From a virus, in the IMG/VR virus record IMGVR_UViG_3300020442_001006, positions 1 to 36,282 of that record: DNA of 36,282 nucleotides. One strand, given 5' to 3'. The position numbers and the translations under genes were made by a program. Below, in pieces: positions 1-36,282 of this stretch. The notes below the pieces were generated by a model that ran no database searches, was not told the origin of the DNA, and saw nothing but the letters and a program-made list of their open reading frames with translations. Every line of letters begins with the position of its first letter. The first letter of the stretch is position 1.

Positions 1-270
1 AAAGATGATGTAGAAACTGCTACATTGACTCATCCATATCCAGATGCTGCTGTAGATGGTTACGAAAAACTTTTATACGATGTTTTAAACAGTGATCAAT
101 CACACTTTGTTCATGCAGATGAAGTGATAGAATCATGGAGAATTGTTGAGAAACTTCTATGTGTTGGAGACTCTTGTCCCATCAGAACAGCTCCATACAT
201 TTATAAGAAAGATTCTTGGGGTCCAACACATAAAACTAATAACATCACAGATTGGGATTATCCAGCATGA
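1..270 (+). CDS. zwf: Glucose-6-phosphate dehydrogenase, C-terminal part (5' end outside window)
   Basis: The reading frame is open from base 1 and ends at TGA 268-270, giving the last 89 residues. It carries the conserved C-terminal features of G6PDH: PYPDA, a YEKLLYDVL helix, the segment with DQSHFVHADEV and W, and a final SWGP. The enzyme oxidises glucose-6-phosphate and yields NADPH at the entry to the oxidative pentose phosphate pathway. Cyanophages are known to carry zwf as an auxiliary metabolic gene, thought to supply reductant and pentoses for nucleotide synthesis. The catalytic and NADP-binding parts lie upstream and cannot be judged. The next small ORF overlaps its stop by ATGA. 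Confidence 0.85.
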   Translation, partial: KDDVETATLTHPYPDAAVDGYEKLLYDVLNSDQSHFVHADEVIESWRIVEKLLCVGDSCPIRTAPYIYKKDSWGPTHKTNNITDWDYPA

Positions 271-350
271 CATTACTATTTGTCTTGGCATTCATTACTT
301 TACTCACTATTACTATGGAAATAACATGGCCAGTCAGATATAGAAAATGA
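267..350 (+). CDS. 27-residue hydrophobic peptide, function unknown
   Basis: A 27-codon ORF begins in an ATGA overlap with the zwf stop and ends in another ATGA overlap with the next ORF. The first 17 residues are almost all hydrophobic or Thr (MTLLFVLAFITLLTITM), so it would be a single-pass membrane peptide with a short basic tail (RYRK). The support is coding logic (two coupled junctions) and the membrane-like composition. No family was recognised. It could be spurious because of its size. Confidence 0.45.
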   Translation: MTLLFVLAFITLLTITMEITWPVRYRK

Positions 351-547
351 ATCTTGTTCTTAGACCATTAGAAGATGCGAACGGAGTAACTTGGAGTATC
401 ATCTGGATGATGGTGATACTTCTTGCTGGAGTTGTATGGACAATCTTATACATATTTTCATATGACGAGAGATTTCCAAATGATGTTACCACCCAGTCGG
501 AAGAGTTGTTACAACTTCAGAGTGATCAAGATAAACAGAGTAGTTGA
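347..547 (+). CDS. Small single-pass membrane protein, unknown function
   Basis: This 66-residue ORF starts by ATGA overlap with the preceding small ORF. Residues about 15-38 (WSIIWMMVILLAGVVWTILY region) form one clear transmembrane segment. They are followed by a polar Glu/Gln/Ser-rich tail with a likely cytoplasmic or virion-facing position. Its 3' end overlaps the start of the nuclease gene in another frame. Small membrane ORFs like this are common between cyanophage gene blocks, but no function can be read from the sequence. Confidence 0.6.
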   Translation: MNLVLRPLEDANGVTWSIIWMMVILLAGVVWTILYIFSYDERFPNDVTTQSEELLQLQSDQDKQSS

Positions 548-929
548 TGGAGACACTATTGATGTCACCATTGATTTAGGTTTTGATCTTTATAAAAAAG
601 AACGTGTAAGAGTTGCTGGTATAGACACACCAGAAAAACGTACACGAAATTTAGAGGAGAAAGCACTTGGAATTGACGCAACAAACTGGCTCAAAGAAAA
701 ACTCAAGGCGGCTGTGGATGGTGATGATGATCTTGTTATCCGTACTGAACTTATTGGTGGCGTCGGTAAATATGGGCGTCTTCTTGGGTGGCTTTACATT
801 GGGGACGCAGATGTGTCCCTCAATGAAGAAATGATTGACGAAGGATATGCATGGACCTACGATGGTGGAACAAAGAATAAAAACTTTGAAGAACTAAGAG
901 AAATACGTAGATCCAAGGGAAGTTTATAA
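480..929 (+). CDS. Staphylococcal-nuclease-like (thermonuclease family) enzyme
   Basis: The protein has the SNase-fold hallmarks: VVDGDTIDVTIDLGF (first metal-binding Asp), ERVRVAGIDTPE (catalytic Arg, Asp and Glu) and GKYGRLLGWLY (second catalytic Arg), ending in a helix after DEGYAW. All catalytic positions appear intact, so it is predicted to be an active Ca-dependent nuclease, perhaps acting on host DNA. The frame is open from TTG 423, with ATG at 462, 480 and 483. Start 480 is preferred because GAGAG lies about 10 bases upstream and family members start shortly before the YNF segment. No signal peptide is visible. It overlaps the upstream membrane ORF by 68 bases with this start. Confidence 0.8.
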   Translation: MMLPPSRKSCYNFRVIKINRVVDGDTIDVTIDLGFDLYKKERVRVAGIDTPEKRTRNLEEKALGIDATNWLKEKLKAAVDGDDDLVIRTELIGGVGKYGRLLGWLYIGDADVSLNEEMIDEGYAWTYDGGTKNKNFEELREIRRSKGSL

Positions 930-936
930 CATCCTC

Positions 937-943
937 ATAAATA
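937..943 (+). promoter_or_regulatory. Candidate T4-type late promoter before the terminase block
   Basis: ATAAATA lies in the 34-base gap between the nuclease stop and the ATG at 964. It matches the core of the T4 late promoter TATAAATA, which is read by gp55-programmed RNA polymerase. A strong GGAGGT ribosome binding site follows at 951-956. Confidence 0.55.
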
Positions 944-963
944 TTATCACGGAGGTATTACAA

Positions 964-1245
964 ATGGAATCATTTAATTCTACATCATGCACCAAATGCG
1001 GTGCTAGTTGGTTAAATGGACAACTATACTGGTCAACTGGAAAAGAAGGGGATCCGCATGATTTAGCAGGTTTAGTTTGTAATAATATTCCTGATAGTGA
1101 TTTAGAAAAAGCTAATTGCATCAATCCATGTAAAGGTTCCACCAGTGGTCAAACATGGGAAATGAGAGCAATGATGATAGAGACTTTGCTTGAAGAAAAG
1201 AAAAGAGATCTAGAAAATCTGAGAGACCAATTTGAAGATTTATAA
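964..1245 (+). CDS. Small Cys-rich protein in the terminase small-subunit (gp16) position
   Basis: This 93-residue protein has CTKCG near residue 9 and further Cys at about 39 and 55, giving a possible zinc-binding N-terminal half. The C-terminal third (EEKKRDLENLRDQFEDL) is a charged helix suited to coiled-coil formation. It sits directly upstream of gp17, overlapping by TAATG, where T4 carries the small terminase gp16. That position is the only argument for a packaging role; I see no sequence resemblance to gp16. The start is supported by GGAGGT eight bases upstream. It appears to be a conserved cyanophage protein rather than a random ORF. Confidence 0.7.
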   Translation: MESFNSTSCTKCGASWLNGQLYWSTGKEGDPHDLAGLVCNNIPDSDLEKANCINPCKGSTSGQTWEMRAMMIETLLEEKKRDLENLRDQFEDL

Positions 1246-2897
1246 TGGCTACTAAGACTGAGGTATATCTTGGTAATCCCAACCTAAAGAAGGCTGGTAC
1301 TGAGATACAATTTACACAAGAGCAAGTACAGGAATGGATTAAATGCAAAGAAGATCCTTTGTACTTTGCTCTAAATTATATTCAAATCATTTCACTAGAC
1401 GAAGGTCTAGTACCTTTTTCCATGTATGATTTCCAGAAGGAAATCTTGATGGACTTTCACAATAATAGATTTAACATTGCAAAACTTCCTAGACAAACTG
1501 GCAAGTCAACCACTGTTGTTGCTTACTTGCTTCATTACGCTATCTTCAACGATAGTGTTAACATTGGTATTCTTGCTAACAAGGCTAGCACCGCTAGAGA
1601 ACTACTCGGTCGTCTTCAATTAGCGTATGAGAACTTGCCGAAATGGATGCAGCATGGTATCCTTGTATGGAACAAAGGTAATGTGGAGTTAGAAAATGGA
1701 TCAAAGATATTGGCAGCTTCTACATCTGCATCTGCTGTCCGAGGTATGTCCTTTAATATCCTCTTTCTTGACGAGTTCGCTTTCGTACCGAATCACGTTG
1801 CTGAGCAATTCTTTGCCTCTGTTTATCCTACTATTACTTCTGGTAAATCAACGAAAGTCATAATTATTTCAACGCCTAATGGCATGAACCACTTCTATAA
1901 GATGTGGGAAGATGCTAAAAATGGTAAGAATGGATATGTTACAAATGAAGTACATTGGTCTCAAGTTCCAGGTAGAGATGCTAAATGGAAAGAGGAGACA
2001 TTAAAGAATACATCCAAGAGACAGTTTGCACAAGAGTTTGAATGTGACTTCCTTGGATCTGCTGATACACTAATCTCTCCTTCAAAACTACAAGCGATTC
2101 CGTTTGAAGATCCAATTCAAAGCAATGCTGGACTTGACGTATATGAGAGAGCACAAGAGAATCACGAATATATTATCACTGTGGACGTTGCCAGAGGAAT
2201 TGGTGGCGATTACAGTGCTTTCATCGTGTTTGACATTACCACGTTACCGTATAAAATTGTCGCAAAATACAGAGATAATGAGATTAAGCCTGTTATGTTT
2301 CCCTCGGTCATACACAGGGTAGCGAAAGAGTATAGGTTTCCGTATATTTTAGTAGAAGTCAATGATATTGGCGATAGTATTGCTGCTACTTTAAATTATG
2401 ATCTTGAATATCCTAACGTATTAATGTGTGCAATGCGTGGTAGAGCAGGTCAAATTGTCGGACAAGGATTCTCAGGAAACAAAACACAACTAGGTGTCAA
2501 AATGAGTATCACTGTTAAAAAACAAGGATGCTCTAATCTCAAAGCAATCATTGAAGATGACAAATTAACGTTCTCTGATTTTGATATTCTGAGAGAGTTG
2601 ACTACATTCATTCAGCGAAAACAGAGTTGGGAAGCGGATGATGGGTATCATGATGACCTTGTAATGTGTATGGTTCTATTTGCATGGTTAGTCATGCAAG
2701 ACTATTTTAGAGAGATGACTGACCAAGATGTCAGAAGAAGAATTTACGAAGAACAAAGAAATCAAATTGAACAAGACATGGCACCATTTGGTTTTGTTGA
2801 TGATGGATTAGGTGATGACACTTTCATTGATGGCGATGGTGACCTTTGGGCTTACGGAGATACACAAGAAGAAGTATCATACATGTGGAATTATTAG
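1245..2897 (+). CDS. gp17: Terminase large subunit (DNA packaging ATPase/nuclease)
   Basis: This is the packaging motor of 550 residues (T4 gp17 has 610). The N-terminal ATPase shows Walker A RQTGKST at 83-89, Walker B NILFLDEF with D176/E177, and the coupling motif STPNG at 209-213. The C-terminal RNase H-like nuclease begins around residue 300, with the metal Asp in ITVDVARG and a late GYHDDLVM motif. It acts on the portal (gp20) to translocate and cut concatemeric DNA. It starts inside the stop of the upstream small gene (TAATG), which suggests coupled translation. The last 60 residues are very acidic (DDGLGDD, DGDGD). Confidence 0.97.
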   Translation: MATKTEVYLGNPNLKKAGTEIQFTQEQVQEWIKCKEDPLYFALNYIQIISLDEGLVPFSMYDFQKEILMDFHNNRFNIAKLPRQTGKSTTVVAYLLHYAIFNDSVNIGILANKASTARELLGRLQLAYENLPKWMQHGILVWNKGNVELENGSKILAASTSASAVRGMSFNILFLDEFAFVPNHVAEQFFASVYPTITSGKSTKVIIISTPNGMNHFYKMWEDAKNGKNGYVTNEVHWSQVPGRDAKWKEETLKNTSKRQFAQEFECDFLGSADTLISPSKLQAIPFEDPIQSNAGLDVYERAQENHEYIITVDVARGIGGDYSAFIVFDITTLPYKIVAKYRDNEIKPVMFPSVIHRVAKEYRFPYILVEVNDIGDSIAATLNYDLEYPNVLMCAMRGRAGQIVGQGFSGNKTQLGVKMSITVKKQGCSNLKAIIEDDKLTFSDFDILRELTTFIQRKQSWEADDGYHDDLVMCMVLFAWLVMQDYFREMTDQDVRRRIYEEQRNQIEQDMAPFGFVDDGLGDDTFIDGDGDLWAYGDTQEEVSYMWNY

Positions 2898-2917
2898 GGG
2901 TATTGCAAGTCCCCCTA
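2895..2917 (+). terminator. Weak terminator-like hairpin at the end of gp17
   Basis: TAGGGG (2895-2900) pairs with CCCCTA (2912-2917) across an 11-base loop, followed shortly by TTTT at 2921-2924. The left arm begins with the gp17 stop codon. The six-pair stem and imperfect T tract make it at best a partial terminator before the sheath gene. Confidence 0.4.
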
Positions 2918-2947
2918 TAGTTTTAATTACTCTAAGTTCCAGAAAAT

Positions 2948-2954
2948 CTAAATA
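2948..2954 (+). promoter_or_regulatory. Candidate late promoter for tail sheath gene
   Basis: CTAAATA lies in the 95-base gap before gp18, in the same place as the ATAAATA motifs of neighbouring structural genes and one base from the T4 late core. AGGAG at 2981-2985 is the ribosome binding site. Confidence 0.45.
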
Positions 2955-2992
2955 CTTACAGATTAATTGGAACATCAACGAGGAGTTAAAAC

Positions 2993-5212
2993 ATGGCAAG
3001 TCAAGTCTCGCCTGGTGTAGTTCTTAGAGAACGTGACCTAACTAATGCTGTAATTACAGGAGCTTCATCGCTCACTGCTGCATTTGCATCATCTTTTCAG
3101 AAAGGTCCGATTGGAGAAATCGTAAACATCTCTAATCAGAAAGAACTAGTCAGCACTTTTGGTACACCTAAAGATGCTAATGCCGAGGATTGGTTGGTAG
3201 CATCTGAATTCTTAGGATATGGTGGTCGCCTATCTGTGGTTCGTGCTGGAACTGGTGTATTAAATGCAACTAACGGTGCTGGTGCTCTAATCAAAAATGA
3301 TTCAGAGTGGGAAGCAGGTGTTGGTGCTGCTAATATTTTTGCTGCACGTTCTGCTGGAACATGGGGTAACTCACTTCAAGTGGTTGCTGTAGACCGTGGT
3401 GCTGATCAAATTCTCACACTTGCTTCTGCTCCTGCCACAACTACTCTCAACACTGCTTTCACAACAACTGCTGGAAGACAGGGTAGAATCTATTCTTGGG
3501 ACGCTGCTACTAAAGAACTAGCAGTTATCCTTGATGATCCAACAACTCTTATCGTAACTGGTGATAAGTTTGACGAACCAGGCGATGGTGTTGCACAAAC
3601 AGTTACCGCTGGTGCCTACGCTGGTCAGGGAACTCAAAATGGTACACACACTGTTGATCCTACAGGTGGTACTGGTACAGGTTTACGCCTCAATGTTGTT
3701 ATTGATGCAAACGGAGATGTTACAGGAGTAACTATCGTTAATGGTGGTACAGATTATTCTGCTAATGATTCAGTAACAGTTGCTGCTGCTGGTCTAGGAA
3801 CTGGTGCTGTTGCTGATCTAACTGTCACAATCAACACTGTTTCTGATGACAACATCAATGTTGACAGTGTTAAAGACTGGTACACCAACACAACAATTGG
3901 ATCAACTGGTTTAAAACTCGCTGCAATTGGTCCACGTCCTGGTACTTCTGAGTATGCTTCTTCACGTGGCATTTCTTATGACGAAGTACACATTGCAGTA
4001 ATTGACACTACTGGAGATGTCTCTGGTGCTGCCAATACAGTTCTAGAAAGATTCACTTATCTATCTAAACTTTCCGATGGTAAGAGTGCTGAAGGTGCTT
4101 CTACTTACTATAAGGAAATTATCAATCTAGAGTCTGAATACATTTTCCATGGTGCTGCACTTGGTAACACCATTGAACCAACACAAGGTGGTGGTGGAAT
4201 TGCCATCAGCACTGCTTCTACTGGTCTTGCATCTGGCAGTAAGTTCGTATTAGTTGCTAAGAACGAAACAACCCTTAGCAATGGTACTGACGATTACGCC
4301 TACACCGCTGGTGAAGTTAACGCTGCTTATGATCTATTCATTGATACAGAAGAAACAACCATTGACTTTGTTCTAATGGGTGGTTCCTTCGGTAATGAGA
4401 CAGATACACTTGCTAAAGCACAAAAGGTAGTTGCCATTGCTGCTAATCGTAAGGACTGCGTTGCATTTGTTTCTCCTTATTCTGGAAACCAAATTGGTAG
4501 TGGTGGTTCTGCTCTGTCACCTGTACAGCAGAGAACAAACACTCTCAACTTCATGAATTCAATTACATCTACTTCATACGCTGTCTTAGATAGCGGTTAC
4601 AAGTACATGTATGATCGTTTCAATGATAAGTATCGCTATGTTGCTTGCAACGGTGATATTGCTGGTCTTTGTGTTAGCACATCTACTTCTGTTGCAGATT
4701 GGATTTCTCCTGCTGGTATGGCAAGAGGTGGTGTCCGCAACGTAATCAAACTTGCATACAATCCAAATAAAGCAGATAGAGATGAACTCTATCAGAACAG
4801 AGTTAACCCAGTGGTAACTTTCCCTGGCTCTGGTCCTGTTCTATTCGGTGACAAGACTGCTCTTGCTTCACCTTCTGCTTTTGACAGAATCAACGTTCGT
4901 CGCCTCTTCCTCAATATTGAGAAGAGAGTTGAAGCTCTTGCTAAGGGCGTTCTCTTTGAGATCAACGACGAAACAACTCGTTCTGGATTCCTTGCAAACA
5001 TCAATGGTTATCTAAATGAGATCTCTGCCGCACAGGGTATCACCGATTTCCTAGTTGTATGTGATGGAACAAACAACACACCTGATGTAATTGATCGTAA
5101 CGAATTCGTTGCTGAACTATTCATCAAACCTGCCCGTTCCATTAACTATGTAACAGTTACATTTACTGCTACACGTACTGGAGTTTCTTTCAACGAAGTC
5201 GTTGGACGCTGA
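2993..5212 (+). CDS. gp18: Tail sheath protein
   Basis: This 739-residue contractile sheath subunit (T4 gp18 has 659) is recognised from its N-terminus (SPGVVLRERDLTNAVITG, FASSFQKGPIGE), the central RVV-type core, and the C-terminal domain with RRLFLNIEKRVEALAKGVLFE and the final VTFTATRTGVSF strand. The N-terminal and C-terminal parts form the conserved assembly core of sheath proteins. Residues about 215-285 are a Gly/Thr-rich insert with a TIVNGGTDYSANDSVTV motif that resembles repeats found in other cyanophage virion proteins. A similar segment occurs in the 14089-16191 gene. Codon use is regular and rich in GCT/GGT, typical of highly expressed late genes. Confidence 0.96.
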   Translation: MASQVSPGVVLRERDLTNAVITGASSLTAAFASSFQKGPIGEIVNISNQKELVSTFGTPKDANAEDWLVASEFLGYGGRLSVVRAGTGVLNATNGAGALIKNDSEWEAGVGAANIFAARSAGTWGNSLQVVAVDRGADQILTLASAPATTTLNTAFTTTAGRQGRIYSWDAATKELAVILDDPTTLIVTGDKFDEPGDGVAQTVTAGAYAGQGTQNGTHTVDPTGGTGTGLRLNVVIDANGDVTGVTIVNGGTDYSANDSVTVAAAGLGTGAVADLTVTINTVSDDNINVDSVKDWYTNTTIGSTGLKLAAIGPRPGTSEYASSRGISYDEVHIAVIDTTGDVSGAANTVLERFTYLSKLSDGKSAEGASTYYKEIINLESEYIFHGAALGNTIEPTQGGGGIAISTASTGLASGSKFVLVAKNETTLSNGTDDYAYTAGEVNAAYDLFIDTEETTIDFVLMGGSFGNETDTLAKAQKVVAIAANRKDCVAFVSPYSGNQIGSGGSALSPVQQRTNTLNFMNSITSTSYAVLDSGYKYMYDRFNDKYRYVACNGDIAGLCVSTSTSVADWISPAGMARGGVRNVIKLAYNPNKADRDELYQNRVNPVVTFPGSGPVLFGDKTALASPSAFDRINVRRLFLNIEKRVEALAKGVLFEINDETTRSGFLANINGYLNEISAAQGITDFLVVCDGTNNTPDVIDRNEFVAELFIKPARSINYVTVTFTATRTGVSFNEVVGR

Positions 5213-5216
5213 TCTA

Positions 5217-5223
5217 TTAAATA
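5217..5223 (+). promoter_or_regulatory. Candidate late promoter for tail tube gene
   Basis: TTAAATA falls five bases after the gp18 stop, in the 42-base gap before gp19. It is a weaker match to ATAAATA than the others and is assigned mainly by position. Confidence 0.35.
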
Positions 5224-5254
5224 ATAAACAGAAAAGAAGAGGTTTTTAAAAAAA

Positions 5255-5842
5255 ATGGCAATTACTAGCAACGTTTCAAGCTTCCTATCAAAGGTAAGTC
5301 AGGGTGTACGCCCTAATATGTTTGAAGTGTCTATTCAGTTTCCTGGCACAGCTGAAGCAGATGACACTGAAATTGTAACTTACATGTGTAAGTCTGCTGC
5401 TCTACCTTCATCTAACGTAGGTGTTATTGAAGTTCCCTTCAGAGGTAGAACAGTTAAGATTGCAGGCGACAGAACATTTGATAACTGGTCTGCAACCTTC
5501 ATCAACGATAAAGATTTCAAAGTAAGATCTTACTTTGAAAAATGGCTACAACAAATCAATTCCCACCAAGCAAACACTGCTGGTATTATTGATCCTACCG
5601 CTTATGGTCGCACTGTTGTTATCAGACAACTTGAAAAAGATGATAACTCAAATGGCAGTGAACTAAGATCTTATAAGTTATGGTACGCATTCCCAACCAG
5701 TGCATCTGCAATTGACCTTGCTTATGACAGCAACGATCAGATTGAAGAATTCTCAATTGAATTCCAGTATTCTTATTGGACTGTTGCTGGTGAAGGCGAT
5801 AGCGAATCCAAAGCTGGAAGAAGTGGAATTAACATTGAATAA
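5255..5842 (+). CDS. gp19: Tail tube protein
   Basis: The 195-residue protein (T4 gp19 has 163) starts with a short helix and then the tube-fold signature: RPNMFEVSIQFPG, CKSAALPSSNVGVIEVPFRGR, DRTFDNWSATFINDKDFKVR, and a later SYKLWYAFPTS with EFSIEFQYSYW. It polymerises inside the sheath to form the rigid inner tube. It lies between sheath and portal exactly as in T4. A purine-rich GAAGAGG serves as ribosome binding site before an A-rich stretch. The protein at 11553 shares the same fold pattern and may be a paralogue. Confidence 0.95.
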   Translation: MAITSNVSSFLSKVSQGVRPNMFEVSIQFPGTAEADDTEIVTYMCKSAALPSSNVGVIEVPFRGRTVKIAGDRTFDNWSATFINDKDFKVRSYFEKWLQQINSHQANTAGIIDPTAYGRTVVIRQLEKDDNSNGSELRSYKLWYAFPTSASAIDLAYDSNDQIEEFSIEFQYSYWTVAGEGDSESKAGRSGINIE

Positions 5843-5845
5843 ATA
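5839..5845 (+). promoter_or_regulatory. Candidate late promoter for portal gene, overlapping the gp19 stop
   Basis: ATAAATA contains the gp19 stop TAA (5840-5842). It lies 33 bases before the gp20 ATG and abuts the hairpin at 5843-5863. Confidence 0.5.
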
Positions 5846-5863
5846 ACTCTAGGAAAGAGTTAT
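5843..5863 (+). other. Perfect 8-bp stem-loop in the gp20 leader
   Basis: ATAACTCT (5843-5850) pairs perfectly with AGAGTTAT (5856-5863) around the five-base loop AGGAA. No T tract follows, so it is not an intrinsic terminator. The loop displays an AGGA Shine-Dalgarno-like sequence, but 22 bases from the gp20 ATG at 5878. The structure could modulate portal synthesis or protect the mRNA end; this is inference. Confidence 0.55.
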
Positions 5864-5877
5864 TGAGTTAATTAATA

Positions 5878-7590
5878 ATGGGTCAACTATTTGGTTTCCA
5901 AATTAACCGCAAAGCTGAAGCAAAGGGGCAGTCGCCAGTACCTCCTCTCGCTGATGAACCTGCTTCTATTGCAGCTGGCGGTTATTTTGGTACATATGTA
6001 GACACAGATGCCACCGCAAGGAATGAGTATGAGCTAATCCGTAGGTATAGGGATATGGCTCTTCATCCTGAGGTGGATTCTGCTGTTGATGAAATTGTAA
6101 ATGAGTTTGTTGTCAGTGACAATAACGACTCCTGTGTGGATATCAATCTAGAAAATCTAGACATTGGTATGGGGATCAAGAAAAAAGTAAGAGATGAGTT
6201 TGATTATATCAAAAGACTATTGAATTTTGATAATCGTGCTCATCAAATTATTCGTTCATGGTATATTGATGGACGAATTTTTTATCACAAAGTAATTGAT
6301 TTAGATAACCCCAAGAAAGGCATTACTGAGTTGAGATATATTGACTCACTTAAAATGCGTAAGGTCAGACAAAAACTAGGTAAGATGGGTAGTCCACCTG
6401 ATGCTGCCTTGGCACAGTCAGTTCAAGGAACTGCTCTTGAGCATGAATGGGGAAATTATGTTGATTATTATTTGTACAACCCTAGAGGATATCTAAGGGG
6501 TGGTGCAATGGGTCCAGTTGGAGACATGTCCAACTCACAAGGAATTAAGATGGCAGTTGATTCAATTGCTTTCTGTGCTTCTGGACTACAAGATTTAAAT
6601 AAAAGAATGCATCTTAGTTTCATGCATAAGGCGATTAAGTCTCTTAATCAACTCCGCATGATTGAAGATGCTCTTGTCATCTATCGTTTATCACGTGCTC
6701 CCGAACGTAGAATTTTCTACATTGATGTTGGCAATCTTCCAAAGGTCAAAGCAGAACAATATCTCCGTGACGTGATGGCACGTTATCGTAACAAACTAGT
6801 TTACGATGCCAGCACTGGTGAGATTCGTGATGACAAAAAGCACATGAGTATGCTTGAGGATTTTTGGTTACCTCGTAGAGAGGGTGGTCGTGGAACTGAG
6901 ATCACCACCTTGCCTGGTGGACAGAACCTAGGAGAACTCAAAGATGTTGAGTATTTTAGGAAGAAGTTATATAACTCTCTCAATCTTCCTCCTTCCCGTC
7001 TCACAGACGACAACAAAGGATTTAACCTTGGTAAAACCACTGAAGTCCTTAGAGACGAACTTAAGTTCACAAAGTTCATCGGACGTTTACGTAAAAAGTT
7101 TGGAGAGTTATTCCACGATATTCTCAAGACTCAACTTATCCTCAAAGGAGTAATCTCTCCTGAAGATTGGGATGACATGAAGGAGCATATTCAATATGAC
7201 TTCCTGTTTGACAACCACTTCAATGAGTTGAAAGAAAAAGAGTTGATGACTCAACGCATTGCTCTTGCAACTCAAATGGATGCATTTGTTGGAAAGTATT
7301 TTTCTATTGAATACATTCGCCGTCATATTCTTGAACAAACTGAGAAAGAATATAGAGAAATTGACAAGCAAATGCAAAAAGAAATTGACAAAGGTCTTGC
7401 AATTGATCCTGTCAATGTCACGCAACTTGATATGATGGACCGCCAGAACATGGCATTTGCTCCTGAAATTCAAGCACAGCAACAACAAGATCAAGCACAA
7501 TTAGATCAAGCAGCTGCGGATGATGCTCATCAAAAACAGTTGCAAATGGCGAAAGCACAACCCCCCAAACCCACAGAAAATAATAAATAA
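5878..7590 (+). CDS. gp20: Portal vertex protein
   Basis: The 570-residue portal (T4 gp20 has 524) forms the dodecameric ring at the capsid vertex through which DNA enters. Family features visible include YELIRRYRDMALHPEVDSAVDEIVNEFV near residue 50, a YIDGRIFYHKVID segment, RMIEDALVIYRLSRAPERRIFYIDVGNLP near 260, and the GFNLGKTTEVLRDELKF region. The C-terminal tail (about 520-570) is Gln/Ala/Lys-rich and probably disordered. It follows gp19 after a 35-base leader with a hairpin. The start has no strong ribosome binding site, and a weak GAG lies about 13 bases upstream. Confidence 0.97.
   Translation: MGQLFGFQINRKAEAKGQSPVPPLADEPASIAAGGYFGTYVDTDATARNEYELIRRYRDMALHPEVDSAVDEIVNEFVVSDNNDSCVDINLENLDIGMGIKKKVRDEFDYIKRLLNFDNRAHQIIRSWYIDGRIFYHKVIDLDNPKKGITELRYIDSLKMRKVRQKLGKMGSPPDAALAQSVQGTALEHEWGNYVDYYLYNPRGYLRGGAMGPVGDMSNSQGIKMAVDSIAFCASGLQDLNKRMHLSFMHKAIKSLNQLRMIEDALVIYRLSRAPERRIFYIDVGNLPKVKAEQYLRDVMARYRNKLVYDASTGEIRDDKKHMSMLEDFWLPRREGGRGTEITTLPGGQNLGELKDVEYFRKKLYNSLNLPPSRLTDDNKGFNLGKTTEVLRDELKFTKFIGRLRKKFGELFHDILKTQLILKGVISPEDWDDMKEHIQYDFLFDNHFNELKEKELMTQRIALATQMDAFVGKYFSIEYIRRHILEQTEKEYREIDKQMQKEIDKGLAIDPVNVTQLDMMDRQNMAFAPEIQAQQQQDQAQLDQAAADDAHQKQLQMAKAQPPKPTENNK
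7583..7589 (+). promoter_or_regulatory. Candidate late promoter for the prohead core/protease pair
   Basis: ATAAATA overlaps the last sense codon and stop (7588-7590) of gp20 and precedes the next ATG by 11 bases. If the motif is a -10-like element, its start site would fall at or just upstream of this ATG, so it may serve gp21 more than the 7600 ORF. Confidence 0.45.
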
Positions 7591-7599
7591 TTAATTATC

Positions 7600-7830
7600 A
7601 TGTCAGAAACTAATATTGATCAGGCAAATCCTGAAGCGGAAGTTGTTGATGTAGTTGGTGCTATTGCCAACAACCAAAGAGCAAAAGCAATTGACGCCAT
7701 TCAAGATTTACTATATGCAAAGTCTAGTGAGGCAATCGGTCAGTACAAACAAACTGTTGCCAACACATTTTTTGATGAACCAGTAGAAACAGAGGAACCA
7801 AACAATGAAACTGATAACGGAGACGATTGA
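7600..7830 (+). CDS. gp67: Small acidic prohead core protein (gp67-like by position)
   Basis: The 76-residue protein is acidic at both ends (PEAEVVDV; EPVETEEPNNETDNGDD), with a central helix NNQRAKAIDAIQDLLYAKSSEAIGQYKQTV. It occupies the slot between portal and prohead protease where T4 encodes the 80-residue acidic core protein gp67, which is packed into the prohead and degraded by gp21. The assignment rests on position, size and charge. Its 3' end overlaps gp21 by 26 bases. Confidence 0.7.
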   Translation: MSETNIDQANPEAEVVDVVGAIANNQRAKAIDAIQDLLYAKSSEAIGQYKQTVANTFFDEPVETEEPNNETDNGDD

Positions 7831-8449
7831 GAATGTACAAGTTCTTACCGAAGAAAAAAACGGTAAGAAAACAATGTACATTGAGGGTGTATTCCTCCAA
7901 TCAGAATTGAAGAACCGCAATGGTCGTGTCTATCCATTTTCAGTTTTAGAAAAGGAAGTCAATCGTTACAACGAAGAGTATGTTAAAACTAAGCGTGCTC
8001 TTGGTGAGTTGGGTCATCCTGATGGTCCTACTGTCAACCTTGATCGTGTATCCCACAGAATTACCTCACTTCAGGCTGAGGGAAATAACTTCATGGGTAA
8101 AGCACAAATCCTAGACACACCAATGGGTAACATTGCCAAGAGTCTTCTAGAAGAAGGAGTACAACTTGGTGTTTCATCTAGAGGTATGGGTTCCATTGAC
8201 AAGCGTGAAGACGCTGGTTATGTAATGGACGATTTTCTACTAGCAACTGCTGCTGATATTGTTGCAGACCCTTCCGCACCTGATGCTTTTGTGAATGGAA
8301 TCATGGAAGGTAAAGAGTGGGTCTGGGATAACGGCATTCTTAAGGAACAAAAAGTTGCTAAATACCAACAGTATATGAGCGAGGCAACTCGCAGAAACTT
8401 GGAGGAGAGAACGTTGAAAGTATTCAACGACTTCCTCACAGGTTTGTGA
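7805..8449 (+). CDS. gp21: Prohead core protease
   Basis: The 214-residue serine protease closely matches T4 gp21 in length (212). The herpesvirus-protease-like family motif is seen as RALGELGHPDGPTVNLDRVSH with His71, followed by the nucleophile region QLGVSSRGMGS (Ser124 or Ser125) and the downstream TAADIVADPSAPDAF. After prohead assembly it cleaves scaffold, core and capsid proteins and itself. The ATG lies inside the end of the gp67-like gene, so translation may be coupled. The C-terminal helix (RRNLEERTLKVFNDFL) is probably removed on maturation, as in the family. Confidence 0.95.
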   Translation: MKLITETIENVQVLTEEKNGKKTMYIEGVFLQSELKNRNGRVYPFSVLEKEVNRYNEEYVKTKRALGELGHPDGPTVNLDRVSHRITSLQAEGNNFMGKAQILDTPMGNIAKSLLEEGVQLGVSSRGMGSIDKREDAGYVMDDFLLATAADIVADPSAPDAFVNGIMEGKEWVWDNGILKEQKVAKYQQYMSEATRRNLEERTLKVFNDFLTGL

Positions 8450-8453
8450 TTTA

Positions 8454-8460
8454 ATAAATA
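8454..8460 (+). promoter_or_regulatory. Candidate late promoter for scaffold gene
   Basis: ATAAATA stands five bases after the gp21 stop and 38 bases before the gp22 ATG at 8499. This is a well-placed match to the T4-type late element. Confidence 0.55.
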
Positions 8461-8498
8461 AACTTAGAATATTCATAGATTTTACGGGAAGACTTACA

Positions 8499-9674
8499 AT
8501 GTCAGATGTATTAAACGAGAAGTTTGAGGAATTCGCTACCGAGCAGAAAAATGTTCTCAAAGAGTATCAAGATCCAATGCCTACAGTTACCGCAACGGTA
8601 ATTCCTGCTGGTGGGTCTGATCCCTCTGCTGTCTCTGGTGATCCCCAACAGAAGTCAAGCGGAAAAGATGAACCCTCTGGTTCTTCCCCTTCCGTTCCTC
8701 CTTCTGTAGCAAACGGCCAATCAGTAACAGATCTAGGTGGTTCACAATCAGAACCCCTACACTCTAATAAAGAGGAAGGAGAAGATAATCCTGGTGCTAA
8801 GGCATCTGCCCCAGTATCACAAGATTCTAGCGAGACTTCCCCTGCTGGAAAACCTGGTGATGAAGCTGGTACTAACACCTTAGGTGCTGAAATTGCATAC
8901 GGAACAAGCAAAGGTGCTGATGTGACTTATCCCATCAAACCTTCATTTGAATCTGTGGATGTTTCTGACGACGTAAATGCTCTCCTAGAGAGCACTGAAC
9001 TCTCCGAAGAGTTCGCTGAGAAAGCAAAGACTATTTTTGAAGCTGCTGTCAAAGCGAAAATTTCTGAAGAGTACGACAAGCTTGTAGAGCACTTTGCCAA
9101 ACAAACTGAAGAAAAACTCGCTGCTGCTCAGGCAGAACTTAACGAGGAAGTTAATGGCACAGTTAACTACGCCGTGACTCAATGGTTAGAAGAGAATCAA
9201 ATCGCCATTGATCGTGGAATTAGAAATGAGATTACTGAAGACTTCATTGCAGGTCTCAAGAATCTCTTTGAAGAGCACTATATCAATATCCCCGACGAGA
9301 AAGTTGAGGTGGTAGAAGGTATGGCTGCTACTATTCGTGAGATGGAAGAACGCCTAGACGAACAGGTCAAGGATAATGTGAAACTTCAAGCCCGTCTAAA
9401 TGAGACTGCTAAACTCAATATTCTGTCCACTGTGTCAGAAGGACTCGCAGATACTCAGAAGGACAAACTCAGCAAACTTGCTGAGAGCGTAGAGTTTGTC
9501 TCTGAGGAAGACTACACCAAGAAAGTATCTACTTTCAAGGAAGCATATTTCTCTGAGAAATCTACAGTAGCAACTTCTGAAGTTGCCGATGAAACTCCAG
9601 TAGATGGCGTAGAAGCACCTGCTACAAATCCTCAAATGGATGCGTATGCTGCTGCTCTAAGTCGCTGGAAATAA
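8499..9674 (+). CDS. gp22: Prohead scaffold protein
   Basis: This 391-residue protein precedes the capsid gene as gp22 does in T4 (269 residues). The C-terminal two thirds (from about 165) are strongly helical and acidic, with long coiled-coil-forming stretches (EKAKTIFEAAVKAKISEEYD, DEQVKDNVKLQARLNE). Residues about 28-140 are a Pro/Ser/Gly/Glu-rich low-complexity segment (PSGSSPSVPPS, SQDSSETSPAGK) that largely accounts for the extra length and is probably disordered. It would form the inner core around which gp23 assembles and be cut by gp21 after assembly. Confidence 0.9.
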   Translation: MSDVLNEKFEEFATEQKNVLKEYQDPMPTVTATVIPAGGSDPSAVSGDPQQKSSGKDEPSGSSPSVPPSVANGQSVTDLGGSQSEPLHSNKEEGEDNPGAKASAPVSQDSSETSPAGKPGDEAGTNTLGAEIAYGTSKGADVTYPIKPSFESVDVSDDVNALLESTELSEEFAEKAKTIFEAAVKAKISEEYDKLVEHFAKQTEEKLAAAQAELNEEVNGTVNYAVTQWLEENQIAIDRGIRNEITEDFIAGLKNLFEEHYINIPDEKVEVVEGMAATIREMEERLDEQVKDNVKLQARLNETAKLNILSTVSEGLADTQKDKLSKLAESVEFVSEEDYTKKVSTFKEAYFSEKSTVATSEVADETPVDGVEAPATNPQMDAYAAALSRWK

Positions 9675-9677
9675 ATA
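9671..9677 (+). promoter_or_regulatory. Candidate late promoter for major capsid gene, overlapping the gp22 stop
   Basis: ATAAATA includes the gp22 stop TAA (9672-9674) and ends 36 bases before the gp23 ATG. AGGGT near 9702 acts as ribosome binding site. Confidence 0.55.
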
Positions 9678-9713
9678 ATTAATTACACACTTTAAATTTT
9701 AGGGTAAACAAAA

Positions 9714-11108
9714 ATGTTTAATGCTCAAGCCCTAACAGAAAAGTGGTCACCTGTTCTCAATCATGAAGGCACTAAGTCCATCACTGATAATTACAGAAAG
9801 AGTGTAACCGCAGTTCTGTTAGAAAACCAAGAACGCTTCCTACGTGAAGAGCGTGGAATGCTACAAGAAGCAGGTGGTGCTGCTGGTAACTCTGCTGGTG
9901 CTATCGGTACTAACGCACTATCTGGCAGTGGTCTAGATACTAAGACTGGCGGTCTCGCTGGTTTTGACCCTGTTCTAATCAGCCTCATTCGTCGTGCAAT
10001 GCCTAACCTAGTGGCATACGACATCTGCGGTGTTCAACCTATGAGTGGTCCTACTGGACTAATCTTCGCAATGAAGGCTCATTACGAAGGTCGTACTGGT
10101 CCTGAGGCACTATACAACGAAGCAGATTCTAACTTCGCCGCTGGTAGCGATGCTACTGCTGGTGCATATGATCCTTCTTCAGATGCTACTGACGGTTCTA
10201 ATCCTGGTCTCCTAAACGACGCTTCACCTGGTACTTACGAGCGTGGCGTTAAGCCAATGGCACGTAACGTTGCTGAAGGTCTAGGCGAAGCAGGCACCTT
10301 GTTCCGTGAGATGTCATTCAGCATTGAGAAGACTGCTGTGACTGCACAGTCCAGAGCTCTCAAGGCAGAATACACTCTAGAACTAGCACAAGACCTCAAG
10401 GCTATCCACGGTCTAGATGCTGAGCAGGAACTCGCTAACATTCTCTCCAGTGAGATCCTTGCTGAGATCAACCGTGAAGTTGTTCGTACTGTATACACCG
10501 TTGCTAAGCCTGGTGCTCAGAACAACGTTGCTAACGCTGGTATCTTTGACCTAGACGTTGACAGTAACGGCAGATGGTCTGTTGAGAAATTCAAGGGACT
10601 TATGTTCCAGATTGAAAGAGACGCCAACGCAATCGCACAGGAAACTCGTAGAGGAAAGGGCAACTTCATCATCACTTCTGCTGATGTTGCTTCTGCTCTT
10701 GCTATGTCTGGTACTCTAGACTACTCCTCTGGTCTAACTGGTGCTGGTGGTCCTTCCATCGGTGAAGTTGATGACACTGGTAACCTCCTAGTTGGTACTA
10801 TCAACGGTCGTATTAAGGTCTTCGTTGATCCTTATTCTGCTAACGTTGCTAACAAGCACTACTACGTAGTTGGTTATAAGGGTTCTTCTCCTTATGACGC
10901 TGGTCTATTCTACTGCCCATACGTTCCCCTACAGATGGTCAGATCTATTGGTCCAGACACCTTCCAGCCCAAGATTGGATTTAAGACTCGCTACGGCATG
11001 GTCGCTAATCCCTTCGTTACACAGGCTAACGGTACTCCTGACGCTGAGACACTTACTGCTGGTCGTAACCAGTACTATCGTCGTGTTCAGGTTGCTAACC
11101 TCATGTGA
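9714..11108 (+). CDS. gp23: Major capsid protein
   Basis: The 464-residue HK97-fold capsid protein (T4 gp23 has 521) is recognised from its N-terminal propeptide (LTEKWSPVLNHEG), the PVLISLIRRAMPNLVAYDICGVQPMSGPTGLIFAM core, MSFSIEKTAVTAQSRALKAEYTLELAQDLKAIHG, and the C-terminal VGYKGSSPYDAGLFYCPYVPL and TRYGMVANPF. The likely gp21 cut is in the first 70 residues near the Gly-rich GGAAGNSAGAIG region. Codon choice is strongly biased to GCT/GGT/AAC/CTA, which fits very high expression. Its own late motif precedes it and a strong terminator follows. Confidence 0.98.
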   Translation: MFNAQALTEKWSPVLNHEGTKSITDNYRKSVTAVLLENQERFLREERGMLQEAGGAAGNSAGAIGTNALSGSGLDTKTGGLAGFDPVLISLIRRAMPNLVAYDICGVQPMSGPTGLIFAMKAHYEGRTGPEALYNEADSNFAAGSDATAGAYDPSSDATDGSNPGLLNDASPGTYERGVKPMARNVAEGLGEAGTLFREMSFSIEKTAVTAQSRALKAEYTLELAQDLKAIHGLDAEQELANILSSEILAEINREVVRTVYTVAKPGAQNNVANAGIFDLDVDSNGRWSVEKFKGLMFQIERDANAIAQETRRGKGNFIITSADVASALAMSGTLDYSSGLTGAGGPSIGEVDDTGNLLVGTINGRIKVFVDPYSANVANKHYYVVGYKGSSPYDAGLFYCPYVPLQMVRSIGPDTFQPKIGFKTRYGMVANPFVTQANGTPDAETLTAGRNQYYRRVQVANLM

Positions 11109-11129
11109 TTTAAGTCACGATATCAAATC

Positions 11130-11157
11130 AAGGGGAACCGAAAGGTTCCCCTTTTTT
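11130..11157 (+). terminator. Strong intrinsic terminator after gp23
   Basis: A perfect 10-bp stem (AAGGGGAACC 11130-11139 with GGTTCCCCTT 11144-11153) is capped by the stable tetraloop GAAA and runs into a T tract at 11152-11157. This is the clearest terminator in the window and ends the capsid transcription unit. Confidence 0.93.
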
Positions 11158-11167
11158 ATTAAATAGG

Positions 11168-11173
11168 TATACT
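11168..11173 (+). promoter_or_regulatory. Candidate -10 element downstream of the gp23 terminator
   Basis: TATACT sits 14 bases after the terminator stem and 23 bases before the ATG at 11197. No good -35 is present: the -35 position falls inside the terminator arm. The same arrangement occurs at 23397, 25664 and 33965. Confidence 0.35.
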
Positions 11174-11196
11174 TAAGGGATATCAAGGTTAATAGT

Positions 11197-11361
11197 ATGA
11201 ATGGAAGACTATCAAAAGTAGATATGACTGCAAGGATAATGGATATTAAAAATGGTATTCATGAAAAGATTTGGTATCCTGATTGGGATGATAAAGAAAG
11301 ATGGGCAGCACAACTAGCACTAAATAATGTATTAGACGTACTTAATGAGTACCATTATTAA
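11197..11361 (+). CDS. 54-residue conserved-looking protein after gp23
   Basis: ORF of 54 codons with an AAGG ribosome binding site about eight bases upstream. The protein (start MNGRLSKVDMTARIMDIKNG, end VLDVLNEYHY) is mixed charge and probably helical. An N-terminal GRLSKVDMTARI-type motif is one I associate with small proteins found near capsid genes in cyanomyoviruses. No function is known to me. It is followed after five bases by another 54-residue ORF. Confidence 0.7.
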   Translation: MNGRLSKVDMTARIMDIKNGIHEKIWYPDWDDKERWAAQLALNNVLDVLNEYHY

Positions 11362-11366
11362 AGGTA

Positions 11367-11531
11367 ATGCTGCAAAAATTAATGCTCTATGTTTCACCCA
11401 TTGCTGCAACAGTTACTACAATTGCTGTGATATCTTTTAATGTTAAAAAGAAAAGAAGTGTAGAGATAACTGATGAGGAATTACAAATTGAATGGGGCAA
11501 TGGAGCACCCTCCTCATATAAACATAAATAG
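11367..11531 (+). CDS. 54-residue membrane-anchored small protein
   Basis: Starts five bases after the preceding ORF, with AAGG (11361-11364) as a close ribosome binding site. Residues about 6-24 (MLYVSPIAATVTTIAVISF) form one hydrophobic segment, followed by a basic KKKR stop-transfer and an acidic tail (VEITDEELQIEW). This would place the C-terminus in the cytoplasm. Its stop codon TAG overlaps the ATAAATA motif of the next gene. Function unknown. Confidence 0.6.
   Translation: MLQKLMLYVSPIAATVTTIAVISFNVKKKRSVEITDEELQIEWGNGAPSSYKHK
11524..11530 (+). promoter_or_regulatory. Candidate late promoter for the structural gene at 11553
   Basis: CATAAATA with core 11524-11530 overlaps the stop TAG of the preceding ORF and lies 22 bases before the ATG at 11553. 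Confidence 0.5.
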
Positions 11532-11552
11532 AATATAGCTTAGGAAGTTGAC

Positions 11553-12599
11553 ATGGTTGCCAATTGGTATAAGGAACAACCAACAAATAGAAATTTTCTT
11601 ACGCCTGTAGGATTCAAGTTAAGTCTTGAATTATTTCCAGGTGTAGATTTCTTTTGCCAAACTGCCAATATTCCTGAACTCTCCATGCCATTTACAACTG
11701 TACCTACACCGTACAGAAATGTTCCTATAGCAGCAAGTGGTGGAGTTGACTTTGGTGACTTACAAGTAAGATTTATTGTAGACGAAGACTTAGTAAACTA
11801 TAAAGCAATACATGATTGGATAAGAAAGTTTGGATTATCTGAAGGAAGAGCAGATGAAAAAGATCAATACTCTACTGCCATCCTTGAAGTTTTAACATCA
11901 CACAACAACACAAACCATATTGTTGAGTTTGTCAGAATTTTTCCAGTATCTATTACTGGTGTTCCTTTTGATGCTACAACTACGGACATTGATTATTTCA
12001 CCGCAGATGTAACATTTAAGTATGAAACATATGAGATCAGAACTCTAGATAAACAACCAGCTATTTCAACCCAATCACTAAACGTAACTCTAACTAGTGA
12101 TGCAACTGGATCTCTAAATCCTGGTGAACCATTTACATTAACATATACTTCAACTGGAGCATCATCACTATCCATAAACAATGGTGTTGGTGATGTTGAA
12201 TTGCGTGCTGGTGCTGTTCCGTTAAATGCAACTGGTGCTTTAGATTATGCAACTGTAGTTGATGAGTTTACAAACACAGTAACTTATACCATCACTGCAA
12301 CTGCTTCTGATGGTTCTACTGATACAGCATCAGTGACATTATCATTGAAACAACCAATCACCAGTGCAAATAGAATTTGCATTGCTGTATGTGATGAAAA
12401 CTTAGGTTCTCAAAGTTTTGCAGGAATGGAATCTAAATGGGTTGCGTTTAGAACTAACTGGCCAGATAGACACGTATATCTATTACAACCCAACCTAAGT
12501 AATAGTACTAGTGCTCCAATCCGTGCAGACAGTATTAACACCCTGCATGTCCCACCATCCTTCTTGGAAGCAGCAGATCCAGACAAATTTGATCTCTAA
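11553..12599 (+). CDS. Tail-tube-fold virion protein with Ig-like and degenerate vWA-like C-terminus
   Basis: Residues 1-165 follow the tube-protein pattern seen in gp19 of this window: FKLSLELFPGVDFFCQTANI, a VPTPYRNVPIAASGGVDF strand pair, LQVRFIVDEDLVNYKAIHDW and a late DVTFKYETYEI. This suggests a gp19/gp54-type tube or baseplate-tube initiator role. Residues about 178-268 form an Ig/PKD-like beta domain (GEPFTLTYTSTGASSLSIN, TYTITATASDGSTDTASVTL). The last 80 residues open with NRICIAVCDENLGSQSF. That resembles the strand and metal-site loop of a vWA domain but lacks the D-x-S-x-S residues. Exact virion location is unknown. Confidence 0.7.
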   Translation: MVANWYKEQPTNRNFLTPVGFKLSLELFPGVDFFCQTANIPELSMPFTTVPTPYRNVPIAASGGVDFGDLQVRFIVDEDLVNYKAIHDWIRKFGLSEGRADEKDQYSTAILEVLTSHNNTNHIVEFVRIFPVSITGVPFDATTTDIDYFTADVTFKYETYEIRTLDKQPAISTQSLNVTLTSDATGSLNPGEPFTLTYTSTGASSLSINNGVGDVELRAGAVPLNATGALDYATVVDEFTNTVTYTITATASDGSTDTASVTLSLKQPITSANRICIAVCDENLGSQSFAGMESKWVAFRTNWPDRHVYLLQPNLSNSTSAPIRADSINTLHVPPSFLEAADPDKFDL

Positions 12600-12602
12600 A
12601 TA
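12596..12602 (+). promoter_or_regulatory. Candidate late promoter overlapping a stop codon
   Basis: CTAAATA contains the stop TAA (12597-12599) of the preceding gene and lies 11 bases before the ATG at 12614. The short distance makes it uncertain. Confidence 0.35.
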
Positions 12603-12613
12603 TTTAAAAACCA

Positions 12614-14092
12614 ATGACAGTATTAAATCCTATTGATGTAGGTACAGGATATCAACCGTTCCTATCACATTATGCTCCCGTTTCTGGTGCAGCATATCTT
12701 ACTGACTGGTCATTTGGTGGTGGTGGAAATTATATTAGACCATGGACAAGTTTCTCACAACGTCTTGTAGAAGCAACTTGGTCTCTTGGTCCTTTTGGAA
12801 TGCGACTGGGTGGAAATATCTCAGGCAGAATTATGATAAGCACAGAGTATCCAAGTTTAGGAGAACTGGCATATTGTGATCAACCATGGTATGGATTTGA
12901 TGATGGTCCTAGTGGATATCCATCCAAAGCAGAATGGTTTGGAAGTGTTGTTAAAACTGTAATTCAAGCAAGAGATTTGAATACAGAGGGTCATCCAATG
13001 ATTCATGTTGAAGTTGCTGTACTAGATCCAACAGATCCTGCGGAAAGGTATACTCCTCCAAGTTGGTGGGATACTTTTTCTTATACTTTCAGAACAATGG
13101 GTGGAATTATTCCAAATAATATGGGGTGGATGACTGGCAACCCATGGCCACAACCTCCCAATGATGATGATACTACTGGAAATACCACTCCTCCCGTATC
13201 AGATATGGCAGCAGCTGCTGCTAACTGGGCAGGAGATATGATTAACAATTTTGGTGCAGGTCTTTCATCTGCATATCAAGCTACTGTAGGAACAGCTTTA
13301 AATAGTGTTGAAGATTTTGTCCAGAATGTATTGAATGGAATTGAAGCTGGACAAGTGGGAGTAAATACACACATTGATCATAACAGAACTCCACCAGATA
13401 CAAGTGGAGGTAGTCCAGATTTTGCTCAAATACCAGGAGAACTAAACACAAATCCAAGAGATTTAAATCTGCGTAATGGTCTCCAACAAGATTACGCTGT
13501 AAATTTAGGAGATGGATCTGGTCTAACTCCAGCGTTTGGTGATGTGACAACACCAAATGGTATAGATTCTGGTAGGTTAAATGTAGCATTAGTCAATCAA
13601 GGATTAGATACAGCTAGAGATTGGTATGGTATTGCAAATAATGGAAAAGGAACAACAGCATTTTATATTCATGGAAGAACAATTTTCAATGAGGGAAATT
13701 CTGGAGGCAATCAATATGCTGCACCAAATCCAACAATTGATAGTTATGGAAATTTAAGAGTTTATGATACTTATGAATTCCAAAATAGTGGTTTAGATTG
13801 GATTGGAAATTGGGTAAGCTCTAATATTAATCACGATGCTGGTCAAGAATTAAATGCTTGGTTTGATACATCACCAGGATTTCACACCGCTCCATCACTC
13901 AGTGATGCTGGAGCAACAAGGGTAACAAATGAAGGTGGCACTCCAGGTAATAGCAATATCAGTTCTTTGTCAAACACATATATTGGAGTTGTAGTAACAC
14001 CACATAATTTAAATCAATCAAATCCAACTCTTTATAACAACCTAAAAAACAACGGTTATTATGACCACGTAGATCCATCATTACTACCATGA
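12614..14092 (+). CDS. Putative virion structural protein, no recognised family
   Basis: This 492-residue protein lies between two structural-looking genes and ends by ATGA overlap with the next. The N-terminal 170 residues are aromatic and Gly-rich (TDWSFGGGGNYIRPWTSFSQ, WSLGPFGMRLGG), which fits a beta-rich domain. A Pro/Asp/Thr linker (PPNDDDTTGNTTPPVS) precedes an Ala-rich amphipathic helix at about 196-245 (MAAAAANWAGDMINNFGAG). The C-terminal half is Asn/Gly-rich (GTTAFYIHGRTIFNEGNSGG), as in phage adhesin or fibre tips. I do not recognise a family; a neck, baseplate or fibre role is inferred from context only. Confidence 0.65.
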   Translation: MTVLNPIDVGTGYQPFLSHYAPVSGAAYLTDWSFGGGGNYIRPWTSFSQRLVEATWSLGPFGMRLGGNISGRIMISTEYPSLGELAYCDQPWYGFDDGPSGYPSKAEWFGSVVKTVIQARDLNTEGHPMIHVEVAVLDPTDPAERYTPPSWWDTFSYTFRTMGGIIPNNMGWMTGNPWPQPPNDDDTTGNTTPPVSDMAAAAANWAGDMINNFGAGLSSAYQATVGTALNSVEDFVQNVLNGIEAGQVGVNTHIDHNRTPPDTSGGSPDFAQIPGELNTNPRDLNLRNGLQQDYAVNLGDGSGLTPAFGDVTTPNGIDSGRLNVALVNQGLDTARDWYGIANNGKGTTAFYIHGRTIFNEGNSGGNQYAAPNPTIDSYGNLRVYDTYEFQNSGLDWIGNWVSSNINHDAGQELNAWFDTSPGFHTAPSLSDAGATRVTNEGGTPGNSNISSLSNTYIGVVVTPHNLNQSNPTLYNNLKNNGYYDHVDPSLLP

Positions 14093-16191
14093 CTTCAGTA
14101 ACTCCTACCGCTCAAAATAGAGAAACATTCAAAAATCTTCTAAGAGAAAATAAAGATTTATTTTCTTCTCCACTTCTACATTCAAGATTTGGAGAGATTT
14201 CAGGTATGCTGAATTCTTATCATAATAGTTTGACAGCAGCAGATGAACTTAATGTAGTTCTTTTTGATTACAATGAAACTGTAGACATTTCTAATGCTAC
14301 CGATTTAATCTATATACCTGCTCAGGAAAATGATGTTGTTAATTTACAGAATGGATCTACAACAAAAGAAGTTAAGGTTTTAAGTAATGGAATTGAAGTT
14401 AACTCAACTAGTTATGGATTAGGATCTGCGTTTGTACTAGGTGATAGAAAGTTTACTGTTTATGGTTTAGGAGGAGCTTTACTAAACGGAGAAAATTCTC
14501 CATCATATACATTAACTCCAAGTACAACAGCAGTTAATGAAGGAGATACAATCACATTTACATTAACAACAACCAATGTGCCAGATGGTACTATGGTTAA
14601 TTATTCTGCGTTTTTAGATGAAGTAGATGCAGCTGACTTTACTCCCAATGGTGCAGAGACAGGAAGTTTTACTGTGTACAATAACACAGCAACTTTCAAT
14701 CTAACAATCAGTGAAGATTATTCACCTCAGGGACATGAAGGAACAGAAACCTTTATTGTTAATATTGAAGACCCAAGCGACAATACAGTACTTGCATCAT
14801 CACCATCCATAACAATTACAGATAGTTCTTTTGCTACCTTCAGTGTTTCTGGTGCAGTTGCATCCGCTCCAATAACTAGTGGTATCATTACTAAATTATT
14901 ACATCAAGCCAGTGGACAGGGATATTTTGTTGGAGATCAAGTAACACTAGAAAAGAGTCACCTCACACCTGGTACTCCTGGTTCTGGTGCATTGATTGAA
15001 ATTACTGAAGTAGATAATGGTGCTACTGGTGGTATTGGTGCAGTTACTAAGTTTAAAATTATTAACGGAGGTCAAGATTTTGTAGTAGGTGATACTAACA
15101 ATTCTAATGATTATTGGAAAGCAGTTGGTCCTGCAACACACAGTGGTGAAAACTCAAAAACCTTTAGAGTTTGGGTAACCGAAGTTGCATCAGCAATTTC
15201 TGAGAATGATACTGTCACATATACAGTTGATACTACAAACGTTCCAGATGGTCAGATATTATATTGGAAAATTGTATCTGGTACTGGAGTTAATGTTTCT
15301 GCTAGTTCTGGCAACTTTACCATTAATAACAACCAAGGAACATTTGATCTTACTTGCCCACAAGATTTAACTGATTCTACAACAACAGCATCTCAAGAAG
15401 GTGATAACAGTGGAACTGAAGCTGTATATGGTAGTAATCTTATCACGATAGAATTATATCCTGATATGGCAAATCAGATAGTTGTGGCATCTATTTCAAC
15501 TACAGTATTCAATACACCATTTACGATTACATTAACACCAACTGCTACAAGCGTCAATGAATCTTCTGCTACGCAAGATTCTACTGTAGTGTTAAATGTT
15601 CAAACTACAGGTATTCCAGATGGTCAAGTTTTATCCGCAAGAATTGCTGGCGGTCCTGAATTAACATTTGGTGGAACAGGAGCTGTATGGACAGACACAT
15701 CTGGACCTCCTGGAATTGATGGTGGAGATTTCCCAAGTCAAAATGGATCTTCTACAATCAATAGTGACTCAGGTGTTCTAACTGTTCCCATCAATAGAGA
15801 TGGTAGAACAGAAGGAAATGAAACATTTAGAATTGAAATTGTAAATTCAGAAGGAACTGTTGTCGCTACATCTCCAGATATTACAATCAATGATACATCT
15901 TACCTTGGTATGAATAAGGACAACAAAACGTTTGGTCCAATTCATGTTATTCGTGATGGTGGTGATGTAAATAACACCTCAGACTGGTATACTTTATGTG
16001 GTCTTGACTCTGTTCCAGACGGTGCTAAAATTGCTATATTTGTTGATGGTTCTGGTAGTATGACTATGAGTACTGTTCAAGCTTCTTATGATAAACTAGC
16101 AGATAAACTTAATGAAAGGGGTATCTCTTTTATTACAGTAACAAACTCCAATGAAGATTGGATCACACCCTTTGATATTGAATTAAACTAA
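14089..16191 (+). CDS. Calx-beta-repeat virion protein with C-terminal vWA MIDAS motif
   Basis: The 700-residue protein contains at least three Calx-beta-like repeats, marked by VNEGDTITFTLTTTNVPDG (about 155), ISENDTVTYTVDTTNVPDG (about 370) and the SVNESSATQDSTVVLN repeat (about 490). Each ends with an E-G-x-E-x-F-x-x-x-I strand. Between repeats one and two is a GGQDFVVGD segment like the gp18 insert. The last 60 residues contain IAIFVDGSGSMTMSTVQ, a vWA metal-ion-dependent adhesion motif (D-x-S-x-S), but the domain stops after about 55 residues. Such proteins in cyanophages are probably virion surface or fibre parts. It overlaps the upstream gene by ATGA. Confidence 0.75.
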   Translation: MTSVTPTAQNRETFKNLLRENKDLFSSPLLHSRFGEISGMLNSYHNSLTAADELNVVLFDYNETVDISNATDLIYIPAQENDVVNLQNGSTTKEVKVLSNGIEVNSTSYGLGSAFVLGDRKFTVYGLGGALLNGENSPSYTLTPSTTAVNEGDTITFTLTTTNVPDGTMVNYSAFLDEVDAADFTPNGAETGSFTVYNNTATFNLTISEDYSPQGHEGTETFIVNIEDPSDNTVLASSPSITITDSSFATFSVSGAVASAPITSGIITKLLHQASGQGYFVGDQVTLEKSHLTPGTPGSGALIEITEVDNGATGGIGAVTKFKIINGGQDFVVGDTNNSNDYWKAVGPATHSGENSKTFRVWVTEVASAISENDTVTYTVDTTNVPDGQILYWKIVSGTGVNVSASSGNFTINNNQGTFDLTCPQDLTDSTTTASQEGDNSGTEAVYGSNLITIELYPDMANQIVVASISTTVFNTPFTITLTPTATSVNESSATQDSTVVLNVQTTGIPDGQVLSARIAGGPELTFGGTGAVWTDTSGPPGIDGGDFPSQNGSSTINSDSGVLTVPINRDGRTEGNETFRIEIVNSEGTVVATSPDITINDTSYLGMNKDNKTFGPIHVIRDGGDVNNTSDWYTLCGLDSVPDGAKIAIFVDGSGSMTMSTVQASYDKLADKLNERGISFITVTNSNEDWITPFDIELN

Positions 16192-16194
16192 AGT

Positions 16195-16668
16195 ATGAAT
16201 TTTGAAACTCTTCGTAATAAATTTGAAAAACTAAAAGAGGATTGGGCAGAAGATAGTCATGTAGATTTTCAGTTTAAGAATAAACAATACACTGCTGACT
16301 TAGGTCAACTTGCACTTGACATCCCTTTCCAACACAATAAATACTTATGCCACTACACGGATATCTCTCAAATTAAAACTTCACTAGAATTTGAAATTCG
16401 CAAAATGGTTAAAGAAAAGCGTGAGTACTACGGAGGAGAAGCTGACGCACAGACCTATGCAAAGAAACCATTTGGCAACAGTATTAAAACATCTGAAAAG
16501 ATGAAAGTTTATCTAGAGTCTGATGAGGAAATCATTAACCTAGAAGCAAAGATCAAATATCTAGACCAGATGCTTTACTGGTTAGATCAGGTCATGAAAC
16601 AAATTTCTAATAGAGGTTTTCAAGTTAAGAGTGCCATTGAGTGGGAGAAATTTATCAATGGACAGTAA
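16195..16668 (+). CDS. uvsY: UvsY recombination mediator
   Basis: This 157-residue protein (T4 UvsY has 137) loads the UvsX recombinase onto gp32-covered single-stranded DNA. It is recognised by overall resemblance (opening MNFETLRNKFEKLKEDWAED; the SLEFEIRKMVKEKREYYGGE helix) and by the central KTSEKMKVYLESDEEI segment. A helical C-terminus (YLDQMLYWLDQVMKQISNRG) would support hexamer formation. It is directly followed by uvsW with a TAATG overlap, a pairing seen in T4-like cyanophages. No close promoter was found; only three bases separate it from the structural gene upstream. Confidence 0.88.
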   Translation: MNFETLRNKFEKLKEDWAEDSHVDFQFKNKQYTADLGQLALDIPFQHNKYLCHYTDISQIKTSLEFEIRKMVKEKREYYGGEADAQTYAKKPFGNSIKTSEKMKVYLESDEEIINLEAKIKYLDQMLYWLDQVMKQISNRGFQVKSAIEWEKFINGQ

Positions 16669-18131
16669 TGACACAACTCTCAGTACAAAAGAAAAATGAG
16701 GTCTATGTTAGGATTACTACTAAAGAACCACACGTTCACCATGAGTTAGCAGATTACTTTTCATTTGAAGTACCAGAAGCAAAGTTCTTAAAAAGAAATC
16801 CTAGGTATAAGTATTGGGATGGAACTATCCATCTATACTCACCTGCCACTGGTGAACTGTATCATGGTTTGATGAACCACTTACACACGTGGGCAGACGA
16901 AAGACAATACCAGATATCCTACGAGAAGGATGCCTGGTATGGTGATATCCACGAGGAGAATGATTTTGTTTCTCCCCGTGGTGTTAAATTGTTTATGGAT
17001 AAAATCTGTAATATCAAACCACGTGATTACCAATACAAAGCAGTGTATGAGGCAATCAAAAATAACCGTAAGTTATTGCTTTCTCCTACTGGCAGTGGAA
17101 AATCTTTGATGATCTACTCTCTCGTCAGATACTATGCTGCCACCAACAAGAAGATACTTATAATCGTCCCAACTACATCCCTTGTGGAGCAAATGGTCAA
17201 TGACTTTATTGACTACGGATGGAACGCCGACGATTTTATTCATAAGATCTATGGTGGTAAGGATAAGAATACTGATAAAAATATTATTATATCTACTTGG
17301 CAATCTATCTACAAGTTTCCCAAGAGATACTTTGATGACATTGATTGTGTCATTGGAGACGAGGCACATCTATTTAAGAGTAAATCCCTCACTGGGATTA
17401 TGACTAAGTTACATAACGCAAAGTATCGCTTTGGTTTTACTGGAACTTTAGATGGGTCCAAGACTCATAAGTGGGTGTTAGAAGGTTTATTTGGTTCTTG
17501 TGATAGGGTAACAAAAACTGATGACCTAATCAAGTCTGGATACCTATCACGTTTTAGAATCAAGATATTATTATGTCAACACGCACCTCAGCATTTTGAA
17601 TCTTACCACGATGAAATAGATTATCTGGTTGAGCATAAGGGTAGAAATAACCTCATCAAAAATTTGGTCAAAGACCTTGATGGCAATACGCTTGTGCTCT
17701 TCAACTACATTGAGAAGCACGGCGAACCTTTGCATGAGTTGATAAATAATACAGTAGAAGAAGATCGCAAGGTTTTCTTTGTACATGGCGGCACCGAAGT
17801 TGAAGATCGTGAAGAAGTTCGTTTAATTACCGAACAAGAAGATAATGCAATTATTGTAGCATCCTATGGAACATTTTCAACAGGGATTAACATTAAAAGA
17901 TTACACAATATTATCTTTGCTTCTCCTAGTAAGTCTCGTATCCGTAACCTCCAATCCATCGGACGTGTTCTCAGAAAAGGAGAGGGGAAGGACATAGCAA
18001 CGCTATACGATATTGCTGATAATATTGGCGGACAAAATTATACACTTAAACATTTAAACGAAAGAGTTAACATTTATAATGAGGAGAACTTCAAGTATGA
18101 AGTTATCAAAGTCAACCTAAGAGCAAACTAA
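16668..18131 (+). CDS. uvsW: UvsW RNA/DNA helicase (superfamily 2)
   Basis: This 487-residue helicase unwinds branched DNA and R-loops and helps switch T4-type phages from origin to recombination-driven replication. SF2 motifs are intact: Walker A SPTGSGKS at 139-146, motif Ib/Ia IIVPTTSLVEQM near 165, DEAH at 231-234, FTGT at 257-260, and motifs V/VI near 400-430 (ASYGTFSTGINIKRLH, QSIGRVLRKGEGK). The N-terminal 100 residues with YKYWDGTIHLY match the UvsW DNA-binding domain. ATG 16668 overlaps the uvsY stop (TAATG). A GTG nine codons upstream is also in frame but less likely. Confidence 0.95.
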   Translation: MTQLSVQKKNEVYVRITTKEPHVHHELADYFSFEVPEAKFLKRNPRYKYWDGTIHLYSPATGELYHGLMNHLHTWADERQYQISYEKDAWYGDIHEENDFVSPRGVKLFMDKICNIKPRDYQYKAVYEAIKNNRKLLLSPTGSGKSLMIYSLVRYYAATNKKILIIVPTTSLVEQMVNDFIDYGWNADDFIHKIYGGKDKNTDKNIIISTWQSIYKFPKRYFDDIDCVIGDEAHLFKSKSLTGIMTKLHNAKYRFGFTGTLDGSKTHKWVLEGLFGSCDRVTKTDDLIKSGYLSRFRIKILLCQHAPQHFESYHDEIDYLVEHKGRNNLIKNLVKDLDGNTLVLFNYIEKHGEPLHELINNTVEEDRKVFFVHGGTEVEDREEVRLITEQEDNAIIVASYGTFSTGINIKRLHNIIFASPSKSRIRNLQSIGRVLRKGEGKDIATLYDIADNIGGQNYTLKHLNERVNIYNEENFKYEVIKVNLRAN

Positions 18132-18132
18132 T

Positions 18133-18567
18133 ATGGAGGATAAAAAACCAAAAAACGTGGAAGATGATTTTATTGCTACAATTAAATTAATTACTGGTGA
18201 GGAACTTATCTCATCAGTCTCATATATGCCAGATGATGACAGTCTAGTTCTAGAAGGTCCAATGGTAGTGAGTAGAGTTGATTCGCAACAAAAAGATGTT
18301 CGCATTAATGGTTTTGCTCTACAAGAATGGATGGCGTCTACATTTGATCAAATGTTTGTCTTACCTAAGGCACATGTAATTACCATGACTGAAATTGAAG
18401 ACGTACAGATTCAACAGTTTTATAAAGAATGTGTACATAGACATGCTACTCAGGTAGAAATGTTTAGAGATACATTTGAACCAAAAAAGTTTAACCGCAA
18501 CATGGGTAGATTAGGATCTACAAAAGAAACGAGAAAGAGCTTAGAAGACTTATTTAATAAAAGCTAG
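18133..18567 (+). CDS. Sm-like-fold candidate protein, unknown function
   Basis: A 144-residue protein whose first half follows a small beta-barrel pattern: FIATIKLITGEELISSVSY, then an acidic turn PDDDS and LVLEGPMVVSRV. This pattern resembles Sm/LSm-type RNA-binding barrels and recurs in the genes at 34022 and 34419. The second half is helical (QQFYKECVHRHATQVEMFRD) and ends in a basic-acidic tail. It begins two bases after uvsW. I consider it a real conserved cyanophage gene; the RNA-binding idea is inference. Confidence 0.7.
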   Translation: MEDKKPKNVEDDFIATIKLITGEELISSVSYMPDDDSLVLEGPMVVSRVDSQQKDVRINGFALQEWMASTFDQMFVLPKAHVITMTEIEDVQIQQFYKECVHRHATQVEMFRDTFEPKKFNRNMGRLGSTKETRKSLEDLFNKS

Positions 18568-18616
18568 AACCTTCCGTTGAACCCTTACAGAGTTAGTCTA
18601 CTGCGTTTGTCATCCG

Positions 18617-18657
18617 TTGTCAACCCCCTTGACAATGTGCCTGTTGTCACCTATACT
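18617..18657 (+). promoter_or_regulatory. Sigma70-type promoter for gp55, with a palindrome over the -35
   Basis: TTGACA (18629-18634) and TATACT (18652-18657) are separated by 17 bases, near consensus for host sigma70. TTGTCAA (18617-18623) and TTGACAA (18629-18635) form a perfect 7-bp inverted repeat around CCCCC. The right arm contains the -35, so the repeat could be an operator or an upstream terminator. The 103-base gap from 18568 to 18670 holds no other gene. Confidence 0.85.
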
Positions 18658-18670
18658 GAAAATAACAGAA

Positions 18671-19168
18671 ATGCCTAGGATGAGAAAAAAGACTGAATAT
18701 TACGTCAACAATAAGGAATTTCTAGAAGCGATTACTGTCTATCGTAATGCTGTTATAAAAGCACGTGAGGCAGAGGATCCCCGACCTCGTGTACCAAATT
18801 ACATTGGTGAGTGCTTCTTGAAGATTGCTACACACTTATCATACAAACCAAACTTTGTCAACTACATGTTCCGTGAGGACATGATCTGTGACGGCATTGA
18901 AAACTGCCTCCAGTATATTGACAACTTTAATCCAGAGAAATCTTCTAACCCATTTGCATACTTCACTCAGATCATTTACTATGCATTTTTGCGTAGGATC
19001 CAGAAGGAGAAGAAGCAAATGGAAATCAAGAATAAAATTCTTGAGAAGTCAGGCTACGATGAAGTCATGCACACAGACACATATGATGGTACAATGGCAG
19101 GCATGAATGCATCACATTCTGATATGGGAAGCATCAAAGAAAACATTGAAATCAAGATGAACCGATAA
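18671..19168 (+). CDS. gp55: Late-transcription sigma factor
   Basis: A 165-residue gp55 homologue (T4 has 185). It carries a divergent sigma region 2: NYIGECFLKIATHLSYKPNFVNYMFREDMICDGIENCLQ is the core-binding segment in outline, followed by NPFAYFTQIIYYAFLRRIQKEKKQ, the region that contacts late promoters. It would redirect host RNA polymerase to the ATAAATA motifs upstream of the virion genes. A near-consensus sigma70 promoter lies immediately upstream, consistent with earlier expression by host sigma. ATG 18671 or 18680 may be used. Neither has a standard ribosome binding site, and the predicted leader is only about 7-16 bases. Confidence 0.93.
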   Translation: MPRMRKKTEYYVNNKEFLEAITVYRNAVIKAREAEDPRPRVPNYIGECFLKIATHLSYKPNFVNYMFREDMICDGIENCLQYIDNFNPEKSSNPFAYFTQIIYYAFLRRIQKEKKQMEIKNKILEKSGYDEVMHTDTYDGTMAGMNASHSDMGSIKENIEIKMNR

Positions 19169-19332
19169 TGGATGAAGATCATTTGCCACCACATTTGAAT
19201 GATCTGTGGGAAGACATGGATCGCCTCAATGCAATGTATGAAGAACTTATGTGGGACCATGATGTTCCACTTGAGTTTATAGCAGACTATAAAAATAACC
19301 GCATCATTATAAAACCATATGAATCTTCTTGA
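19168..19332 (+). CDS. 54-residue acidic small protein
   Basis: Begins in a TAATG overlap with the gp55 stop and is 54 residues long. It is rich in Asp/Glu and aromatic residues (MDEDHLPPHLNDLWEDMDRL, AMYEELMWDHD), with a final beta-like YKNNRIIIKPYE. The coupled start and continuity of the operon support it as a gene. Small acidic phage proteins sometimes bind host factors, but nothing specific can be read here. Confidence 0.6.
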   Translation: MDEDHLPPHLNDLWEDMDRLNAMYEELMWDHDVPLEFIADYKNNRIIIKPYESS

Positions 19333-19420
19333 AGTTCAACTTGCAGTTGTCAAAAAGATGAGAGAGATGTATCCTAATTATAGAGCATCTTTTAAAATCA
19401 AAACAACACTCATCCCATGA
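19319..19420 (+). CDS. 33-residue small ORF
   Basis: A 33-codon ORF overlaps the previous gene by 14 bases and the next one by ATGA. It would encode a basic, partly helical peptide (LLEVQLAVVKKMREMYPNYR). Evidence is limited to the tight overlap with both neighbours; it may simply be a coupling relay for translation. Confidence 0.4.
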   Translation: MNLLEVQLAVVKKMREMYPNYRASFKIKTTLIP

Positions 19421-19953
19421 ACATCTTTGTAACTGATCCATCACCAAAAAAATCTGCTCAGGTTTTACCTGATAAACATGTAGTAAAAATGCCACTGGAA
19501 ACATGTCAAATGTTATCAGTCATTTTCTCTCATTGGTATTATGATTGGGGTGATGATATAGTTTGCAAACAAGATGGTACACCATACAAAGTTGCTAAAG
19601 GTGCATTCAGAAATCATCCATGTACTGTATGGGCTGCTGATAGTTTATACAACACTGCTTGGTTAATCCAACATGGTTGTGCTTTGTCAGCAGAATACAA
19701 TCACAGGTATGGAAAGAAGCATGGTTGTGCAGACACTTTGTTTCAAGCAAAGAAAATGTTTCAAAAATTTACAGGGGAAGCAATAACATCCTACGGTATG
19801 GCAGATAATTTTGCACGTGCAATGCCCGACGAGTATAAACATGACACCAGCATTGACACTTTTACTGCATACAAAAAATATATTGCTAGTAAACCTTGGG
19901 TCTCTTCTAATTATCTACGTGACCCATCTAGAAAACCAGAATGGATAACATGA
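19417..19953 (+). CDS. Conserved phage protein, possible distant link to pyrimidine-dimer glycosylases
   Basis: This 178-residue protein opens with NIFVTDPSPKKSAQVLPDKH followed by VVKMPLETCQML. It has several conserved-looking His/Trp positions (HPCTVWAADSLYNTAWLIQH) and an EYNHRYGKKHGC motif. The DKHVVKMPLE and E-Y-x-x-R-Y-G-K patterns recall a phage/bacterial family sometimes annotated as pyrimidine dimer DNA glycosylase, but I cannot identify catalytic residues with confidence. Its position among recombination genes would fit DNA repair. No signal peptide or membrane segment. Confidence 0.65.
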   Translation: MNIFVTDPSPKKSAQVLPDKHVVKMPLETCQMLSVIFSHWYYDWGDDIVCKQDGTPYKVAKGAFRNHPCTVWAADSLYNTAWLIQHGCALSAEYNHRYGKKHGCADTLFQAKKMFQKFTGEAITSYGMADNFARAMPDEYKHDTSIDTFTAYKKYIASKPWVSSNYLRDPSRKPEWIT

Positions 19954-20159
19954 TATTTCTATCTTGTCCTCCTGTGTACACATTACCTGGCACATGGACA
20001 AAATGCAACGCATTAATACCACACTATAATGCAAACCCAAACCTCACATTTACTATATCTGTTTTTACACTGTTCACATTGTTGACAGTGTTTACTTTGT
20101 ATAAAGCATTCTTTAATAATAAAGGTCTTAGAGATCCTTGGGATGACCACGATGATTAA
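19950..20159 (+). CDS. Small membrane protein, unknown function
   Basis: The 69-residue protein starts by ATGA overlap at 19950 (an ATG three codons upstream at 19941 is also possible). Residues 33-53 (TFTISVFTLFTLLTVFTLYKA) form one clear transmembrane helix. The tail KGLRDPWDDHDD is charged. The N-terminal part has two Cys and several Pro, so it may face the periplasm. No family recognised. Confidence 0.6.
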   Translation: MIFLSCPPVYTLPGTWTKCNALIPHYNANPNLTFTISVFTLFTLLTVFTLYKAFFNNKGLRDPWDDHDD

Positions 20160-20168
20160 TTAATAACT

Positions 20169-20348
20169 ATGAGACTAACACAAGAAGTAATTGATAAAAT
20201 TCAACTAGCAATGGTACACACCAAAAAAGATGGTAGTACTAATTGGAAAGATGGTGATGAACTTGATGTTTGTCTTGCTGGCACATTTGCTGGTGATAAG
20301 TTTATTACTATTATTAATAGAACACGTAGCAGCACAACTAAACGATGA
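20169..20348 (+). CDS. 59-residue small protein upstream of gp47
   Basis: This 59-codon ORF begins nine bases after the previous stop and overlaps gp47 by ATGA. It reads MRLTQEVIDKIQLAMVHTKK at the start and then NWKDGDELDVCLAG and GDKFITIINRTR. It is soluble, with a helix and then beta strands. The operon-like junctions and reasonable composition support it; there is no functional clue. Confidence 0.6.
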   Translation: MRLTQEVIDKIQLAMVHTKKDGSTNWKDGDELDVCLAGTFAGDKFITIINRTRSSTTKR

Positions 20349-21385
20349 AAATTGCTATCATCACAGATCAACATTTAGATGGACGTAAAGGTTCTCTTGC
20401 TTTCTGGAATTACTTTCAGAAATTTTATGATGAAATCTTTTTTCCTACATTAGAGAAAGAAGGTATTGACTTAGTACTTGACTTGGGTGATACGTTTGAC
20501 AACCGAAAGTCAATGGACTTCAATACTTTCGCTAGGATCAAAACAAATTACTTTGATAGACTTAAAAATTATAGTGTGTATATGATTCTTGGAAATCATA
20601 CTACTTATTATAAGAATACTAGTCATATCAATTCTCCTGAATTGCTTCTAGAACAATACGATAATATTAAAATTTTTAGTGAACCATATGAGTGTTCATT
20701 TGGTAGTAAAAATTTTCTGTTGTTGCCTTGGATCAATAGTGCAAACGCCGAAAACTCTGAGTGGTTTATTAAAAACAGCAATGCAGATATTTGTTGTGGT
20801 CACTTAGAGATTGATGGGTTTGAAGTAACGCCAGGAATGTTGTTTGGTGGTGGACGTTCTGCAAAGGACTTTAGTAGGTTTGGGCGTGTATGGTCTGGTC
20901 ATTTTCACCACAAATCTAAGAAAGGTAATATTCAATACTTGGGCAATCCTTACCAGATGTTCTGGAATGATTATAAGGATACTAGAGGTTTCCATATCTA
21001 TGATACTGAAACTGATAAACTTAAGTTCATTAAAAATCCTTTTGAGATATTTCAAAAAGTTTTCTACAATGATAGTGAGAATGATTATTCCAACTACGAT
21101 ACAAATGCATTGAAGGATTCATTTGTAAAAATTATCGTAGAAGAGAAAACAGACTATATTCAATTTGAAAACTTTATTGAACAGGTTTATTTCAGTGGAG
21201 CATATGATGTAAAAATTGTAGAAACTTTAGTTGACACAGACACTGTTGATGATGTAGACTTGAATGTAAAGGATACTCTAACTCTTCTGTCGGAGTATAT
21301 TGATGAGATTGATCTGTCTGTAGACAAGGGAGATCTTAAAAAAGTTATGCAATCTCTATACATAGAATCATGCGAGGTAGTATAG
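20345..21385 (+). CDS. gp47: Recombination nuclease subunit, SbcD/Mre11 type
   Basis: 346 residues (T4 gp47 has 339). The calcineurin-like phosphoesterase motifs are present: TDQHLDGR at 7-14 (D8, H10), LVLDLGDTFDNRK near 44-55, MILGNHTTYY near 80, ICCGHLEIDGFE, and GHFHHK near 185. The third motif is GNHT rather than the usual GNHD. With gp46 it forms the Mre11/Rad50-like complex that resects DNA ends and degrades host DNA. It starts by ATGA overlap. A short DUF3110-type gene separates it from gp46. Confidence 0.95.
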   Translation: MKIAIITDQHLDGRKGSLAFWNYFQKFYDEIFFPTLEKEGIDLVLDLGDTFDNRKSMDFNTFARIKTNYFDRLKNYSVYMILGNHTTYYKNTSHINSPELLLEQYDNIKIFSEPYECSFGSKNFLLLPWINSANAENSEWFIKNSNADICCGHLEIDGFEVTPGMLFGGGRSAKDFSRFGRVWSGHFHHKSKKGNIQYLGNPYQMFWNDYKDTRGFHIYDTETDKLKFIKNPFEIFQKVFYNDSENDYSNYDTNALKDSFVKIIVEEKTDYIQFENFIEQVYFSGAYDVKIVETLVDTDTVDDVDLNVKDTLTLLSEYIDEIDLSVDKGDLKKVMQSLYIESCEVV

Positions 21386-21388
21386 TGT

Positions 21389-21667
21389 ATGTTTGTCATC
21401 ACTCTCAAAGACCATCCACAAGGAATCTTCTCTGTCTTTGATGAGAAGGACGACCGTATCGTTCCTTTGTTTGAAGATCAGGATGATGCTGTGCGTTATG
21501 TAATGCAACTCTCTGAAGACGAAGAGAATCCAGAGCTCCAAATTGTTAAAGTAGAACCTGAGCAAATTATTCATGCATGTAGATTGCAAGGTCAGAAGTA
21601 TTCTATTATAACTGCTGACGAATTAATTATTCCCCCTGACGATGTGATAAAAGAACCCAAACCATGA
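21389..21667 (+). CDS. DUF3110-type small protein
   Basis: A 92-residue protein (MFVITLKDHPQGIFSVFDEK, then RIVPLFEDQDDAVRYVMQL, LQIVKVEPEQIIHACRLQG and QKYSIITADELIIPP). The pattern matches DUF3110, a small family shared by cyanobacteria and their phages. It has a ferredoxin-like alternation of strands and helices. It is located between gp47 and gp46, where T4 has unrelated small genes, and its stop overlaps the gp46 start by ATGA. This suggests matched expression with the nuclease complex. Function unknown. Confidence 0.8.
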   Translation: MFVITLKDHPQGIFSVFDEKDDRIVPLFEDQDDAVRYVMQLSEDEENPELQIVKVEPEQIIHACRLQGQKYSIITADELIIPPDDVIKEPKP

Positions 21668-23409
21668 TTGTATTTGAAAAAGTTCGTTGGAAAAACTTTC
21701 TTTCTACAGGCAACACCTTCTCAGAAATTAATCTGAACGGATCCAGAACTAATTTAATTGTTGGTCATAATGGATCTGGTAAGTCAACCATCCTAGATGC
21801 GTTGACTTTTTCGCTGTTCGGAAAACCATTTAGAAAGATCAGTAAGGGTATGCTGGTGAATAGTGTCAATGAAAAGGACACTATGGTAGAGATTGAATTT
21901 TCTATTGGAAAGAATCAATACAAAATTGCGAGAGGTATCAAACCAAATAAGTTTGAGATCTATTGTAATGGTAAAATGTGGAATGAAGATGCAAAGGCAG
22001 TAGATCAACAAAAGAATCTAGAACAAAACGTTCTTAAGATGAACTATAAGTCTTTTACTCAAATCGTTGTTCTAGGATCTAGTACCTTTGTTCCTTTTAT
22101 GCGTTTGCCAGGTCAGCAACGCAGAGAAATTATTGAAGACATCTTAGACATTCAAGTATTCTCTGTTATGAATACTAGACTGAAAGATAAGATTAGAGAG
22201 AACAGAGATGTAATCAAAGAATTAGATTACAATCTCCATCTTCTGGATGAGAAGATTGAGTTGCAGAAAAAATATATGCTTGAGATTCAGAAAAAGAATG
22301 AAGCAGAAATTGATAAGAAGAAAGAAAGGATTTCAGTATATCTGCAAGAAGAACTAGAATCTAATGAAAAGATTGTGCAACTATCAGAAGAAATTGCAAC
22401 TCTTACTACCCAGATGGAAGAGTGTTCAAACAGTACTGGTAAGTTAAAACAGTTGAATACTTTCTTGGTGAAGCTTGAGGGTAAACTAAACAAGTGTAAG
22501 AAGGAACATGAGTTTTATTCCAAGAATGAAATTTGTCCTACGTGCAATCAAGATCTAGATAAGAACTTTGTCTTTGCTATGACTGGCAATTTGGATACAA
22601 AGATCAAAGATCTAAACAGCGGTTATGATGAACTAAAGAAAGCAATTACTTCTGAAGAAGAAAGGAACAATAGGTTTGTTGAGTTGTCGCAGCAAGTCAA
22701 CACAGTCAATACAAGTATTGCTGGTGTGAATTATCAACTAGTAACTATTCGTAATCTTGTTTCTTCTCTTGATAGTGAAATCAAAGAACTTGAGAGTTCT
22801 AATCCAGACAAGAAAAAAGAATATAATAAACTAGAAGAACTCCTAACAGAAAAAAATACTGTCAAAAATAATTATGCAGACAGTAAAAAAGATTGCGATG
22901 TATTACAAGCTGCCACTCAACTGTTAAAAGACAGTGGTATTAAAACTAGAATCATCAAGACATATCTTCCTACGATGAATAAACTAATTAACGGTTTCTT
23001 ACAAAGTATGGATTTTTATGTCAACTTTACTCTTGATGAGAACTTTGAAGAGACTATTAAGTCTAGATACCGTGATGTATTTTCATATGAATCTTTCAGT
23101 GAAGGAGAAAAAGCTCGTATTGACATCGCTCTTCTGCTTACTTGGCGTTCTATCGCTAAACTTAAGAATTCTGTGGATACTAACCTCTTGATTCTAGATG
23201 AAATTTTTGATGGATCGCTTGACCAATCAGGCACATCTGATCTAGGATGGATCCTTCGCAACTTTGACGAGAATACAAACGTGTTTGTCATCTCACATAA
23301 ATCTACACTAGATGACAAGTTTGATCGTACTATCTCGGTCAGCAAGGATAAAAATTATTCGGTACTAGAGGAGACAGTTCACGAAGTGACACACGCACTG
23401 ATCGGATGA
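21664..23409 (+). CDS. gp46: Recombination nuclease ATPase subunit, SbcC/Rad50 type
   Basis: 581 residues (T4 gp46 has 560). The N-terminal ABC half has Walker A VGHNGSGKST near residue 34-43. A long charged coiled coil runs from about 175 to 440, interrupted by the zinc hook CPTC at 291-294. The C-terminal half carries the signature motif FSEGEKARIDIAL and Walker B LLILDEIFDGSLD followed by ISHK. It pairs with gp47 for end resection in recombination-dependent replication. All key motifs appear intact. The stop codon lies inside a terminator-like hairpin. Confidence 0.96.
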   Translation: MIVFEKVRWKNFLSTGNTFSEINLNGSRTNLIVGHNGSGKSTILDALTFSLFGKPFRKISKGMLVNSVNEKDTMVEIEFSIGKNQYKIARGIKPNKFEIYCNGKMWNEDAKAVDQQKNLEQNVLKMNYKSFTQIVVLGSSTFVPFMRLPGQQRREIIEDILDIQVFSVMNTRLKDKIRENRDVIKELDYNLHLLDEKIELQKKYMLEIQKKNEAEIDKKKERISVYLQEELESNEKIVQLSEEIATLTTQMEECSNSTGKLKQLNTFLVKLEGKLNKCKKEHEFYSKNEICPTCNQDLDKNFVFAMTGNLDTKIKDLNSGYDELKKAITSEEERNNRFVELSQQVNTVNTSIAGVNYQLVTIRNLVSSLDSEIKELESSNPDKKKEYNKLEELLTEKNTVKNNYADSKKDCDVLQAATQLLKDSGIKTRIIKTYLPTMNKLINGFLQSMDFYVNFTLDENFEETIKSRYRDVFSYESFSEGEKARIDIALLLTWRSIAKLKNSVDTNLLILDEIFDGSLDQSGTSDLGWILRNFDENTNVFVISHKSTLDDKFDRTISVSKDKNYSVLEETVHEVTHALIG

Positions 23410-23428
23410 TCAGTTTCTTTGTTATGCT
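23397..23428 (+). terminator. Hairpin at the gp46 stop with a possible -10 element behind it
   Basis: ACTGATC (23397-23403) pairs perfectly with GATCAGT (23408-23414) around the tetraloop GGAT, followed by a T-rich run TTTCTTTGTT (reading on to 23423). TATGCT at 23423-23428 could be a -10 for the next gene. Its -35 position falls inside the hairpin. Both functions are weakly supported. Confidence 0.45.
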
Positions 23429-23452
23429 ATATGCATCAGCAACAAAGGACAC

Positions 23453-25642
23453 ATGCTCAACCAACAAATCAAAGGCAATCTCGCTAAACTACTAGCAACT
23501 GAGAATCTAGTTGTGGAACACCGTGGTGTCCCTACTGCTTCTTTTGATGTTGAGCGTCGTGTTCTGACTCTTCCTAAGTGGGACAAAGCAAGCAATACTG
23601 TATACGATATGCTTGTTGGTCATGAGGTAGGTCATGCTCTCTTCACTCCTAACGAAGACTGGTCTTCTGATGAACTTCCTGTCAAAGCAAAAAGTTTTGT
23701 GAATGTTGTTGAAGACGTTCGCATTGAAAAACTTATGAAGCGTAAGTATCCTGGTCTTCGCAAGTCCTTTGCTGGTGGATATGCAGAACTCAACGCACTT
23801 GATTTCTTTGAGATTGAAGATAAAGATCTTACTAAGTTTAGTTTGATTGATCGTATCAACCTTCACTTCAAGGTTGGTGCTAATGCACTCATTCCTTTTT
23901 CTAATAACGAGAAAGTATATGTTCAACGTGCAGAACAGACTGAAACATTTGCTGATGTTCTTGACCTTGCAAAAGAACTTTACAATCTAGATGCTGAAGT
24001 AGAGCAGTCTATTCAAGAACAGATTCCTGCTCAGCAAGATGAGGAGGGTGAAGGTGAAGATGAGCAAGAGACTCAAACAGAATCTTCTTCTGACAATCAA
24101 GATGATCAGGAGTATCAATCTACTGGTTCTAATTCTATCTCTCAACCAAACAATCAAGGTGGTGAGGAAGAAGAAGATGATCTTGATTGTGGTACAGAAG
24201 GTGGTGAGCACTCTTCTGGTAGCACTCAAGATTCTTTTGACGAAAAAGCATCTAGTCTTTCTTCTCAGAACTACGGTAATGACACCACATATGTAGAAAT
24301 TCCTGAGACAGTTAATGTAGACAAAGTTGTTGTTGACTGGAAGAAAGTTCATTCTTGGATTGATCAAAACAATCAAGAGGAGAGAATTGATCCTTATGAT
24401 TCTCTAGATTCTTATGCTACTGTTGATGCTGCATACAAAGAGTTTCGTGACTCTAATAAGAAAGAAGTTAACTATCTTGTTAAAGAGTTTGAGTGCAAAA
24501 AATCAGCAGCAGCATACGCACGTTCTTCTACTGCAAGAACTGGAGTTCTTGATACAACCAAACTCCATACTTACAAGTACAATGAAGATCTATTCAAGCG
24601 TGTAAGTGTTGTTCCTGATGGTAAGAATCATGGCATGATTTTTATCATTGACTGGTCTGGTTCTATGCAGTATGAACTTCTTGCAACTGTAAAGCAACTT
24701 CTTAACTTGAGTGCTTTCTGTAGGAAAGTTCAAATTCCTTTTGAGGTTTATGCATTTACTAATGAGTGGCAGATTGCAGAAAGAGCACAAGATCCTCAAC
24801 TTTCTGATTCATATGATCGTAACTACTGGTATGGAAACCAAAGTTATAGAAACAAGGAAAACCTAGAAGCAAACAAGATTCAAATTCCTGAAGGTGAATT
24901 TCATCTCATTAACTTTGTATCTTCTCGTTCTAATGCAAAAGAGTTTGAAAAGCAGTGCCGCTATCTTTTCAGGGAAGCATATTGCTACACTCATCGTACT
25001 ACTTACTATCCTACTCCTGGCTTGGGTCTATCTGGAACTCCTTTGAATGAAGCAGTTATCATGTTGAATTACATTCTTCCTAAGTTCAAGAGGGAGAATG
25101 ATCTTCAGAAAGTCAATGTTTGTATTTTGACTGATGGTGAAGCAAATGGTAGTGCATATGGTCGCACTATTTACAACCATAAGACTGGTGAAACTCACGT
25201 AAGTCTTGGTAGGATTCATTCAAATTGTTCATTGCGTGATCGTAAGACTGGTATTGTTTATGCTAACTTTGATGATTACTATACTGGAAACACCAACACC
25301 TTCATTGACCAAGTTCGTGATCGTTTTCCTGAAGTAAACATCATTGGTTTCCGTATCCTTCCTGCTAAAAAACTAAGTGAATTTGTATCTCGTAGTGGAT
25401 CTTATGAACATTACAGTGAGATTCAAAAGCAATGGAAGAAAACAAAGTCTGCTATTATTCCATTCCCTAAGGGTTACAGTGCTCTCTATGCTATCTCTTC
25501 TAAAGATCTTGAGGAAGAGAATGAGTTTGATGTTGCAACAGATGCAACTAAAGGACAGATCACAAAAGCATTCAAAAAAATGCTTAAGTCTAAGTCAACT
25601 AACAAAGTGCTTCTAAATTCTTTTGTAGACCACGTAGCATGA
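23453..25642 (+). CDS. Metallopeptidase-like/vWA protein, CobT-type partner of CobS
   Basis: 729 residues. The N-terminal domain has a zincin-type motif HEVGHALFTP (H57, E58, H61), followed by a helix rich in acidic residues (NVVEDVRIEKLM) that could supply the third ligand. Residues about 185-280 are a very acidic, Gln/Ser-rich linker (EEGEGEDEQETQTE). The C-terminal vWA domain has an intact MIDAS motif IFIIDWSGSMQYE (D400, S402, S404) and a later ILTDGEANG (D561). Cyanophage homologues are usually called peptidase. AAGGA ribosome binding site at 23445-23449. It is followed by the CobS-type ATPase, the standard MoxR/vWA pairing. Confidence 0.88.
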   Translation: MLNQQIKGNLAKLLATENLVVEHRGVPTASFDVERRVLTLPKWDKASNTVYDMLVGHEVGHALFTPNEDWSSDELPVKAKSFVNVVEDVRIEKLMKRKYPGLRKSFAGGYAELNALDFFEIEDKDLTKFSLIDRINLHFKVGANALIPFSNNEKVYVQRAEQTETFADVLDLAKELYNLDAEVEQSIQEQIPAQQDEEGEGEDEQETQTESSSDNQDDQEYQSTGSNSISQPNNQGGEEEEDDLDCGTEGGEHSSGSTQDSFDEKASSLSSQNYGNDTTYVEIPETVNVDKVVVDWKKVHSWIDQNNQEERIDPYDSLDSYATVDAAYKEFRDSNKKEVNYLVKEFECKKSAAAYARSSTARTGVLDTTKLHTYKYNEDLFKRVSVVPDGKNHGMIFIIDWSGSMQYELLATVKQLLNLSAFCRKVQIPFEVYAFTNEWQIAERAQDPQLSDSYDRNYWYGNQSYRNKENLEANKIQIPEGEFHLINFVSSRSNAKEFEKQCRYLFREAYCYTHRTTYYPTPGLGLSGTPLNEAVIMLNYILPKFKRENDLQKVNVCILTDGEANGSAYGRTIYNHKTGETHVSLGRIHSNCSLRDRKTGIVYANFDDYYTGNTNTFIDQVRDRFPEVNIIGFRILPAKKLSEFVSRSGSYEHYSEIQKQWKKTKSAIIPFPKGYSALYAISSKDLEEENEFDVATDATKGQITKAFKKMLKSKSTNKVLLNSFVDHVA

Positions 25643-25663
25643 CCAGTTGACGAAGTGTCCACT

Positions 25664-25697
25664 AGGGGGTGTCAGCACCCCCTCCATCCATTATACT
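25664..25697 (+). promoter_or_regulatory. Hairpin plus -10 element before cobS
   Basis: AGGGGGTG (25664-25671) pairs perfectly with CACCCCCT (25676-25683) around TCAG. TATACT at 25692-25697 is a good -10, and the matching -35 position (25669-25674, GTGTCA) lies within the hairpin. The structure lies 21 bases after the stop of the vWA gene and could both limit read-through and overlap the cobS promoter. Confidence 0.6.
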
Positions 25698-25721
25698 AAT
25701 TACATCAACAAAAGAGATCCA

Positions 25722-26822
25722 ATGCCTTTCCAACAAAAATTTTCTAACGAAGAACTAGTCACTTTCCTTTCTGCCAAGGGCACTGAGATTAACAGTGATC
25801 AGATTAAGGAAGCGGCAGCACACTTCGGTGTCAAGACACAAAGCGTTACCAAACGTCTTGGCAAACACCCTCAGTTTACTAAAGGAAGTCGTGGTGTGTG
25901 GAACTTGACGGTTGCAGAAACACTTGAGCAATCTTATCAGGCACCTGCTGCTGTTCCTGCTGTAGAAGATCTTGTTCCACAGAAAGATCCTAACTATGTT
26001 CCTTTCGGTAACTTTGCTGATGTGAAGAAGATCGTTCAGTCTGGAATGTTTTATCCTACTTTTATTACTGGACTTTCTGGTAATGGTAAGACTTTCAGTG
26101 TGGAGCAAGCATGTGCTCAACTTGGTCGTGAATTGATTCGTGTAAACATTACGATTGAAACTGATGAGGATGATCTCATTGGTGGTTTCCGTCTAGTCAA
26201 TGGCGAAACTGTATGGCACAATGGTCCTGTTGTGGAAGCACTAGAGCGTGGTGCTGTATTGCTTCTTGATGAGGTTGACCTTGCCTCTAACAAGATCCTT
26301 TGCTTGCAATCTGTTCTTGAAGGCAAAGGTGTTTTCTTGAAAAAGATTGGTAAGTATGTTCGTCGTGCTCCTGGCTTTAATGTATTTGCTACTGCAAACA
26401 CCAAGGGTAAGGGTTCTGATGACGGTCGTTTCATCGGCACCAACGTTCTCAACGAAGCATTCCTTGAGCGTTTTGCATTGACCTTTGAGCAGGAATATCC
26501 TTCTCCTAAGATTGAGCAAAAGATCCTTGAAAAAGCAGCAAGTTCTCTTGGTGTTCTTGATGAGAAGTTCTGTGAGAATCTTTCCAATTGGTCTGATATC
26601 ATCCGCAAGACTTTCCGTGACGGTGGTATTGATGAAATCATCTCTACTCGTCGTCTTGTACACATCATTCGTGCATTTGCTATCTGGCAGGATCGTATGA
26701 AAGCAATCAAGGTCTGTGTAAATAGGTTTGATGAAGAGACTAAAACTTCATTCATTGAACTCTATGACAAAATTGATGCAGATGTAGTAACTGAGGAGGT
26801 TGCAGATGATCAGCAAGGGTGA
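25722..26822 (+). CDS. cobS: CobS/MoxR-type AAA+ ATPase
   Basis: The 366-residue ATPase has Walker A GLSGNGKT at 117-124, Walker B LLLDEVD at 180-186, and sensor 1 NVFATANTKGKGSDDGRF near 222-240. ETDEDDLIGGFRL matches the MoxR/CobS insert. In bacteria CobS with CobT drives cobalt insertion into cobyrinate; cyanophage cobS genes are commonly annotated on this basis. Here no CobN is seen. The N-terminal 60 residues look like a small DNA-binding-type helical domain (EAAAHFGVKTQSVTKRLG) rather than a chelatase part. ATG 25722 is chosen because it follows the promoter; the frame is open further upstream. Confidence 0.9.
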   Translation: MPFQQKFSNEELVTFLSAKGTEINSDQIKEAAAHFGVKTQSVTKRLGKHPQFTKGSRGVWNLTVAETLEQSYQAPAAVPAVEDLVPQKDPNYVPFGNFADVKKIVQSGMFYPTFITGLSGNGKTFSVEQACAQLGRELIRVNITIETDEDDLIGGFRLVNGETVWHNGPVVEALERGAVLLLDEVDLASNKILCLQSVLEGKGVFLKKIGKYVRRAPGFNVFATANTKGKGSDDGRFIGTNVLNEAFLERFALTFEQEYPSPKIEQKILEKAASSLGVLDEKFCENLSNWSDIIRKTFRDGGIDEIISTRRLVHIIRAFAIWQDRMKAIKVCVNRFDEETKTSFIELYDKIDADVVTEEVADDQQG

Positions 26823-26970
26823 TTGTAGATTTATTGGCAGTGTCGTTCAATTAGAAAACGGCACTGCTAGGGTCAGAAGTGTTCATGACGATAAGATCGT
26901 GGTCATGAACCTTGACGGAACACTTAAAGAGTGTTATTATGATAATATTGAATATGTATGGACACCATGA
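26806..26970 (+). CDS. 54-residue small beta-barrel-like protein
   Basis: Starts inside the end of cobS with a strong GAGGAGG ribosome binding site six bases upstream. The protein reads MISKGDCRFIGSVVQLENGT, then ARVRSVHDDKIVVMNLDG and YYDNIEYVW. This strand pattern is typical of a small SH3/KOW-like barrel. It overlaps the next gene by ATGA. Function is unknown, but the strong translation signal supports it. Confidence 0.7.
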   Translation: MISKGDCRFIGSVVQLENGTARVRSVHDDKIVVMNLDGTLKECYYDNIEYVWTP

Positions 26971-27275
26971 AGTATAGTGAGGATGAGATCCTGAAGGAGG
27001 TCTCAGATTATATTAGTCAGACTTACAAGGGTCACTACTCAGCAGGAAACGTTCAGACTCTGGACTTGATTGATTCGGTAGGAGACGCAGAGGCATTTTG
27101 TAGGTCTAATATTTTGAAATATGCCTCTAGATATGATAGAAAAGGTACAGCACGAAAGGACATCATTAAGATCATCCATTATGCTGTACTGCTTTGCCAC
27201 TTCAATGACAAGGCAGCATCTGCGATGGCATCCGATACAGGAGCTACCGCATTCACCGTTGATTATGACAAATAA
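26967..27275 (+). CDS. DUF3310-like small protein
   Basis: 102 residues from the ATGA-overlapping start at 26967 (an in-frame ATG three codons earlier is less likely). The sequence has the DUF3310/SaV-type layout: LDLIDSVGDAEAFCRSNILK, then YASRYDRKGTARKDIIKIIHYAVLL. It is found in many phages, sometimes labelled nucleotide kinase without proof. The immediately adjacent clamp gene suggests expression with replication proteins. Substrate and role are unknown. Confidence 0.7.
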   Translation: MKYSEDEILKEVSDYISQTYKGHYSAGNVQTLDLIDSVGDAEAFCRSNILKYASRYDRKGTARKDIIKIIHYAVLLCHFNDKAASAMASDTGATAFTVDYDK

Positions 27276-27941
27276 ATGAGCACAGTAATTTTATCCAAGA
27301 CTACGCTAGATGTCCTTAAAAACTTCGCAACGATTAACTCCTCAATCGTATTCCGTAAAGGATCTACGGTTAGGACTATCTCCAACGCAGAGAACATTCT
27401 GGCAAAGTTCACTGGCGAAGAAGTATTTCCTGTGGACTTCGCAATATATGATCTCAGTCAGTTTCTTTCTGGCATCTCTCTGTTTGACAATCCTAAACTG
27501 GAGTTCACCTCTGACGACTTTGTTCGCATTGCTGGCAATGGTAGGTCTGTCAAGTATTATTTTTCTGACCCTGAGATCACCCTTAAGTCAGCACCAGAAA
27601 AAAATGTAAACTTTCCTGGTTCTGATATTCAATTCAATGTTACTGAACAGGAATTGAATTCTCTACAGAAAGCATCTGCTGTATACAGTTTGCCTGACCT
27701 ATCATTCCATTCAAAAGATGGTAAGGTTAGTTTGATTCTTTCTGACAAAGAAAACGATACCAGTAATACATACAAGCAAGACATCGTTGGTGAATGTACT
27801 GGTGATTATTCTCTTGATATTAAGATTGAGAATGTTCGTTTGCTCTCTGGAGATTATAACGTAAAGGTTTCAAAAGATCTTATTTCAGAGTGGAATAATA
27901 CCACACTGGATCTAACATATTTCATTGCATTAGAACCATGA
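27276..27941 (+). CDS. gp45: Sliding clamp
   Basis: The 221-residue protein (T4 gp45 has 228) forms the trimeric ring that tethers gp43 to DNA; in T4 it also activates late transcription together with gp55 and gp33. Evidence is the family pattern (LSKTTLDVLKNFATINSSIV, PVDFAIYDLSQFLSGISLFD, DLSFHSKDGKVSLILSDKEN) and its position before gp44. It directly abuts the preceding gene (TAA then ATG) and overlaps the following ribbon-helix-helix ORF by ATGA. As is normal for clamps, there are no catalytic motifs. Confidence 0.93.
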   Translation: MSTVILSKTTLDVLKNFATINSSIVFRKGSTVRTISNAENILAKFTGEEVFPVDFAIYDLSQFLSGISLFDNPKLEFTSDDFVRIAGNGRSVKYYFSDPEITLKSAPEKNVNFPGSDIQFNVTEQELNSLQKASAVYSLPDLSFHSKDGKVSLILSDKENDTSNTYKQDIVGECTGDYSLDIKIENVRLLSGDYNVKVSKDLISEWNNTTLDLTYFIALEP

Positions 27942-28123
27942 CCCATCATTCAAGAGTTGTACAAATTTCATTTACTCAAAAAGAGCAAGATCTTTTACAA
28001 ATTCTTGATGAGTTGGTAAAGTATGACCTTGCTCCAAATAGGTCTGCATGGTTCAAGAATCAAATTCGTATGAGATATTACGATCTACGTGAAAAGGGGA
28101 TTATTACACAAAGTGATGAATGA
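27938..28123 (+). CDS. Ribbon-helix-helix-like small protein between gp45 and gp44
   Basis: 61 residues. An N-terminal strand (RVVQISFTQKE) is followed by two helices (QDLLQILDELVKYDL, NRSAWFKNQIRMRYYDLREK), which is the layout of CopG/Arc-type ribbon-helix-helix DNA-binding proteins. Overlaps with gp45 (ATGA) and gp44 (8 bases) show it is integrated into the replication operon. It could be an autoregulator or clamp-associated factor; this is inference. Confidence 0.65.
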   Translation: MTHHSRVVQISFTQKEQDLLQILDELVKYDLAPNRSAWFKNQIRMRYYDLREKGIITQSDE

Positions 28124-29057
28124 TTTTTTATGGGTGGAGAAGTATCGTCCCACCATTGTTGAAGACTGTATCCTGCCACAAAGTATCAAAGATGTATTTC
28201 AAGGTTTTGTAGATCAGAAAGAACTACCAAACCTTTTGTTGTCTGGAACTGCTGGTGTAGGTAAGACTACAATTGCCAAAGCACTATGTGATGAGATTGG
28301 TGCTTCTTACATTATGATCAATGGATCTGATGAGGGTAGATTCCTAGATACGGTTCGGAACCGTATCAGGACGTTTGCATCAACCGTCTCTCTGACCTCT
28401 GGAGCGTCCCACAAGGTCGTTATCATTGATGAGGCAGACAACACCACTAACGATGTTCAACTGTCGCTCAGGAGTGCTGTGGAGGAGTTCCATAGCAATT
28501 GCCGATTCATCTTTACTTGCAACTTCATCAACAAGATTATTGAACCATTGCATTCACGTTGCACAGTGGTTGATTTTCGTGTTAAGAATGGACAAAGTAT
28601 TGAACTACAAAAACAATTCTTTGATCGTTTGAGGTGGATCCTTAAAACAGAAGGTATTGAACATGAAGATAAAGTTGTTGCGAAACTTATTCGTCGCTAT
28701 TATCCTGATTGGCGTCGTCTTATCAACGAGTGTCAACGGTATTCTGCTTCTGGATCCATTGATTCTGCTATTCTGGTTGACGTTGCTGATGTTAATCTGG
28801 ACACGCTTCTTTCGTCACTAAAGAAAAAGGAGTTTACCAATGTCAAGAACTGGGTAGTACAACACTTAGATAATGATCCTAGTATGGTGATGAGAAAAGT
28901 CTATGATAGTTTGTATGGAGTTCTTAAACCAACTTCTATCCCAGAGGCAGTTCTTATCATTGCAAAGTATATGAAGGACATTACTATTGTTCCTGATCAA
29001 GAGATTAATATGCTTGCATGTTTGACAGAGATTATGATGAGTTGTGAATTTAAATGA
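28116..29057 (+). CDS. gp44: Clamp loader ATPase subunit
   Basis: 313 residues (T4 gp44 has 319). AAA+ signatures are complete: FLWVEKYRP at the start, Walker A GTAGVGKT at 44-51, Walker B VVIIDEAD at 101-108, sensor 1 FIFTCN near 131 and the SRC arginine-finger motif at 147-149. Four copies with one gp62 load gp45 onto primer ends. ATG 28116 is used, inside the end of the preceding ORF; an upstream GTG adds nine residues without family support. gp62 is not the next gene as in T4 but lies 2.8 kb downstream. Confidence 0.96.
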   Translation: MNDFLWVEKYRPTIVEDCILPQSIKDVFQGFVDQKELPNLLLSGTAGVGKTTIAKALCDEIGASYIMINGSDEGRFLDTVRNRIRTFASTVSLTSGASHKVVIIDEADNTTNDVQLSLRSAVEEFHSNCRFIFTCNFINKIIEPLHSRCTVVDFRVKNGQSIELQKQFFDRLRWILKTEGIEHEDKVVAKLIRRYYPDWRRLINECQRYSASGSIDSAILVDVADVNLDTLLSSLKKKEFTNVKNWVVQHLDNDPSMVMRKVYDSLYGVLKPTSIPEAVLIIAKYMKDITIVPDQEINMLACLTEIMMSCEFK

Positions 29058-29191
29058 GAGTAGAAATGTTCTCTATGTTTTGTATTGGATCTATTGTTGG
29101 TATTACAATATTGAGTATTGCCACAATTCTTTTTATACCAGTAGTGCCAGAAACTTTTCAGATCACTATTAAATCGGTAGAAATCAAATGA
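29054..29191 (+). CDS. 45-residue membrane peptide
   Basis: ORF linked to gp44 and to the next ORF by ATGA overlaps on both sides. Residues about 6-32 (SMFCIGSIVGITILSIATIL) form a transmembrane helix. A short polar tail follows. No family recognised; the coupled junctions are the main support. Confidence 0.5.
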   Translation: MRVEMFSMFCIGSIVGITILSIATILFIPVVPETFQITIKSVEIK

Positions 29192-29331
29192 GTCTACTAA
29201 AATTTCTAGAGAAAGAACCTAGAGTTATTATGATGGAGGAAATGCATGAGCGTCTTAAAGACGAACCTAAACGACAATGGGCATACATCCAGAGTCAAAA
29301 CAACACCACAAAACGTAGAGGAAGCAAATGA
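29188..29331 (+). CDS. 47-residue basic protein overlapping the next ORF
   Basis: ATGA start with a well-formed polar sequence (MSLLKFLEKEPRVIMMEEMH, then ERLKDEPKRQWAYIQSQNN and a basic KRRGSK end). Its last 86 bases overlap the +1 frame gene starting at 29246. It may be an independent peptide, or the N-terminal part of a product that continues in the other frame (see findings). Confidence 0.5.
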   Translation: MSLLKFLEKEPRVIMMEEMHERLKDEPKRQWAYIQSQNNTTKRRGSK

Positions 29332-29503
29332 AGCATTGTTTCATGCTACAATGAACCTACCTACAGCGGCTGCCCATTGTGGTATGACGCTTAAGGAAAT
29401 GAAGTTAACCTTTTGGGAATATCTTAAATATCATGCCCCAGACTACAAAATCTCTGAAGACTCCTTTACGTTATCCAGGCGGGAAGAGTCGTGCTCTGAG
29501 TAA
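29246..29503 (+). CDS. 85-residue protein with a conserved-looking helical core
   Basis: ATG 29246 is preceded by GGAGGA (29235-29240) at a good distance. The core NVEEANEALFHATMNLPTAA followed by AHCGMTLKEMKLTF resembles a short helical domain that I associate with small cyanophage proteins. The first 23 codons overlap the 29188 ORF, and the last 71 bases overlap the methylase in a third frame. The C-terminal SEDSFTLSRREESCSE therefore shares DNA with the methylase N-terminus. Function unknown, possibly DNA-binding. Confidence 0.6.
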   Translation: MSVLKTNLNDNGHTSRVKTTPQNVEEANEALFHATMNLPTAAAHCGMTLKEMKLTFWEYLKYHAPDYKISEDSFTLSRREESCSE

Positions 29504-30269
29504 ACTCTTTCAGTTTATTCCTGATCTAAAGAATAAAAGTTATCGTGAACCTTTTATTGGTGGTGGAAGTGTAGCGTTAGAGATTACCAAAAGGTATCCA
29601 GATGTCTCCATCTGGATCAATGATTTATATGAACCACTATATAATTTCTGGTGTGAACTCAGAGATCATGGACAAGATCTTCAAGATGGAGTTATGCATT
29701 ACAAAAAGCATAACGATAATCGTGATGACGCCAGAGTGTTGTTTAACGAAATGAAAGGACAAGTAAATGACCCCAAAAAGTCTAACTTGGAAAGAGCGAT
29801 TGCTTTTTATATTGTTAATAAGTGCAGTTTTAGTGGACTTACTGAGTCCTCCTCCTTCAGTCCTCAGGCATCAGAGTCCAACTTTTCAATTAGAGGGATT
29901 GAAAAACTTACTGAATACTCAGAACTAATTGAGAACTGGAGAATTACAAACTTATCATACGAAGAACTACTTACAGATGATCAGAATGTATTTGTTTATC
30001 TAGATCCTCCATACGATATTAAAGATAATCTATATGGTCGTAAAGGTTCAATGCACAAAGGATTTGACCACGATAAGTTTGCAGAAGATTGTGACCGTTC
30101 TGTTTGTAAGATGCTAGTTTCCTACAACAACTCACAACTTATCAAAGATAGGTTCAAGGAGTGGACAGCTGCGGAATTTGCACACACTTACACCATGCGG
30201 TCTACAGGGTGCTATAATACAGATCAAGCAAGCAGGAAGGAGTTAGTCCTTTTAAATTATGAAGTGTGA
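29433..30269 (+). CDS. dam: DNA adenine N6-methyltransferase, Dam/D12 class
   Basis: 278 residues (T4 Dam has 259). The D12-class motifs are in order: LRYPGGKSR at 12-20, the SAM motif EPFIGGGSVAL at 39-49, acidic turn WINDLYEP at 61-68, and catalytic DPPYD at 191-195. It should methylate adenine in a short target such as GATC, protecting phage DNA or marking it. The start overlaps the preceding ORF by 71 bases, but the conserved motif begins only at residue 12, so this ATG is needed or nearly so. It is the first large gene of the accessory island between gp44 and gp62. Confidence 0.93.
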   Translation: MPQTTKSLKTPLRYPGGKSRALSKLFQFIPDLKNKSYREPFIGGGSVALEITKRYPDVSIWINDLYEPLYNFWCELRDHGQDLQDGVMHYKKHNDNRDDARVLFNEMKGQVNDPKKSNLERAIAFYIVNKCSFSGLTESSSFSPQASESNFSIRGIEKLTEYSELIENWRITNLSYEELLTDDQNVFVYLDPPYDIKDNLYGRKGSMHKGFDHDKFAEDCDRSVCKMLVSYNNSQLIKDRFKEWTAAEFAHTYTMRSTGCYNTDQASRKELVLLNYEV

Positions 30270-30402
30270 AGTAACCCTCTATGTTGCAGGACACGTCTTC
30301 AAAGAAGAAGTCTATGCACGTGACTATCAAGAAGCACGTCAAGTTGCTCTTGCACGTAACCCAAACGCAAAAGTAATGGGTGTTAATGCTAAACTCAAAT
30401 AA
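30259..30402 (+). CDS. 47-residue small protein
   Basis: Starts 11 bases inside the methylase end. It encodes a beta-beta-alpha type peptide (MKCEVTLYVAGHVFKEEVYA, then DYQEARQVALARNPNAKVMG). This pattern, with ALARNP after a helix, is one I associate with many cyanophage genomes as a short conserved protein. No function known. The preceding overlap and the 8-base gap to the next gene place it in the same transcription unit. Confidence 0.65.
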   Translation: MKCEVTLYVAGHVFKEEVYARDYQEARQVALARNPNAKVMGVNAKLK

Positions 30403-30410
30403 CTTCTATC

Positions 30411-31067
30411 ATGATTATTAAATCAATAGATTACAATCTTCCCCACAACATACGTGGTGAAGATTTTATTATGGAAATGCCAAAATCTTTATCCAAAGAC
30501 TTTTGCAAATCTGTTATTGAAAAATTTGAACTTGATGATAGAAAACAAGACGGTTGTGTAGGAACAGTAGCTGACCCAATAGTTAAGAAAAATGTTAAAG
30601 TAACTACAGACCTTCCTATTTCAGATAAAGATGATTGGAAAGAGGAGGACGAAGTATTTTTTAAAGCACTTAGTGCTGGCATGGATCAATACGCAGAACA
30701 TTGTGCAGAAATTTCTGACAATATTCTAGACCTTCAAATGATGCTTTCACAATTTAGAATGGAAGATACAGGATATCAAATACAAAGATATCAAAAGAAT
30801 AGTGGGTGGTATACATGGCATCATGATTTTACGATATCCCCACAATATGGACCCAGACAGTTTACATATCTCTGGTATCTTAATACAATTAAAGATGGTA
30901 GTGGTTGTACAGAGTTCTCATGTGGGAAGAGTGTTACACCTAAAGCAGGTAAGTTAATTATCTTTCCATCTACATGGCAATATGTACATCGTGCTTGTCC
31001 GACAGTTAACAAACGCAAATATATTTGCACTGGTTGGATATATACAAGAAGCAAGGAGAATGCTTAA
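30411..31067 (+). CDS. 2OG-Fe(II) oxygenase, prolyl-hydroxylase-like
   Basis: 218 residues. The double-stranded beta-helix features are QIQRYQKNSGWYTWHHDF with the H-x-D iron ligands (H137 or H138, D139), LWYLNTIKDGSGCTEFSCG, GKLIIFPSTWQYVHR with the distal His193, and KRKYICTGWIY supplying the basic residue that binds 2-oxoglutarate. It would couple oxidative decarboxylation of 2OG to hydroxylation of an unknown protein or nucleic-acid substrate. 2OG oxygenases are frequent in cyanophages. The stop overlaps the purN start (TAATG). A second, different oxygenase lies at 32711. Confidence 0.87.
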   Translation: MIIKSIDYNLPHNIRGEDFIMEMPKSLSKDFCKSVIEKFELDDRKQDGCVGTVADPIVKKNVKVTTDLPISDKDDWKEEDEVFFKALSAGMDQYAEHCAEISDNILDLQMMLSQFRMEDTGYQIQRYQKNSGWYTWHHDFTISPQYGPRQFTYLWYLNTIKDGSGCTEFSCGKSVTPKAGKLIIFPSTWQYVHRACPTVNKRKYICTGWIYTRSKENA

Positions 31068-31633
31068 TGAGATTAGGAGTTATGTGTTCTGGAAACGGAA
31101 CCAACTTTGAAAACATTGTACGTCAATGCCCTGACCATGACGTAGTACTTATGATCCATAACAGAAAAGAGTGTGGTGCTAAACAAAGAGCAGAGAGGTT
31201 GGGCATACCTCATGTTCATGTTAAACACAAATCAGAAAAGGATATTATTGCATTATTTGAAGCATGGAGAGTTGATCTAGTAGTTCTTGCAGGATGGATG
31301 CGAATAATTAAACATCCAAATGCGTTTCCATGTCCTATTATAAACATTCATCCATCTTTACTCCCAAAATATAAAGGTTTGTATGCTGTTGAACAAGCAT
31401 TTCAAAGCAAGGATAAGGAAACAGGATGCACTGTGCATCATGTAACCAAGGAGTTAGACTCTGGGGAGATTCTAGGACAATCAATAGTACCAATTTGTCC
31501 TAATGATACCGTTGATATGTTAACATATCGTATACAGCAAGCGGAATATCGTTTACTACCACTTATAATTAATAACTATGAAAGCCAAAGCAGCATTAAA
31601 GAAAGCATTGGAGCAACCATGGCTCTACACTGA
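31067..31633 (+). CDS. purN: Phosphoribosylglycinamide formyltransferase
   Basis: 188 residues. PurN transfers formyl from 10-formyl-THF to GAR in purine synthesis. Visible motifs: phosphate-binding SGNGTN at 8-13, LAGWMRI at 74-80, the catalytic NIHPSLLP at 93-100 (N93, H95) and D131 in ELDSGEILGQ; these correspond to the N-H-D triad of the family. It is slightly shorter than the bacterial enzyme (about 212). Start 31067 has an AAGGAG ribosome binding site and overlaps the oxygenase stop. Phage-borne purN is a known cyanophage trait and suits the AT-rich genome's nucleotide demand. Confidence 0.94.
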   Translation: MRLGVMCSGNGTNFENIVRQCPDHDVVLMIHNRKECGAKQRAERLGIPHVHVKHKSEKDIIALFEAWRVDLVVLAGWMRIIKHPNAFPCPIINIHPSLLPKYKGLYAVEQAFQSKDKETGCTVHHVTKELDSGEILGQSIVPICPNDTVDMLTYRIQQAEYRLLPLIINNYESQSSIKESIGATMALH

Positions 31634-31754
31634 AGAAGAAATTACTAAACTACAAACCAAACTACAAGATTTGGAAGAAGAAGGTGTTCAGGAATTGTGG
31701 CATCGTCGTACCACACTTGGATTTTCTCAACCACCTGAATTACTAAATGAATAA
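31578..31754 (+). CDS. 58-residue helical small protein
   Basis: Starts 56 bases before the purN stop in another frame and runs into the next ORF by an 8-base overlap. The sequence is a charged helix (MKAKAALKKALEQPWLYTEE, EITKLQTKLQDLEEEGVQEL) followed by WHRRTTLGFSQPPELLNE. A short coiled coil is likely. Function unknown. Confidence 0.6.
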   Translation: MKAKAALKKALEQPWLYTEEEITKLQTKLQDLEEEGVQELWHRRTTLGFSQPPELLNE

Positions 31755-31953
31755 ATTTTGGGAGATATGGAAATATTCATTGGGCAGTTTCTCTGATGAA
31801 AAAACTAAACCCTATGACAACTACGTTGTTATCATACGTAGTATTATATTCTTTTCTTATCTCATTACTAATTGTTTTATTATTAGCGGAGTGATACGGC
31901 ACTGGAATGAAGTACCAACTGAAAGATTATCTATACAGCATCAATCAAAGTAA
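31747..31953 (+). CDS. Conserved cyanophage membrane protein upstream of gp62
   Basis: 68 residues: MNKFWEIWKYSLGSFSDEKT, KPYDNYVVIIRSIIFFSYLI, then TNCFIISGVIRHWNEVP. Residues about 27-48 form one membrane helix. The KYSLGSFSDEKTKPYDNY motif is one I recall as highly conserved in T4-like cyanophages, which raises confidence that it is a real and constrained gene. It overlaps gp62 by 47 bases. Its role is unknown. Confidence 0.75.
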   Translation: MNKFWEIWKYSLGSFSDEKTKPYDNYVVIIRSIIFFSYLITNCFIISGVIRHWNEVPTERLSIQHQSK

Positions 31954-32299
31954 AAAGAATATTATTGATGATGATTCTGATGCTGAAAAGAAATACCCAC
32001 CATACATTGTAAACAGATGTCTATCATCGTTTACTGATACTGTATTGTATGCAAATGAGATGAACAAGAACCCTCATCTGCCAAACAAGATGCAGTATGA
32101 TTTTTACATAAATAGTGTGAAACCAAGGAAACGTTTTTCTCCTTGGGCTAGGAAAGATTCTATTGATTATCTTGACGTAGTTAAAGAGTATTATGGTTAT
32201 AATGATGATAAGGCTCTCCAAGCACTCAGGATTCTCACCAAGGATCAACTAGATAAAATTACATATCTATTGAGAAAGGGTGGTAAAAATGCAAAGTGA
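31907..32299 (+). CDS. gp62: Clamp loader small subunit
   Basis: 130 residues (T4 gp62 has 187, but cyanophage versions are shorter). It matches the family pattern LKDYLYSINQSKKNIID, KKYPPYIVNRCLSSFTDTVL, NEMNKNPHLPNKMQYDFYIN, VKPRKRFSPWARK and VVKEYYGYNDDKALQALRIL. It is the non-ATPase subunit that bridges the gp44 tetramer. It is separated from gp44 by an accessory island, unlike T4, but keeps its T4 link to regA, which it overlaps by 11 bases. Confidence 0.92.
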   Translation: MKYQLKDYLYSINQSKKNIIDDDSDAEKKYPPYIVNRCLSSFTDTVLYANEMNKNPHLPNKMQYDFYINSVKPRKRFSPWARKDSIDYLDVVKEYYGYNDDKALQALRILTKDQLDKITYLLRKGGKNAK

Positions 32300-32711
32300 G
32301 ACTGAGACTAATTGGAAACAGGCTGACATGGTTGAGGTTACATTGGGGGAACCTGATGACTTTCTAAAAGTGAGAGAAACTTTAACAAGGATTGGAGTCG
32401 CTTCCAGAAAAGAAAAAAAGATTTATCAGTCATGTCATATCTTGCATAAGCAAGGTAAGTATTATATTGTACATTTCAAGGAACTCTTTGCCCTTGATGG
32501 TAAAAAGACAAATTTTTCTATCAACGATATTCAACGTAGGAATAGAATTGCACAACTTCTTTCAGACTGGGGTCTGATCAGTGTAGTTTCTCCTGACACG
32601 ATCTCTGATCTAGCACCGTTGAATCAAATCAAAGTGTTAAGTTTTAAAGATAAAGATGCTTGGACGCTAGAATCTAAGTATAATATTGGTCGTAAGAAAC
32701 AAGAGGATTGA
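32289..32711 (+). CDS. regA: RegA translational repressor
   Basis: 140 residues (T4 RegA has 122). It matches closely: MVEVTLGEPDDFLKVRETLT, RIGVASRKEKKIYQSCHILH, KQGKYYIVHFKELFALDG, RRNRIAQLLSDWGL and IKVLSFKDKDAWTLESKYNI. RegA binds the start region of early mRNAs, including clamp and clamp loader genes and its own. ATG 32289 follows AAAGGGTGG and overlaps gp62. The T4-like start would be ATG 32328, 13 codons later, so a short N-terminal extension is possible but uncertain. TGATG links it to the next gene. Confidence 0.95.
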   Translation: MQSETETNWKQADMVEVTLGEPDDFLKVRETLTRIGVASRKEKKIYQSCHILHKQGKYYIVHFKELFALDGKKTNFSINDIQRRNRIAQLLSDWGLISVVSPDTISDLAPLNQIKVLSFKDKDAWTLESKYNIGRKKQED

Positions 32712-33391
32712 TGGAAGATCATCCTTCTAGGGTTGAGTCTGATAATCCTAAGTTGTATAGATGGACTAGTTGGGAATCTAATACTCCCTTCGCTCCATAT
32801 TTTGACATACCAGTTTACATTGATGATCTAGGTGAAACAATTACTAGTGATTTGGTTGATCTAATTTCTGCTAAAAAATGTAGCAGAGAAAATTGGTTAG
32901 ATTATAATTTATTTTCTTGGTCTGATCTTGTTGTTCAAATTTTATCTGATAGAATCTATCAAATATATTTGGACTATATTAATGAACTGGGTGAAGAAGT
33001 TATACCAAAAGACAAGTTATGGATTCGTGGTTGGGGAGTAACATTACAACCCAACGAAGGTATTCCACACCACTCTCATGCCTTTCACGAAAACAGTTAC
33101 CTTAGTGGTAATATATCTTTGTCTGAACTTGGCACATCAACTGATTACTTATTCCCATATCTAGGATGGTATTTTGGATATTGGAAAGTGAAAAATGTTA
33201 TGGGTCAAATGACATTATTTCCCTCGTGGTTAGAACATGCTGTAGGATGCAATCCTACAAACGAGGTACGGTTTTCCATAGCGTTTGATATGTTTACCGA
33301 ACATACCATTAATTACATTCGTGAGAACCGTAATAATACGTCGGAAAACCAGAAAACTATCCTGTTGTCAAAACGAATGGATGTGCTATAG
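32711..33391 (+). CDS. Putative 2OG-Fe(II) oxygenase, PF13759-like
   Basis: 226 residues from the TGATG-coupled ATG. The C-terminal half has the jelly-roll pattern of the phage 2OG oxygenase family: GWGVTLQPNEGIPHHSHAFH (H120-H126 cluster), ENSYLSGNISL, GQMTLFPSWLEHAVGCNP with distal His176, and NEVRFSIAFDMF with Arg187 as the probable 2-oxoglutarate anchor. The first iron ligand cannot be assigned among the clustered His. The substrate is unknown. It stands between regA and hsp20. Confidence 0.8.
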   Translation: MEDHPSRVESDNPKLYRWTSWESNTPFAPYFDIPVYIDDLGETITSDLVDLISAKKCSRENWLDYNLFSWSDLVVQILSDRIYQIYLDYINELGEEVIPKDKLWIRGWGVTLQPNEGIPHHSHAFHENSYLSGNISLSELGTSTDYLFPYLGWYFGYWKVKNVMGQMTLFPSWLEHAVGCNPTNEVRFSIAFDMFTEHTINYIRENRNNTSENQKTILLSKRMDVL

Positions 33392-33392
33392 A
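33365..33392 (+). promoter_or_regulatory. Possible sigma70-type promoter for hsp20
   Basis: TTGTCA (33365-33370) and TATAGA (33387-33392) are spaced by 16 bases at the end of the oxygenase gene. The 120-base gap to hsp20 holds two modest inverted repeats (GTTGGA/TCCAAC near 33419-33445 and GTGGAT/ATCCAC at 33459-33477) but no gene. Only moderate matches to consensus. Confidence 0.4.
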
Positions 33393-33511
33393 TACTATAG
33401 GCACAAAATTCAGTGCTCAGTTGGAGTTGTCAAGCACATTCCAACGCCAAAAACAATAGTGGATGCTTCGGATCCACAATCACACACAGTCGCTTTTAGG
33501 AGGACACTATA

Positions 33512-33955
33512 ATGGTCACATTTGACTGGGATACCTATACCCCATATATGCTAGGTTTTGAAAATGACATCAAAAGACTCAACAGACTTGAAGCTCTTGC
33601 AGGAGCTGGAAGCAATTACCCACCTTACAACATCATTAGTGGATCTGATAACAGAACCATTTTGGAAGTCGCTCTTGCTGGATTTTCAAGAAAAGATATT
33701 GAAGTCGCAACAGAAGAAAACGTCTTAACACTTTCAGCATATCCTGAAGTAAAAGAAGAAAGAGAGTATGCCCACAAAGGAATTGCTACGAGATCTTTTA
33801 CTAAGAGTTGGCAACTAGGAGATGATGTTGAAGTTAAATCCGTTGACTATGTAGATGGATTGCTAACAGTGGTACTGGAAAAATTTGTACCAGAAGAAAA
33901 GAAAAGAAAGTTGTGGTTCTCTGAAAGGGAGTCGCTTCCAGAAGCAGATAAATAA
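33512..33955 (+). CDS. hsp20: Small heat shock protein (Hsp20/alpha-crystallin)
   Basis: 147 residues with a strong AGGAGG ribosome binding site. The alpha-crystallin domain spans about 38-130: YNIISGSDNRTILEVALAGF, SRKDIEVATEENVLTLSAYP, the A-x-x-x-I-A-T-R-S-F-T-K-S strand, VKSVDYVDGLLTVVLEKFVP ending in the G-L-L motif. It is an ATP-independent holdase; hsp20 is a nearly universal T4-like cyanophage gene proposed to aid scaffold or host protein folding during infection. The stop is nine bases before the hairpin/promoter at 33965. Confidence 0.94.
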   Translation: MVTFDWDTYTPYMLGFENDIKRLNRLEALAGAGSNYPPYNIISGSDNRTILEVALAGFSRKDIEVATEENVLTLSAYPEVKEEREYAHKGIATRSFTKSWQLGDDVEVKSVDYVDGLLTVVLEKFVPEEKKRKLWFSERESLPEADK

Positions 33956-33964
33956 CGTAACACA

Positions 33965-34001
33965 GGGGGGACTTGACATCCCCCCTTCCTCTTGATATAA
34001 T
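33965..34001 (+). promoter_or_regulatory. Consensus sigma70 promoter with its -35 in a hairpin loop
   Basis: GGGGGGA (33965-33971) pairs with TCCCCCC (33979-33985). The seven-base loop CTTGACA contains the consensus -35 TTGACA (33973-33978). TATAAT (33996-34001) follows after exactly 17 bases, so both hexamers are perfect. The stem may act as terminator for hsp20 in RNA while the DNA serves as promoter for the gene at 34022 and DNA polymerase. Confidence 0.88.
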
Positions 34002-34021
34002 TAAATCAACTGAATTGTAAT

Positions 34022-34489
34022 ATGACTGATACACCCGTGGCACAAAACGAAACTGCCCCTAATGAAGTTACACATAATGTACGTATTGTCACGCTTATGT
34101 CTGGCGAGCAAGTAATTGCTAACTTTGGACAAGTGCGTGAGGAAGACAAGTTTGTTGCATATCAACTTCTCTATCCACTGTCACTAGCACTTCAGGTAGG
34201 TGAACCTGATGAGAGTGGAAACGAGCAGTTTAATGTAACATATCGTCGTTGGAATCCTTTTACTCCATACGAAGATCATCGTATCAATCCTGCATCCGTG
34301 GTATCTGCGATGCCACCATCAGGTGATATTCTGCTAAACTATGTCACTAAACTCAAGGAAGCAAGAGTTGATCTTGGATTCCTTCCAAACAATGGAGATG
34401 ATATTCTAGGAATTGCTAATGAACAACAACAACCTGTCGGTGCTGCTACTGAAGGACCAGTGGCTGCTGGCGTCAGTACAGGAGATTGA
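34022..34489 (+). CDS. Sm-like-fold candidate protein upstream of gp43
   Basis: 155 residues. The barrel-like N-terminal part reads VRIVTLMSGEQVIANFGQVR, then EEDKFVAYQLLYPLSLALQV, and the third part is FNVTYRRWNPFTPYEDHRIN. It shares the x-L-x-(S/T)-G-E-(Q/E)-(V/L)-I start with the gene at 18133. The C-terminal 40 residues are Asn/Gln/Ala-rich and flexible. It is driven by the consensus promoter just upstream and has no clear ribosome binding site. RNA binding is inferred from fold resemblance only. Confidence 0.75.
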   Translation: MTDTPVAQNETAPNEVTHNVRIVTLMSGEQVIANFGQVREEDKFVAYQLLYPLSLALQVGEPDESGNEQFNVTYRRWNPFTPYEDHRINPASVVSAMPPSGDILLNYVTKLKEARVDLGFLPNNGDDILGIANEQQQPVGAATEGPVAAGVSTGD

Positions 34490-34697
34490 AGGAGTACAGT
34501 TTGGAGATCCTGACTGTATCTTAGGTAATCCAATGGCAATTGAGGGAGACCAGTTGAAAGACTGGCTCCCCTTTGCTGATATTAAAGAGACAGTTGTCCG
34601 ATCTTCTGATATACTAACCTTTATTGAACCTGGCAAAGACATCCTTGCCAAGTATTATAGTTACAAACCTATTGAGCCTGAAGTCCTTACAGAATGA
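34419..34697 (+). CDS. Small protein coupled to gp43, possible third Sm-like paralogue
   Basis: 92 residues with ATG 34419 preceded by TAGGA (34407-34411); GTG 34440 is an alternative. The core WLLASVQEIEGVQFGDPD, CILGNPMAIEG, then KETVVRSSDILTFIEPG gives the same short-barrel pattern as the other two Sm-like candidates. The first 71 bases overlap the preceding gene and its stop overlaps gp43 by ATGA. The chain suggests co-expression with DNA polymerase. Confidence 0.65.
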   Translation: MNNNNLSVLLLKDQWLLASVQEIEGVQFGDPDCILGNPMAIEGDQLKDWLPFADIKETVVRSSDILTFIEPGKDILAKYYSYKPIEPEVLTE

Positions 34698-36282
34698 AGT
34701 TTTACACAAACGTTGAACAGGCAGGAAACCGTCTTCTAGTACGTGGGTACGAGGGCGGTTTTCCTTTTTCTTACCGAGTATCTTTCAATCCTACATTATA
34801 TGTACCTAGTAAAAATTATTCTGAGTGGAAAACACTAGAAGGAAATTGTGTAGAACCTTTGAAGTTAGGTTCTATTAATGATGCAAAAGAGTTTGTCAAA
34901 AAATATAGAGACGTAGAAGATTTTGATATTTACGGCAACACTCGTTACCTATATCAATACATTACTGAACAGCATCCTGAAGATGAAATCAAATACGATA
35001 CATCAAAGATTCGTGTGTTCAACATTGATATTGAAACTGCTGCCGAGAATGGATTCCCTGATATTGAAACAGCAGATCAGGAAATTTTAGCAATCAGTAT
35101 TAAGGACTCTTATACTGGTCGCATCATTGTGTTTGGTGCTAGACCATTTGATAACAATGACCCTGAGGTTGATTACATGCACTTCAGAACTGAAGAGTCT
35201 ATGTTGACTGCATTCTTGGGGTATTGGAATGAAAATTGTCCTGATGTTATTACAGGTTGGAACGTACAGCTTTTTGATATTCCCTATATCGCTCGCCGTA
35301 TTGATAGGATTCTTGGTGAGAGGGCTGCTAAGAGTCTTAGCCCTTGGAAACTTATTTCTTCTAGAGAAATTTTCATCAAAGGACGAAGACAAATCGCCTA
35401 CGATCTACCAGGAATTTCTACGCTGGATTATCTTGAACTATACAGAAAATTCACTTATACAAACCAAGAAAGTTATCGTCTTGATCACATCTGTATGGTT
35501 GAACTTGGAGCGAGAAAGTTAGATCACTCTGAGTACGATACTTTCAAAGAGTTCTATGAGAATGATTGGCAAAAGTTTATTGAGTATAACATTCACGACG
35601 TTAGGTTGGTAGATCAACTTGATGATAAGATGAAACTACTTGACTTAGCGTTTACCATGGCTTATGATGCTAAGGTAAACTATGAGGATGTATTCTCACA
35701 GGTTCGTATGTGGGATAACTACATCTACTGTGAGTTAAATAAACGTAAGATTGCAATTCCTCCTAAGAGGGAAGCAACTAAAGATGCCAAATATGCTGGT
35801 GCTTATGTTAAAGAACCGAAACCAGGACGCTATGATTGGGTTGTTAATTTTGACCTCAATAGCCTCTATCCTCATCTTATTATGCAGTACAATATCTCCC
35901 CAGAAACCCTCAGGGAGACTAGACATCCCTGTGCGAGCGTTGAAGGGATCCTAAAAAAGGAGATTGATATTGATGGTGAGTTTGCTGTCTGTGCCAATGG
36001 AGCACAGTACAGGAAGGACGTACAAGGTTTTCTGCCTTTGATGATGCAGAAGATGTATGACTCTAGGGTCATCTTTAAGAAGAAGATGATCAAAGCAAAA
36101 CAACAGTATGAGAAAACTCCTACTGTTGAACTAATGAAGGAGATTGCTCGTTGCAATAACATTCAAATGGCAAAGAAGATTTCTCTTAACTCTGCCTATG
36201 GTGCTATTGGTAATGAGCACTTCCGATACTATCGTCTTGCAAACGCAGAAGCAATTACGCTATCTGGACAGGTCTCTATCCG
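34694..36282 (+). CDS. gp43: DNA polymerase, family B, N-terminal part (3' end outside window)
   Basis: The open frame begins at ATGA 34694 and runs off the window after about 529 codons (T4 gp43 has 898). The 3'-5' exonuclease motifs are FNIDIETA (D112, E114), DVITGWNVQLFDIPY and YNIHDVRLVDQ. The polymerase domain has motif A NFDLNSLYPHLIM and motif B KKISLNSAYGAIGNEHFRYY. Motif C (DTD) lies beyond the end. It is the replicative polymerase and works with gp45/44/62. The region between exonuclease and motif A seems collinear with the family, with no intein or insert visible. Confidence 0.96.
   Translation, partial: MKFYTNVEQAGNRLLVRGYEGGFPFSYRVSFNPTLYVPSKNYSEWKTLEGNCVEPLKLGSINDAKEFVKKYRDVEDFDIYGNTRYLYQYITEQHPEDEIKYDTSKIRVFNIDIETAAENGFPDIETADQEILAISIKDSYTGRIIVFGARPFDNNDPEVDYMHFRTEESMLTAFLGYWNENCPDVITGWNVQLFDIPYIARRIDRILGERAAKSLSPWKLISSREIFIKGRRQIAYDLPGISTLDYLELYRKFTYTNQESYRLDHICMVELGARKLDHSEYDTFKEFYENDWQKFIEYNIHDVRLVDQLDDKMKLLDLAFTMAYDAKVNYEDVFSQVRMWDNYIYCELNKRKIAIPPKREATKDAKYAGAYVKEPKPGRYDWVVNFDLNSLYPHLIMQYNISPETLRETRHPCASVEGILKKEIDIDGEFAVCANGAQYRKDVQGFLPLMMQKMYDSRVIFKKKMIKAKQQYEKTPTVELMKEIARCNNIQMAKKISLNSAYGAIGNEHFRYYRLANAEAITLSGQVSI

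Follow-up and report, generated by a model that had tools for sequence, protein, structure and literature searches.

In many virome studies cobS is counted among the auxiliary metabolic genes for vitamin B12 and serves as a marker for cyanophage communities. The gene has a fixed companion, which encodes a larger protein with a zinc-peptidase motif and a vWA domain, and the pair is carried by nearly all large marine cyanophages, being near-universal in the T4-like ones. The question is what such a pair does, and two published readings conflict. Sullivan et al. 2010 listed cobS as cyanophage core, and the function of the phage gene has been stated to be unknown (PMC9983427). Liu et al. 2021 applied the name cobST to genes of cyanophages and other tailed viruses, considered the partner's 'peptidase' label mistaken and proposed that CobST hijacks host CobN (PMC8651126). 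Iyer et al. 2021, in contrast, described pairs of MoxR and a metallopeptidase–vWA protein in jumbo phages of group 2.2, for which they proposed a role in virion assembly (PMC7824862). If the cyanophage pair is a peptidase-armed remodelling machine, the B12 inferences drawn from it do not hold, and marine phages of great abundance have a core function that has gone unnoticed.

We analysed one such pair in a T4-like cyanophage. The window, which is the whole virus record (36,282 bp), is classed as a linear fragment. Its genes run from terminase, tail sheath, portal, scaffold and major head through a uvsW-like helicase, late sigma, gp47 and gp46 to the pair, and then to gp45 and gp44 (Table 1). 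In cyanophages generally, the pair is flanked by gp47–gp46 and gp45–gp44, that is, by the replication/recombination block, away from the virion genes. Each gene of the pair has its own -10-like site, the TATACT of the second gene lying 30 nt upstream of ATG 25722. Neither gene is mentioned in the main text of the infection transcriptome papers examined.

Table 1. Features of the two-gene unit, in window coordinates
Feature	Position	Strand	Basis
Hairpin and -10-like TATGCT	Hairpin 23397-23414; TATGCT at 23423; element 23397..23428	+	TATGCT 30 nt before the ATG of the vWA gene
729-aa zincin–linker–vWA protein	23453..25642	+	phrog_459 'peptidase', 889 bits
Predicted N-terminal minimal zincin domain, residues 1-190	23453..24022	+	AlphaFold2 model, pLDDT mostly 82-94
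HEVGH zinc motif, residues 57-61	23621..23635	+	HExxH in 129/129 and 42/42 relatives
Glu87, presumed third zinc ligand, within NVVEDVRIE	23711..23713	+	Invariant (72-sequence alignment); predicted helix 77-98
Acidic low-complexity linker, residues 184-278 (disordered core 194-252)	24002..24286	+	Composition; pLDDT <50
MIDAS DWSGS of the vWA domain, residues 400-404	24650..24664; T529 25037-25039; D561 25133-25135	+	At least 98% conserved
Hairpin and -10-like TATACT	Hairpin 25664-25683; TATACT at 25692; element 25664..25697	+	TATACT 30 nt before the ATG of the ATPase gene
366-aa MoxR-class AAA+ ATPase	25722..26822	+	phrog_249, annotated CobS ('porphyrin biosynthesis'), 440 bits
Predicted winged-helix-like N-terminal domain, residues 8-62	25743..25907	+	AlphaFold2: H9-17, H25-35, H39-48, E52-54, E60-62
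Walker A GLSGNGKT	26070..26093	+	Walker A in 108/108 relatives
Walker B LLLDE	26259..26273	+	Pattern matched in 104/108 relatives

The smaller protein is a MoxR-class AAA+ ATPase. Its AAA_5 domain scores 66.7 bits against a cut-off of 22 and, as a preliminary description of this DNA had stated, all ATPase motifs are present: besides Walker A and Walker B, we found a sensor-1-like TANT, LERF and RR, and the AAA+ motifs are conserved in 104–108 of 108 relatives. The AlphaFold2 model (pLDDT 76) matches the folds of NorQ (E 6e-14) and CbbQ2. The N-terminus is predicted, mostly at pLDDT 81–89, to form three helices and a two-strand wing, so the earlier wording 'HTH-like' for this segment was fair; the winged-helix-like domain is missing from the Ochrobactrum phage homologue. 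From sequence comparison, the start is most likely ATG 25722 and not TTG 25647, because the ATPases of relatives begin at the former; the TTG would add 25 unsupported residues.

The larger protein gave no Pfam family at E<=1 over its 729 residues, and the vWA profile found no match among PDB sequences. Its AlphaFold2 model, built with 72 relatives, has a pLDDT of 80 and a pTM of 0.75. The predicted N-terminal domain consists of a helix (8–16), three strands (20–24, 30–32 and 37–41), a helix carrying HEVGH (48–64) and a helix carrying Glu87 (77–98). This layout of residues 1–190, with HExxH on one helix and the Glu on the next, after a small predicted beta sheet, we take to be the minimal gluzincin fold. 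The model thus gives zincin topology to the domain in which the preliminary description had noticed the HEVGH motif, and we regard it as a predicted gluzincin-type metallopeptidase with a conserved and apparently intact zinc site. The best 50 PDB fold matches are dominated by vWA domains and include no peptidase structure. The C-terminal half is a vWA domain, whose fold matches include the vWA domain of NorD (9qhd_G, E 6.8e-4) and, more weakly, the MIDAS domain of MDN1 (8ql1_C). The MIDAS, which had been called intact, is indeed complete (D400-W-S402-G-S404, T529 and D561). Between the two domains lies the acidic linker of 95 residues described earlier (184–278; 29% D+E, 1% K+R), although the portion predicted to be disordered is narrower, about 194–252.

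Conservation extends to the residues expected of a working zinc site. All 129 full-length relatives have HExxH with a Glu 24–39 residues downstream, together with DxSxS, and at least 98% of them keep T529 and D561; HExxH and the Glu also occur in a further 42 of 42 relatives, so that the zinc motif is present in 171/171 readable sequences. The general base, Glu58, is as invariant in cyanophages as both His. In comparison with one 97% identical relative, dN/dS was about 0.17 for the zincin part (dN 0.0068, dS 0.0409) and 0.08 for the vWA half, versus about 0.6 for linker residues 191–256 (dN 0.077, dS 0.127). The zincin domain is under purifying selection while the linker drifts.

The two genes, which the preliminary description had seen as a pair in this DNA, are near-obligate partners. 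The ATPase gene lies beside the vWA gene in 117 of the 120 loci with enough sequence (median gap 76 bp) and, counted from the ATPase side, the vWA gene is upstream in 54/55 loci. The lists of cyanophage records for each gene also agree (365 Synechococcus, 61 'Cyanophage' and 24 Prochlorococcus in both), this being a match of counts and not a record-by-record pairing. The two-gene unit is found as well in Rhizobium, Pseudomonas, Klebsiella, Salmonella SSU5-type, Escherichia, Stenotrophomonas, Roseobacter and Vibrio ICP2-type phages; Gordonia and Tsukamurella phages have more diverged versions. HEVGH, HEVAH or HEAGH with the downstream Glu is kept in the Rhizobium, Klebsiella, Salmonella, Escherichia and Roseobacter phage pairs, those of E. 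coli phage-plasmids among them. HExxH has been lost in Pseudomonas nickie and Stenotrophomonas ANB28, which still carry the pair; catalysis is, therefore, not indispensable everywhere. Pairs outside cyanophages adjoin dnaE, DNA ligase or helicase/polymerase genes.

The data favour the peptidase reading over the CobST reading, and we think it probable that the pair is a two-subunit, ATP-driven remodelling machine rather than a cobalt chelatase. In NorQ/NorD, CbbQ/CbbO and Midasin (Rea1/MDN1) a ring remodels a client and a vWA domain binds it. For the phage pair we infer a complex, ATP-driven unfolding and proteolysis, as well as a timing and a target. The MoxR/CobS-type AAA+ ring would be the motor, the vWA domain would dock on the ring or on the client via its MIDAS metal site, and the flexible acidic linker would give the N-terminal minimal zinc metallopeptidase access to the client. 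A target protein would most likely be loosened or extracted by the ring and then clipped by the zincin; ATP-driven loosening with limited proteolysis would be the simplest reading for a flexibly tethered metallopeptidase that seems intact. The position in the replication block or, elsewhere, beside the replication genes named above would favour a client of the replication or takeover phase over virion assembly, and the client would probably be a host or phage protein belonging to the replication/transcription phase, not a structural one. The preliminary description had arrived at a similar machine, and the conserved zincin site and the NorQ/CbbQ2 and NorD fold matches are in line with it. Midasin is alike in its related AAA modules and in the MIDAS domain that our vWA domain matches, but it is a single giant eukaryotic chain, and we know of no peptidase in it. 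A conflict-system ternary (VMAP) was set aside, as no third component was seen.

The opposite view is that the pair is a true CobST, which binds host CobN during infection and increases cobalamin for class II ribonucleotide reductase, so that the 'peptidase' label would be wrong (PMC8651126). The architecture is similar, CobS/CobT likewise being a MoxR ATPase and a vWA protein with an acidic linker. Among characterised single-ring ATPases the nearest by sequence is CobS (83.6 bits versus 60.7 for NorQ). With the CobS equivalog model TIGR01650 our ATPase scores 75 bits, far below the curated cut-off of 558.55, while in CobT-bearing Pseudomonadota 38 of 39 genomes score 504–723 bits and 33 pass. 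Distant phage homologues of the partner score above the cut-offs of CobT profiles, but the vWA protein of the window matches neither PF06213 nor PF11775. HExxH, fully kept with its Glu in cyanophages, is absent from 13/13 cellular CobT, and a chelatase needs none. The lack of CobN in the window, to which the preliminary description had pointed, is true of the 36,282-bp record but is a weak argument, because the record is a 36-kb fragment; stronger is that, in 50,697 phage records, no cyanophage gave a CobN/ChlH-like match, the same query having found 159 plasmids. These results agree with the earlier statement that the pair is not a cobalt chelatase, but the CobN argument leaves the hijack of host CobN standing, because the cyanobacterial host supplies CobN-class proteins: PF02514, a Pfam family that also includes ChlH, is found in 59/61 genomes of the Prochlorococcus family. 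These hosts have no CobS or CobT, a gap that the phage pair would fill. In E. coli, however, the zinc-motif unit is found on plasmids in 244/5426 genomes and never on the chromosome, and to our knowledge E. coli makes no corrin ring and is without CobN, which speaks against a general role in CobN hijack. We therefore consider a true CobST unlikely, and the usual B12 label of the cyanophage pair doubtful.

It is also conceivable, but quite unlikely in our view, that the pair is a chaperone for metallocofactor insertion or an activase, like NorQ/NorD or CbbQ/CbbO, in which a zincin-derived domain binds metal or client without cutting. These systems provide the best fold matches for the cyanophage ATPase and are among the best for the vWA domain, HExxH has been lost in some pairs, and the N-terminal domain of CobT appears to be a degenerate version. 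The NorQ/NorD and CbbQ/CbbO matches name no zincin, and the cyanophage ATPase has its extra winged-helix-like N-terminus. Against this reading speaks the invariant Glu58, which would be superfluous for holding metal alone. For group 2.2 jumbo phages, Iyer et al. 2021 proposed a virion-assembly chaperone with an added role in processing structural proteins; for the cyanophage pair this seems to us still more improbable. The proposal concerns a similar architecture, a MoxR AAA+ beside a vWA protein that carries a metallopeptidase domain at its N-terminus, and a MoxR–vWA pair is reported as needed for tail assembly of an archaeal virus (PMC7824862). Cyanophages belong to group 2.1 in that study, and the likeness is one of architecture as described. 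Gene position, an indirect argument, speaks against a virion role, since the genes lie among replication genes both in cyanophages and elsewhere, and so do the separate -10-like sites of the two genes.

How the zincin relates to CobT, of which an N-terminal fragment has a solved structure (PDB 21vu), bears on the origin of cobaltochelatase. We found phage proteins from Escherichia, Salmonella, Klebsiella and Roseobacter phages that match PF06213 above cut-off and also carry the zinc motif. Over 166 columns, a Rhizobium/phage-plasmid profile aligns with the cyanophage zincin at a probability of 97%; its alignment with the CobT N-terminus spans 91 columns and scores 31.2, where 60 column shuffles reached at most 18.2. 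When the cyanophage zincin is aligned directly with the CobT N-terminus by hhalign, the match is weak, with a score of 26.8 over 38 columns and a shuffle maximum of 21.6. Because the intermediate phage proteins bridge the two, the N-terminal domain of CobT is, by these profile comparisons, probably a degenerate zincin. More tentatively, the phage pairs could represent a separate class of AAA+ protease with the peptidase on the vWA adaptor, from which CobS/CobT derived or with which they share an ancestor, the CobT N-terminus being a dead zincin. Even cellular CobST may have a function unrelated to cobalt, as matches to CobS and CobT, but none to CobN, were found in the Caulobacter control genome.

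The idea of such a pair is already published (PMC7824862), as is the opposite CobST reading (PMC8651126). New, as far as the literature consulted shows, are the conservation of the zinc site across cyanophage relatives, the failure of the CobS and CobT tests, the lack of CobS and CobT in picocyanobacteria and the link to a dead zincin in CobT.

We also considered where the phage genes come from. A single transfer of cobS from the host has been assumed (PMC9983427). We reject a host origin: CobS over cut-off and CobT were each found in 0/61 picocyanobacteria, and thus, contrary to that assumption, the phages did not acquire these genes from their host. For the whole vWA protein, a search of 299 Pseudomonadota and 101 picocyanobacterial genomes found cellular relatives in none but the two seed genomes, and there the matching contigs resemble phage contigs. 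Similarly, the one weak picocyanobacterial match to CobS sits on a phage-like contig, with a vWA gene adjoining it.

Among the listed starts of the window, only those of the zincin-linker-vWA gene and of the MoxR-class ATPase gene (annotated as CobS) have a TATRCT motif within 60 nt upstream, in each case next to a hairpin. In relatives the sequence of the stem varies while its pairing is maintained, and the position of the TATRCT box is tight. The stem was found in 34 of the 57 spacers separating the vWA and ATPase genes in related loci, versus 4% in shuffled sequence. Further units, each a hairpin with TATACT/TATAAT, lie at 11130-11173, 3' of the major head gene, and at 33964-34001, 3' of the Hsp20 gene.

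Hairpin-box units of the pair and the first of three large ORFs
Feature	Position	Strand	Remark
Hairpin + TATRCT box	23397-23428	+	box exactly 30 nt 5' of the vWA gene ATG
Hairpin + TATRCT box	25664-25697	+	box exactly 30 nt 5' of the ATPase gene ATG
348-aa ORF	11553-12599		first of three large ORFs

In E. coli, 244 of 5426 genomes also have the pair, on SSU5-like phage-plasmids (for example, plasmid L186), where it adjoins dnaE and is annotated as a 'CobT-related protein'. In very different phages, namely ICP2 (L053) and Tsukamurella and Gordonia phages (L183 and L184), the vWA partner carries an N-terminal HECYH or HEIGH, with no clear matching Glu; the ICP2 protein may use Asp in its place.

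Enterobacteria possess an unrelated enzyme with the same gene name, cobS. Reviews assign phage cobS to the last step of cobalamin synthesis, or name it 'cobalamin synthetase', labels that confuse the phage gene with this namesake. A CobN/ChlH-like protein was found in only two of 50,697 phage records (MT837301.1 and OQ572414.1), possibly through contamination or misassignment of these records. As for cells, the control genome of Caulobacter vibrioides has CobT and CobS matches and no CobN match, as do 7 of 39 CobT-bearing Pseudomonadota genomes, some of the seven perhaps through genome incompleteness. This pattern hints that cellular CobST has a function that does not depend on CobN.

Elsewhere in the window, three large ORFs occupy 11553-16191, with the major head gene on one side and the helicase region on the other. 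Of these, the 492-aa ORF (12614-14092) had no match among PHROG families, and the only PHROG match of the 700-aa ORF was a short one, to a virion structural protein family.
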